Shown here piece after piece: positions 1-43,601 of a DNA stretch of 43,601 bases (the first letter of the stretch is position 1; each line of letters opens with the position of its first letter). This DNA comes from Bacteroidia bacterium. Its GTDB lineage: Bacteria > Bacteroidota > Bacteroidia > JADZBD01. Location of the stretch: the NCBI GenBank assembly GCA_020054095.1, contig JAGVMA010000066.1, positions 1 through 43,601 of the forward strand. The letters are read 5' to 3'. Under the pieces are notes generated by a model that worked only from the letters and a program-made list of their open reading frames with translations, had not been told where the DNA came from and made no database searches. A program made the position numbers and the translations under genes.

Positions 1-180
1 GAGCAATCGTTCATTCTTTTTTGTGTCGTACTTTTTACATACTTCAAATACACAAAATGCAAGTAAATTCAATTAAAATTAGAGTTGTTAAGGATTAACG
101 AAATAGTTAAAACTCAAGTAAAAAACGAAATAGGATTGAAAATGGCTATGCTAAAGAAAAGTGCAATTACTTTAGTGTGG

Positions 181-200
181 TAAGTAAGTAAACTTACTTA
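181..200. repeat. Perfect inverted repeat over the stop codon of the first gene
   Basis: Nine-base arms (TAAGTAAGT and ACTTACTTA) separated by AA. The right arm contains the stop codon of the minus-strand lipoprotein gene. It could fold in the 3' end of that transcript, but no T-run follows on the minus strand, so I do not call it an intrinsic terminator. The remaining bases 1-180 show no gene on either strand. Confidence 0.4.
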
Positions 201-1397
201 TCGTTTTTTATACAACACCAAATTAGATTCGCCTTTGTGCCATTTATAGCCAATACCAAAGCCAAGTGGTTTAGGCTCACTGGCAGGCAATTTATACAAG
301 CTGTCTAAATCTTTTTGTCCGCAACCTTTAAACAAACCTATTACACCTGTGTAAACTCCATAATAAGTATGGGAGTAGTTAGTAAAATACTTGTGCGGAA
401 TACCCGAGTCATCTTGCAGCACTACATCGCTTTTATTTATCACTAAATCGCGGATGACAGAAAAATATTTATCGTGCATGAGATACGATGCCGATTTTAA
501 ATAAGTGCTGTGCTTGGGAAGCTTATCTAAAAAAACATAAAATGGTTTTATTGTTCCATCTATTCCACCGTTTGATAAATCGCACGAAAAGTAAAACACG
601 CGCGATAAAAAATTAGTATCGGCATTGCAATACGTAATTTCTACTCCGGGCATTTTATAATTCTTCTCACTTTCATTGGCAGCTATTGTTCCGTTAGTAT
701 CAATATGTATTGGTTTCACATCCAGCACTCGGTTTCCGGTTCTTGCCAAAAAAATCATCATGAGTTGTGTGGTACCGTTCACTTGCTCATTTCTTAAATC
801 GGCTTTCATGGCTACTGTTCTAAAAAAGCTAAAATTAAGAATGGCATACAGCGAGTTGTTCACCGTTCTGAAATATTTTGAAAGCGTGTCTTGTTCTGTT
901 CCGTTAACAAATGGTGCAGTGCCCACTGGTTCAAGCCCAACCATCACAGTAGTATCTGCATTTGCAAAAAAACAATTGGCGTGCAGCACATCGGGCCCCG
1001 AAAATGGATAAAACAAATTCAATCCTTTTTTATTGATGGTTCCCAGTTCTTCTGCACTCCATTTTCGCAGCACTTGTATGCGTGTCGAATCAAACTCGTG
1101 CCACTTTTTTTCGGCATTGGTTGCGTATTGTTTCCAGTCGGTATTTTTTAGCAGCGTACTGTCTAAGGCACAATTTGTTTCAGCGCTCATTCCGGCTATG
1201 TACCTTGCCACATCATTAAAAATTCGGTTGTAGTTTTTTATATCTACCTGCTTAGGTAAAGTATCAATGATAAGGGTGTCTTTTTTTACACTATCGTTAT
1301 TGTTTTTTTTGGGTGCATTATCAGTTCCGCTGCCACAAGCGGTTAACAAAATCAATGAAATTGTAAATCCAATTAATTGTAATCCATTCTTAATCAT
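198..1397 (-). CDS. Uncharacterised lipoprotein, 399 aa
   Basis: I do not recognise the family. The N-terminus is a lipoprotein signal peptide: a short basic head, a hydrophobic stretch, and a lipobox ending LLTAC near residue 21, followed by a low-complexity Asn/Lys/Asp linker. The body (about residues 50-399) looks globular, with no repeats or obvious catalytic motif. It most likely sits on the periplasmic or outer face of the envelope. Its ATG overlaps the stop of the upstream permease gene by four bases (ATGA), so the two are probably translationally coupled. No function is inferred from that beyond co-expression. Confidence 0.85.
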   Translation of the reverse strand: MIKNGLQLIGFTISLILLTACGSGTDNAPKKNNNDSVKKDTLIIDTLPKQVDIKNYNRIFNDVARYIAGMSAETNCALDSTLLKNTDWKQYATNAEKKWHEFDSTRIQVLRKWSAEELGTINKKGLNLFYPFSGPDVLHANCFFANADTTVMVGLEPVGTAPFVNGTEQDTLSKYFRTVNNSLYAILNFSFFRTVAMKADLRNEQVNGTTQLMMIFLARTGNRVLDVKPIHIDTNGTIAANESEKNYKMPGVEITYCNADTNFLSRVFYFSCDLSNGGIDGTIKPFYVFLDKLPKHSTYLKSASYLMHDKYFSVIRDLVINKSDVVLQDDSGIPHKYFTNYSHTYYGVYTGVIGLFKGCGQKDLDSLYKLPASEPKPLGFGIGYKWHKGESNLVLYKKR

Positions 1398-2716
1398 AAC
1401 TGTGCTGCTCTTTTCTTTAAAAGGTATTTGTCAATTACATAAAAAATCAAACCTGCCAATGCTGTTCCGAGGCCCCATAGCGATTCGGCTGTTTTGTTGG
1501 TGAAACCATAATACAAAAGGTATCCGCAAATAAATAAAAACAAAAGTGGAACAATAGGATAGCCGAATGTTTTATATGGCCTGCTTAAATTTGGTTCTCT
1601 TATTCGCATGATGAACAAACCAAGTACGGTTAAAAAAGTAAACAAGCTAAGCGAAAAAGAAATATAGGTAATTACATTACTGAACGAGGCAGTGAAAATA
1701 AAAATTAAACTCACCAAGCTTTGCAGCACTATTGCCATAGCCGGAATTTCTTTACTGTTTTTTTTGCCCATTATTTTAAAAATACTGTAGTCTTCGCCCA
1801 TCATTTGCAACACGCGCGGGCCTGCTATAACCATTGCACTTATGGTTGATAGCAACAGCACGGCAATTATGCCACTCATTATAACGCCACCCGTTGTGCC
1901 AAATATATTTGACGCTGCAACGCCTGCAATATCTACCACTGGGCCATTGGCAGTGCTCATTTGTGCAATGGGCGTGGTGTACATAAAAATAAAATTAAGC
2001 CCGATGTAAAGCGCCATTACCAGTGCAGTGCCGCGCAAAAGTGCTTTTGGCAAATTACGTTGCGCATCTTTTAATTCCGATGCAATATAGCCTGCAGCAT
2101 TCCATCCGGAATAAGCAAGTGTTACAAAGAAAAACGAAATAGCAAACGAAGAGCTTGTAATTTCTGTCCACGCTTGTTCGGATGGTGTAAATGAAAAATC
2201 GCCTTTGCCGCCTGCCATAAAACCACAAAAAATAATGGCAATTATCATCGCCACTTTCACGGTAGTAGATATGTCTTGAAAAATACTTCCCAGCTTTACG
2301 CTTGTGGCATGCACCACCGAAATGCCAATTACAGTGGCTGCTGCTGCATACTTAGCATCAAGTGCCGGAAAAACATTGTTTAAATATTCGCCCAGTGCAA
2401 TGGCTGCTGCGGCTACGGGTGCAGCAAAACCTACCGTTGCCGATACCCAGCCGGAAACAAAACCTATAGATGGGTGATATATTTTTGTCAAGTAATGATA
2501 TTCGCCACCTGAGCGCGGAAACATTGCGCCTATTTCGCCATAACAAAGTGCACCGCACAATGCTGCAATGCCGCCCACAAACCACAAAAAGAGAATAGAA
2601 AACCCACTGTGCAATCCCATTGCCTGAAATCCTAAGCTGGTAAAAACTCCGGTGCCAATCATATTTGCAATTACAATAGAAGTGGCTGTGTAAAGTGTTA
2701 TTCTGCTGTGCTGCAT
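1394..2716 (-). CDS. APC-family amino acid permease
   Basis: A 440-residue, almost wholly hydrophobic protein with about 12 predicted membrane spans. The first span carries the unwound-helix motif IGTGVF (about residues 20-25), typical of the APC superfamily (amino acid-polyamine-organocation transporters). An acidic GEIGAMFPRSGGEY stretch after span 2 is also characteristic of the family. It should import or exchange amino acids across the inner membrane; the substrate cannot be read from sequence. It starts at ATG, lies 59 bp downstream of msrA, and overlaps the following lipoprotein gene by four bases. Confidence 0.9.
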   Translation of the reverse strand: MQHSRITLYTATSIVIANMIGTGVFTSLGFQAMGLHSGFSILFLWFVGGIAALCGALCYGEIGAMFPRSGGEYHYLTKIYHPSIGFVSGWVSATVGFAAPVAAAAIALGEYLNNVFPALDAKYAAAATVIGISVVHATSVKLGSIFQDISTTVKVAMIIAIIFCGFMAGGKGDFSFTPSEQAWTEITSSSFAISFFFVTLAYSGWNAAGYIASELKDAQRNLPKALLRGTALVMALYIGLNFIFMYTTPIAQMSTANGPVVDIAGVAASNIFGTTGGVIMSGIIAVLLLSTISAMVIAGPRVLQMMGEDYSIFKIMGKKNSKEIPAMAIVLQSLVSLIFIFTASFSNVITYISFSLSLFTFLTVLGLFIMRIREPNLSRPYKTFGYPIVPLLFLFICGYLLYYGFTNKTAESLWGLGTALAGLIFYVIDKYLLKKRAAQL

Positions 2717-2732
2717 ACCTTAAAAAGGGACG

Positions 2733-2740
2733 CAAACATA
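2733..2740 (-). promoter_or_regulatory. Candidate Bacteroidota -7 box for the permease gene
   Basis: The minus strand reads TATGTTTG, a perfect match to the TAnnTTTG box, 17 bases upstream of the permease ATG. No TTG lies at the right distance for a -33 element, so this is half a promoter at best. A chance match in AT-rich DNA is possible. Confidence 0.35.
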
Positions 2741-2775
2741 CAGCAAAATAGCTACTGATAATAGGTTAAAGCCAA

Positions 2776-3441
2776 TTATTTTTTAAGCTTGTTCTTAAAT
2801 ACTTTTTTAAATTTCTCAACCTTTGGCTGCACTACAAATTGGCAATAAGGCTGCTCACCATTTTCGTTGAAATAGTTTTGGTGATAATCTTCGGCCTTAT
2901 AAAATACTGAGAAAGCACTAATCTCGGTAACCACCGGTTTATCGTAAGCACCTTCCTTATTCAAGTCGGCTTTGTATTTTTCGGCTAATTGCTTTTGCGC
3001 ATCGTTATGGTAATATATTACCGAGCGATACTGTGTGCCAATGTCATTGCCTTGGCGGTTAAGTTGAGTAGGGTCGTGGGTTTGCCAAAATGCAGCAAGC
3101 ATTTCATCATAAGTAATTATGCTTGGATCAAAAACTATTTGGCACACTTCGGCATGGCCCGTGGTACCATTGCACACTTCTTTATACGATGGGTTTTTTA
3201 CAGCCCCACCCGAATAACCCGAAGCAACAGAAATTACACCATTAAGCATTTGGAACTGCGCTTCCACACACCAAAAACAGCCGGCACCAAATGTGGCAGT
3301 ATCGTATTTAGTTCTATCGCTTGTGTTTATTTCAGGCATAGTTGGGTTTGTTTTTTTGGTTTCGATTTGTGTTTGTGTGCAAGCAATGGTAACTAAAATA
3401 ACTGTCGCTGCAGCTGCTAAAACTTTAAATGAAGTTTTCAT
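2776..3441 (-). CDS. msrA: Peptide-methionine (S)-S-oxide reductase MsrA, lipoprotein form
   Basis: Reduces the S-epimer of methionine sulfoxide in proteins. The hallmark GCFWCVE motif is present, with catalytic Cys55 in the numbering used here, and the C-terminal PYCQFVVQP segment is conserved. The frame is open further upstream (ATG at 3495), but I chose the ATG at 3441 because it begins a proper lipoprotein signal peptide ending TIAC (Cys21); the upstream residues are polar and would spoil it. The protein is 221 aa. The lipobox implies repair of oxidised envelope proteins rather than cytoplasmic ones. It lies 59 bp upstream of the permease gene. Confidence 0.93.
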   Translation of the reverse strand: MKTSFKVLAAAATVILVTIACTQTQIETKKTNPTMPEINTSDRTKYDTATFGAGCFWCVEAQFQMLNGVISVASGYSGGAVKNPSYKEVCNGTTGHAEVCQIVFDPSIITYDEMLAAFWQTHDPTQLNRQGNDIGTQYRSVIYYHNDAQKQLAEKYKADLNKEGAYDKPVVTEISAFSVFYKAEDYHQNYFNENGEQPYCQFVVQPKVEKFKKVFKNKLKK

Positions 3442-3598
3442 CTGTATATAATTTTTAGGTTTCTGCTTGTCAGATGGGATACGCCATATATTCATATCGG
3501 TATAAATGACGGAGGTACATGACTATTTCATTTTTATAATTTTAAAGATATACGGAACTGAAATTAGGAATGGTTTTTCTATCTTCTGTTAACAAATG

Positions 3599-4561
3599 TT
3601 AAAACATATAACCATACTTCTGCCGCTTAAATCCTTTGTTGGAACCGTAGCGTTTGTATTTTTCTAAGTTGCTGCTGAACACAATTGTTATTTCGTGTGT
3701 ATTGCTGTGAAACAATTTTAGCTGGCTTGTGCCAATATCGTAAGTGTAGCCAATTTGCAGTTGGTCTTTAAAAGTATAGCCGCAACCAACTCCTATTGCA
3801 TCTTTCCTGCGGATGGAACCGCTAAGAAAAAATGCTTGTTTATAGTGCAAGCGCAAGTTATATTCTATTTGTAGCGGTGCCGATTCTACCAAATTGGCAA
3901 GTATCGTGTTTTCCCAAATAAACATTCGGTTCATATCCCAATTATAACCTACACTCACAAATGTGTGCGGCACATTTTTTAGGGTGCCTCGCGAAATACT
4001 ATCAGCAGCAGGGTCGTGGAACTTGCCTTTGCCCCCTACTAAATCAAGTGCACTAAATCCAAAGTGAAATCGATCGTTATAAAGTAAAAGCCCGGCACCC
4101 ATATCAAACGAATTATCTTTCAGCATCATGCCTTGTTGTATCACTTGATCGTAGCCGCTAAAAAAATTAAGTTTTGAATAATCTATTCGGTAGTTAATCA
4201 AGTTAGCCGATAAGCCCATTGATAATTCAATATCCGGATAGCGAATGTGAAATGCGTATGAAAAAGAATAATAGTTGCGCGATGTAACCGATAAATTATC
4301 GCGCATAAATCCCAAACCAAAACCCATCAATCCTTTAAAAAGGCGCGAGTTTACCTGCAAGTTTTGCGTAGTGGGCGCATTATCAAAATTAACCCATTGC
4401 TTGCGGTAATTTGCTCTCACATCAAGCAAGCGTTTGGTGCCTGTAACGGCAGGGTTTAGTGCTATTGAAAATGCTTTGTATTGTGAGTAATAAGGTAATT
4501 GTTGGGCTACTGTAATAAACGTGCAGGCAAAAAAACAAAATATGGTCAATTTATTTCTCAT
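3599..4561 (-). CDS. PorP/SprF family type IX secretion membrane protein
   Basis: 320 aa with a signal peptide ending near VAQQ (about residue 20). The mature start contains QYKAFSIALNPAVTG, the typical opening of the PorP/SprF family (compare the usual PLYSQYM...NPAYAG). The rest is alternating beta-strand sequence, consistent with an outer-membrane barrel. Such proteins hold or attach T9SS cargo carrying a type B C-terminal domain, and are usually encoded directly after that cargo gene. That is the arrangement here: the ATG overlaps the stop of the upstream adhesin gene by four bases. Confidence 0.88.
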   Translation of the reverse strand: MRNKLTIFCFFACTFITVAQQLPYYSQYKAFSIALNPAVTGTKRLLDVRANYRKQWVNFDNAPTTQNLQVNSRLFKGLMGFGLGFMRDNLSVTSRNYYSFSYAFHIRYPDIELSMGLSANLINYRIDYSKLNFFSGYDQVIQQGMMLKDNSFDMGAGLLLYNDRFHFGFSALDLVGGKGKFHDPAADSISRGTLKNVPHTFVSVGYNWDMNRMFIWENTILANLVESAPLQIEYNLRLHYKQAFFLSGSIRRKDAIGVGCGYTFKDQLQIGYTYDIGTSQLKLFHSNTHEITIVFSSNLEKYKRYGSNKGFKRQKYGYMF

Positions 4562-5364
4562 CTTACAATGGTTACCGAACCATATCTCAGTGCTTTGCCT
4601 GTTCCTGTATCAATTATATAATAGTATGTTCCTGCCGGAACTTCTTCGCCTTGTGAGCGGCCACTCCAATTATTAATATAGGGCTTGGCGCGATAAACTT
4701 CTCTGCCATAGCGATTGTAAATGAACAATGAGTTTTCGGGAAACTTTTCAATGTTGCCTATAATCCAAAAATCGTTATCGCCATCGGCATTAGGCGAAAA
4801 TGCGTTGTAGGTGAACAGCGAGTCGGTTTCAATTACTGTTATCACCACATTATCAAAACCAACGCAACCATTGGCATCAAACCCGGCCACATAATAGGTT
4901 GTAGTAGTATTAGGGAATGCAGATGGATTGGAAACATTGTTAGAAGACAAACCGCTATTAGGCCACCAAACATAGCTAACGCCTCCTGTGCCTTGCAATT
5001 GAGTTGACTGCCCGGTGTAAATGGTAACATCGTTTCCGGCACTAATTGTAGGCGGCTCGTTAACGGAAATCACTATTATATCTGTTTTTACTCTGTTAGA
5101 ATCATCGCGAACAACTACCGTGTATTGTGTAGTGGCTGTTGGTTGCGCAAAAGGATTGGCTGCATTGGCATTGTTTAATCCTTGTGTGGGAGTCCATGTA
5201 TAAGTATAGGGCTGATCGCCACCCGTTGCAGTGGGCGAGCCGCCCAAATAAGCTGTATCGCCAAGGCATATTGAATAATCGGTACCGGCATTAACGATGA
5301 ATTGGCTATAGCCGATACTTGTGCTAAAAAGTAGTGCTACTGAAAATATGGTTTTCCAATTCAT
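4558..5364 (-). CDS. Small T9SS type B cargo: PKD/Ig-like repeats plus gliding-motility C-terminal domain
   Basis: 268 aa with a Sec signal peptide (about 1-21). Two short beta-sandwich repeats follow (about 22-105 and 106-180); each begins with a phrase like NAGTDYSIC or SAGNDVTIY and ends with TTQYTVVV or TTTYYVAG, typical of PKD/Ig-like modules in Bacteroidota adhesins. The last ~85 residues are a CHU_C/type B sorting domain, with FSPNADGDNDFW, FIYNRYGREVY and the closing PAGTYYYII. It should pass the outer membrane by T9SS and be held at the surface by the co-translated PorP/SprF partner. It is very small for this family, which often exceeds 1,000 aa. Confidence 0.9.
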   Translation of the reverse strand: MNWKTIFSVALLFSTSIGYSQFIVNAGTDYSICLGDTAYLGGSPTATGGDQPYTYTWTPTQGLNNANAANPFAQPTATTQYTVVVRDDSNRVKTDIIVISVNEPPTISAGNDVTIYTGQSTQLQGTGGVSYVWWPNSGLSSNNVSNPSAFPNTTTTYYVAGFDANGCVGFDNVVITVIETDSLFTYNAFSPNADGDNDFWIIGNIEKFPENSLFIYNRYGREVYRAKPYINNWSGRSQGEEVPAGTYYYIIDTGTGKALRYGSVTIVR

Positions 5365-5429
5365 TTCACAAATTTAGCTGAAAAGCATTTTAAAACATAA
5401 TTATTATTGATTTATATTAGATATCGAAA

Positions 5430-6803
5430 TCAGTTAAGTCCGTATTGGTCGGCCAGAAAAACCATCATTGTCATCACGGCTGCACCTAATTTTAACTCTC
5501 GTTCATTTACTGCTTCAAACACATCGGCATCGGTATGGTGAAGAGAAAAATAGCGCTGCGAATCGGGTAGAAGGCCTAAAAGTGCTGCGCCAAGTTTATT
5601 TAAATCTTCAATATCTGCTCCGCCACCATTATTATCAAAATCATAAACGCCATAGGGCATGAATAATTTAGCCCACTGTTTTATTTTATTTTTTTGTTGT
5701 TCTGTAGCTGTTGACGAAAATCCTCTGGGCGAAAAACCACCCGCATCCGATTCAATTGCCAAAATATGTTTTTCGTTTTTTGACTTAGCTGTTTCAAAAT
5801 ATATTTCACCGCCACGACCTGCACTTTCTTCGTTCATGAACATTACCACACGCAACGTGCGTTTCAGTTTTATACCCAACGATTTTATGGTGCGTAGCAC
5901 TTCTATGCTTTGTACGCAACCTGCGCCATCATCGTGTGCTCCCTCTCCAATGTCCCAAGAATCTAAGTGGCCGCCCACTGTTATGTATTCTTTCGGAAAT
6001 TCAGTTCCTTTTATTTCGCCTATCACGTTATATGATTTTACATCGGGCAATGTTTTACATTCTAATTGCAAATAAAACGTGCTTATAATTTTTAGATTTA
6101 ATTTTTGGCTCAGCACATCGGCACCAACAGTAGAAATAGCAACACAAGGTATTTGCGGAAGCGAATCGTTGTATTTCATAACGCCCGTGTGCGGAAAATC
6201 ATCGTAAGATGAACCCACGCTACGAACAATAGATGCAATGGCTCCATATCGCGCAGCTTCGCTTGGCCCCATGTAGCGGTATTTTACACCTTCGCCATAC
6301 GATTTAAATGTTTCCACATTGGTTTGATTAAAGGGATGATTGTAAAAAACCATTTTGCCTTTCAGCAATCCGTCTTTTCCTAATTTTTTTAATTCATCAA
6401 AATCTTTTACTTCCACCACTTGGCCTTTTATGCCGCCATTAGGTGTGCCCACTGAACCACCAAGTGCAGTAATTTTTAAAACTGTTTCGGTATTGCCGGT
6501 GGTAATTTTTGCAATTTCGTTTTTACCACGCACCCATTGCGGAACCATACATTCTTGCAAATAAACAGTATCAGCACCGGCATCTTTTAAAAGTTTAAAT
6601 GTGTAGTCAACGGCTTTTTGAGCATTTTCTGAGCCGCTTATTCTATTGCCTATTTTTTTGCACAGGTATTCTAAGTTTTTATAACACTCACCTTTGAGCA
6701 TTACATTATCAGAAATTTTTTTGAGCATAATGCTATCGGCATTTTGTGCAATCACTAATTGGCTGCAAGCCAAAAAGAAAATAAATGTGATCTTTTTTAT
6801 CAT
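5430..6803 (-). CDS. Secreted M28-family zinc metallopeptidase
   Basis: 457 aa with a signal peptide (about 1-19, ending VIAQ). A protease-associated-like insert (about 115-250) precedes the catalytic domain. Zinc ligands of the M28 co-catalytic site are visible: His279 in GGHLDSWD, Asp in the HDDGAG segment, Glu-Glu in NEESAGRGG, Asp in IESDAGG, and a late His in SLHHTDAD. The architecture resembles carboxypeptidase Q/aminopeptidase-like M28 enzymes. It probably trims peptides in the periplasm or outside the cell. The gene lies 13 bp after the DUF5916 gene on the same strand, so the two are likely co-transcribed. Confidence 0.92.
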   Translation of the reverse strand: MIKKITFIFFLACSQLVIAQNADSIMLKKISDNVMLKGECYKNLEYLCKKIGNRISGSENAQKAVDYTFKLLKDAGADTVYLQECMVPQWVRGKNEIAKITTGNTETVLKITALGGSVGTPNGGIKGQVVEVKDFDELKKLGKDGLLKGKMVFYNHPFNQTNVETFKSYGEGVKYRYMGPSEAARYGAIASIVRSVGSSYDDFPHTGVMKYNDSLPQIPCVAISTVGADVLSQKLNLKIISTFYLQLECKTLPDVKSYNVIGEIKGTEFPKEYITVGGHLDSWDIGEGAHDDGAGCVQSIEVLRTIKSLGIKLKRTLRVVMFMNEESAGRGGEIYFETAKSKNEKHILAIESDAGGFSPRGFSSTATEQQKNKIKQWAKLFMPYGVYDFDNNGGGADIEDLNKLGAALLGLLPDSQRYFSLHHTDADVFEAVNERELKLGAAVMTMMVFLADQYGLN

Positions 6804-6816
6804 GGCGCTAATATAA

Positions 6817-9015
6817 TTAAATGCTAAACCAATAAATTAATTTTACGACCAATGCTTTGTTTTTCTTAGTAAAATCTGTTGAGGCATAATTATCGGTGTA
6901 CACAATGTATAAATCCGACATGGGTTTAAAGCGCCATTGCAAGCGGCTATTAATATTGAAATTATTTGCCTGTGTATTGTATTGAGCAAATGTGGTGAAG
7001 AATAAGTTTTTAGAAAACAGCAATTCTACTTTCGTTCTTATAAGTGTAATGGAAGCATTAGGCAATGGACTTGGCATGTAAATTTCATCGCGCGATGCTG
7101 ACAATGTAAACACGCCCCATGGTTGTGTGCGGTAACTAAAGTCAACGCTGTAAGTTATTTTATTGCCCGTAAAATATTCGCCATAATTTATTTTTGCTGT
7201 GCCAAAAAATTTTCTCCGTTCATTCATCTTATAAGCAATTTCGGCATTGGTGTATTTATAAGTTGCAGCGGGTAAAGTATCGTCATTACCGTAAAATGAA
7301 ACATCGGTGAGTTGTGTAAGTTTTACTGCATGGTTGTAAACATAAAAATCAAGTTGATCGGTATTCAAAAATTTTATCTGATACTGGTAAGTTAAAAGCA
7401 ATTCGTTGTTTTTAAAATTATCGTCTAAATAATGACTGTATGCAATCATGGGTCCGTGCTTGTTTACAGCACTGTTTTTCGGGAAAAAGAAATAACTCAC
7501 ATTGTCTTCAAGCCGCCAATATGAATTGCGATATAAACCTGTTTCCGGATTAAATAAATTAACACGCGGAACAAAACCCACATCGGCAAAATAATTTTCG
7601 CCTACGTATTCGTGATTCCAATCAAGTGCCAAAAATCCATTATCGTATCGCAAAAAACTGGCGTGTGCATAATTATTTTTGGTGCTGATTGTATTAAAAC
7701 TGTAATGATAAAATGCTTTACCAATCAAGCGGTTGTTTGTAGTTGCCAAATTAAAATCTAATCCGGCAATACGATTATAATCGTTTACAATGTATTCTTT
7801 GTTTTTAAATCCTTGCCGGTTTACGAAAATGGCTGCAATGTTCGAGCGCTTAAAAACATTGCGTTGTAGGGCAGCAACTATAAAGTTTTCGCTGTTGATT
7901 CCCAATGCATCTTTTGCTGATGTTTGCATGTTCATTACACCTATGCGCCAGTTTTGGTTTATTCTTCCGCTTAGCCGTGCGCCTGCATATATTGGTATAA
8001 TGGTTCCGTTTTTCAAACCAATGTTTCGTGAAAAGAACGGACGTATTTGCCTAAAGCCAAATCGGTCGAATAAATCGCTGTTCTCAATAAAAAAATTTCT
8101 TCGCTCCGGAAAAAAAATACTAAATCTTGTTAAGTTAGTTACTTGGTTATCTACTTCCACTTGCGAAAAATCGGGGTTAACGGTTATATCTAAATTTAAT
8201 GATGAAGTGATGCCTACTTTTGCATCCACGCCTCCGTTTGGTTTATAGCGCATCACCGAATCGGCAATATAATCTTCGCTCACAGAAAAAATTCCGTAAG
8301 GAATAACTGAGATATTTGAACCTGCTTTTTTAGGTGCAGCATCCCAAATTAGTTTTCCGGTAAAGGCAAGTGTACCTACGTTAAAATTTCGGGGTACAGG
8401 ACCCCACGATGAATTTTCGTTACGCTTTAAATCGTTACGCGAAAAATTGATGCCCCACGTATTTATTGTGGAACTGTAACGCAAAGTTTTAAATGGGATA
8501 GCCATTTCTACTGTCCATTTTTTATGGCCTTTTTGTGTTTTGCAATACCATTTATTATCCCAATCGGTGGAAACACCAAAGCCGCCACCATTTGAAAGCA
8601 GCCCTTCGCGCTGCACGCCAAGCGGGTTTACGGTGAAATTAAATCCGTTTGTTTTATCATTAAATGGATCTATGTAAACAGCAAACGCATCGTTAATGGG
8701 GTAAGAGAAATCGCGCTTAAGCGATTGAATCACATAATCGCCTTCCAAATCATCGTAACAAACGGCAGATATGTAAAAAAAAATATCATCGTAAGTTACA
8801 CGTGCTTCGGTTTTAGTAATTGCAAACGATGAATCAAAAGGGTAATTCTGAAAAAAATCTTTTGCCACATCTGCCGAAAGCCAATCTGCTTCATCGGGGA
8901 AACCATCTACCACAATTTTTCCGGTAGCTTTTTTAATACTAAGCTGCAATTTGTTTTGTGCGCTTACGTATAAGCACATCAAAAGAAAAACAGCTAAAAG
9001 GTTTATTTTTTTCAA
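6817..9015 (-). CDS. DUF5916 outer-membrane protein with N-terminal CBM9-like domain
   Basis: 732 aa. After a signal peptide (about 1-20), residues ~25-210 look like a carbohydrate-binding family 9-type beta sandwich (starting KIVVDGFPDEADW). The remainder matches DUF5916 in style: VTSSLNLDITVNPDFSQVEVD-like and FPERRNFFIENSDLF-like phrases followed by a long outer-membrane barrel ending in Trp-Phe-Ser-Ile. The start is TTG: no ATG is in frame before an upstream TAA, and the TTG gives an intact signal peptide. A -7 box lies 19 bases upstream. The role of DUF5916 proteins is not established; surface binding of a polysaccharide or glycoprotein is a guess. Confidence 0.88.
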   Translation of the reverse strand: MKKINLLAVFLLMCLYVSAQNKLQLSIKKATGKIVVDGFPDEADWLSADVAKDFFQNYPFDSSFAITKTEARVTYDDIFFYISAVCYDDLEGDYVIQSLKRDFSYPINDAFAVYIDPFNDKTNGFNFTVNPLGVQREGLLSNGGGFGVSTDWDNKWYCKTQKGHKKWTVEMAIPFKTLRYSSTINTWGINFSRNDLKRNENSSWGPVPRNFNVGTLAFTGKLIWDAAPKKAGSNISVIPYGIFSVSEDYIADSVMRYKPNGGVDAKVGITSSLNLDITVNPDFSQVEVDNQVTNLTRFSIFFPERRNFFIENSDLFDRFGFRQIRPFFSRNIGLKNGTIIPIYAGARLSGRINQNWRIGVMNMQTSAKDALGINSENFIVAALQRNVFKRSNIAAIFVNRQGFKNKEYIVNDYNRIAGLDFNLATTNNRLIGKAFYHYSFNTISTKNNYAHASFLRYDNGFLALDWNHEYVGENYFADVGFVPRVNLFNPETGLYRNSYWRLEDNVSYFFFPKNSAVNKHGPMIAYSHYLDDNFKNNELLLTYQYQIKFLNTDQLDFYVYNHAVKLTQLTDVSFYGNDDTLPAATYKYTNAEIAYKMNERRKFFGTAKINYGEYFTGNKITYSVDFSYRTQPWGVFTLSASRDEIYMPSPLPNASITLIRTKVELLFSKNLFFTTFAQYNTQANNFNINSRLQWRFKPMSDLYIVYTDNYASTDFTKKNKALVVKLIYWFSI

Positions 9016-9033
9016 GTCCGGAAATTAAGACGG

Positions 9034-9041
9034 CAAAAATA
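9034..9041 (-). promoter_or_regulatory. Candidate -7 box for the DUF5916 gene
   Basis: The minus strand reads TATTTTTG, a perfect TAnnTTTG match, 19 bases before the TTG start. It lies in the 40-bp gap after the preceding gene. I found no -33 TTG at suitable spacing. Confidence 0.35.
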
Positions 9042-9055
9042 CATTAAGTATTGAA

Positions 9056-10330
9056 TTACGTTTTTTGCTTTTTCTTTTTTGCTGCCGGAAATAAAATATT
9101 ATTAAGAATCAGTCGGTAGCCGGGAGAATTAGGGTGCAATGCCAAATCGGTAGGCGGGTCTTCCACACGGTGCTGATAATCCTCAGGATCGTGGCCGCCA
9201 TAAAAAGTCCAGGTGCCTTTGCCGTAATCGCCATGTATATAACGGGCTTCGTTATATGCTTTGTATTCGCCCATCACCAATACATCGGGTTTTATGTATT
9301 TTTTATGGAAACCAATTGTTTGTCCCCAAAAACCTTTTATGCGTTGCTCGTGATTTTGGCAAAGCATGGTGGGTATAGGATCCCATTTTGCAGAAAAATC
9401 AAACAGTGTGAAGTAATCATCTTTTTCTTGTATTCCCCATTGACTTTGCCTTTGCTGGTAAGTATCAATGGTAGAAAATTCATATTCGTAAGCATTAGTA
9501 CTTAACTGGTAATTATAAAACGCAAATCCTTTTGAGTAATCTATTTTTTTGTTCATGTTAGGATCTGCTCCATCGCCATCAAACATACTTTCACATATAT
9601 CAAAGCCTTCGCAGCTTAATGCGATGTCATACGAATCGGTGGCAGAGCACATAGCAAACATAAATCCGCCTCCGGCTACAAAATCGCGCACTTTTTTGGC
9701 AACTGCTAATTTTAATTCCGATACTTTATTAAAACCAAGTGCTTGCGCGCGTGCTTCTTCGTCTTTCACCTGGTTTTGATACCAGCCCGCGTTTTTATAC
9801 TGCGACCAAAATCGGCCATATTGCCCCGTAAAATCTTCGTGATGCAAATGCAGCCAATCGTATTTTAAAAGTGCATCAGCCATCAGTTCTTCATCATAAA
9901 CTACTTCATAAGGTATTTCGGCAAATTTTAAAACAAGTGTAACGGCATCGTCCCACGGTTGTTTAGATTTTGGTGAATACACCGCAACTTTGGGTGGTTT
10001 TTCTAACTTCACGGCATCCATGTTTGCTTCCGGGTCGGCTATTTCCGATAAAATAGCGCTCGATTTTGCATCGGCAATTAACTGATACGATACACCTCTT
10101 ATCAAACATTCGTTTTCAAATTTTTTATCGTACTTAAACATAAAACTGCCGCCTTGGTAATTCAGCAGCCATTGCACATCCATTTCAAATGTTAAAATCC
10201 AATAAGCAATGCCATACGCTTTCAGGTGATTTTTTTGCGATGCATCCATCGGAATTAAAATATAATTAGCGCGTGTAATCACCGCAAATAACATCATCAC
10301 AACAATAATTTTTAATTTTCTGCTAAGCAT
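9056..10330 (-). CDS. Exported conserved Bacteroidota protein, often labelled asparagine synthetase B-like
   Basis: 424 aa with an N-terminal signal peptide or anchor (about 1-21) followed by ANYILIPMD and HLKAYGIAYW. As I recall, that opening marks a Bacteroidota family commonly annotated as asparagine synthetase B. I see no AsnB ATP-pyrophosphatase or N-terminal Cys amidotransferase motifs, so that label looks wrong. The middle contains a glycine-rich turn and FAMCSATDSYD (about residues 220-230), which resembles the nucleophile elbow of class I glutamine-amidotransferase-like folds. The tail is Lys-rich. Function unknown. It is divergent from the patatin-like gene across 171 bp. Confidence 0.82.
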   Translation of the reverse strand: MLSRKLKIIVVMMLFAVITRANYILIPMDASQKNHLKAYGIAYWILTFEMDVQWLLNYQGGSFMFKYDKKFENECLIRGVSYQLIADAKSSAILSEIADPEANMDAVKLEKPPKVAVYSPKSKQPWDDAVTLVLKFAEIPYEVVYDEELMADALLKYDWLHLHHEDFTGQYGRFWSQYKNAGWYQNQVKDEEARAQALGFNKVSELKLAVAKKVRDFVAGGGFMFAMCSATDSYDIALSCEGFDICESMFDGDGADPNMNKKIDYSKGFAFYNYQLSTNAYEYEFSTIDTYQQRQSQWGIQEKDDYFTLFDFSAKWDPIPTMLCQNHEQRIKGFWGQTIGFHKKYIKPDVLVMGEYKAYNEARYIHGDYGKGTWTFYGGHDPEDYQHRVEDPPTDLALHPNSPGYRLILNNILFPAAKKKKQKT

Positions 10331-10501
10331 AATATAAAGGTAAAAAAATAGTTTGCTAATTGGTTTACCGTTTAAATAATTGTTATGGTTATTTTTTTAG
10401 TGTGGCAATTCGCTCATTTAATATATAAAATAGAGCAACTCATCCTGTAAGTAAAACTTTTTGCGGTAATTTGCGTTAAATAAGCAAATAGACGAAAAAC
10501 A

Positions 10502-12763
10502 ATGTTTAACAAGTTAATGCAAATAGTGTGGGTGAGGAGAGTAGTCTTTTTTTTTCCTGTGCAATTGTTTTTAGTACAATTAAAAAAGAATCATACGCAT
10601 TTAATTTTTTGGTTAATACTTTTAGGAATCATAACTCAAAACATTGCAGCAAAATACGGTGCACCTTTCCTCTTTTTAGAACCCGAATACTTGAACGAAG
10701 TAAGCCCACTATCGTATTTTATTATGGGATTTGCTTCCGGTGGTTTTATAATGGCCTATAACATTACAAGTTATGTGATGAATGGTTTTCGGTTTCCGTT
10801 TTTGGCAACGGTGGTTAACCCGTTCGGGAAATTTTGTGTAAACAATGCAGCTATACCTCTATTGTTTGTAATTGTTTACTGCTGTAATTGCTACTCGTTT
10901 TTAATGGCCGAAAAAATATTCACCACTGCTCAAATTTTAATTATGCTGCTTGGTTTTATTGGCGGCTTGTTATTGTTTGTTATGCTTTCGGTATTTTATT
11001 TTCAGCGCACAAATAAAGATATATACAAGCTGCACGGCAAAAGCACCCAAGAAGCAATTGCTAAGCCGCGCAAATCAAAACGATTGGTGTGGCGTAATCC
11101 GCTTCTTATAAAAGAATCGCGTGATTGGTACGTGGAAACATATGTGGGCAGTTATTTGAAATTTAAAATGGTGCGTCCCGTTAATCATTACAAGCGCGAG
11201 ATGATACGCAGTGTGTTTAAGCAAAACCACCGCAACGCTGCTAAATTTGGTTTAACTGCATTAGTTAGTTTGGTTTTACTTGGGTTGTTTCAAGAGTATG
11301 ATTTGTTTATGATTCCGGCCGGTGCAAGTGTATTGCTGTTGTTCACCATGTTTTTAATGTTATCGAGTTTTCTTTACGGTTATTTTAGAGGGTGGGCGAG
11401 TGTGGTTTTAATTTTACTTTTTCTTACACTTAACTACTTTTTTAAAACCGATTTTACAGGCACACGCAACAAAGCGTATGGCCTAAATTATAATTGCCAG
11501 CCGGCAGAATATTCTTACAACACATTAAGCAGATTTGCCACCGATGAAGAAAAGCACAATGCCGACACGGCACATCAAATTTCTATTCTCCAAAAATGGA
11601 AATATGTAAACTTGGGCTACTCTTTACAATCATCCACAAGACCTAAACTCGTTTTTGTAAATACAAGCGGTGGTGGTTTGCGCTCATCGCTATGGACTTT
11701 TTATGTGTTGCAATATGCCGATAGTTTATCGCATGGCGATTTGTTAAAACACATTCACTTAATCACTGGCTCATCGGGCGGAATGATTGGCGCTGCTTAT
11801 TTGCGCGAATTATATTGGCAAAAACAGAAAGAAGGTGCTTTAAATATTTACAGCGATAGTTATATCCACAATATTTCAAAAGATATTTTAAACCCGGTGG
11901 CATTTAGCATTGCCACTAACGAATTGTTTTTGGGCATTCCGAAATTTACTGATGGCAATTACACGTATCCTAAAGACCGTGCATATTCCTATGAAAAGCA
12001 GTTGAACGAAAACACATCGTTCTTACTAGATAAACGCCTTGCCGACTACATAGCGCCCGAACAAAATGCAAAAATTCCGATGATGATATTTGCGCCAAGC
12101 ATTGCCAACGATGGCAGACAGTTGCTTATTTCATCACAACCGGTTTCGTTTTTAACACGCAATATTATTAACTGTAATTTAGAAATTCCGCTTACACCTG
12201 CTGTGGAGTTTACACGCCTGTTTGATGCGCAAGATGCAATGAATACGAAATTTACAAGCGTGTTGCGCATGAATGCAACATTTCCTTACATATCGCCTAT
12301 TGTTAGGCTGCCAAGTAATCCGGTTATTGAAGTAATGGATGCAGGTATGATTGATAATTACGGGCTTTTTACAACCGTTAAATATATAGAAGTCTTTAAA
12401 AAGTGGATAGAACAAGAAACAAGCGGCATTATTATTTTACAAATAAGAGACAAGCACAAGCAGCGGCCTATTGAAGAAAATCCTAATCCTACCTTGATAC
12501 AATCATTTACAAAACCGATGAATAGTTTTTACGGAAATATTTTTAGCGTACAAGATTTTAATCAAAACCGAATGTTAGAAATGATTACCGATGTGATAGA
12601 CGTGCCGATAGAGGTGCTAAACTTTGAATTGCAAAACGAAAAATCCGATAATATTTCGCTGAGTTGGCATCTTACCAATCGTGAAAAAGAAAAAGTACTC
12701 AACTCCATACACGATGCCGAAAACAAAAAGAATTTATTGAAGCTGATGGAGCTTTTGAGGTGA
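10502..12763 (+). CDS. Membrane-anchored patatin-like phospholipase
   Basis: 753 aa. The N-terminal ~330 residues hold several hydrophobic spans (near 30-50, 70-95, 110-135, 140-165, then 245-320) with a basic loop between. The C-terminal part is patatin-like: the oxyanion loop SGGGLR (Ser389-Arg394), the nucleophile elbow GSSGG with Ser425, and the second dyad residue Asp613 in DAGMIDNYG. That Ser/Asp dyad predicts lipid acyl hydrolase activity, with the active domain tethered to the inner membrane. Homology below the patatin level is not clear to me. It stands alone between a divergent neighbour and the gene-poor scar. Confidence 0.85.
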   Translation: MFNKLMQIVWVRRVVFFFPVQLFLVQLKKNHTHLIFWLILLGIITQNIAAKYGAPFLFLEPEYLNEVSPLSYFIMGFASGGFIMAYNITSYVMNGFRFPFLATVVNPFGKFCVNNAAIPLLFVIVYCCNCYSFLMAEKIFTTAQILIMLLGFIGGLLLFVMLSVFYFQRTNKDIYKLHGKSTQEAIAKPRKSKRLVWRNPLLIKESRDWYVETYVGSYLKFKMVRPVNHYKREMIRSVFKQNHRNAAKFGLTALVSLVLLGLFQEYDLFMIPAGASVLLLFTMFLMLSSFLYGYFRGWASVVLILLFLTLNYFFKTDFTGTRNKAYGLNYNCQPAEYSYNTLSRFATDEEKHNADTAHQISILQKWKYVNLGYSLQSSTRPKLVFVNTSGGGLRSSLWTFYVLQYADSLSHGDLLKHIHLITGSSGGMIGAAYLRELYWQKQKEGALNIYSDSYIHNISKDILNPVAFSIATNELFLGIPKFTDGNYTYPKDRAYSYEKQLNENTSFLLDKRLADYIAPEQNAKIPMMIFAPSIANDGRQLLISSQPVSFLTRNIINCNLEIPLTPAVEFTRLFDAQDAMNTKFTSVLRMNATFPYISPIVRLPSNPVIEVMDAGMIDNYGLFTTVKYIEVFKKWIEQETSGIIILQIRDKHKQRPIEENPNPTLIQSFTKPMNSFYGNIFSVQDFNQNRMLEMITDVIDVPIEVLNFELQNEKSDNISLSWHLTNREKEKVLNSIHDAENKKNLLKLMELLR

Positions 12764-12784
12764 GTCAATAATAAAAGTTCCATT

Positions 12785-12831
12785 GTCATTCTGAACCTGC
12801 CGCGCCAAAGGCGTGGCGAAGTGAAAAATCT
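12785..12831 (+). repeat. REP-like palindromic element, unit 1
   Basis: Starts with GTCATT, ends with AATCT, and contains a stem of GCCGCGCC and GGCGTGGC (12799-12817; one G-T pair) around AAA. It resembles interspersed palindromes seen between genes in Bacteroidota genomes. A second copy with the same flanks and a different stem follows at 12903. Confidence 0.6.
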
Positions 12832-12833
12832 GA

Positions 12834-12894
12834 AAAAAGCACGCCTGTCTCAAATAGGCTTTGTCCATTCCACCCTCACAATACCGTGCTTTTT
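12834..12894 (+). terminator. Long-loop inverted repeat followed by T-rich tract
   Basis: Ten-base arms AAAAAGCACG (12834-12843) and CGTGCTTTTT (12885-12894) enclose about 41 bases, themselves with a small GCCT/AGGC helix. A T-rich run follows. It could end transcription of the patatin-like gene, but the large loop is atypical of intrinsic terminators. Confidence 0.35.
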
Positions 12895-12902
12895 ATTTTT
12901 TC

Positions 12903-12935
12903 GTCATGCGTCCCGCTAAAGCGGGAGGGCAATCT
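12903..12935 (+). repeat. REP-like palindromic element, unit 2
   Basis: Shares the GTCAT start and AATCT end of unit 1. The stem is TCCCGCT and AGCGGGA (12911-12926) with loop AA. It is in direct orientation to unit 1. Confidence 0.6.
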
Positions 12936-12984
12936 CCAAAAAAAAGAGCTATTTTTTATAATTACAATTATTTATCTTTAGCTT

Positions 12985-13192
12985 ATGAAAAAAAATAGTA
13001 TTGATAGTCATCTGTTTTGCAGCATGTGCATCTGATGAGGAGCTAACAGAAACTATTAGCGAATCATCTTCCAATACCGATACTATAAAAACTACACTAA
13101 CTGTAACTAACACTGCAAAACAAAACTTTAATGTTTTTATTTCTCCAGTTAAAATATTTTTCAAAAAAGGAAGCAGCTTTTTTTTGCTCTAA
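12985..13192 (+). pseudogene. Frameshifted small lipoprotein remnant
   Basis: ATG at 12985 is followed by eight A residues, and that frame soon stops. Removing one A joins the ATG to a frame that reads Met-Lys-Lys-Ile-Val-Leu-Ile-Val-Ile-Cys-Phe-Ala-Ala-Cys-Ala, a good lipoprotein signal, then a Ser/Thr/Glu-rich stretch to a stop at 13192. I read this as a decayed or slippage-affected gene of about 68 codons. A sequencing error in the A-run, or use of a downstream ATG at 13001, cannot be excluded. The family is not recognised. Confidence 0.45.
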
Positions 13193-13873
13193 AAAATAAA
13201 CCTGTGCTCTTTTACTTTCATTCCCATATCATAAAGCAATTTATCGTGTTCGCATATTCCAAGTGAGTTAAAATGTTGTTTCATCCTAAAGTATTAACAC
13301 ACGTTTCCGCTTTCTAATCTTACTGCAAAAAAAAATGGCATAAACCACCCAATTACATAGCAAGCACCAGGAATTATTTTTCCTATCAGGAATTATTTAT
13401 TGTAAACCTAAACTCAAACCACTTAGAAACCGGAATTGAATATTGATTCATAATTCACAGCACCTCTTTTCTGTGATACCACTCATCGTCCTCAATTTGC
13501 ATTATCGCCCCTTTTTCATCCTTACTTTTTACTGATGGGCATGGCCTTGATATGCAAAGCAGCAGCTTTTTCAGCAGAATATGCCATTTGTAAAAGCGTA
13601 CTAATTTTTTGCGCTTTAGCTACATGAGCTAAACTAATAAAATTCACTTTATAAACTTTAAAGTAATAGTAATATGTGTTTTATTTGCTATACATAAACA
13701 TATCCCAAAACCAATCGGTAATAATTTGCCAAACAGTCCTTTTTTTGCCTCCTTGTCCGAACCAATTCATTTGGCACTTCTTGAATAGTCTCTTTATTTT
13801 TCTCAATATGATTATCCACAAGTAAGGTTCATTCCTTTTGATTGGTTTCTGTTTATTACATTTAAAATGAGGT
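13193..13873. other. Gene-poor stretch with short minus-strand frames
   Basis: No convincing gene. The minus strand has several short open runs: 13189-13284 (31 codons from ATG), 13681-13770 (29 codons from ATG, Trp-rich; the frame stays open upstream to about 13860), and past its stop another protein-like run in the same frame to about 13530. These look like pieces of one or more decayed genes, since stops and frame changes interrupt otherwise protein-like sequence. I saw no transposase or integrase motif, and no tRNA. Confidence 0.4.
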
Positions 13874-14785
13874 CTACTTCTTCTTCGTTAGTTCCTTAAA
13901 CACATCTTCTAGTTTTATTTCTTCGCGTTGCAGGGTTAGCACTGCAAGTGCGTTAGCCACGGCAAATTGAAATATATCGGAGCGTAAATCTTTATCGGTT
14001 GTGCAAGTGAGTTGCCAGGTATTATTGCCAATTTCTTTTGTTTCTATAACTCCGCTAATATTCATTAGCGCCTGGTGAGTTGTTTGCTTGTCAAACTCCA
14101 CAGTTATTAATTGGCGCTCACCACCTGCGGTTTGCATATTGGCGGTAGAATCATCTGCAACTATTTTGCCGCGGTTAATTATTATCACACGGCCACACAT
14201 GGCTTCCACTTCTTGCATAATGTGTGTAGATAGCATCACCGTTTTTTCTTTTCCTATGTTTATAATCAGTTGCCTTATTTCTGCCAACTGATTGGGGTCG
14301 AGCCCCGATGTAGGTTCATCTAAAATTAAAACTTGCGGGTTATGAATCATTGCTTGTGCCAAGCCCACACGCTGTCTGTATCCTTTTGAAAGCGCCCCTA
14401 TTTTTTTGTTTTGCTCCAAGCCAAGTCCTGTAATTTCTATCATTTCGTTTACACGATGTTGTAAATTACCTACTTTATGTATGCCGCCAATAAATTCTAA
14501 ATATTCTTTTACATACATATCTAAGTAAAGCGGATTATGCTCCGGCAGATAGCCCACATTTTTTCGCACATCTATGCTTTGTTCCGTTACATCGTGGCCA
14601 CACACATAAGCGCTGCCTTGTGTTTGCGGAATAAAGCAGGTTAAAATTTTCATGGTAGTAGATTTGCCCGCACCGTTAGGGCCTAAAAATCCAACTACTT
14701 CGCCTGTTTTAATTTCAAACGAAACATCATCAAGTGCTTTTTGTTTGCCGTAAATTTTTGTGAGATTTTCTGCTTTAATAGACAT
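13874..14785 (-). CDS. gldA: Gliding-motility ABC transporter ATPase GldA
   Basis: 303 aa ABC ATPase. The Walker A GPNGAGKST is at residues 35-43, the signature is LSKGYRQR, Walker B and the D-loop read LILDEPTSGLD, and the H-loop reads STHIMQEVEAM. The phrase GLDPNQLAEIR followed by IGKEKTVMLSTHI is what I expect of GldA, which partners GldF/GldG in gliding Bacteroidota. A regulatory-like C-terminal extension (about 230-303) ends with LEDVFKELTKKK. The permease genes are not in this window. An ordinary ABC-2 exporter ATPase is the alternative. Confidence 0.85.
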   Translation of the reverse strand: MSIKAENLTKIYGKQKALDDVSFEIKTGEVVGFLGPNGAGKSTTMKILTCFIPQTQGSAYVCGHDVTEQSIDVRKNVGYLPEHNPLYLDMYVKEYLEFIGGIHKVGNLQHRVNEMIEITGLGLEQNKKIGALSKGYRQRVGLAQAMIHNPQVLILDEPTSGLDPNQLAEIRQLIINIGKEKTVMLSTHIMQEVEAMCGRVIIINRGKIVADDSTANMQTAGGERQLITVEFDKQTTHQALMNISGVIETKEIGNNTWQLTCTTDKDLRSDIFQFAVANALAVLTLQREEIKLEDVFKELTKKK

Positions 14786-14847
14786 GGCACTAATTTACAA
14801 ATGAAAATAATATCAGCATCGCTTTTATGATTTTTTAACTTTACAAA

Positions 14848-15795
14848 ATGAAAGGAACGGTAATTAAATCTACAGGCAGTTGGTACGAAGTTTTGGTGGA
14901 CGATAAAACCACATTGCTTTGCCGAATGAAAGGAATTTTCAGAATAAAAGGATTGAAAGCAACCAACCCAATTGCAGTAGGCGATAGGGTTTCGATAACA
15001 TTTGTTGAAGATGAGGATACTAAAGAAAAACACGATGGCGTGATAACCGAAGTGCTTGAGCGGAAAAATTACCTTATCAGGAAATCGAAAAATTTATCAA
15101 AGCAAATACACATTATAGCTGCTAATGTGGATTATGCATATTTGCTGGTTACATTAGCTGCTCCTAAAACATCGCTTGGTTTTATTGATAGGTTTTTGGC
15201 TACCTGCGAAGCTTATAGCATTAAAGCAAATTTAATTTTTAATAAAAAAGATATTTATGATGTTGCCGATTTAAAAGAGGTAGAGCGTATTAGGCAATTA
15301 TACAAACGCATCGGCTACGATTCGCATTTTATTTCGGCACACAATAAGCGCGATGTGAGTGATTTAAAAGCCTTGCTGAAAGACAAAGTAAATTTATTCA
15401 CTGGCCATTCGGGTGTTGGAAAATCTACGCTTATAAACACATTGCAGCCCGAACTTGAACTTAAAACTGCCGAAATATCAGGCACGCATTTAAAAGGAAT
15501 GCATACCACCACATTTGCCGAAATGCACCCACTTAAATTTGGCGGATTTATTATTGATACGCCCGGCATTAAAGAATTAAGTATTGTAGAAATGGAGAAG
15601 CACGAAATATCGCATTATTATCCCGAAATTTTTAAACTAAGCAGCAAATGTAAATACGGTTCGTGTCTGCATATTAATGAACCAGAATGTGCCGTAATAC
15701 AAGCTGTAGAAAATGGTGTAATTGCCGAATCGAGGTACGCAAGTTACTTGAGCATTATCAGTGGCGAAGAAACTGTAAAAGAGTACAACGACTGA
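14848..15795 (+). CDS. rsgA: Ribosome small-subunit GTPase RsgA
   Basis: A circularly permuted GTPase that checks late 30S maturation. The motifs come in permuted order: an N-terminal OB-fold (about 1-75), G4 NKKD (132-135), G1 GHSGVGKST (186-194), then G3 DTPG (about 234). The C-terminal zinc knuckle is complete: Cys268, Cys273, His275, Cys281. Length 315 aa is normal. It is divergent from gldA over 62 bp, and its TGA shares a base with the dtd ATG. Confidence 0.97.
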   Translation: MKGTVIKSTGSWYEVLVDDKTTLLCRMKGIFRIKGLKATNPIAVGDRVSITFVEDEDTKEKHDGVITEVLERKNYLIRKSKNLSKQIHIIAANVDYAYLLVTLAAPKTSLGFIDRFLATCEAYSIKANLIFNKKDIYDVADLKEVERIRQLYKRIGYDSHFISAHNKRDVSDLKALLKDKVNLFTGHSGVGKSTLINTLQPELELKTAEISGTHLKGMHTTTFAEMHPLKFGGFIIDTPGIKELSIVEMEKHEISHYYPEIFKLSSKCKYGSCLHINEPECAVIQAVENGVIAESRYASYLSIISGEETVKEYND

Positions 15796-16247
15796 TGAGA
15801 GCAGTTTTGCAACGAGTAAAAAATGCATCAGTAACTATTGATGGCAAAATACATTCTTCAATCGGTACAGGTTTACTTGTTTTAATCGGAATTGAGGAAG
15901 CAGATACAACAGATGATGTTTTATGGCTTTCGCAAAAAATAGTGAACATGCGTGTTTTTTCTGATGCGGAAGGAAAAATGAATTTAAGTGTGAAAGATAT
16001 TGGTGCTGAAATTATGCTCGTATCACAGTTTACATTGTTTGCATCCACCCAAAAAGGCAATCGGCCATCTTTTTTTCGCTCAGCTAAACCGGAAATTGCC
16101 ATACCAGTTTACCAACTGGCAATAAAACAAATTGAAACAGATTTGGGTTCAAAAATACAAACAGGTGTTTTTGGCACTGATATGAAAATTAGTTTGCTTA
16201 ACGATGGTCCCGTAACAATAATTATTGACTCGAAAAACAAGGAGTAG
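15795..16247 (+). CDS. dtd: D-aminoacyl-tRNA deacylase Dtd
   Basis: 150 aa. Hydrolyses D-amino acids (and Gly from tRNA-Ala) from mischarged tRNA. It begins MRAVLQRVKNASV as the family does, with the active-site SQFTLFA motif (about 78-84) and a late NDGPVTI cross-subunit motif. The frame is open upstream into rsgA, but the ATG at 15795 is chosen because it gives the canonical start and overlaps the rsgA stop (TGATG), which implies coupling of the two translation-quality genes. Confidence 0.96.
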   Translation: MRAVLQRVKNASVTIDGKIHSSIGTGLLVLIGIEEADTTDDVLWLSQKIVNMRVFSDAEGKMNLSVKDIGAEIMLVSQFTLFASTQKGNRPSFFRSAKPEIAIPVYQLAIKQIETDLGSKIQTGVFGTDMKISLLNDGPVTIIIDSKNKE

Positions 16248-16260
16248 CGTGGCTACCTTT
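16239..16260. terminator. Short hairpin between convergent genes
   Basis: GTAGC and GCTAC with loop GTG (16244-16256), extended by AAGG/CTTT across a bulge. It covers the dtd stop and reaches the end of the convergent lipoprotein gene, so it could act in both directions. The T-runs are short. Confidence 0.35.
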
Positions 16261-17029
16261 CATCCTTTGCACATTCAGGTTTTTGCGATAATGTAAGCTC
16301 GGTTCCATCTCTGCCAAAAAAAAATGTATCGCCACCGCAAATGTTTATTTTTTTACTGAGCGTGGTTACATTTTGTTTGCTCAGTCGCTTAAAGTAATCT
16401 ATATAAACATCAAACGTGCCTTTGTTAAGTTTTACGGCATAATACTTTCCGGCTTGCACAGTATCAGTAACAAAAATAAATGAGGAGCTAAAACTGACAT
16501 TGGCAAAATGAGTCATGTCGGTAAACTGCTCGTCAAAGTTTAGGTAAACGGTGGTGGTTAGTTTGTTTATTTCTTCGGTAGTAATTTTTGTGATTGCATT
16601 CACACAGTTATTAAATCGTTGGAGGTCTTCATCAGCAACAAAACTTCCACCAGCATCGCTAATGATAATTGTAGTGTCGCGGTAACGCACGGTAATAGTG
16701 TTGCCGCCACGGTCGTACACCTTTTTCTGCGTTGTTTTTATTGTAGGGAAATTGTTGTCAAGAAATACATCAATCAACGCTTTCATTTTTTTCTCATCAA
16801 CATTAAATTCAAAATTATCTTCGCCTAAATTGTTTTTATAACTGATATGGCTTTTGCTACCTACTATTAATGCGTTAATGAAGTTGCCTGTCATCCCTTC
16901 GCTATTGCTTAGTTGTATAATCACATCTTCCCCGAAAACATATTTTGTGGCTTTCTCTTTGGTGCATTTAAAATTGTAAAAAAGCAATGCCGAAAATAGT
17001 GCAACGGAATAACGTGTTATGTTTTTCAT
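16253..17029 (-). CDS. Hypothetical exported protein, 258 aa
   Basis: Not recognised. The N-terminus has a basic start and a hydrophobic stretch ending NFKC (Cys near residue 22), so it may be a lipoprotein, though the lipobox is poor (Asn-Phe-Lys before Cys). The body is mixed alpha/beta with several Thr-rich strands. A CGGDTFFFGRDGTELTL phrase near the C-terminus is the most distinctive part. It is the last gene of a minus-strand run, 12 bp after the ABM-domain gene. Confidence 0.75.
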   Translation of the reverse strand: MKNITRYSVALFSALLFYNFKCTKEKATKYVFGEDVIIQLSNSEGMTGNFINALIVGSKSHISYKNNLGEDNFEFNVDEKKMKALIDVFLDNNFPTIKTTQKKVYDRGGNTITVRYRDTTIIISDAGGSFVADEDLQRFNNCVNAITKITTEEINKLTTTVYLNFDEQFTDMTHFANVSFSSSFIFVTDTVQAGKYYAVKLNKGTFDVYIDYFKRLSKQNVTTLSKKINICGGDTFFFGRDGTELTLSQKPECAKDER

Positions 17030-17041
17030 TTATAGTATATG

Positions 17042-17338
17042 TTAATTTAAGCGGTGAATAAGTGATGTGCTCCATGCCTCGGCTTTTTCGGCAAAGAGAA
17101 TGTTGGTTTTTGCCCACACTTTATTAAATAACTCCGATTCTCGGTAAGTCAATAAATCATTTTCGGTGTTCCAATAACTGTAAGTGAAAAAAATGGCAGG
17201 GTTGTTTACATCTTGCAATAAATCTAAATGAGTGCAGCCCTTAAAATTGCGAATTGCATTTTTGTTTTCATCAAATATTTTTTTGAAATCATCAATGCGA
17301 TCGGGCATAAAAGTCATTTTTACAATGCGTGTAATCAT
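17042..17338 (-). CDS. ABM-domain (antibiotic biosynthesis monooxygenase-like) protein
   Basis: 98 aa, a single ferredoxin-like ABM domain. It begins ITRIVKMTFMPDRIDDFKKIF, continues with a GCTHLDLLQD strand and FTYSYWNTENDLLTYRES, as in small dimeric YgiN/ABM proteins. These can be quinol monooxygenases, haem-degrading enzymes or have no known activity; the substrate cannot be told. Its ATG overlaps the stop of the SAM hydrolase gene by four bases, so the two are coupled. Confidence 0.8.
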   Translation of the reverse strand: MITRIVKMTFMPDRIDDFKKIFDENKNAIRNFKGCTHLDLLQDVNNPAIFFTYSYWNTENDLLTYRESELFNKVWAKTNILFAEKAEAWSTSLIHRLN

Positions 17339-18114
17339 TCTTCGAACTGGATGGTAAGCATTTCGTTAATTCGTACACTAAGCAATTTGCCAAGATTAGC
17401 TTTATACTGTGCAATTTCAAGCAAGCCCGATGAATTAAATAGTGCCACTATTTCACCTTCTTGCCCCATGTCTGAATAGCTTTTGTGAATTTTTTCGCCA
17501 GTGTAACTTTTAAACAAAATATTGAAGTTTCTATTGCGTCCTACATCGTAAAATATTTTACGACTAATATTCGTAATCACATTTCCATAAGTATCCACAT
17601 AAGCAACGCTTCCTCTTATGCTATTTTTATCATAAGCGGGCACTGATCCAATTACTTTGCGAATATTGTCTTTGCGCTTGCCAATTACTTCTAAAGTTCC
17701 GCCACGCGCTAAGTGGCAGGCAGCAGTACAAAAAACATCGCGCGTAGGAAACGTAAGCACATCGGTATCTTGTTTTATATTTAACTCCACAATAGTATCG
17801 GGCACTTTATCAAAAATAAACGAAAACACACCGTTATCGGCACCTATAAAATAATGCCCCGAAACTTTTAAACCTATATGAGCCGTATCCACAGTAGTTT
17901 CGGTATTAACGCCTACAATGTGCACCGTGCCTTCCGGAAAAGATTGGTAAGCGTTTCGCAAAACAAAAGCGGCATGTTGTATGTCAAATTTTTTAATATC
18001 GTGCGTAATGTCAACTATTGTAACAGCAGGCAATTGCTTTAATATGGTTGCTTTTACAGCCGCCACATAGTAGTCGCTCGTGCCCAAATCTGTAGTTAAT
18101 GTAATAATTGCCAT
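17335..18114 (-). CDS. SAM hydroxide adenosyltransferase (DUF62)
   Basis: 259 aa. It begins ITLTTDLGTSDYYVAAVK, the conserved Asp-containing SAM-binding start of the DUF62 chlorinase/fluorinase-like family, and has the VDITHDIKKFDIQHAAF and GADNGVFSF motifs of the hydrolase clade. Members split S-adenosylmethionine to adenosine and methionine using water. The halogenase-specific loop is not evident, so hydrolase is the better call. It is divergent from phoH across 108 bp. Confidence 0.9.
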   Translation of the reverse strand: MAIITLTTDLGTSDYYVAAVKATILKQLPAVTIVDITHDIKKFDIQHAAFVLRNAYQSFPEGTVHIVGVNTETTVDTAHIGLKVSGHYFIGADNGVFSFIFDKVPDTIVELNIKQDTDVLTFPTRDVFCTAACHLARGGTLEVIGKRKDNIRKVIGSVPAYDKNSIRGSVAYVDTYGNVITNISRKIFYDVGRNRNFNILFKSYTGEKIHKSYSDMGQEGEIVALFNSSGLLEIAQYKANLGKLLSVRINEMLTIQFEE

Positions 18115-18126
18115 TGTTAGTATTTT

Positions 18127-18139
18127 GTGATTAAATCAC
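18127..18139. promoter_or_regulatory. Palindromic operator candidate between the SAM hydrolase gene and phoH
   Basis: GTGATT and AATCAC around a single A, 13 bp upstream of the SAM-hydrolase ATG. With flanks it reads TGTGATTAAATCACG, reminiscent of CRP/FNR-family sites but with a five-base rather than six-base centre. Which gene it serves is unknown. Confidence 0.35.
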
Positions 18140-18222
18140 GCCAATTTTAAAAATTTAAAAAACCTAACTTCGGGCTGCTTTAATCAGCGATAAAAGTAAT
18201 TAAAATCTTACTTTAACATTTA

Positions 18223-19170
18223 ATGAGCGAAAGAATTATAAAAACAGAAAACGCCAATGTTGCAGAAATATATGGTGTAAATGATATTAACATTGAATTA
18301 CTAAAACGCCATTTTACCCGCTTAAAAATAGTAGCTCGTGGCGATACGCTTAAAATAGCCGGCAGCGATGAAGACATGGCACATTTTGAGATGATATTTA
18401 ACGTGATGCTCGATTATCACGATAAGTATGGAAAAATAACCGAAGGCGATGTGCAGCATATTTTATATGGCGGCAAAAAAGCGGTGGAAGAAATTGTGAA
18501 AGACAATAACGATGTACTTGTTTTCGGAAACAATGGGCACATAGTAAAAGCTCGCACGGCTAACCAGCGCAAAATGGTGGAAAGTGTAGTGAAAAACGAT
18601 ATGCTTTTTGCAGTTGGTCCGGCTGGAACAGGAAAAACCTATACAGCAGTTGCGTTAGCAGTTAGGGCATTAAAAAATAAAGAAGTAAAACGCATTGTGC
18701 TTACTCGCCCTGCTGTGGAAGCAGGAGAAAACTTGGGTTTTTTGCCCGGTGACTTAAAAGAAAAACTCGATCCTTATTTGCAGCCGCTTTACGATGCGCT
18801 GCACGATATGATTCCGTCCGATAAATTAGAGCACTACATCGAAAATCGTGTGATAGAAATTGCTCCACTTGCTTTTATGCGTGGCCGCACATTAGATAAT
18901 GCATTTGTAATTTTGGATGAAGCGCAAAACTCCACACAAAGCCAGTTGAAAATGTTTTTAACACGCATGGGTGCATCGGCAAAATTTATTATCACAGGCG
19001 ATGTTACGCAAATAGATTTACCGCGCAACCAGCCAAGCGGACTTATTCAAGCATTAGATTTACTAAAAGGTGTAAAAGGAATAGATATAATTATGCTCGA
19101 TGAAAGCGATGTGATTCGCCACCGATTGGTAAAATCAATTATTCAAGCATATCACGTAGTAGAAAAATAA
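18223..19170 (+). CDS. phoH: PhoH family ATPase
   Basis: 315 aa. A short N-terminal KH-like region (about 15-75) precedes the PhoH NTPase domain. Walker A is GPAGTGKT (132-139), followed by [16 protein letters not shown], the Walker B-like ILDEAQNST, and the sensor-like [10 protein letters not shown]. Length and order are standard for the PhoH/PhoL group, linked to RNA metabolism and stress, though the exact role is unsettled. It heads a tight run (gaps of 5 and 4 bp) with purC and a hypothetical gene. Confidence 0.94.
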
Positions 19171-19175
19171 CGACC

Positions 19176-20120
19176 ATGAACGCCATTACAGAAACAAAGT
19201 TTAATCTGCCTAATCAAAAAAATTTTTACAAAGGAAAAGTGCGCGATGTTTACAATATCTCGGATAACTATTTGGTGATGATTGTGAGCGATAGAATTTC
19301 GGCATTTGATGTAGTTCTGCCCAAAGGCATACCATATAAAGGCCAAGTACTAAATCAAATAGCAGCAAAATATTTAAAAGCTACTGAAGATATTTTACCT
19401 AACTGGACAGTTGCCGTACCCGATCCTATGGTTACCATCGGGCATTTGTGCGAGCCATTTAAAGTTGAAATGGTAATACGCGGCTATTTGAGTGGCCACG
19501 CTTGGCGAACTTATAAAAGCGGTGGGCGCGTTTTATGCGGTGTTACTATGCCCGAAGGAATGAAAGAGAACGATAAATTCCCTGAGCCCATTATTACGCC
19601 CACCACTAAAGCATCCGTTGGGCACGATGAAGATATTTCGCGCGAAGAAATTATAAAACGTGGTATTGTTTCGGAAACCGAGTACATTAAATTGGAAGAA
19701 TATACACGAGCGCTTTATAAGCGTGGCACTGAAATTGCCGATAAAATGGGACTAATATTGGTTGATACAAAATATGAATTTGGCAAAAAAAGCGGACGGA
19801 TTTATTTGATAGATGAAATTCACACACCCGATTCATCGCGCTATTTTTACAAGCAAGGTTATGCCGAACGCCAAGCAAAAGGTGAAGCGCAAAAACAACT
19901 ATCGAAAGAATTTGTGCGCGAGTGGTTAATGGCGAATGGTTTCCAAGGGAAAGATGGACAGCAAGTGCCCGAAATGACACCTGAAATTGTTGGCATGATA
20001 TCTGACAGATACGTGGAACTATACGAAAGTGTAACGGGCGATAAATTTGAAAAAGCTACATCAAGTGCCGATGTTTTAAATCGTATAGAAAAAAATATTT
20101 TAAACTTTTTGAATAATTAA
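19176..20120 (+). CDS. purC: SAICAR synthetase PurC
   Basis: 314 aa phosphoribosylaminoimidazole-succinocarboxamide synthase, which joins aspartate to CAIR with ATP in purine synthesis. Visible motifs are [11 protein letters not shown] (nucleotide loop), [13 protein letters not shown], the substrate-binding [12 protein letters not shown], and [13 protein letters not shown]. The ~310-residue long form is usual in Bacteroidota. It starts at an ATG five bases after phoH. No purine riboswitch-like structure is seen upstream of the operon. Confidence 0.96.
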
Positions 20121-20124
20121 TTGA

Positions 20125-20745
20125 ATGAAAATTAAAATTGTTTTTCTTCTCACAGTACTCGGCAATTTTTTGCAGGCACAAACTACTGATGACACTTTGG
20201 TATATAAACTGGTAAAAGATAGTTTGCCATCGGGCTACACAGCTTTGCTTACAAAGCAAGGTGTAGTTATTTCAAAAACCGATTCGGTTTTTACGGTAGC
20301 CAATTTTAATAACACGGATGAAATGGTTTCGGGCGATGTTCCGCAAAATGGTGTAGTTAAAATGAAATATATTTTAACGATTAACGCTTATGCAAAATGG
20401 ACGGACAAGCAAATAAAATCTGCACTAAAAGCTAATGAACAAACGCTATCTAAAATTTACGAGAAATATAAAATAGCTGAAATTAAAGACAGCATGGATG
20501 TTTATTTCCCAAAAAATGAAGATGAACAAGCGCGCTTATTGCTTTATTATGATGATTGCGAACATTTGCAACCATCGCTTATTAAAATCCCAAATTTTGC
20601 ATCAGGCAAATACAGCTTTGCAATAGTATCTGCAATTGCTAACTCAGGCAGAGTAATTATTCCGTACAAAGTTTCAAGTGAAACTTCACAATTAGAAAAT
20701 AAATTACGCGATATTTTACGCAGGCATTTTTCTAAAACGATGTAA
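20125..20745 (+). CDS. Hypothetical exported protein, 206 aa
   Basis: Not recognised. A signal peptide (about 1-19, MKIKIVFLLTVLGNFLQAQ) is followed by a mixed alpha/beta body with a helical Lys-rich segment (about 95-125), and it ends in a basic helix. It lies four bases after purC, and its TAA overlaps the ATG of the Rieske gene (TAATG), so it is almost certainly part of the phoH-purC operon. Confidence 0.8.
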   Translation: MKIKIVFLLTVLGNFLQAQTTDDTLVYKLVKDSLPSGYTALLTKQGVVISKTDSVFTVANFNNTDEMVSGDVPQNGVVKMKYILTINAYAKWTDKQIKSALKANEQTLSKIYEKYKIAEIKDSMDVYFPKNEDEQARLLLYYDDCEHLQPSLIKIPNFASGKYSFAIVSAIANSGRVIIPYKVSSETSQLENKLRDILRRHFSKTM

Positions 20746-21110
20746 TGTTTTTTAAAACAGAAATACATTGGTATAAAGTTTTTGAATCGTTAGCAGAAGC
20801 CGAACAATCTATTTCAAACGGAAAGACATTAACAAAAACTGTAGCAGGAAAAAAGGTGTGCTTGGCAAAAAACATAAATGGTTTTTTTGCAGTAAATGAC
20901 AGATGCCCTCATAACGGGTTTTCCTTAGGCAAAGGTATTTGCACCGATGATGACATTATAGTTTGCCCGCTCCACCGCTATGGCTTTGATTTAAAAACCG
21001 GCAGAAGCCGTGCCGGAAACACAGCAAGTTATGTGGATACTTATCCGCTAAATATAAATGAAAACGGATTTTATATAGGATTTGAAAGGCGAGTTTTTAA
21101 ATTATTTTAA
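20745..21110 (+). CDS. Rieske [2Fe-2S] ferredoxin-like protein
   Basis: 121 aa. The Rieske cluster ligands are complete: Cys54-x-His56 in RCPHNGFSLGKG and Cys74-x-x-His77 in VCPLHRYGFD. This is a stand-alone soluble Rieske domain of the NirD/dioxygenase-ferredoxin type, without a membrane anchor. Its redox partner is not in the window. It is the last gene of the phoH-purC run. A 63-bp gap separates it from the convergent XRE regulator. Confidence 0.92.
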   Translation: MFFKTEIHWYKVFESLAEAEQSISNGKTLTKTVAGKKVCLAKNINGFFAVNDRCPHNGFSLGKGICTDDDIIVCPLHRYGFDLKTGRSRAGNTASYVDTYPLNINENGFYIGFERRVFKLF

Positions 21111-21173
21111 CTCTTCAATTGTTATACCCACTTTAATAATGTTTACTATCCGCAACCTTTCCGACTTGCTTCA

Positions 21174-21530
21174 TCACTTTTTAGTTGAGATAATATATTC
21201 GAGTTGTTGGATGCGCATATTCTTCTCCTCCAATAATTTTTCATACAGATTCTTTATAGTTTCAGCATCAAAAGAATTGTAAGTGTTATTAAGCCCTGAT
21301 TGAGAACAGGAGTTAAATATAATTTGCTCGTTAAAACCTTCTATAATACTTGAATCAACATTAAGTGCAGATGCTATTTTTTTTAGTTTAATATCATCTA
21401 CTTTAGTTTTCCCATTTTCAATGTTGGAATAGGCAGTTTGTGTTATTCCTAAGTGTTTTGCAACATAATCTTGAGATATGTTTTTTATTTCCCTGATTTT
21501 TTTGATTTTGTAGCCAATAGTATAATTCAT
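21174..21530 (-). CDS. XRE-family HTH regulator of the RiPP locus
   Basis: 118 aa. Residues ~5-62 form a Cro/CI-type helix-turn-helix (IKKIREIKNISQDYVAKHLG then TQTAYSNIENGKT, LKKIASALNVD). The C-terminal part (about 85-118) is a charged helix likely to be a coiled-coil dimerisation element. No ligand or protease domain is visible. It is divergent from the precursor gene across 101 bp. A palindrome touches its start codon, which suggests autoregulation. Control of the RiPP operon is inferred from position only. Confidence 0.88.
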   Translation of the reverse strand: MNYTIGYKIKKIREIKNISQDYVAKHLGITQTAYSNIENGKTKVDDIKLKKIASALNVDSSIIEGFNEQIIFNSCSQSGLNNTYNSFDAETIKNLYEKLLEEKNMRIQQLEYIISTKK

Positions 21531-21547
21531 AGTTATATATTATAACT
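21531..21547. promoter_or_regulatory. Palindromic operator candidate for the XRE regulator
   Basis: Seven-base arms AGTTATA and TATAACT separated by TAT, beginning one base upstream of the regulator's ATG and directly downstream of its -7 box. It would therefore cover the predicted transcription start. One related half-site (GTTATTATAA on the minus strand) is at 21561-21570, nearer the precursor promoter. Confidence 0.5.
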
Positions 21548-21555
21548 CAAAAATA
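21548..21555 (-). promoter_or_regulatory. Candidate -7 box of the XRE gene
   Basis: The minus strand reads TATTTTTG, a perfect TAnnTTTG match, 17 bases upstream of the ATG and abutting the palindrome. No clear -33 TTG is present. Confidence 0.42.
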
Positions 21556-21599
21556 ATAAATTATAATAACGAAAATGATAAAAAACTATTCCTTGTATT

Positions 21600-21607
21600 T
21601 ATTTTTG
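21600..21607 (+). promoter_or_regulatory. Candidate -7 box of the RiPP precursor gene
   Basis: TATTTTTG, a perfect TAnnTTTG match, 24 bases upstream of the precursor ATG. A -33 TTG is missing at 17-23 bp spacing, which may mean the promoter is weak or needs an activator. The 5' leader would be about 20 nt, with no Shine-Dalgarno but an A-rich lead-in, as is common in this phylum. Confidence 0.5.
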
Positions 21608-21631
21608 CTATGAACATTTAAAACATATATC

Positions 21632-21847
21632 ATGAAAAAATTAGAAAAACTAAAGAAAAAACACTTAGATGATTTTAAGGCCAACGAAGTAAAGGCATCG
21701 CATAAAATTATCGGTGGTAATGGGTATACTGGTAATGCGGGAGGTCAACAAACAGATCAGTTTACTGGAGGTGGAAGTGACACACAGAGTTGGTATTGGA
21801 CACAACATGGATCTGGCGTTGCATATAAGGATTACTATAACCTATAG
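21632..21847 (+). CDS. Grasp-with-spasm RiPP precursor peptide
   Basis: 71 aa. The leader (1-29) is Lys/Leu-rich (MKKLEKLKKKHLDDF) and ends IIGG, a double-Gly site for a C39 protease. The core (30-71) is rich in Gly, Thr, Ser, Gln and Tyr, has no Cys and no Glu, and carries three Asp (42, 50, 67) among Thr/Ser/Lys partners: T41-D42, S49-D50-T51, K66-D67. A WYW aromatic patch lies at 54-56 and the end is YYNL. This fits a substrate for ester/amide crosslinking by the adjacent ATP-grasp enzyme. It sits 50 bp upstream of gwsG with a strong hairpin between. Confidence 0.88.
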   Translation: MKKLEKLKKKHLDDFKANEVKASHKIIGGNGYTGNAGGQQTDQFTGGGSDTQSWYWTQHGSGVAYKDYYNL

Positions 21848-21857
21848 TTAATTAAAA

Positions 21858-21894
21858 AAATCTCCTTTAACAATTAAATTGTTAAAGGAGATTT
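21858..21894 (+). promoter_or_regulatory. 17-bp perfect hairpin masking the gwsG ribosome-binding site
   Basis: Arms AAATCTCCTTTAACAAT (21858-21874) and ATTGTTAAAGGAGATTT (21878-21894) with loop TAA. The right arm contains AAAGGAG at 21884-21890, seven bases before the gwsG ATG, a textbook Shine-Dalgarno sequence that the left arm pairs with completely. No T-run follows on the plus strand, so it is not a classic terminator for the precursor; on the minus strand it is followed by seven T and would terminate antisense transcripts. It probably protects the precursor mRNA 3' end and limits gwsG translation. Confidence 0.75.
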
Positions 21895-21897
21895 CGC

Positions 21898-22893
21898 ATG
21901 ATTATAATTTTTTGCGAACATATTGATTATACAGCAAACGAAATTTGTCGCTGGCTTAAGTATTTTAACAAGCGCTATTGCCTTATAACAGATCAACACC
22001 CGCTTGATGTTATGGAAATAGAGGTATCGAATAAAAAAATAAAATTTATACTTTACAACCACGCCTCAAAAGAATTTGTAGATAGCGACAAAATCACATA
22101 TTGTTATTACAGAAGAGGTGATTATGGCTTCATTTCTGATTACGGAATCAATCATAATGTTTACGAAAATAATATTGCGATTAGTAACGGACTTAAATCA
22201 TATTTAAAGAGCGAAACAAAAGCCATAAAAGAGTTTTTAGATGATGTTATTCTTCGTAAAAAATATATAGGAAGCCGAGAAGAGCTAAATAGAAATAAAT
22301 TAATCCAGTTAAGAGTAGCTACAGAAGTAGGATTAATGATTCCTAAAACCATCATTACCAATAATGCAGCTACTGCAACCAAAAAATTCAAAAAATACAA
22401 AAGCATTATCACAAAAGGCATCAATGAGTCCGTTGCTTTTGCAACTATTAATCAGTCATTTTTTAGTGCTACTAACATGGTAAAGAAAAAAGACATGCTT
22501 GATGGAGAGTCCTTTTTTCCGAGTTTATTCCAGGAGAACATTACTAAAAAATTTGAATTGCGAATATTTTTTTTTAATACCTACTTTTATGCAATGGCCA
22601 TATTTTCGCAACTTGATAAAAAAACTAAAGTGGATTTCCGGAACTACAACTGGGATAGGCCAAACAGAATGGTTCCGTTTAACCTGCCACTATCTGTTTT
22701 ATTAAAAATAAAATTATTGGTAAACAAACTAAGATTAACAACAGGTTCAGTAGACATGGTTTATACAAATAAAAATGAATATTGTTTTTTAGAAGTAAAT
22801 CCTGTTGGACAATTTGGAATGGTTTCAAAACCTTGCAATTATTATATCGAAAAAACGATTGCCAAATCAATAGCTGAATATGAAAAAAAATAA
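21898..22893 (+). CDS. gwsG: Grasp-with-spasm ATP-grasp peptide maturase
   Basis: 331 aa. The C-terminal ATP-grasp domain (about 125-331) shows RNKLIQLRVATEVGLMIPKT, the LRIFFF strand, and magnesium ligands Asp286 in GSVDMVY and Glu299/Asn301 in FLEVNPVGQFG, close to graspetide (microviridin-type) ligases. Residues 1-120 form the pre-ATP-grasp part with ITYCYYRRGDYGF. Its place between a GG-leader precursor and a SPASM protein matches the GwsG family of Bacteroidota. It should activate Asp carboxylates of the core and join them to Thr/Ser/Lys side chains. The next small frame starts 14 bases before its stop. Confidence 0.92.
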   Translation: MIIIFCEHIDYTANEICRWLKYFNKRYCLITDQHPLDVMEIEVSNKKIKFILYNHASKEFVDSDKITYCYYRRGDYGFISDYGINHNVYENNIAISNGLKSYLKSETKAIKEFLDDVILRKKYIGSREELNRNKLIQLRVATEVGLMIPKTIITNNAATATKKFKKYKSIITKGINESVAFATINQSFFSATNMVKKKDMLDGESFFPSLFQENITKKFELRIFFFNTYFYAMAIFSQLDKKTKVDFRNYNWDRPNRMVPFNLPLSVLLKIKLLVNKLRLTTGSVDMVYTNKNEYCFLEVNPVGQFGMVSKPCNYYIEKTIAKSIAEYEKK

Positions 22894-23041
22894 CACTTTT
22901 TTTAAAAAGAGAAGAGTAATGAGACATTTGCCCTTTTTAATAAGGTATGTTCAGGTAACCAGAAATGAGAAAAGTGTTTTATATAATTCACTACGCCCTA
23001 CTTTTTATAAGCGATACTATAAAATAATTATTTATGAATAG
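22880..23041 (+). CDS. Possible small gene bridging gwsG and gwsS, 53 aa
   Basis: ATG at 22880 lies inside the end of gwsG (14-base overlap), and the TAG at 23039 lies inside the start of gwsS, so the frame spans the whole 140-base gap without a stop. The product would be strongly basic (many Lys/Arg), with a MRHLPFLIRYVQ segment that could be an amphipathic helix and a Tyr-rich end (KRYYKIIIYE). It has no GG motif, so it is unlikely to be a second precursor. A chance open frame is possible in AT-rich DNA; overlap at both ends favours a real gene. Confidence 0.4.
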   Translation: MKKNNTFFKKRRVMRHLPFLIRYVQVTRNEKSVLYNSLRPTFYKRYYKIIIYE

Positions 23042-24059
23042 TGCAGATGAACACCTCTATTTGCAATTATTTGCCGACTGTATTGCAGTTAAAGGCAGCG
23101 TACGTAGTATAATTTATGATTTAGGACGTTGTTCTTACAAAATAGTACCTAATGATTTGTTAAAAGTTCTGCAACGCTGCTCATTGAAAAGCTTATCAGA
23201 AGTTATTGCAGACCTTGATGCAAAGGATAAGAAAACAGCAAAAGAGTACGTAAATTTTTTAATAAAAAACGAACTTGGTTTTTTATGCACCAAAAACGAA
23301 AAAGAGATGTTTCCGAAGTTGCCATTAAACTGGGATGTGCCTTCAACGATAGCCAACGCGACTATAGAGGTTGATAACCGTAATTTTAAAAATTTACACC
23401 ATTATATTTTGGAATTACAAAAATTCAATTGTTATTTTTTTTCATTAAATTTCCATAATGATATAAGCACTGCTGCATTCATAGAAACTATTAATTCTTT
23501 TCGTAATTCAGATTTGTACAGTTTGTCTATTGCCATTCCACATACTATTTTGAGTGATAAAATCATTAACGAAATTACAAAGCTCCATTATATATTAAAT
23601 GTTGTTTGCTATAATGCTCCAGCGGATGATGTGCTTAGATATTCTAATGATGGCAGGATTAAATTAATCACAAAAGCACTGACCAAGAAGTTACCAGCTA
23701 CTCATATCCCTTCGTTTACTGTAAATATAAGCCACTTTACAGAAGCTCAGAAATTTAATACTTTTTATAATCGAAAAATTTACATTGATAGATATGGGAA
23801 CGTGCGCAATTCTGTTTTTGCGCAAAAACATGGAAAACTAAATAAAAATGAAACCCATCAACACATCAAGCGAATTATTAATTCAAAAGCTTATAATTAC
23901 TTGTACAATGTAAAAAAGGATATAGTTAAAACGTGTAAAGATTGCGAATACAGATACATGTGTACTGACCCGAGAATACCGATGAAAAGCTCTTCGGGAT
24001 ATTATTACTATGAAACCCCGTGTTCATATAACCCGTACAAAGGCGAATGGAAAAGTTAA
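23034..24059 (+). CDS. gwsS: Grasp-with-spasm SPASM-domain protein
   Basis: 341 aa. The C-terminal SPASM-type cluster motif is Cys301-x2-Cys304-x5-Cys310-x19-Cys330 (CKDCEYRYMC, then ETPCSYNPYKGEW). The preceding strand NRKIYIDRYGNVRNS is the usual lead-in to a SPASM domain. The N-terminal part resembles the barrel of radical-SAM peptide maturases but has no CxxxCxxC, so it should bind an auxiliary Fe-S cluster without radical chemistry. This is the expected GwsS type, thought to work with GwsG on the precursor, perhaps in substrate binding. It overlaps the next gene by 13 bases. Confidence 0.9.
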   Translation: MNSADEHLYLQLFADCIAVKGSVRSIIYDLGRCSYKIVPNDLLKVLQRCSLKSLSEVIADLDAKDKKTAKEYVNFLIKNELGFLCTKNEKEMFPKLPLNWDVPSTIANATIEVDNRNFKNLHHYILELQKFNCYFFSLNFHNDISTAAFIETINSFRNSDLYSLSIAIPHTILSDKIINEITKLHYILNVVCYNAPADDVLRYSNDGRIKLITKALTKKLPATHIPSFTVNISHFTEAQKFNTFYNRKIYIDRYGNVRNSVFAQKHGKLNKNETHQHIKRIINSKAYNYLYNVKKDIVKTCKDCEYRYMCTDPRIPMKSSSGYYYYETPCSYNPYKGEWKS

Positions 24060-25141
24060 TTAAAGTTATTGCACTACTCCTGTTTTTTAACTGTAAAGGA
24101 CAGAATTTGGTTCCTAATGGCAGTTTCGAAATATTTAATGAATGTCCTCCGAACTATCATTTTGCAAGTTATCAAAACTGTTTAAAAAATACTGGATGGG
24201 AAACAACGTTTGTTGTATCGGGCTGTTATTTTAACGCTGATTGTGATAGTAGCTTAGTTCCATCCAATAGATATGGATACCAAAATGCTAGAACGGGAAA
24301 AGGGTATGTAAATTTGTTTTTTCATCCAGAAGGCAGATATGAGCCCCGTCCGGGCGTTTATTTTATTTGTAAATTAAAATACCCGTTAAATGAAGGTGAA
24401 AAATACAGCGTGGGCTATTATGTTTCGCTTGCTGAAATATCGAGCCATGCAATTTCTAATTTCGGTATTTATCTTTCGGAAAAAAGATGCTATCAAAATG
24501 TTAATACAAGTGGTGGTGGCGGATACATTAAAGAAAATAAGCAATGGGTGAAGCCACAATTCATTTGCCCCAAGGATAGTTTTATTTGCGATACATCGAA
24601 TTGGGTTCATATTGGTTTTGAATATACTGCCAAGGGAGGAGAAGAGTATTTAACTATCGGGAATTTTTACACATCTTATAATCCATACAGGCAAATTAAC
24701 AAAAATCACATAAAGACAGGACGGTATGCTTATGCAGCATACTACATTGATGATGTGTATGTGATACCGACAGATACTATCAATTTTAATGAATTAAAAA
24801 AAGGTAGCATAATCATACTTAATCAGTTGTATTTTAGTACCGATAGCTTCCGGATATTGCCCTACTCATATGCGCAATTAAACAGCATGGCTGATTACTT
24901 AAATGAAAATCCCAAGCTAACCATTTTAATCGAAGGGCATACGGATAATACCGGTGATAGTACTAAAAATAAAACTTTATCAACCAACAGAGCAAATGCA
25001 GTAAAAAAATATTTGATACAAAAAGGCATTCAAGCACAAAGGATTACGGCAACAGGATTTGGGGCATTATATCCAATAGCTGATAATACCACTTTTGAAG
25101 GAAAAAATAAAAACAGACGAGTTGAAATAAGTATTAAATAA
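24047..25141 (+). CDS. Envelope protein with lectin-like N-terminal region and OmpA C-terminal domain
   Basis: 364 aa. A signal peptide (about 1-19) is followed by NLVPNGSFEIFNECP (20-34), the opening of a beta-sandwich domain common in Bacteroidota surface proteins. It is Cys-rich (pairs near 33-45 and 175-185), so disulfides are likely. Residues ~255-364 form an OmpA/MotB peptidoglycan-binding domain: YFSTDSFRILPYS, EGHTDNTG with Asp300, and the closing KNKNRRVEISIK with the partner Arg. It should be periplasmic or outer-membrane anchored and hold peptidoglycan. The 13-base overlap with gwsS makes it part of the RiPP operon; its role there is unknown. Confidence 0.88.
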   Translation: MEKLIKVIALLLFFNCKGQNLVPNGSFEIFNECPPNYHFASYQNCLKNTGWETTFVVSGCYFNADCDSSLVPSNRYGYQNARTGKGYVNLFFHPEGRYEPRPGVYFICKLKYPLNEGEKYSVGYYVSLAEISSHAISNFGIYLSEKRCYQNVNTSGGGGYIKENKQWVKPQFICPKDSFICDTSNWVHIGFEYTAKGGEEYLTIGNFYTSYNPYRQINKNHIKTGRYAYAAYYIDDVYVIPTDTINFNELKKGSIIILNQLYFSTDSFRILPYSYAQLNSMADYLNENPKLTILIEGHTDNTGDSTKNKTLSTNRANAVKKYLIQKGIQAQRITATGFGALYPIADNTTFEGKNKNRRVEISIK

Positions 25142-25149
25142 AGAAATGT

Positions 25150-26178
25150 ATGATGATAAAAAAGGGAAATGTAATTATATGCGTATTGATGCTTTTTGTG
25201 TTTAAAGCACCTGCACAAAAAAGTGAGAAAAAACTTTATAAACTTATTTTATTAAATGGAGATACAATTTACAGTGACAAAGCAGCATTTAGTTCCAACC
25301 CATATTTTCTTCCTTTAAAAGCTGGCTCGGATACTATTTGGAAGCGCGTTATAGCTCCTCATGAAATTGCCTTCAACTCTAAAAATTATACGAATGCTAT
25401 AAAGCTAATAAAAGGCGAGATAAATAAATATCCATGGTATTTGTATAATTATCAGCAAATGGCATTTTGTTACAGCAAAACGCAACAGTACGATAGTGCG
25501 TGTTTTTTTTTACTGCAAGGACTATCGTTAAATAAGAGTGATGTAGCTGCTGTTCTTTCCGATCCTAATTTGCAGCAACTATTTACTACGCCTGCTTTTT
25601 TAAAGATTGAAAAAAAACTAGTTGAATTTGAACAACTGACACACCCAGATAAACCGGGTTATCTAAACTATACGCTTTATAAAGTATTACAAAGCGATCA
25701 ATATATAAGACAACTGCATTTTAATTATTCTCAAGAATATGGTGCGAAATCAGTAAAAATCGATTCTATATTAAAATGTATGGCTCTAATAGATTCACTA
25801 AATTTAATTACAGTGAAGCAGTTGATAAAAACATACGGCTACCCCACTGATTTAATGTTGACGGAATACAGTAGAAATACTATTTTTTTGGTGCTACTTC
25901 ATTCACCGTTGAGTGTTCAAAAACAATACCTGCCGGATATAAAAAAGTTGGCAAAATCAAACAAAATAAAAAAAGCCCATTATGCGTATATGTGGGATCG
26001 CATAAAAGTAATGGAAGGTAAAAAGCAAAAGTTTGGAACACAGGTGAAGTATAACGATTTGAAAAATTGCGATGAGTTGTGCCCTATCGTAAGTATGAAA
26101 AAAGTAAATATGTATAGAAAAAAATACGGTATGGAAAGTTTAGAGCAATATTTAGCACACTATCAAATGTGTAAATAA
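25150..26178 (+). CDS. Exported protein with TPR-like middle and C-terminal DUF6624 domain
   Basis: 342 aa. Signal peptide ~1-23 (ending APAQ). Residues ~70-130 look like one or two TPR helices (YTNAIKLIKGEINKYPWYLYNYQQMAFCYSK, given here only as the region 75-105). Residues ~200-342 match DUF6624 as I recall it: KTYGYPTDLML, LLHSPLSVQKQYLPDIKKL, AYMWDRIKVMEGKKQKFGTQ and a final RKKYGMESLEQYL. DUF6624 has no established activity. It starts eight bases after the OmpA-domain gene and ends three bases before the exporter, so it is embedded in the operon. Confidence 0.8.
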   Translation: MMIKKGNVIICVLMLFVFKAPAQKSEKKLYKLILLNGDTIYSDKAAFSSNPYFLPLKAGSDTIWKRVIAPHEIAFNSKNYTNAIKLIKGEINKYPWYLYNYQQMAFCYSKTQQYDSACFFLLQGLSLNKSDVAAVLSDPNLQQLFTTPAFLKIEKKLVEFEQLTHPDKPGYLNYTLYKVLQSDQYIRQLHFNYSQEYGAKSVKIDSILKCMALIDSLNLITVKQLIKTYGYPTDLMLTEYSRNTIFLVLLHSPLSVQKQYLPDIKKLAKSNKIKKAHYAYMWDRIKVMEGKKQKFGTQVKYNDLKNCDELCPIVSMKKVNMYRKKYGMESLEQYLAHYQMCK

Positions 26179-26181
26179 GTC

Positions 26182-28353
26182 ATGAAACTTCCTTTCTATC
26201 GCCAAACCGACACAAAGGATTGTGGCCCAACGTGCTTAAAGATGATTTTTTCTTTTTATGGAAAGAATGTTGATATTGGCAAATTGAGTGAGCTATCGAT
26301 GGGTAGCAGAGAGGGAACGAGTTTACATGGATTAAGATTAGCAGCAGAAAAGCTAGGACTAAAAACATTGGCTGCTAAAATTTCATACCAAGATTTAATG
26401 AATGCCCCGTTACCGTGTATTGCACACTGGAACTCAAATCATTTTATTGTCATCTACAAGATTTCAACTAAAAAAATAGAAATAGCTGATCCTGCTCACG
26501 GTATAATCACATATACTAAACAAGAATTTATAAAAAACTGGTGCCAAAATTCTATTGAGGGAATAGTCTTGTTATTCGACACATCAATCTCGTTCTATAA
26601 TGATAAAACAGAAGTAGCAGATCCCAATAAATCAAATTATCATGATATAATTATAGCACATTTTAAAAAACATAATAGGGCAATATTACAACTGATACTA
26701 GGTTTAATTGCTGGGAGCATACTTCAGTTAATATTTCCTTTTTTAACCCAAAGTATAATAGATATTGGAGTGGTAAATAGCAATATGGGTTTTATATATC
26801 TTATTCTTGCTTCACAACTACTTATTTTTATTGGGAAAAGTACCGTTGATATAATGCGGGGGTGGATTTTAATGCATATAAGCAGTAGAGTAAGTATTTC
26901 ACTAGTTTCCGATTTCTTAATAAAAATTATGAAACTTCCGATTTCCTTTTTTGATTCAAAAATCACAGGAGATATTTTACAAAAAATAAACGATCACTAT
27001 AGGATAGAAAGTTTTCTTACATCATCTTCACTGATGATATTGTTTTCTTTCATTAACTTTTTTGCTTTTTCAATAGTTTTAGCATGTTACGATATAAACA
27101 TATTTTTCATTCTTTTATTTTGCACCATTTTGTATTTCGTTTGGATACTTTTTTTTATGAAAAAACGAGCAGATTTAGACTATAAAAGATTCAGTCAGAA
27201 TTCTGCAAGTAATAGCAAAATAATAGAGTTAGTTGAGGGGATGCAGGAAATTAAGTTAAATAATGCCGAACGTAAAAAAAGATGGGAATGGGAATCAATA
27301 CAAGTTAAACTTTACAATACAAACAGGAAAGCATTGATTTTAGAACAATTTCAAACATCGGGATCGAGTTTAATTAACGAATTAAAAAATATTTTTATTT
27401 CATTTTATAGTGCCCAACTTGTGATTCAGGGTGAAATTACATTAGGGATGATGCTTTCTATAAGTTATATTATAGGACAACTCAATGGACCAATTCTACA
27501 GCTTGTTGGATTTGTTCAGTCGTTTCAAGATGCCAAACTCAGTCTGATTAGAATAAGCGAGGTACACAATTTAAAAGAAGAAAGTATATCTGATACGAAT
27601 GAAGATATTGATACAACTGCGAATTTAACCTTGAATAATATTTCTTTTACTTATCATAATAACAATAACCCTGTTTTAAAAAATTTATCATTAATCATTC
27701 CAAACAATAAAATTACTGCAATTGTTGGATCGAGTGGTAGCGGCAAAACCACATTAATGAAGTTGCTTCTGAAGTTTTATGAGCCTTCTTCAGGCGATAT
27801 TCGTATTGGCACTCAAAATTTAAAAAATATAACTAACGATACTTGGCGAAGCACATGCGGTGCAGTATTGCAAGAGGGCTTTATATTCTCAGATACAGTA
27901 TCAAATAATATTACACTTAGCGAGCACATTATTGACAAAGAGCGGCTTAATTATTCTATGAATATGGCTAATATTAAAGACGAAATTGAACTTTTTCCTC
28001 AAGGTGTTTATACTAAAATTGGTATTGAAGGGATTGGAATAAGTGCAGGGCAAAAGCAAAGAATATTAATTGCAAGAGCCATCTATAAGAATCCTAAGTT
28101 TCTTTTTTTTGACGAGGCCACCAGTTCATTGGATGCAAACAATGAGAAAATGATAGTAGAGAAATTATATGATTTTTTCAAAAATAGAACAGTTGTAATA
28201 ATTGCACATCGGTTAAGCACGGTTAAATACGCAGATAATATTATCGTTCTTGATAAAGGAGATTTGATTGAATCTGGTAATCATAAGGACTTGGTTAGTA
28301 AAAGAGGGCACTATTTTAATTTAATTAATAATCAATTGGAATTTTACACATAA
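26182..28353 (+). CDS. C39 peptidase-containing ABC exporter (PCAT)
   Basis: 723 aa with three parts. Residues 1-~130 are a C39 protease: Cys14 in DCGPTC, His87 in NHFIVI, Asp103 in ADPAHG, the triad that cuts after Gly-Gly leaders. Residues ~165-445 hold six membrane spans. Residues ~480-723 form the ATPase: Walker A GSSGSGKTT (516-524), signature ISAGQKQR (a variant of LSGGQ, near 621), Walker B FFDEATSSLD with Asp644/Glu645, and H-loop His676. It should remove the leader of the precursor encoded upstream and pump the core across the inner membrane. It is followed three bases later by the adaptor gene. Confidence 0.95.
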   Translation: MKLPFYRQTDTKDCGPTCLKMIFSFYGKNVDIGKLSELSMGSREGTSLHGLRLAAEKLGLKTLAAKISYQDLMNAPLPCIAHWNSNHFIVIYKISTKKIEIADPAHGIITYTKQEFIKNWCQNSIEGIVLLFDTSISFYNDKTEVADPNKSNYHDIIIAHFKKHNRAILQLILGLIAGSILQLIFPFLTQSIIDIGVVNSNMGFIYLILASQLLIFIGKSTVDIMRGWILMHISSRVSISLVSDFLIKIMKLPISFFDSKITGDILQKINDHYRIESFLTSSSLMILFSFINFFAFSIVLACYDINIFFILLFCTILYFVWILFFMKKRADLDYKRFSQNSASNSKIIELVEGMQEIKLNNAERKKRWEWESIQVKLYNTNRKALILEQFQTSGSSLINELKNIFISFYSAQLVIQGEITLGMMLSISYIIGQLNGPILQLVGFVQSFQDAKLSLIRISEVHNLKEESISDTNEDIDTTANLTLNNISFTYHNNNNPVLKNLSLIIPNNKITAIVGSSGSGKTTLMKLLLKFYEPSSGDIRIGTQNLKNITNDTWRSTCGAVLQEGFIFSDTVSNNITLSEHIIDKERLNYSMNMANIKDEIELFPQGVYTKIGIEGIGISAGQKQRILIARAIYKNPKFLFFDEATSSLDANNEKMIVEKLYDFFKNRTVVIIAHRLSTVKYADNIIVLDKGDLIESGNHKDLVSKRGHYFNLINNQLEFYT

Positions 28354-28356
28354 CAA

Positions 28357-29628
28357 ATGACTAAATCAACAGAGCAAATTTCTGAATCTTTCTCCGAATT
28401 GTTGAATGACAAACCAAATCACCTTTTTCGCTTCGGTAACTCAATTGTGCTGCTATTACTAATAGCAGTTATTATTTTTACTTTTTTAATTACATATCCT
28501 ACTGTTCTTTCTGCAAAAGTTACTTTATCAAGTTACAATCCAGCAATTAAAATTTATGCAAAACAATCTGGCAAAATTATTGACGTAAATATCAAAAGTG
28601 GGGATGTCGTAAAGAAAGGCGATGTGCTACTTGTAATTGAAAGCACTGCCAATTATAATCATATTCAATTTGTATCTAGATTAATTGATTTTCCAGAAAC
28701 CGCATCTTGTTCATCAATTTTTTCTCAAATCGACACATTGATTTTGGGTGATATTACTACATCCTATATTTCACTTATTCAAGAGTGTAACGAGTTCCAG
28801 CAATTTAAAAATGATAATTTTTTTGAAATAAAAATTAACTATATTAAAAAAGAGATCGCGCAGTATGATCAACTTCAGTTAACACTTGAAAATCAAGTAA
28901 CTCTATATAAAAAAGAACACCAGTTGATTGAAAAAGATTATCATAGACATTTGTTACTATATAGCGAAAAAACTATTTCAAGTAGCTCAATTGAGCAGAT
29001 TGAAAAGGGTTATATATCATCACAAAGAATTTTAGAATCAATGAGGACTAATGCGATTAATAATACTATCACAATATATAAGTTGAATCAAAGTGTAACT
29101 CAATTAGAATTAGAGAATAAGCAGCAATACAATAAACATATTCAGCAAATAAGTTACTTTAAGCAAAAATTAAAATCAGATATTTCTGCTTGGAGAGATA
29201 AGCATGTTATTCAATCACCTATTGACGGAAGACTATCTTTGTTTGCATCATGGAATAAAAATACAACTATTTTGCTTGGCGATCCTATTCTTAACATTGT
29301 ACCATTTAATAAAGAAAAAATGGTAGCAAAATTGTTTTTACCCACTACAAATTCTGCCAAAATAAAAGTAGGCCAGCGTGTAAATATTAAATTAAAAGAC
29401 TATCCCTATCAGGAGTATGGTATGTTGACTGGCACTATCCACGCTATATCGCTTGTTCCGGATAACGATGTTTATTTTATTGAAGTTTGGTTTAATACCA
29501 CGGGGTTGACCTCTACTTATGGTAAAAAGCTAGAATATAAAGCAAACATGGAGGGTATTGCTGAAGTGATGATAGATAACACTTCACTGTTTTATAAAGT
29601 TTTCAATCGTGTTTTTCAGTCAATATAA
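28357..29628 (+). CDS. HlyD-family membrane fusion protein
   Basis: 423 aa. A short cytoplasmic tail, one membrane span (about 29-47), then the first half of a split lipoyl domain (KIYAKQSGKIIDVNIKSGD, about 66-84). A long helical hairpin with heptad character follows (about 130-285), then IQSPIDGRLSLFASW returning to the lipoyl fold, and a beta-barrel end (GQRVNIKLKDYPYQEYG). This is the usual type I secretion adaptor that links the PCAT exporter to an outer-membrane channel. No TolC-like gene is in the cluster. It is the last gene of the operon, convergent with aroA, with no clear terminator in the 30-bp gap. Confidence 0.93.
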   Translation: MTKSTEQISESFSELLNDKPNHLFRFGNSIVLLLLIAVIIFTFLITYPTVLSAKVTLSSYNPAIKIYAKQSGKIIDVNIKSGDVVKKGDVLLVIESTANYNHIQFVSRLIDFPETASCSSIFSQIDTLILGDITTSYISLIQECNEFQQFKNDNFFEIKINYIKKEIAQYDQLQLTLENQVTLYKKEHQLIEKDYHRHLLLYSEKTISSSSIEQIEKGYISSQRILESMRTNAINNTITIYKLNQSVTQLELENKQQYNKHIQQISYFKQKLKSDISAWRDKHVIQSPIDGRLSLFASWNKNTTILLGDPILNIVPFNKEKMVAKLFLPTTNSAKIKVGQRVNIKLKDYPYQEYGMLTGTIHAISLVPDNDVYFIEVWFNTTGLTSTYGKKLEYKANMEGIAEVMIDNTSLFYKVFNRVFQSI

Positions 29629-29658
29629 TCGTGTAAATATTATAAAGAAAATTAGAGG

Positions 29659-30906
29659 TTACTCTTCGATAGTTACACCTATTTGCCTTAAGTGATTCCA
29701 AAAATCGGGATATGATTTTTTAACAACCGATGGTTCTTCGATAATTATTTCGCCAAACTTGAAAACTAATGTAGAAAATGCCATAGCCATGCGATGATCA
29801 TCATAAGTTTTGATTGGAGAAGAAGGTGGTGTAATTTTTCCGGGAACGATGAAAGCGGCATCATCGCTTTTTATCTGCAAATCAGAATTGATTTTAGCAA
29901 GCTCGTTTTTTAAGGCAAGTGCACGGTCGGTTTCTTTTATTTTTAGTGTAGAAAGTCCTTTGCAAAGCGCTGGTACATCAAGTGCTGATGAAACTACACC
30001 AATTGTTTGCGCTATATCAGGGCAATCATTAAAATCAAATCCGAAAAATTCAGTAACCACTCCTGCTTTTGTAATTTTAATTCCGTTATCTACAAACTCG
30101 GTGCGCACACCAAAAAAGTTAAACAAATCGGGTAACACAGCATCGCCTTGTATGCTTTGCTTGTGCAGGCCATTCAATATAATGTCGGCAGTATCGCTAA
30201 AAGCTGCCATAGCATACCAATACGAAGCAGCGCTCCAATCCGATTCTACTTTAAATGTTTTTGATTCGGGTGCAGTGTAGCGCTGCGGACTAACAGAAAC
30301 CTGGTCGCCATCCCACATTCCGGTTACACCAAAGGTTTCCATCACTTTAAGTGTCATATTTATATACGGGCGCGAGGTAATTACACCCGTAAATTTTATA
30401 ACCATACCGAGAGGCAAAACGGGGGCAATCATTAGTAGTGCAGAAATGTATTGGCTGCTGATGCTGCCATCCACTTCTATTTCACCACCTTTTAACTCTT
30501 TGCCTGTAATTTTTATTGGAGGAAATCCATCCGATTCTAAATATTCAATTTCGGCACCAAGTTGTTTTAACGCATTAACTAAAACACGCAACGGGCGTTT
30601 CTTCATTCTATCGCTGCCGGTTAAAATTCTAACACCGGGTTTTATGGCAAAAAGTGCTGTTAGAAATCGCATGGTAGTTCCGGCAGCGCCTACATCGTAA
30701 GTTTTTTCACCTGATTGAATGTTTTTCTCTTTCGCAAGAATAGAGCATAATGTTGATGTATCGGCCGAGTCAGATAAATTCTCAATTGCAAAATTTTCGT
30801 TACAGAGTGCTTGTATAATAAGCAACCTATTGCTAATGCTCTTTGACGATGTAAGCTTTATTTCGCCACTTATGTTTTTATTATTTGCTCTTAGCTTGTA
30901 ACTCAT
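29659..30906 (-). CDS. aroA: 3-phosphoshikimate 1-carboxyvinyltransferase (EPSP synthase)
   Basis: 415 aa. Transfers the enolpyruvyl group of PEP to shikimate-3-phosphate, step six of the shikimate pathway. Substrate-binding Lys22-Ser23 and Arg27 are seen in SSKSISNR, then GAAGTTMRFLTA (the GNAGTAMRP equivalent, with Ala in place of Asn), SSQYISALLM, the catalytic KETDR segment and YDDHRMAM. The family is slightly short but complete. It lies six bases after aroB. Confidence 0.95.
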   Translation of the reverse strand: MSYKLRANNKNISGEIKLTSSKSISNRLLIIQALCNENFAIENLSDSADTSTLCSILAKEKNIQSGEKTYDVGAAGTTMRFLTALFAIKPGVRILTGSDRMKKRPLRVLVNALKQLGAEIEYLESDGFPPIKITGKELKGGEIEVDGSISSQYISALLMIAPVLPLGMVIKFTGVITSRPYINMTLKVMETFGVTGMWDGDQVSVSPQRYTAPESKTFKVESDWSAASYWYAMAAFSDTADIILNGLHKQSIQGDAVLPDLFNFFGVRTEFVDNGIKITKAGVVTEFFGFDFNDCPDIAQTIGVVSSALDVPALCKGLSTLKIKETDRALALKNELAKINSDLQIKSDDAAFIVPGKITPPSSPIKTYDDHRMAMAFSTLVFKFGEIIIEEPSVVKKSYPDFWNHLRQIGVTIEE

Positions 30907-30912
30907 ATTCTT

Positions 30913-31995
30913 TTATAATCTTGTACTCAGATAGTAGTTTAACGATTCAGCAATTAGTTTTTTATCTGCCGATTGATTTATAATTCCTGATCCAATTTTT
31001 TTCAGCAGCGTGAAATTAATTTTACCGCCACTGTTTTTTTTATCATTCTGCATTAATCTAATCAGTGTATCCTCATCAAATTTATCAATTTTCAAATAAT
31101 GAAACAGGTGATCTATTACATTAACAATAAATTCAAGTTCGTCTTTACTGATGTATTTCTTTTTATATGATAGATATGACTCTGCAATCATGCCAATTGC
31201 AATTGCTTCGCCATGCAATAGCGGCTTAGGGCTGTGCAAATAAAACGATTCGATGGCATGGCCAATAGTGTGCCCAAAATTTAGCAGCTTCCTGTGCGAT
31301 TTTTCAGAAAAATCTGATTGCACAATTTTGTTTTTTATTACAATAGATTTTTGTACTAAGCTATTAATCACCAAATTGTTTTTGTTTCCGAAAAAATTAT
31401 CGGCCAAATTTTTAAAATATTCTTTATCGTTTATCAGGCCGTGTTTTATAATCTCGGAATATGCCGAAACAATTTCGCGCATAGGCAATGTTTCGGTAAA
31501 CTTTGTATCAATAAAAACTGCAACCGGCACCGAAAAAGTTCCAATTTCATTTTTGTATTCGTTAAAATCAATTCCGGTTTTGCCACCTACTGATGCATCA
31601 ACCTGAGCTAAGAGGGTAGTGGGGACATTTATAAATTTTATTCCGCGCTTGTAAACCGATGCACAAAATCCACCAATATCTGTAACCACACCACCGCCTA
31701 TGTTAATGAGCAACGAATTTCTGTCCGCCTTATTATCCAGCAAAGTTTGCCATATTTGCCTGCACGTATCAAGGTTTTTATTTGTTTCGCCACTTGCTAT
31801 TTTTATTACTACATAGGATTTAATATTGATTTTAGGCAGACAGTATTTTTCTGAATTTTCGTCAACCAAAATAAAAACCGAGGAATGGTTGCTTGCCATT
31901 TTTTTCAGCAGCGTACTAATTTCGTTGGCTACATTATAGCCAACATGTATTTGATAGCTGATGGCATTTATCTTTTTTAGTGCGAGTTTCATCAT
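30913..31995 (-). CDS. aroB: 3-dehydroquinate synthase
   Basis: 360 aa. Converts DAHP to 3-dehydroquinate using NAD and a divalent metal, step two of the shikimate pathway. Landmarks are SGETNKNLDT, GGGVVTDIGGFCAS (NAD binding), NVPTTLLAQVDASVGGKTG, and metal ligands in ISEYSEIIKHGLI-like (ETVSAYSE), HTIGHAIES and LLHGEAIAIGM. The start overlaps the stop of the aspartokinase gene by four bases; a second Met follows at once, so either could be used. Confidence 0.95.
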   Translation of the reverse strand: MMKLALKKINAISYQIHVGYNVANEISTLLKKMASNHSSVFILVDENSEKYCLPKINIKSYVVIKIASGETNKNLDTCRQIWQTLLDNKADRNSLLINIGGGVVTDIGGFCASVYKRGIKFINVPTTLLAQVDASVGGKTGIDFNEYKNEIGTFSVPVAVFIDTKFTETLPMREIVSAYSEIIKHGLINDKEYFKNLADNFFGNKNNLVINSLVQKSIVIKNKIVQSDFSEKSHRKLLNFGHTIGHAIESFYLHSPKPLLHGEAIAIGMIAESYLSYKKKYISKDELEFIVNVIDHLFHYLKIDKFDEDTLIRLMQNDKKNSGGKINFTLLKKIGSGIINQSADKKLIAESLNYYLSTRL

Positions 31996-33251
31996 TTGTT
32001 TTTCATTACCATTTGCACGGTGTAACGGCTTCTAACATCGAGCAGCACATTTTTGCCTATTGTTACTCTATCAATAGTTGCTTGGTCGTAATAGCGTATG
32101 GTAACCATTTCCACATTATCGTTATAGAGTACACGGTATTTTTTTTGCAGTTCTTTTATTAATTCCGGAATCTTTCGTTCGTTGTTATCAACACAAATTG
32201 AAAAACTAATTGCCGAATTAAGCATAGTATTAATTTTCACACCTTGCTCGAAAAACGTATTAAAAATTTCGCTCAAATTTTCTTCAACGATAAATGAAAA
32301 GTCTTTTGGCGATATAGAAACAAGCACCTGATTAATTTTAAAAATAAAGCACGGTATTGGCAATTGCGATTGTAAGTTATTAATCACAGTTCCCTTTTCA
32401 TCCGGTTTTATAAATGATTTTACATGCAGCGTAATGTTTTTGTTCTGCAACGGCTTTATGGTTTTTGGATGTATCACCGTAGCACCATAGTAACTTAGCT
32501 CTATAGCATCTTGAAACGAAAGTTGGTCAATCAATTTAGTTTGGTCAAACCATTTGGGGTCGGCATTTAAAACACCGGGCACATCTTTCCAGATGGTTAC
32601 ATTTTCGGCATCGGTGCAATACGCTAAAATTGCAGCGGTGTAATCGCTCCCTTCGCGGCCAAGCGTGGTGGTAAAGTTTTCAGAAGTAGCTCCTAAAAAA
32701 CCTTGCGTAATTGTAATTGAAGCTTTAGTTGAATTAAAATAAGATCTCACCAATTCTTCTGTACTCTCCCAAAGTACTTTTCCTTCACGGTAAGTGTTGT
32801 CGGTTTTCACAATATCTCTCACATCAAGCCATTGATTTTTTATTCCCGCCTTGTTAAGATAGGCGCTTACAATTTTTGTAGAAATAATTTCGCCCATAGA
32901 TACTATTTGGTCGTATTCATGGTCGTAGCTATGCGTTGGACTTTCTTCTATTGCCCATTCCAATTCTACAAATGTATTGTGCATATCGCTATACACTTCA
33001 TGAGATTTATCATCAAATAATTTTTCAATAATATCGAAATGATATTTTTTTATTTCAGCAAACACATCGGCAGCGTTTTCTTTTTTATAAAAAAATGCAT
33101 CGGTTAGTCGCTCAAGTGCATTAGTAATTTTGCCCATTGCGGAAATAACAATTAGTGTTTTCTCGTCAGGAAATCGTCTAAGTATTTCTGCTACATTTTT
33201 TACTGCCTCAGCATCTTTTACAGATGCTCCGCCAAACTTAAAAATCTTCAT
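31992..33251 (-). CDS. Aspartate kinase
   Basis: 419 aa. Phosphorylates aspartate, the first step towards Lys, Thr and Met. It opens KIFKFGGASVKD (the KFGG-S nucleotide motif) and has the GREGSDYTAAILAY and TIWKDVPGVLNADPKW segments, followed by two ACT-like regulatory modules (about 290-419). It is monofunctional: no homoserine dehydrogenase fusion. It belongs to a minus-strand run GNAT, aspartokinase, aroB, aroA with gaps of 2, -4 and 6 bases, which joins aspartate-family and aromatic amino acid synthesis. Confidence 0.93.
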   Translation of the reverse strand: MKIFKFGGASVKDAEAVKNVAEILRRFPDEKTLIVISAMGKITNALERLTDAFFYKKENAADVFAEIKKYHFDIIEKLFDDKSHEVYSDMHNTFVELEWAIEESPTHSYDHEYDQIVSMGEIISTKIVSAYLNKAGIKNQWLDVRDIVKTDNTYREGKVLWESTEELVRSYFNSTKASITITQGFLGATSENFTTTLGREGSDYTAAILAYCTDAENVTIWKDVPGVLNADPKWFDQTKLIDQLSFQDAIELSYYGATVIHPKTIKPLQNKNITLHVKSFIKPDEKGTVINNLQSQLPIPCFIFKINQVLVSISPKDFSFIVEENLSEIFNTFFEQGVKINTMLNSAISFSICVDNNERKIPELIKELQKKYRVLYNDNVEMVTIRYYDQATIDRVTIGKNVLLDVRSRYTVQMVMKNK

Positions 33252-33253
33252 CG

Positions 33254-33733
33254 CTATATGCTATCATTAAAATTATTTATCTGCTCTTCGGTTAAGCGGC
33301 AGTTAACCCATTCTTTTAAAAACTGCGCATCGTATTTTTCGTAAAATTTTATGGCTGGAGTATTCCAGTCGAGCACTTGCCACTCTATTCTTCTGGCTTT
33401 CATTTTTTTAGCAGCTTTTATTATTTCGTTAAATAATTTCTGACCTAATTTATAGCGCCTGTATTGTTCTCGTACAATAATATCTTCCAAAAAAATACAG
33501 CGCCCTTTCCATGTAGAATATTTAACGTAATACAATGCCATGCCCGCAATTACCCCATCTATTTCGGCTACATAAAATTTAAAAATAGAATTATCACCAA
33601 ATCCATCGCGCTCCATGTCATCAAGTGTTACCACCACATCATCGGGGGCTTTTTCATATGCCGCCAATTCTTTTACCAAACTTAAAACAGCCGGCAAATC
33701 TTCCTTGTATCCTTTTCTTACTTTAATTTCCAT
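33254..33733 (-). CDS. GNAT-family N-acetyltransferase, SSAT-like
   Basis: 159 aa. A single GNAT fold. Motif A reads EDIIVREQYRRYKLGQKLFNEI (acetyl-CoA pyrophosphate loop RRYKLG), and motif B contains IEWQVLDWNTPAIKFYEKYDA. The opening RKGYKEDLPAVLSLVKELAAYEKA and the overall length match the diamine/spermidine acetyltransferase-like group, though the acceptor is uncertain. It is the first gene of the amino-acid run and probably carries its promoter. It is divergent from the cystathionine beta-synthase-like gene over 111 bp. Confidence 0.88.
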   Translation of the reverse strand: MEIKVRKGYKEDLPAVLSLVKELAAYEKAPDDVVVTLDDMERDGFGDNSIFKFYVAEIDGVIAGMALYYVKYSTWKGRCIFLEDIIVREQYRRYKLGQKLFNEIIKAAKKMKARRIEWQVLDWNTPAIKFYEKYDAQFLKEWVNCRLTEEQINNFNDSI

Positions 33734-33844
33734 TTCAATAAATTTTCACAAAACTAAACATTATAAAATGTAAGAATATGTATTGTGCTAAAATAATTAT
33801 GCCGCTATTTTATTACCTTCGCCACACTATAAAAAAACAAGAAA

Positions 33845-35215
33845 ATGCGTAAAAAAATTTGCGATAATATTTTAGAAGCCATCGGTTACACACCACTGGT
33901 TAAGATAAATAACATTACCAAAGATATGCCTTTTACTGTGCTTGCAAAGGTAGAGACTTTCAATCCGGGCAATTCTATAAAAGATCGCATGGCGATAAAA
34001 ATGATTGAAGATGCTGAGAAAGACGGTCGCTTAAAACCGGGAGGAACAATAATAGAAGGCACATCGGGCAACACGGGTATGGGCTTGGCAATAGCCGCAG
34101 TTATAAAAGGTTACAAGTGCATTTTTACTTCTACGGATAAACAATCGAAAGAAAAATTTGATGCATTGCGTGCTTTTGGTGCCGATGTTATTGTTTGCCC
34201 AACTAACGTGGAGCCGGAAGATGCTCGCTCGTACTATTCGGTTTCATCACGCTTGATAAACGAAGTGCCTAATTCGTGGAAACCCAATCAATACGATAAC
34301 CCATCAAATGCACAGGCGCACTACGAAACTACCGGCCCCGAATTGTGGGAACAAACAGATGGTAAAATTGACCATTTGGTTGTGGGTGTGGGCACAGGCG
34401 GAACAATATGCGGTACTGCAAAGTATTTAAAAGAAAAAAATTCAAATATTAAAGTGTGGGGAATTGATACTTATGGCTCGGTATTTAAAAAATATAAAGA
34501 GACAGGTGTTTTTGACAAGAATGAAATTTACCCTTACATAACCGAGGGCATTGGTGAAGACTTTTTGCCGCAAAACGTAAATTTTGATTTGATAGATGCA
34601 TTTGAAAAAGTTACCGATAAAGATGCAGCACTAATGACAAGGGAGATTGCGCGCAAAGAAGGAATATTTGTTGGCAACTCTGCTGGTTCGGCCATGGCCG
34701 GACTATTGCAACTGAAAGATAAATTTAAACCTGGTGATGTGGTAGTAGTTATTTTTCACGACCACGGCACGCGCTACTTGGGTAAAATGTTTAACGATGA
34801 GTGGATGCGTGAAAAAGGATTTTTTGATAAAAAAGGTTTAACAGCAAAAGATTTAGTATCAGCACAAAAAGGAAAACTAATTGCCATAGATGTAAAGGAA
34901 ACGGTGGAGGCGGCAGTTAAATTAATGTTAGCTAACGATTTTTCACAAATAGCTGTTACAAATGATAAACGCGTGGTGGGCTCGCTTAGCGAAAAACATT
35001 TATATGCTCAGGTTGTAAAAAATCCGGATGTGAAATCGCAACCGATAGAAAAAATTATGCAACCCGCCTTTCCGTTTGTTGATATTTCTGCGCCTATTGA
35101 TTCGTTATCACAAATGATAACGGGCGATAACACTGCGGTGCTTGTGCGCGATTTTAAAACCGATGAAACATTTATTATCACTCGGCACGATATAATTAAT
35201 GCGCTCACAAAATAA
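33845..35215 (+). CDS. Cystathionine beta-synthase-like PLP enzyme with CBS pair
   Basis: 456 aa. The fold type II PLP domain (1-~325) has Lys46 in NPGNSIKDRMA for the Schiff base, the EGTSGNTGMGLA substrate loop, and the phosphate-binding GTGGTICG. The C-terminal ~115 residues are a CBS-domain pair (starting near KDLVSAQKGKLIAIDV). The architecture is that of cystathionine beta-synthase; cysteine synthase activity is also possible. It starts a plus-strand run with the BtuF-like gene two bases downstream. Confidence 0.92.
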   Translation: MRKKICDNILEAIGYTPLVKINNITKDMPFTVLAKVETFNPGNSIKDRMAIKMIEDAEKDGRLKPGGTIIEGTSGNTGMGLAIAAVIKGYKCIFTSTDKQSKEKFDALRAFGADVIVCPTNVEPEDARSYYSVSSRLINEVPNSWKPNQYDNPSNAQAHYETTGPELWEQTDGKIDHLVVGVGTGGTICGTAKYLKEKNSNIKVWGIDTYGSVFKKYKETGVFDKNEIYPYITEGIGEDFLPQNVNFDLIDAFEKVTDKDAALMTREIARKEGIFVGNSAGSAMAGLLQLKDKFKPGDVVVVIFHDHGTRYLGKMFNDEWMREKGFFDKKGLTAKDLVSAQKGKLIAIDVKETVEAAVKLMLANDFSQIAVTNDKRVVGSLSEKHLYAQVVKNPDVKSQPIEKIMQPAFPFVDISAPIDSLSQMITGDNTAVLVRDFKTDETFIITRHDIINALTK

Positions 35216-35217
35216 GA

Positions 35218-36015
35218 ATGTCGGTATTTGTTGACCAACTGAATCGAAAAATAATCCTTGACCAAAAACCGTCAAGGATTATTTCGTTAGTGCCATCGCA
35301 AACCGAATTGCTTTACGATTTGGGCTTGGGTGCCGAAGTTGTAGGTATCACAAAGTTTTGTGTGCATCCCGAAAATTGGTTTAGAACAAAGGTGCGAATA
35401 GGCGGAACAAAAAAATTAAACTTTGAAAAAATTGCCGCACTAAAACCCGATTTAATAATTGGCAACAAAGAAGAAAACGAGCAAGGGCAAATAGAAGACT
35501 TAATGAAATTATATACTGTCTGGATGAGTGATATTTACAATCTGCATCATACATTTGATATGATTACAAGATTGGGGGCTGTAACCGGAAAAGAAAACGA
35601 AGCGGGACTTTTAAAAATTGAAACGGAATATCTGTTCAATAAACTTGCATCAGAAACTAATCTGCTTAATAAAACTTGTGCTTATTTTATTTGGAACAAA
35701 CCTTATATGGTGGCGGGCGCTAATACGTTTATTAACGATATGCTAAAACGCTGCGGACTAATAAATGTGTTTCAGCGTGAGCCATTTTTGCGTTATCCGG
35801 AAATTGATGCGGCTGTGTTACAAAAACTATCGCCACAAGTTATCTTACTGTCTTCTGAACCTTATCCGTTTAAAGAGAAGCACGTTAGCGAGCTACAGGA
35901 AATTTGCCCCGAAGCAAAAGTGATGATAGTAGATGGCGAACTTTTTTCCTGGTATGGCTCTCGGCTTAAGCATGCACCTGCCTATTTTCAGGAAATAATT
36001 TCACAATTAGCTTAA
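35218..36015 (+). CDS. BtuF/TroA-like substrate-binding domain protein without signal peptide
   Basis: 265 aa. A helical-backbone periplasmic binding fold: RIISLVPSQTELLYDLGLGAEVVGIT, then VRIGGTKKLNFEKIAALKPDLIIGN, and a C-terminal lobe ending LKHAPAYFQEII. These are marks of the cobalamin/iron-complex binding group. The N-terminus is polar (MSVFVDQLNRK) with no signal peptide and no lipobox, and no upstream start in frame could supply one, so the protein appears cytoplasmic. There are no partner ABC permease genes nearby. A cytoplasmic ligand-binding or corrinoid-related role is possible. Confidence 0.82.
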   Translation: MSVFVDQLNRKIILDQKPSRIISLVPSQTELLYDLGLGAEVVGITKFCVHPENWFRTKVRIGGTKKLNFEKIAALKPDLIIGNKEENEQGQIEDLMKLYTVWMSDIYNLHHTFDMITRLGAVTGKENEAGLLKIETEYLFNKLASETNLLNKTCAYFIWNKPYMVAGANTFINDMLKRCGLINVFQREPFLRYPEIDAAVLQKLSPQVILLSSEPYPFKEKHVSELQEICPEAKVMIVDGELFSWYGSRLKHAPAYFQEIISQLA

Positions 36016-36021
36016 CCTTTT

Positions 36022-36029
36022 TACGTTTG
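36022..36029 (+). promoter_or_regulatory. Candidate -7 box upstream of the patatin/barrel gene
   Basis: TACGTTTG, a perfect TAnnTTTG match, seven bases after the end of the upstream gene. Transcription would start near 36036, which supports the ATG at 36075 rather than the TTG at 36027 as start. No -33 TTG is evident. Confidence 0.38.
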
Positions 36030-36074
36030 TATAGTCAGAGCAAAAGCAACAAATTGTTAGCTTTGTTAAGCAAA

Positions 36075-38360
36075 ATGAATAAATCGGTTTTAGCATATAT
36101 TTTTATTTTCATTTTTAGTTTTAAACTTGTTTCTGCACAAAAGGTAGGACTCGTTTTGAGCGGTGGTGGCGCAGGCGGACTGGCTCATATTGGTGTTATA
36201 AAGGCTCTTGAAGAAGACAGTATTCCCATTGATTACATTACAGGCACATCAATTGGCGCATTAATAGGCGCCCTTTATGCAGTTGGCTATTCGCCTGCCG
36301 AAATGGAAAAAATTGCTGTTTCAGAGGAGTTTCAGAATTTGGCTTACGGAAAAATTGATGCAAAATATACCTACTACTTTAAAAAGAAAGATGATAACGC
36401 ATCGTGGGTAACTTTTAAACTTGCGCTCGATTCTACTCTCGAAACTACATTGCCAACTAATTTAGTTTCGCCCATTCCTGTAGATTTTGCTTTGATGGAG
36501 TACACAGCGTCAGCAATCGCTTCGGCAAATAATAAATTCGATAGTTTGTTTGTGCCGTTTCGTTGCTTGGCATCAGATATAGAAGCAAAAAAATCGGTGG
36601 TGTTTAAAGATGGAGATTTAGGAACAGCCATACGTGCATCCATGGCTTACCCGTTTTACTTAAAGCCTGTAACCTTTGAAGGCAAACTTTTATTTGATGG
36701 CGGCATTTATAATAATTTCCCATCCAATATAATGTACCATGATTTTTTCCCTGATATTATTATCGGGAGCAATGTATCGGGAAATGAACCACCACCTAGC
36801 GAAGACAATTTAATATCGCAGCTTAAAACAATGCTGCTCACCAAAACCAATTTCGATATTATTTGCCAAAACGGTATCATCATCGAACCGATGGTTAACA
36901 ATGTTTCTACCTTCAATTTTGATAATGTGCAGCCGTTAATTAACGAGGGATACGCTGCAGCAAAGAAAAAAATAAGTGCCATAAAATTTTATGTTTCACG
37001 TACTACAAGCCCCGAACAAGTAAAAAACAAACGCGAAAACTTTAACAATAAAAAAGTACCCGTTATATTTAAAGATGTGTATGTGGAAGGATTAAAGCGT
37101 AACCAATCGAAATACGTGGAGCGTGTGCTGCGTAAAAAATCAAGGCAGTTTAACATTGTAAGATTAAAGCCCGAGTATTTTAAATTGGCTGCTGATGATA
37201 AAATAAAAAGCATTTTCCCGTACGCAAAACTTAATAAGCAAACCGGCTTTTATGATTTGTATTTAAAAGTGAAAAAGGAAAAAGAAATTGTTACGCAGTT
37301 TGGTGGCAATTTTTCTAACCGCCCTATTTCCGGTGGTTTTGTAGGAGTGCAATACAATTATTTAGGCCCCATTGCCGGTGATGTAAGTGCTAATGCGTAT
37401 TTCGGAAAGTTGTACGCATCCGGCCAAGTAAAAATTAGAATGGACGTGCCATGGAAAATTCCGTTTTATATTGAATCAAACTTTACAGTAAACAAATGGG
37501 ATTTTTTTAAGAGCAGTGCGGAGTTTATAACCGATGTGCGTCCATCATTTTTAGTTCAGTACGAGCAATACCTTTATGGGGATTTAGGTTTCCCGATGGG
37601 TAAAAAAGGCAAACTTGTTACCGGAACCGGCTTAGCATGGCTCACCGATGAGTATTACCAAACAGATATTTTTTCGCAGGCAGACACTACGGATTTAACT
37701 GATTTTAATTTATATAACGCCCACGCTTATTACGAATCGAATACGCTTAACAGAAAACAATACGCATCGCAGGGTCGAAATTTTTTAGCAAAATTTCAGT
37801 ACATACAAGGCGAGGAATATTATCGACCGGGATCTACTTCGCTTGACCCATTAAAGTTTAGGCGATTACACGAGTGGGTGGTATTTAAACTTGTTTATGA
37901 CAACTATTTTAAATCAAAAAAATCATATAAACTTGGCTTGTATTTTGAAGGAGTTTATTCAACTCAAACGCTGTTTAATAATTTCACGTCAAGTATTCTT
38001 TCAGCCCCTGCATTTCAGCCATTGCCTGAAAGTAAAACGCTTTTTCAGGAAAAATACAGAGCGCATAAATACGTTGCAGGTGGAATAAAAAACATATTCA
38101 CCATTCGCAAAATTTTTGATTTACGATTTGAAGGATATATTTATCAACCCTACCAGCGAATAATACGCGCACCGGGTTTGAAGGCAGGATTTTCCGATCC
38201 ATTTAAAGAGCGTTTCTACATTGCTATGGCAGCATTCGTAATTCATTCACCTATTGGACCTGTTGCGGTTAGTGCAAATTACTATTCGCAAGAAGATGAG
38301 CCGTTTACTTTTATGTTTCATTTCGGATATATTATCTTTAATAAAAAAGCCACCGACTGA
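36075..38360 (+). CDS. Patatin-like phospholipase with POTRA and outer-membrane barrel
   Basis: 761 aa. The frame runs upstream only through a TTG, so the ATG at 36075, which starts a signal peptide (about 1-22, ending VSAQ), is chosen. The patatin domain (about 24-310) has oxyanion loop SGGGAGG (29-35), nucleophile Ser59 in GTSIG, and Asp208 in DGG. A POTRA-like module (about 325-395, VYVEGLKRNQSKYVE) leads to a C-terminal 16-strand-type barrel ending HFGYIIFN. This is a PlpD-like type Vd autotransporter architecture: a lipase carried to the outer membrane on its own barrel. Confidence 0.92.
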   Translation: MNKSVLAYIFIFIFSFKLVSAQKVGLVLSGGGAGGLAHIGVIKALEEDSIPIDYITGTSIGALIGALYAVGYSPAEMEKIAVSEEFQNLAYGKIDAKYTYYFKKKDDNASWVTFKLALDSTLETTLPTNLVSPIPVDFALMEYTASAIASANNKFDSLFVPFRCLASDIEAKKSVVFKDGDLGTAIRASMAYPFYLKPVTFEGKLLFDGGIYNNFPSNIMYHDFFPDIIIGSNVSGNEPPPSEDNLISQLKTMLLTKTNFDIICQNGIIIEPMVNNVSTFNFDNVQPLINEGYAAAKKKISAIKFYVSRTTSPEQVKNKRENFNNKKVPVIFKDVYVEGLKRNQSKYVERVLRKKSRQFNIVRLKPEYFKLAADDKIKSIFPYAKLNKQTGFYDLYLKVKKEKEIVTQFGGNFSNRPISGGFVGVQYNYLGPIAGDVSANAYFGKLYASGQVKIRMDVPWKIPFYIESNFTVNKWDFFKSSAEFITDVRPSFLVQYEQYLYGDLGFPMGKKGKLVTGTGLAWLTDEYYQTDIFSQADTTDLTDFNLYNAHAYYESNTLNRKQYASQGRNFLAKFQYIQGEEYYRPGSTSLDPLKFRRLHEWVVFKLVYDNYFKSKKSYKLGLYFEGVYSTQTLFNNFTSSILSAPAFQPLPESKTLFQEKYRAHKYVAGGIKNIFTIRKIFDLRFEGYIYQPYQRIIRAPGLKAGFSDPFKERFYIAMAAFVIHSPIGPVAVSANYYSQEDEPFTFMFHFGYIIFNKKATD

Positions 38361-38980
38361 TGAATGTTGTCTTTAAAAATGCAGGCAAACGCTTTAATGC
38401 CAATTGGATATTGAACACTATTAATTTGGAATTAAAGCAAGGTAATTCTTATGCTGTGCTTGGCGCTAATGGCTCTGGTAAATCTACTTTGTTGCAACTT
38501 ATTGCCGGAAACATTACTCCATCAAAAGGCGAAATAGCTTACGAACTGAATCAAAAAAAAATTGAAATAGAAACGCTTTACCGTTATGTTTCTTATGCAT
38601 CGCCTTATCTCGAATTATCCGAAGAGTTTACTTTGAGCGATGCAATAGCCATGCACTTTGAATTTAAAAAACCAATAGCAGGTTTGTTAGCAACAGATAT
38701 AGCCAAACTTTGCGGACTAAATGAGTTTAAAAGCAAACAAGTTAGGTATTTTTCATCAGGTATGAAACAGCGCCTGCGCCTTGCACTTGCAATTTATAGT
38801 GATACGCCACTTTTACTTTTAGATGAGCCTTGTGCTAATTTAGATGTAGCTGCAATTGATTGGTATAAAAATGCTATTAACCAATACGCAACCGGCAGAA
38901 CAGTAGTAGTTTGTTCTAATAATCAACAAGAAGAATTTAGTTTTTGTAACGAGCAAATTAAAATTGAAAACTACAAGTAG
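38360..38980 (+). CDS. Orphan ABC-transporter ATPase
   Basis: 206 aa. Walker A GANGSGKST (35-43), a signature-like FSSGMKQRLRLAL, and Walker B LLLLDEPCANLD are all present. The expected H-loop position has VVVCSNNQQEEF, so the switch His is replaced (Ser-Asn), which may lower or alter ATPase activity. There is no permease gene beside it. Its ATG overlaps the stop of the patatin/barrel gene (TGATG), so the two are coupled. The size and form resemble CcmA/ABC-2-type exporter ATPases. Confidence 0.85.
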   Translation: MNVVFKNAGKRFNANWILNTINLELKQGNSYAVLGANGSGKSTLLQLIAGNITPSKGEIAYELNQKKIEIETLYRYVSYASPYLELSEEFTLSDAIAMHFEFKKPIAGLLATDIAKLCGLNEFKSKQVRYFSSGMKQRLRLALAIYSDTPLLLLDEPCANLDVAAIDWYKNAINQYATGRTVVVCSNNQQEEFSFCNEQIKIENYK

Positions 38981-38981
38981 C

Positions 38982-40238
38982 TTAATCTTCAACTTTCATT
39001 ATCACTTGCTCTATTTTTGTATTAGCAACGCTCACAATTTTAAAAACAAATTTTCCTACACGGATAACATCGTTTTTGCGCGGAATACTCCCCAGGTTGT
39101 TCAGTATAACACCGCCAAGTGTTTCATGGTCTTCGCCTACTGGCAGATTGAAATGATATTTTGTGTTTAAGTAATCTACTTCGAGGCGGGCAGAAAAATA
39201 AAATTCTTTATCAGTTATTTTTTTGTCAATCAATTCTTCTTTATCATGCTCATCATCAATTTCTCCAAAAATTTCCTCCATCACATCTTCCATAGCAAGC
39301 ATACCAGATGTGCCTCCAAATTCATCAACCACTATGGCAATACTTTTATGCTGTTGAATAAATAGCGTTAGCACTTCGTTCACCGGCATTGTTTCGGGCA
39401 CAATTAAAACGGGGCGCAATATTTCTCTTATTGTTTGTGGTTTTTTAAACAACTCGTAAGAGTGTGTATAGCCGATGATGTGATCAATGGTTTGTTCGTA
39501 CACTAAAATTTTTGATAATCTGGTTTCTACAAAGCGCGCATTAAGCTTTTCAATGCTATCGTTTACTTCTGTGGCAACAATTTCGGTGCGCGGTATCATG
39601 CATTCGCGTACTCTTATTTCAGAAAAACCAAGTGCGTTTTTAAATATTTGCACTTCGTGTTCCAGTTCCTGCTTTTCGGTGATGCGTGATGTGCTTTCGC
39701 GAACAAGGTTATCTAAATCAATTCTGCCGAAAGCAATTTCATCATTGGTTGTTTTAACGCGCATCACTTTTTCCAAAAAAAAATGAGAAATGCCAATAGA
39801 TAAAAAAACCACCGGGCTGAGTAACCAATAAGCAATTATGAGCGGAAGTGCAAAAAAATTAAGTACTCCATTCGGGTTTATACGAAATAAATTTTTGGGG
39901 ATAAACTCGGCTGTTATCAAAATAAACATGGTAGATAAAAAAGTTTGTATGATTAAAACCAAAACATGTGAATGTACATGGCGTGCTACTAGGGGTGTTA
40001 ATATTGCCGACATATAAAGACCGAAAATAACCAACGATATGCTATTGCCTACTAACATGGTGGCAATGTAGTTAGATTGCTTCTTGATAAAATACGCCAA
40101 TATTTTTCCTGAGATAGCACCTTGCTTACTTTCTAACTCAATACGCAATTTATTGGACGTGAGAAACGCAATTTCTAAGCCCGAAAAAAAAGCGCAGGCA
40201 ATCATCGAGAAAATAACCATTAACCATTCGGTACTCAT
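38982..40238 (-). CDS. CNNM/CorC (HlyC-type) transporter with CBS domains
   Basis: 418 aa. The N-terminal DUF21 membrane domain (about 1-190) has four spans, starting FFSGLEIAFLTSNKLRIE, the typical SGxE-A motif. A CBS pair follows (about 205-335, with RECMIPRTEIVA and VVDEFGGTSGMLAMEDVMEEIFGEI), then a CorC/HlyC-associated domain (about 345-418). These proteins are linked to magnesium or cobalt efflux; the old haemolysin name has little support. It is the last gene of the coaX operon and ends one base from the convergent ABC ATPase gene. Confidence 0.92.
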   Translation of the reverse strand: MSTEWLMVIFSMIACAFFSGLEIAFLTSNKLRIELESKQGAISGKILAYFIKKQSNYIATMLVGNSISLVIFGLYMSAILTPLVARHVHSHVLVLIIQTFLSTMFILITAEFIPKNLFRINPNGVLNFFALPLIIAYWLLSPVVFLSIGISHFFLEKVMRVKTTNDEIAFGRIDLDNLVRESTSRITEKQELEHEVQIFKNALGFSEIRVRECMIPRTEIVATEVNDSIEKLNARFVETRLSKILVYEQTIDHIIGYTHSYELFKKPQTIREILRPVLIVPETMPVNEVLTLFIQQHKSIAIVVDEFGGTSGMLAMEDVMEEIFGEIDDEHDKEELIDKKITDKEFYFSARLEVDYLNTKYHFNLPVGEDHETLGGVILNNLGSIPRKNDVIRVGKFVFKIVSVANTKIEQVIMKVED

Positions 40239-40256
40239 CTTAAATCAAAAATACAA

Positions 40257-40469
40257 TTAGTTCTTCTTTGTTTTTTTATCGGGCTGCACATTCTTTTTAA
40301 CATACAATTTTTCGCGTTTTTTATTTAACCATATCATTACGCAGCTAATGAGTGCAAGTGCCAAAAACGATAAGCCATCGCGCCAAGCGCCCACCACAAA
40401 AAAGAAAATAGAACTTATAAACGTGAGTGCTGCTATTCCTATCCAGAAAAAGCGCAAAATTTTAATCAT
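40257..40469 (-). CDS. Small membrane protein
   Basis: 70 aa. Two hydrophobic spans (about 5-25 and 30-48) are followed by a Lys-rich tail (KKREKLYVKKN and TKKN at the end). The frame extends upstream through ATG at 40478 to a TTG; I chose the ATG at 40469 (MIKILRFFW), which overlaps the end of lptC by eight bases and has a GGAAA upstream. The family is not recognised, but its fixed position between lptC and the CorC gene suggests a real gene. Confidence 0.7.
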   Translation of the reverse strand: MIKILRFFWIGIAALTFISSIFFFVVGAWRDGLSFLALALISCVMIWLNKKREKLYVKKNVQPDKKTKKN

Positions 40470-41037
40470 CGTTTCCATCTTGGTCGGTATTGGTGCTATC
40501 GGCAACTGAAAAACTGCCTGTTGGTTTTAATATTTTGTAAACTGAAAAATCGCGGTTAGATTCTAATCCTTCTCCTTTTAAAACTTCATCGGCAGTGGTA
40601 ATTACAACTTTTGCATTGGTGTAAATTTTCTGTTGCACTTCGTCCCATATCAAATGTTCGGTGTTTAGTCGGTCGCCATTCACATTGGTTACCACCACAT
40701 TATTACGTGCTTCCATTGTTCCGTTATCCAAATATCTGATGGCGTAATTTGCTGTTAGCCGCGAGCTAACGCCCATGGTATCGTTATAAAAAGTAACGTC
40801 AACGCCTTTGGGTAGCTCCAAGTAATTATGGTCGCTCTCAAATCTGTTCATGAGCGGGGCTATTAGTTTTATTTTCAACTGAGCCGAATCGCTGTAAAGT
40901 AATTCGTTGTTTACCGATGTTTCTACCGGAGCGTTTTCGGGTGAAGTGAGTAGCCGAATGGTTTTTATATCGTTTTCGCAGGCGACTAAAAATGCAATAA
41001 AAAATAAAAATGGTAAAACGATTCTTTTATTAATCAT
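40462..41037 (-). CDS. lptC: LPS export protein LptC
   Basis: 191 aa. A lipoprotein-type signal with LVAC (Cys near residue 19) is followed by a beta-jellyroll of the LptC/OstA type (YSDSAQLKIKLIAPLM, LPKGVDVTFYNDT, LTANYAIRYLDNGTMEARNNVVVTN). It bridges the LptB2FG complex to LptA in LPS transport. The frame has a TTG at 41043, but the ATG at 41037 gives a proper signal. In Bacteroidota, lptC commonly appears with coaX and this outer-membrane protein, which supports the call. Confidence 0.88.
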   Translation of the reverse strand: MINKRIVLPFLFFIAFLVACENDIKTIRLLTSPENAPVETSVNNELLYSDSAQLKIKLIAPLMNRFESDHNYLELPKGVDVTFYNDTMGVSSRLTANYAIRYLDNGTMEARNNVVVTNVNGDRLNTEHLIWDEVQQKIYTNAKVVITTADEVLKGEGLESNRDFSVYKILKPTGSFSVADSTNTDQDGNDD

Positions 41038-41045
41038 TAGCAATG

Positions 41046-42368
41046 CTAATTGTATTTGTAACGATTAAACCATTTTTCGTTTAATGTGAAACCAATCACA
41101 AAACGAAAATAATTTTCTTTAACTAAATTGTTTTCTATTGTACCACGCTGGCCGGCTATTAGTGATAAGTTAACATGACCTTTGCGTACATCTTCGCCCG
41201 ATTTGCTGCTTCGCAACGGAAAACCAAAACCAACAGTAAAACCCATATCAGTAATGGGTTCGGGTCCTTTTAGCTGCAAATAAGAATTGCCAAAAAATGC
41301 ACCAAAGCGATACGACATACGTTTAATGTAACTCGATTTATCGGTAAGCGATTTGTTGTAAAACTGAAAACCTAATGCTACTTTGTTGCTATTGCCAAAT
41401 AGTCCTTTATTGTTTTGCGAGGTATCAAAATTCGTCCAGTTTTGTATGCCATAATCTGCTGTAATCGTTAGTTTGTCTTTAATTAAAAACATAAATCCAA
41501 AGCCATACATAGCAGGTAATTTATAGGTAGATTTTACATCGGGCGAATATAGAACAGTATCATTGTTAATCTCTGTTGTGCCTTTGTAAGTAATGGTTTG
41601 GCCAAGTGTGGTGGTATTGGCATTAATGCTGGCTGGCAAATTCATTGTAAAACCAAATCCTAAGGTATAATTGCTATCAAGTTTTACTTTGTACTGCAAT
41701 CCGGTTTTAAAGTATAAATCGTTGTACTGAATTTGTTTTGTGTAGCGCGAACCAAATGCGTTAAGTAAATCGGCAAACGAATCGCGACTGATGAAAGACA
41801 TATTTCCAAACAAATAAGACGCATTAATGCCCATTGATATGCCTTTGTAAGAAAATCCGTGCGACCAAAATAATTCGTTAATGCCTCCTTTTCCCTCGTA
41901 GCTATAATTTACTTGGCCTATACTATCAATGGTAGATTGATTACTTATATCGTAACCCACATTGCTGAACGGAACAATGCCCAAGCCGGTGCCCCATGAA
42001 AAAGGTTTACCTGGCTGCGTGAGCGGAATTCCCAATGCAAAATATGCAAGTCCGGCTTTATTGGAACTGGTGCCTTGTGTTTTGTTTTGTAAGACAGAAT
42101 AGGTATCAAAAGCGCCAATTTCTATGGTAGTTAATTTTAGAGATGAATAAGAAGCCGGATTAATTGGATTAATAAAATGGGGTGTGGCCGAATCGTTTTG
42201 CAAAGCGAAACCCGCTGTGCCCATTGCATTTTGCTGAGCAAAGCCGCTGGTTTGCAATTCGCCCAAGCCATAACGCGAGTAAGGCGAGTTAGTACTCGTT
42301 TGTGCAAAAGTCGAAATGGTAATCAATAAAAAAATACCTGAAAAAAATCTCCTCAAAATTGTGTTCAC
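41046..42368 (-). CDS. Outer-membrane beta-barrel protein of the coaX-lptC cluster
   Basis: 440 aa. Start is GTG (no ATG in frame nearby), two bases after coaX. A signal peptide (about 1-22, ending FAQ) precedes NSPYSRYGLGELQTSGFAQQ, a conserved opening in this Bacteroidota family. The rest is alternating strand sequence with aromatic girdles, ending FTLNEKWFNRYKYN, as expected of a barrel (somewhat FadL-like). The function is unknown. The conserved link with lptC hints at envelope assembly, but that is inference. Confidence 0.82.
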   Translation of the reverse strand: MNTILRRFFSGIFLLITISTFAQTSTNSPYSRYGLGELQTSGFAQQNAMGTAGFALQNDSATPHFINPINPASYSSLKLTTIEIGAFDTYSVLQNKTQGTSSNKAGLAYFALGIPLTQPGKPFSWGTGLGIVPFSNVGYDISNQSTIDSIGQVNYSYEGKGGINELFWSHGFSYKGISMGINASYLFGNMSFISRDSFADLLNAFGSRYTKQIQYNDLYFKTGLQYKVKLDSNYTLGFGFTMNLPASINANTTTLGQTITYKGTTEINNDTVLYSPDVKSTYKLPAMYGFGFMFLIKDKLTITADYGIQNWTNFDTSQNNKGLFGNSNKVALGFQFYNKSLTDKSSYIKRMSYRFGAFFGNSYLQLKGPEPITDMGFTVGFGFPLRSSKSGEDVRKGHVNLSLIAGQRGTIENNLVKENYFRFVIGFTLNEKWFNRYKYN

Positions 42369-42370
42369 CT

Positions 42371-43099
42371 TTATTGTTGTTTTAAATTGTAAAGCAGTAT
42401 ATCGTTTAATCCTTTTAGTACTAAAAATGGGTCGGTAAAGATGCTATTTTTTAAGCGTTTGGCAAAAAAATCGCTATCGCCACCAGTAATGTAAACCAAC
42501 AAATTATCGTGTTTTGCTCGATACAAATCAATAATGCCATCTATTTCGGCAACGGTGCCATTTATCACACCCGACAAAATAGATTCCGGTGTGCTTTCGC
42601 CAATTAATTTATCGTAATTCATATCCACATCTATTAACGGCAAACGGGCTGTAAAATTGTGTAACGCTTTAAAACGCATTTGCAACCCGGGCGAAATTGC
42701 CCCACCGCAATACTCAGCCGCAGCATTAGCAAAATTATACTTTATGCATGTGCCGACATCTATCACTAAAATTTTTTTAGCCGGATGAGTAGCTGCGGCA
42801 GCTATAACAGGCGGTATTCTGTCGCTACCAAGTGTGCTTGCCGTTTTGTAATTGTTCTTGATGGGCAGACGAGTAGCCGATGAAAATTGGATTATATTTT
42901 TTACTGTAAGCTCAGCTAAAAATGCAGGAAAAGTTTCCTTTACGGTAGAGATGATGATGCCTGTTATATCTTTATTTTGCAGATAAGAACACGATTCCAA
43001 ATCCTTTTCAGTATCAAAAACAAATGCCTCCGCGAGCTTCCCGTGCTCAAAAGCGCCAAGTTTTATGCGTGTGTTTCCTATATCAATAGCTATGGTCAA
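42371..43099 (-). CDS. coaX: Type III pantothenate kinase CoaX
   Basis: 242 aa. Phosphorylates pantothenate, the first step of CoA synthesis. Motifs are IAIDIGNTRIKLG (phosphate 1, with Asp6), GSDRIPPVIAA, LVIDVGTCIKYNF and GGAISPGLQMRF. The start is TTG: no ATG is in frame before an upstream TGA, and the TTG is the only site that keeps the catalytic IDIGN motif. A TATTTTTG box at 43104-43111 on the minus strand lies so close that the mRNA might be leaderless. It heads the run coaX, outer-membrane protein, lptC, small membrane protein, CorC. Confidence 0.93.
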   Translation of the reverse strand: MTIAIDIGNTRIKLGAFEHGKLAEAFVFDTEKDLESCSYLQNKDITGIIISTVKETFPAFLAELTVKNIIQFSSATRLPIKNNYKTASTLGSDRIPPVIAAAATHPAKKILVIDVGTCIKYNFANAAAEYCGGAISPGLQMRFKALHNFTARLPLIDVDMNYDKLIGESTPESILSGVINGTVAEIDGIIDLYRAKHDNLLVYITGGDSDFFAKRLKNSIFTDPFLVLKGLNDILLYNLKQQ

Positions 43100-43140
43100 T
43101 TCTCAAAAATAATTAATTATACGGGCAATAGAAAATTAGT

Positions 43141-43169
43141 TTTGTCAGAAACAAAAAAATGTATATTTG
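43141..43169 (+). promoter_or_regulatory. tRNA-Phe promoter, full Bacteroidota consensus
   Basis: TTTG (43141-43144) and TATATTTG (43162-43169) separated by 17 bases, a complete match to the TTTG-N17-TAnnTTTG housekeeping promoter of the phylum. The tRNA begins 16 bases after the box, leaving a short 5' leader. Confidence 0.85.
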
Positions 43170-43184
43170 CCGACCAATTAAGAA

Positions 43185-43257
43185 GGTGTTGTAGCTCAGT
43201 TGGTAGAGCAAAGGACTGAAAATCCTTGTGTCGGGGGTTCAATTCCCTCCAACACCA
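43185..43257 (+). tRNA. tRNA-Phe (anticodon GAA)
   Basis: A complete cloverleaf: acceptor GGTGTTG with CAACACC, D-arm GCTC/GAGC, anticodon stem AAGGA/TCCTT with loop CTGAAAA (anticodon GAA at 43218-43220), and T-arm GGGGG/CCCTC around TTCAATT. The discriminator is A. The 3' CCA is not encoded. Confidence 0.97.
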
Positions 43258-43260
43258 CTC

Positions 43261-43306
43261 GGAGGGAAGATTCTGAAAATTCAGATTTCTTCCCTCCTTC
43301 TTTTTT
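43261..43306 (+). terminator. Intrinsic terminator of tRNA-Phe
   Basis: Arms GGAGGGAAGA (43261-43270) and TCTTCCCTCC (43288-43297), with an inner helix TCTGAA/TTCAGA, followed by a T-rich run to 43306. It begins three bases after the tRNA. Confidence 0.85.
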
Positions 43307-43431
43307 CTCCAACCCCTTGCTAAATCGGCAAAGTAGGCTGATAACATTTAAAGCTTTTGGAGTTCGATACTCTGAATCTGCAAAAACCAACTTTTGGGGA
43401 TAGATTGAACTCACTATCCTCTGCTTGGCGA

Positions 43432-43601
43432 CCGTATCCTTTGATTCATAGTATTTTGGTGCTTTTTAGATCACTTCAAGGCCGTCATCAATCAGGTTGC
43501 CGTGATTTTACGTACTTTAAAATAATTGGATGGGGTTGGTATTATTTAAGCACGGTGCTTGATGATCATAGCAGATTTATTATTCATTGGCAATTAGGCC
43601 C
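43432..43601 (+). pseudogene. Degenerate IS3-group transposase (integrase core), cut by the window end
   Basis: From about 43517 the frame reads DFTYFKIIGWGWYYLSTVLDDHSR then FIIHWQLG, the start of the DDE integrase core found in IS3-group transposases, with the first two catalytic Asp visible (D of DFTYFK and D of the LDD). Upstream, matching sequence continues in another frame: FIV...LDHFKAVINQ (about 43450-43505), with a TGA before it. The expected LWQT just before DFTY is lost across the frame change. So the element carries at least one small deletion and one stop. The rest lies beyond the window. Confidence 0.72.

Follow-up and report, generated by a model that had tools for sequence, protein, structure and literature searches.

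What role is left for a SPASM protein in graspetide biosynthesis when the motif that would make it a radical enzyme is missing? The question is raised by positions 21174–29628 of the window (the whole stretch of DNA analysed, 43,601 nucleotides from a Bacteroidia bacterium; contig JAGVMA010000066.1), which were described in an initial annotation as a complete grasp-with-spasm locus for RiPP biosynthesis and export. The family of this locus (TIGR04192/TIGR04193) is branch 5 of a published graspetide survey, in which the SPASM protein was treated as a radical enzyme and thioether or carbon–carbon crosslinks were predicted (PMC8939145); grasp-with-spasm is probably also the SPASM-associated group 14 of a second survey, all members of which contain the SPASM protein (PMC13097080). 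A literature search for "grasp-with-spasm", with most subscription papers outside its scope, returned no paper; an earlier mention of the missing motif, perhaps in the text of the TIGR04193 entry, is possible.

The assignment as a grasp-with-spasm graspetide locus holds on profile comparison. Both maturases were found by HMM search above the NCBIfam cut-offs, with their own families as best-scoring models (GwsG, TIGR04192, 270.3 bits against a cut-off of 230, followed by the microviridin-class synthetase models TIGR04185/04184; GwsS, TIGR04193, 195.9 bits against 175). Each ORF that had been named was located at its claimed coordinates and matched its claimed family, including the Pfam families of the C39-ABC exporter and the HlyD adaptor (Table 1). 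The tight packing reported from the OmpA gene on (overlaps or 3–8 bp) was exact, since gaps of 8 (ompA–DUF6624), 3 (DUF6624–ABC) and 3 nt (ABC–HlyD) and a gwsS/ompA overlap of 13 nt were measured; gwsA and gwsG were separated by 50 nt. The description as complete was appropriate for the biosynthesis and export genes, but the LPL gene, which shares 14 nt with gwsG and 8 nt with gwsS, had been overlooked, and a TolC-type outer-membrane duct is absent from the locus and must be encoded elsewhere in the genome. For comparison, 503 related stretches were found and 101 GwsS proteins were examined. gwsG lay near gwsS in 78 of 79 related loci, and the position given for the precursor was borne out by 51 related loci, in which 66 small GG-leader ORFs lie upstream of gwsG. 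A search for the empty site in a sister genome (G001) was uninformative, the purC and aroA homologues being on separate contigs.

Table 1. Features of the grasp-with-spasm locus, in window coordinates.
Feature	Position	Strand	Basis
XRE/HTH_3 regulator, divergent, 118 aa	21174–21530	−	Pfam PF01381, 57 bits
Facing TATTTTTG −7-type box, upstream of XRE gene	21548–21555	−	Pattern match
Putative Bacteroidota −7 promoter box TATTTTTG	21600–21607	+	Pattern match, 25 nt before gwsA ATG
gwsA, precursor, 71 aa	21632–21847	+	ORF
Perfect hairpin (17 bp) in the gwsA–gwsG intergenic gap	21858–21894	+	−22.3 kcal/mol, z −8.2
gwsG, ATP-grasp graspetide synthetase	21898–22893	+	TIGR04192
LPL-family small protein (putative), ≤53 aa	22880–23041	+	ORF and family HMM, weak
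gwsS, SPASM protein	23034–24059	+	TIGR04193
Exported OmpA-domain protein	24047–25141	+	PF00691, 85 bits
Exported TPR + DUF6624 protein	25150–26178	+	PF20329, 42.5 bits
C39 peptidase-ABC exporter (PCAT)	26182–28353	+	PF03412, PF00664, PF00005
HlyD-type periplasmic adaptor	28357–29628	+	PF13437, TIGR01843-like

The XRE/HTH_3 protein may have a regulatory role, and the putative −7 box upstream of gwsA, with which no −33 box was seen, may act as a promoter. The precursor gene is present in a single copy in the genome and ranked first among the 344 window ORFs against a leader HMM trained on other loci, with a weak score (E 0.24; domain 0.028). The GwsA leader (residues 1–29) ends in KIIGG and is followed by a Cys-free core of 42 residues, NGYTGNAGGQQTDQFTGGGSDTQSWYWTQHGSGVAYKDYYNL, with three Asp and nine Ser, Thr or Lys residues and no close relative showing conserved donor/acceptor pairs; Cys is present in the precursors of most other gws loci. 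The calculated monoisotopic mass of the core is 4578.965, and one, two or three ring closures would lower it to 4560.954, 4542.944 or 4524.933. The right arm of the hairpin downstream of gwsA contains AAAGGAGA, adjoining the gwsG ATG; strong hairpins (z < −3) were found upstream of gwsG in 12 of 73 loci, compared with 1 of 83 upstream of gwsS.

In GwsG the ATP-grasp residues K173, R222, D286, E299 and N301 are present; they are kept in 90–91 of 91 relatives. The gap between gwsG and gwsS is filled by a small ORF in 71 of 77 related pairs; the ORF found there in the window appears by sequence to be a divergent LPL-family protein, ranking first among the 344 ORFs against an LPL HMM from which the window was left out (E 0.0064, weak). 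An internal ATG offers an alternative start (MRHLPFLIRYVQ...YYKIIIYE). The published rule that LPL always lies upstream of the SPASM gene was not strictly followed: where gwsG and gwsS are apart, LPL precedes gwsS in L054 and stands after gwsG in L070, L086 and L076.

As had been noted for GwsS, the CX3CX2C motif for the SAM-binding [4Fe-4S] cluster, the feature that defines radical-SAM proteins, is missing. It was carried by none of the 101 family members, and was detected in 12 of 14 distant true radical-SAM/SPASM proteins used as a positive control. The β1–α1 segment, site of the would-be cluster loop, is uniformly short (18–24 residues; N108–L128) and Cys-free in 85 of 101 proteins. The AuxII ligands are kept in the window GwsS (C301, C304, C310 and C330; CX2CX5C...C) and nearly invariant (100/101). 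AuxI cysteines are present almost on an all-or-none basis across the family; all four are gone in the window GwsS, which has a long branch in the tree, and they are lost in 17 of the 100 GwsS of the tree set, including relatives from many families. Of the two Kordia proteins, the one from L027 has lost AuxI and the one from L083 has retained it. With the trait columns masked, the AuxI-lost set occupied one side of a branch of the GwsS tree (SH-aLRT 88), whereas in the GwsG tree the loss needed 13 changes, against 15 with shuffled labels. Loss in a co-inherited GwsG–GwsS lineage was therefore rejected; the mismatch may reflect partner swapping or repeated convergent loss, neither of which is preferred. 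Cys-free precursors as an explanation of the loss were also rejected (AuxI lost in six cases with Cys and one without, kept in 33 with and 14 without).

The AF2 model of GwsS (pLDDT 94.4, pTM 0.90) comprised an N-terminal RRE (ca. 8–91), a degenerate radical-SAM barrel (ca. 100–220) and the SPASM region. In the model the RRE is a PqqD-like winged helix (strands in 9–39, helices in 40–78); residues 8–84 matched a lasso B1 RRE bound to leader (6jx3_B; VIA Z 9.9, 2.0 Å, 77 residues), and the domain also matched MccB/LynD-type N-domains (VIA). It is predicted to bind a leader. Residues 100–333 matched SuiB (Z 12.1) and PqqE (Z 11.5), and GwsS was aligned over its full length with TigE and CteB (VIA). 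Run against PDB sequences, the GwsS profile gave no radical-SAM match; the kinship is visible only by fold.

We regard it as probable, on the genes, families, motif losses, fold matches and recurrent gene order observed, that a graspetide is made and exported here, with GwsS as a non-catalytic docking partner of the synthetase in the manner of MirC of rosaritide; all interactions, the chemistry and the parts played by LPL and OmpA/DUF6624 are what we infer. GwsA would be synthesised with its leader, which GwsS would bind through its RRE and dock on GwsG. GwsG would phosphorylate Asp side chains of the core and, as the core has three Asp, join them to Ser, Thr or Lys in at most three ester or amide rings. 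The C39 domain would cleave after GG, and the product would leave through the ABC–HlyD pump and the TolC-type duct encoded elsewhere. GwsS would descend from a radical-SAM/SPASM maturase, with the SAM-binding cluster gone and, in the window lineage, the AuxI cluster too, so that its part would be structural rather than catalytic. LPL, a small protein, would serve as an accessory, most likely to the synthetase, and OmpA and DUF6624 would act after export, in trimming, folding or self-protection. A precedent by analogy is provided by the graspetide synthetases MirB and CorB, which require partner proteins, and by MirC, with its weakly RRE-like N-domain (PMC13097080). For the family as a whole, it seems likely, though a little less so, that GwsS is a dead radical-SAM enzyme turned RRE docking subunit, that clusters were shed stepwise (SAM first, AuxI second, AuxII kept), that LPL is a further subunit and that GwsG alone closes the rings. 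Against the docking role, the retained AuxII ligands and the AuxI cysteines of most relatives could support a redox or other reaction, and the Cys residues of most other precursors could be compatible with thioether chemistry. No correspondence was seen between AuxI loss and precursor Cys content, a further observation on that side, and the statistically weak precursor and LPL calls count against the explanation as a whole.

An active tailoring enzyme forming thioether or C–C bonds, as proposed in PMC8939145, would fit the catalytic function of the fold relatives SuiB, CteB, PqqE and SkfB, the conserved AuxII ligands and the Cys residues of many precursors; it is nevertheless improbable, given a motif missing from all 101 family members with a working positive control, a cluster loop that is too short and, in the window, a Cys-free core beside a GwsS stripped of AuxI. 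The near-invariance of the AuxII cysteines, beyond what a scaffold alone might need, would suit a redox or iron–sulfur sensor that gates GwsG, a regulatory rather than purely docking partner, but a structural cluster or zinc site is equally consistent with AuxI being lost in one piece while AuxII stays, no redox partner gene was seen, and we consider such a sensor unlikely. That the cluster is decaying or silent, with GwsS degenerating along with the rest, is very improbable: AuxI loss and the long branch would agree with it, and decayed copies do exist (L009/L010, gwsS without the barrel beside a broken gwsG), but the window ORFs are all intact, overlapping and in frame, the GwsG catalytic residues are kept, the exporter has its C39 peptidase (catalytic-Cys motif DCGPTC intact), transmembrane region and ATPase, and AuxI-less GwsS recur in many families.

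A further rival reading is that OmpA and DUF6624 share the operon by chance and play no part in the peptide. The OmpA protein combines an "NLVPNGSFE" N-domain, with 20 matches in the source genome, and a C-terminal OmpA peptidoglycan-binding domain; counting gave no enrichment near gws loci clearly above background (seven hits in 1.29 Mb, four inside operons). Both points favour chance, and what links OmpA to these loci is gene order and fusion. The DUF6624 protein (PF20329 cut-off, 27 bits; conserved H251, DQxxR and D283/Q298 positions) is the only one in the source genome. DUF6624, by contrast with OmpA, is far above background: 24 of the 79 related loci have it close to gwsS, against ca. 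79 matches in 395 genomes. The OmpA gene has the same position in L017 and L026, OmpA precedes DUF6624 also in L017, both form one fused protein in L058, and in a phylum sample none of the 30 DUF6624 genes had such an OmpA gene within ca. 1.5 kb. Chance is thus doubtful, and the recurring order and the fusion suggest a single wall-anchored periplasmic unit. The claim that the two exported proteins make this version distinctive was not supported, DUF6624 being common in such loci and the pair recurring; what stands is the OmpA gene between gwsS and DUF6624. The predicted DUF6624 fold was mostly helical, with generic TPR proteins as best matches, and suggested no function. DUF6624 is frequent in graspetide groups 18, 20, 23 and 42 (PMC13097080), and the fusion puts this suspected new biosynthetic enzyme in the periplasm.

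If GwsS is a pseudoenzyme that carries an RRE, a former enzyme retained to hold the peptide, the product chemistry to expect changes, and so do the structures predicted for hundreds of Bacteroidota peptides; GwsS, and perhaps LPL, would have to be supplied, a likely reason why expression of the synthetase alone might fail. The protein would also clearly exemplify an enzyme converted into a subunit for substrate recognition.

Like other grasp-with-spasm graspetide loci, the window has adjacent ATP-grasp and SPASM genes above cut-off with an LPL gene between them, a GG-leader precursor upstream, and C39-ABC and HlyD genes; unlike most, its GwsS is also without the four AuxI cysteines, and OmpA between gwsS and DUF6624 occurs elsewhere only in L017. 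The rosaritide pair MirB/MirC (PMC13097080) likewise places a synthetase beside a conserved partner, but MirC, from Actinomycetota, is a chaperone of the PpiC/SurA type, whereas GwsS clearly matches an RRE and is a pseudo radical-SAM/SPASM protein. SuiB, CteB, TigE and PqqE, radical-SAM/SPASM RiPP maturases, share domain order and fold with GwsS but own a SAM-binding cluster, for which GwsS has neither CX3CX2C nor room. GwsG shares the ATP-grasp fold and catalytic residues with the microviridin MdnB/MdnC class. Microviridin leaders carry an activating motif of the PFFARFL type. Branch 5 precursors have no activating leader motif (PMC8939145); unlike the microviridin class, the gws loci have the RRE-bearing GwsS and LPL in its place.

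All eight genes placed by the initial annotation at 21174-29628 were found by ORF and family-profile searches, intact, tightly packed and of the families claimed, with GwsG scoring 270 bits (TIGR04192 cut-off 230; grasp-with-spasm ATP-grasp) and GwsS 196 bits (TIGR04193 cut-off 175; grasp-with-spasm SPASM family) in HMM searches. The gene list itself was incomplete: an ORF overlapping gwsG and gwsS had been overlooked (see table). GwsG retains K173, R222, D286, E299 and N301, ATP-grasp residues that are conserved across 91 relatives, and the source genome carries a single gwsG, a single precursor copy and a single DUF6624. The cluster is real, belongs to a known kind and is almost certainly functional. 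Its G+C content (31.4% for 21632-29628, against 37.4% elsewhere in the window, no 4-kb stretch of which falls below 35.7%) suggests, since it is the more A+T-rich, a horizontal and probably recent arrival. It lies between a Rieske-protein gene and aroA.

Scanning 84 980 species genomes with an alignment of GwsS gave 503 related stretches, and the best 79 distinct loci (L-numbers) were retained. Within 6 kb of gwsS, gwsG was found at 78/79 loci, C39-ABC at 42 and HlyD at 32; contig ends make these lower bounds. All loci are from Bacteroidota except L043, from an Acidobacteriota (Thermoanaerobaculum) bin, which represents either transfer or mis-binning; it has a 435-aa GwsS frame and lacks room for LPL, the small protein encoded between gwsG and gwsS. 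A Chitinophagales contig (L013) carries three consecutive gwsG-gwsS pairs, each set with different GG-leader precursors.

The radical-SAM motif CX3CX2C, stated earlier to be lacking, is indeed nowhere in the window GwsS, and over their full length none of 101 GwsS proteins carries it; as a positive control, it was present in 12/14 distant SPASM proteins found with the same HMM. The segment expected to hold the cluster loop, from strand beta1 (108-113 in the model) to helix alpha1 (from 118), is short in all and mostly Cys-free. A confident AlphaFold2 model of GwsS was built from 85 sequences (pLDDT 94.4, pTM 0.90). In fold comparisons, the lasso B1 protein with bound leader (6jx3) matched residues 8-84 (Z 9.9, 2.0 A, 77 residues), as did the N-terminal domains of MccB and a cyanobactin heterocyclase. 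SuiB and PqqE matched residues 100-333, and TigE and CteB nearly the full length; the predicted domain order from these matches is therefore RRE, degenerate barrel, SPASM. Foldseek on its own placed CteB and SuiB top (two chains with E <0.001). GwsS appears to be a dead radical-SAM protein, and the family as a whole looks non-catalytic. The open-licence papers searched label it a radical-SAM enzyme or merely SPASM-containing, and apparently do not state this family-wide reading. In L009/L010 (G002 C68), gwsS is shortened to 211 aa, with the barrel gone and the N-domain and SPASM ends kept, beside a broken gwsG; the locus may be in decay, or the barrel loss may be a natural deletion.

The aligned GwsS cysteines form two groups, which we take to be AuxI and AuxII by the established anSME-type ligand pattern, a putative assignment of which the model is no proof. 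AuxII (C301, C304, C310 and C330; CX2CX5C...C) is present in 100/101 proteins; one fragmentary outlier lacks both groups. The AuxI cysteines (CX10GX4C plus two) are all-or-none, bar one protein with three of the four. The window GwsS lacks all four, with a gap (a segment missing before residue 228), F (244), S (260) and P (313) in their places. From these patterns, iron-sulfur cluster loss would be stepwise. One branch of the GwsS tree sets the AuxI-less proteins apart with modest support (88), whereas the label is scattered on the GwsG tree (13 changes; 15 with shuffled labels); the explanation may be partner swapping by an old GwsS subfamily or repeated loss with convergent change. Several loci (L044, L052, L065 and L086) each have one AuxI-less and one AuxI-containing operon.

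The window cluster, with its AuxI-less GwsS and OmpA-DUF6624 pair, is a minority form. Its gwsS-ompA-DUF6624-ABC-HlyD order recurs in L017; L026 has gwsS-ompA shortly before a contig end, and L059 has ompA upstream of gwsG. Within 6 kb of gwsS, OmpA-domain proteins occur at 5/79 loci and DUF6624 at 24/79 (lower bounds, owing to contig ends), the latter an enrichment over 79 matches in 395 genomes. By counts alone, OmpA near gws loci is not above background. Of 30 DUF6624 loci in a phylum sample, none has a window-type OmpA gene within ~1.5 kb. The OmpA N-domain family is large in the source genome (20 matches over many contigs); its NLVPNGSFE-type proteins are exported, many in OmpA-sized frames. 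A single 654-aa protein in L058 joins an 'NLVKNSGFE' N-domain, OmpA (292-388) and DUF6624 (525-644), a natural link between the two accessory genes. DUF6624 proteins have signal-peptide-like N-termini (judged by eye). DUF6624 has been considered a possible biosynthetic enzyme (PMC13097080); because the fusion to OmpA would put it in the periplasm, a post-export step or self-protection seems the more likely role. Its probable counterpart is cluster 23 of PMC8939145, a group of exported proteins in which a His and an Arg are conserved.

A small ORF occupies the gwsG-gwsS gap in 71/77 pairs (LPL consensus ...LPLNYQ...FYKPISKI...), from which the window's own copy diverges (E 0.0064). The family has been described, with a PqqD-like chaperone suggested and ATP-grasp contact also allowed (PMC8939145). 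The published statement that LPL invariably sits immediately before the SPASM gene is contradicted by loci where gwsG and gwsS are apart: LPL follows gwsG in L070, L086 and L076, and stays by gwsS in L054. A second chaperone would be less needed by GwsS, which has its own predicted RRE, and the evidence leans weakly towards association with GwsG.

The hairpin ahead of gwsG spans a purine-rich stretch before the start codon, and its minus strand is terminator-like (run of 7 T). Such hairpins occur upstream of gwsG at 12/73 loci, against 1/83 upstream of gwsS. The window hairpin may hold the enzyme level under that of the precursor. Similar-looking HTH-like proteins (103-138 aa) at five loci are possible dedicated regulators.

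Features of the window and of related gws loci
Feature	Coordinates	Length	Position	Basis
Overlooked ORF	22880-23041	53 codons	overlaps gwsG and gwsS	
One outward TATTTTTG box per gene		101 bp (region)	divergent intergenic region	pattern match
Perfect hairpin	21858-21894	17 bp	gwsA stop to gwsG start	z -8.2
OmpA-DUF6624 fusion	L058:6748-8712		upstream of gwsG	
HTH-like protein	L072:6269-6610		directly 5' of precursor	
HTH-like protein	L077:6840-7256		directly 5' of precursor	
HTH-like protein	L078:8108-8419		directly 5' of precursor	
HTH-like protein	L081:646-969		directly 5' of precursor	
HTH-like protein	L025:6691-7062		directly 5' of precursor	

In the proposed mechanism, the GwsA leader would be held by the predicted RRE of GwsS, by which the core would be offered to GwsG for ester or amide ring formation; export would then fall to the C39-ABC exporter and HlyD. 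Genes for outer-membrane efflux proteins lie elsewhere in the source genome. The nearest relative of the window GwsS has 34% identity, so the core cannot be read by conservation; as its 42 residues hold three Asp and nine Ser/Thr/Lys (no Cys), at most three rings and a shift of at most -54 Da would be expected. Among working systems, rosaritide offers the closest precedent: its synthetase MirB depends on and co-purifies with MirC, a protein with weak N-domain likeness to an RRE; CorB likewise depends on CorC (PMC13097080). GwsS and MirC/CorC belong to different families, and the likeness is confined to the way of working.
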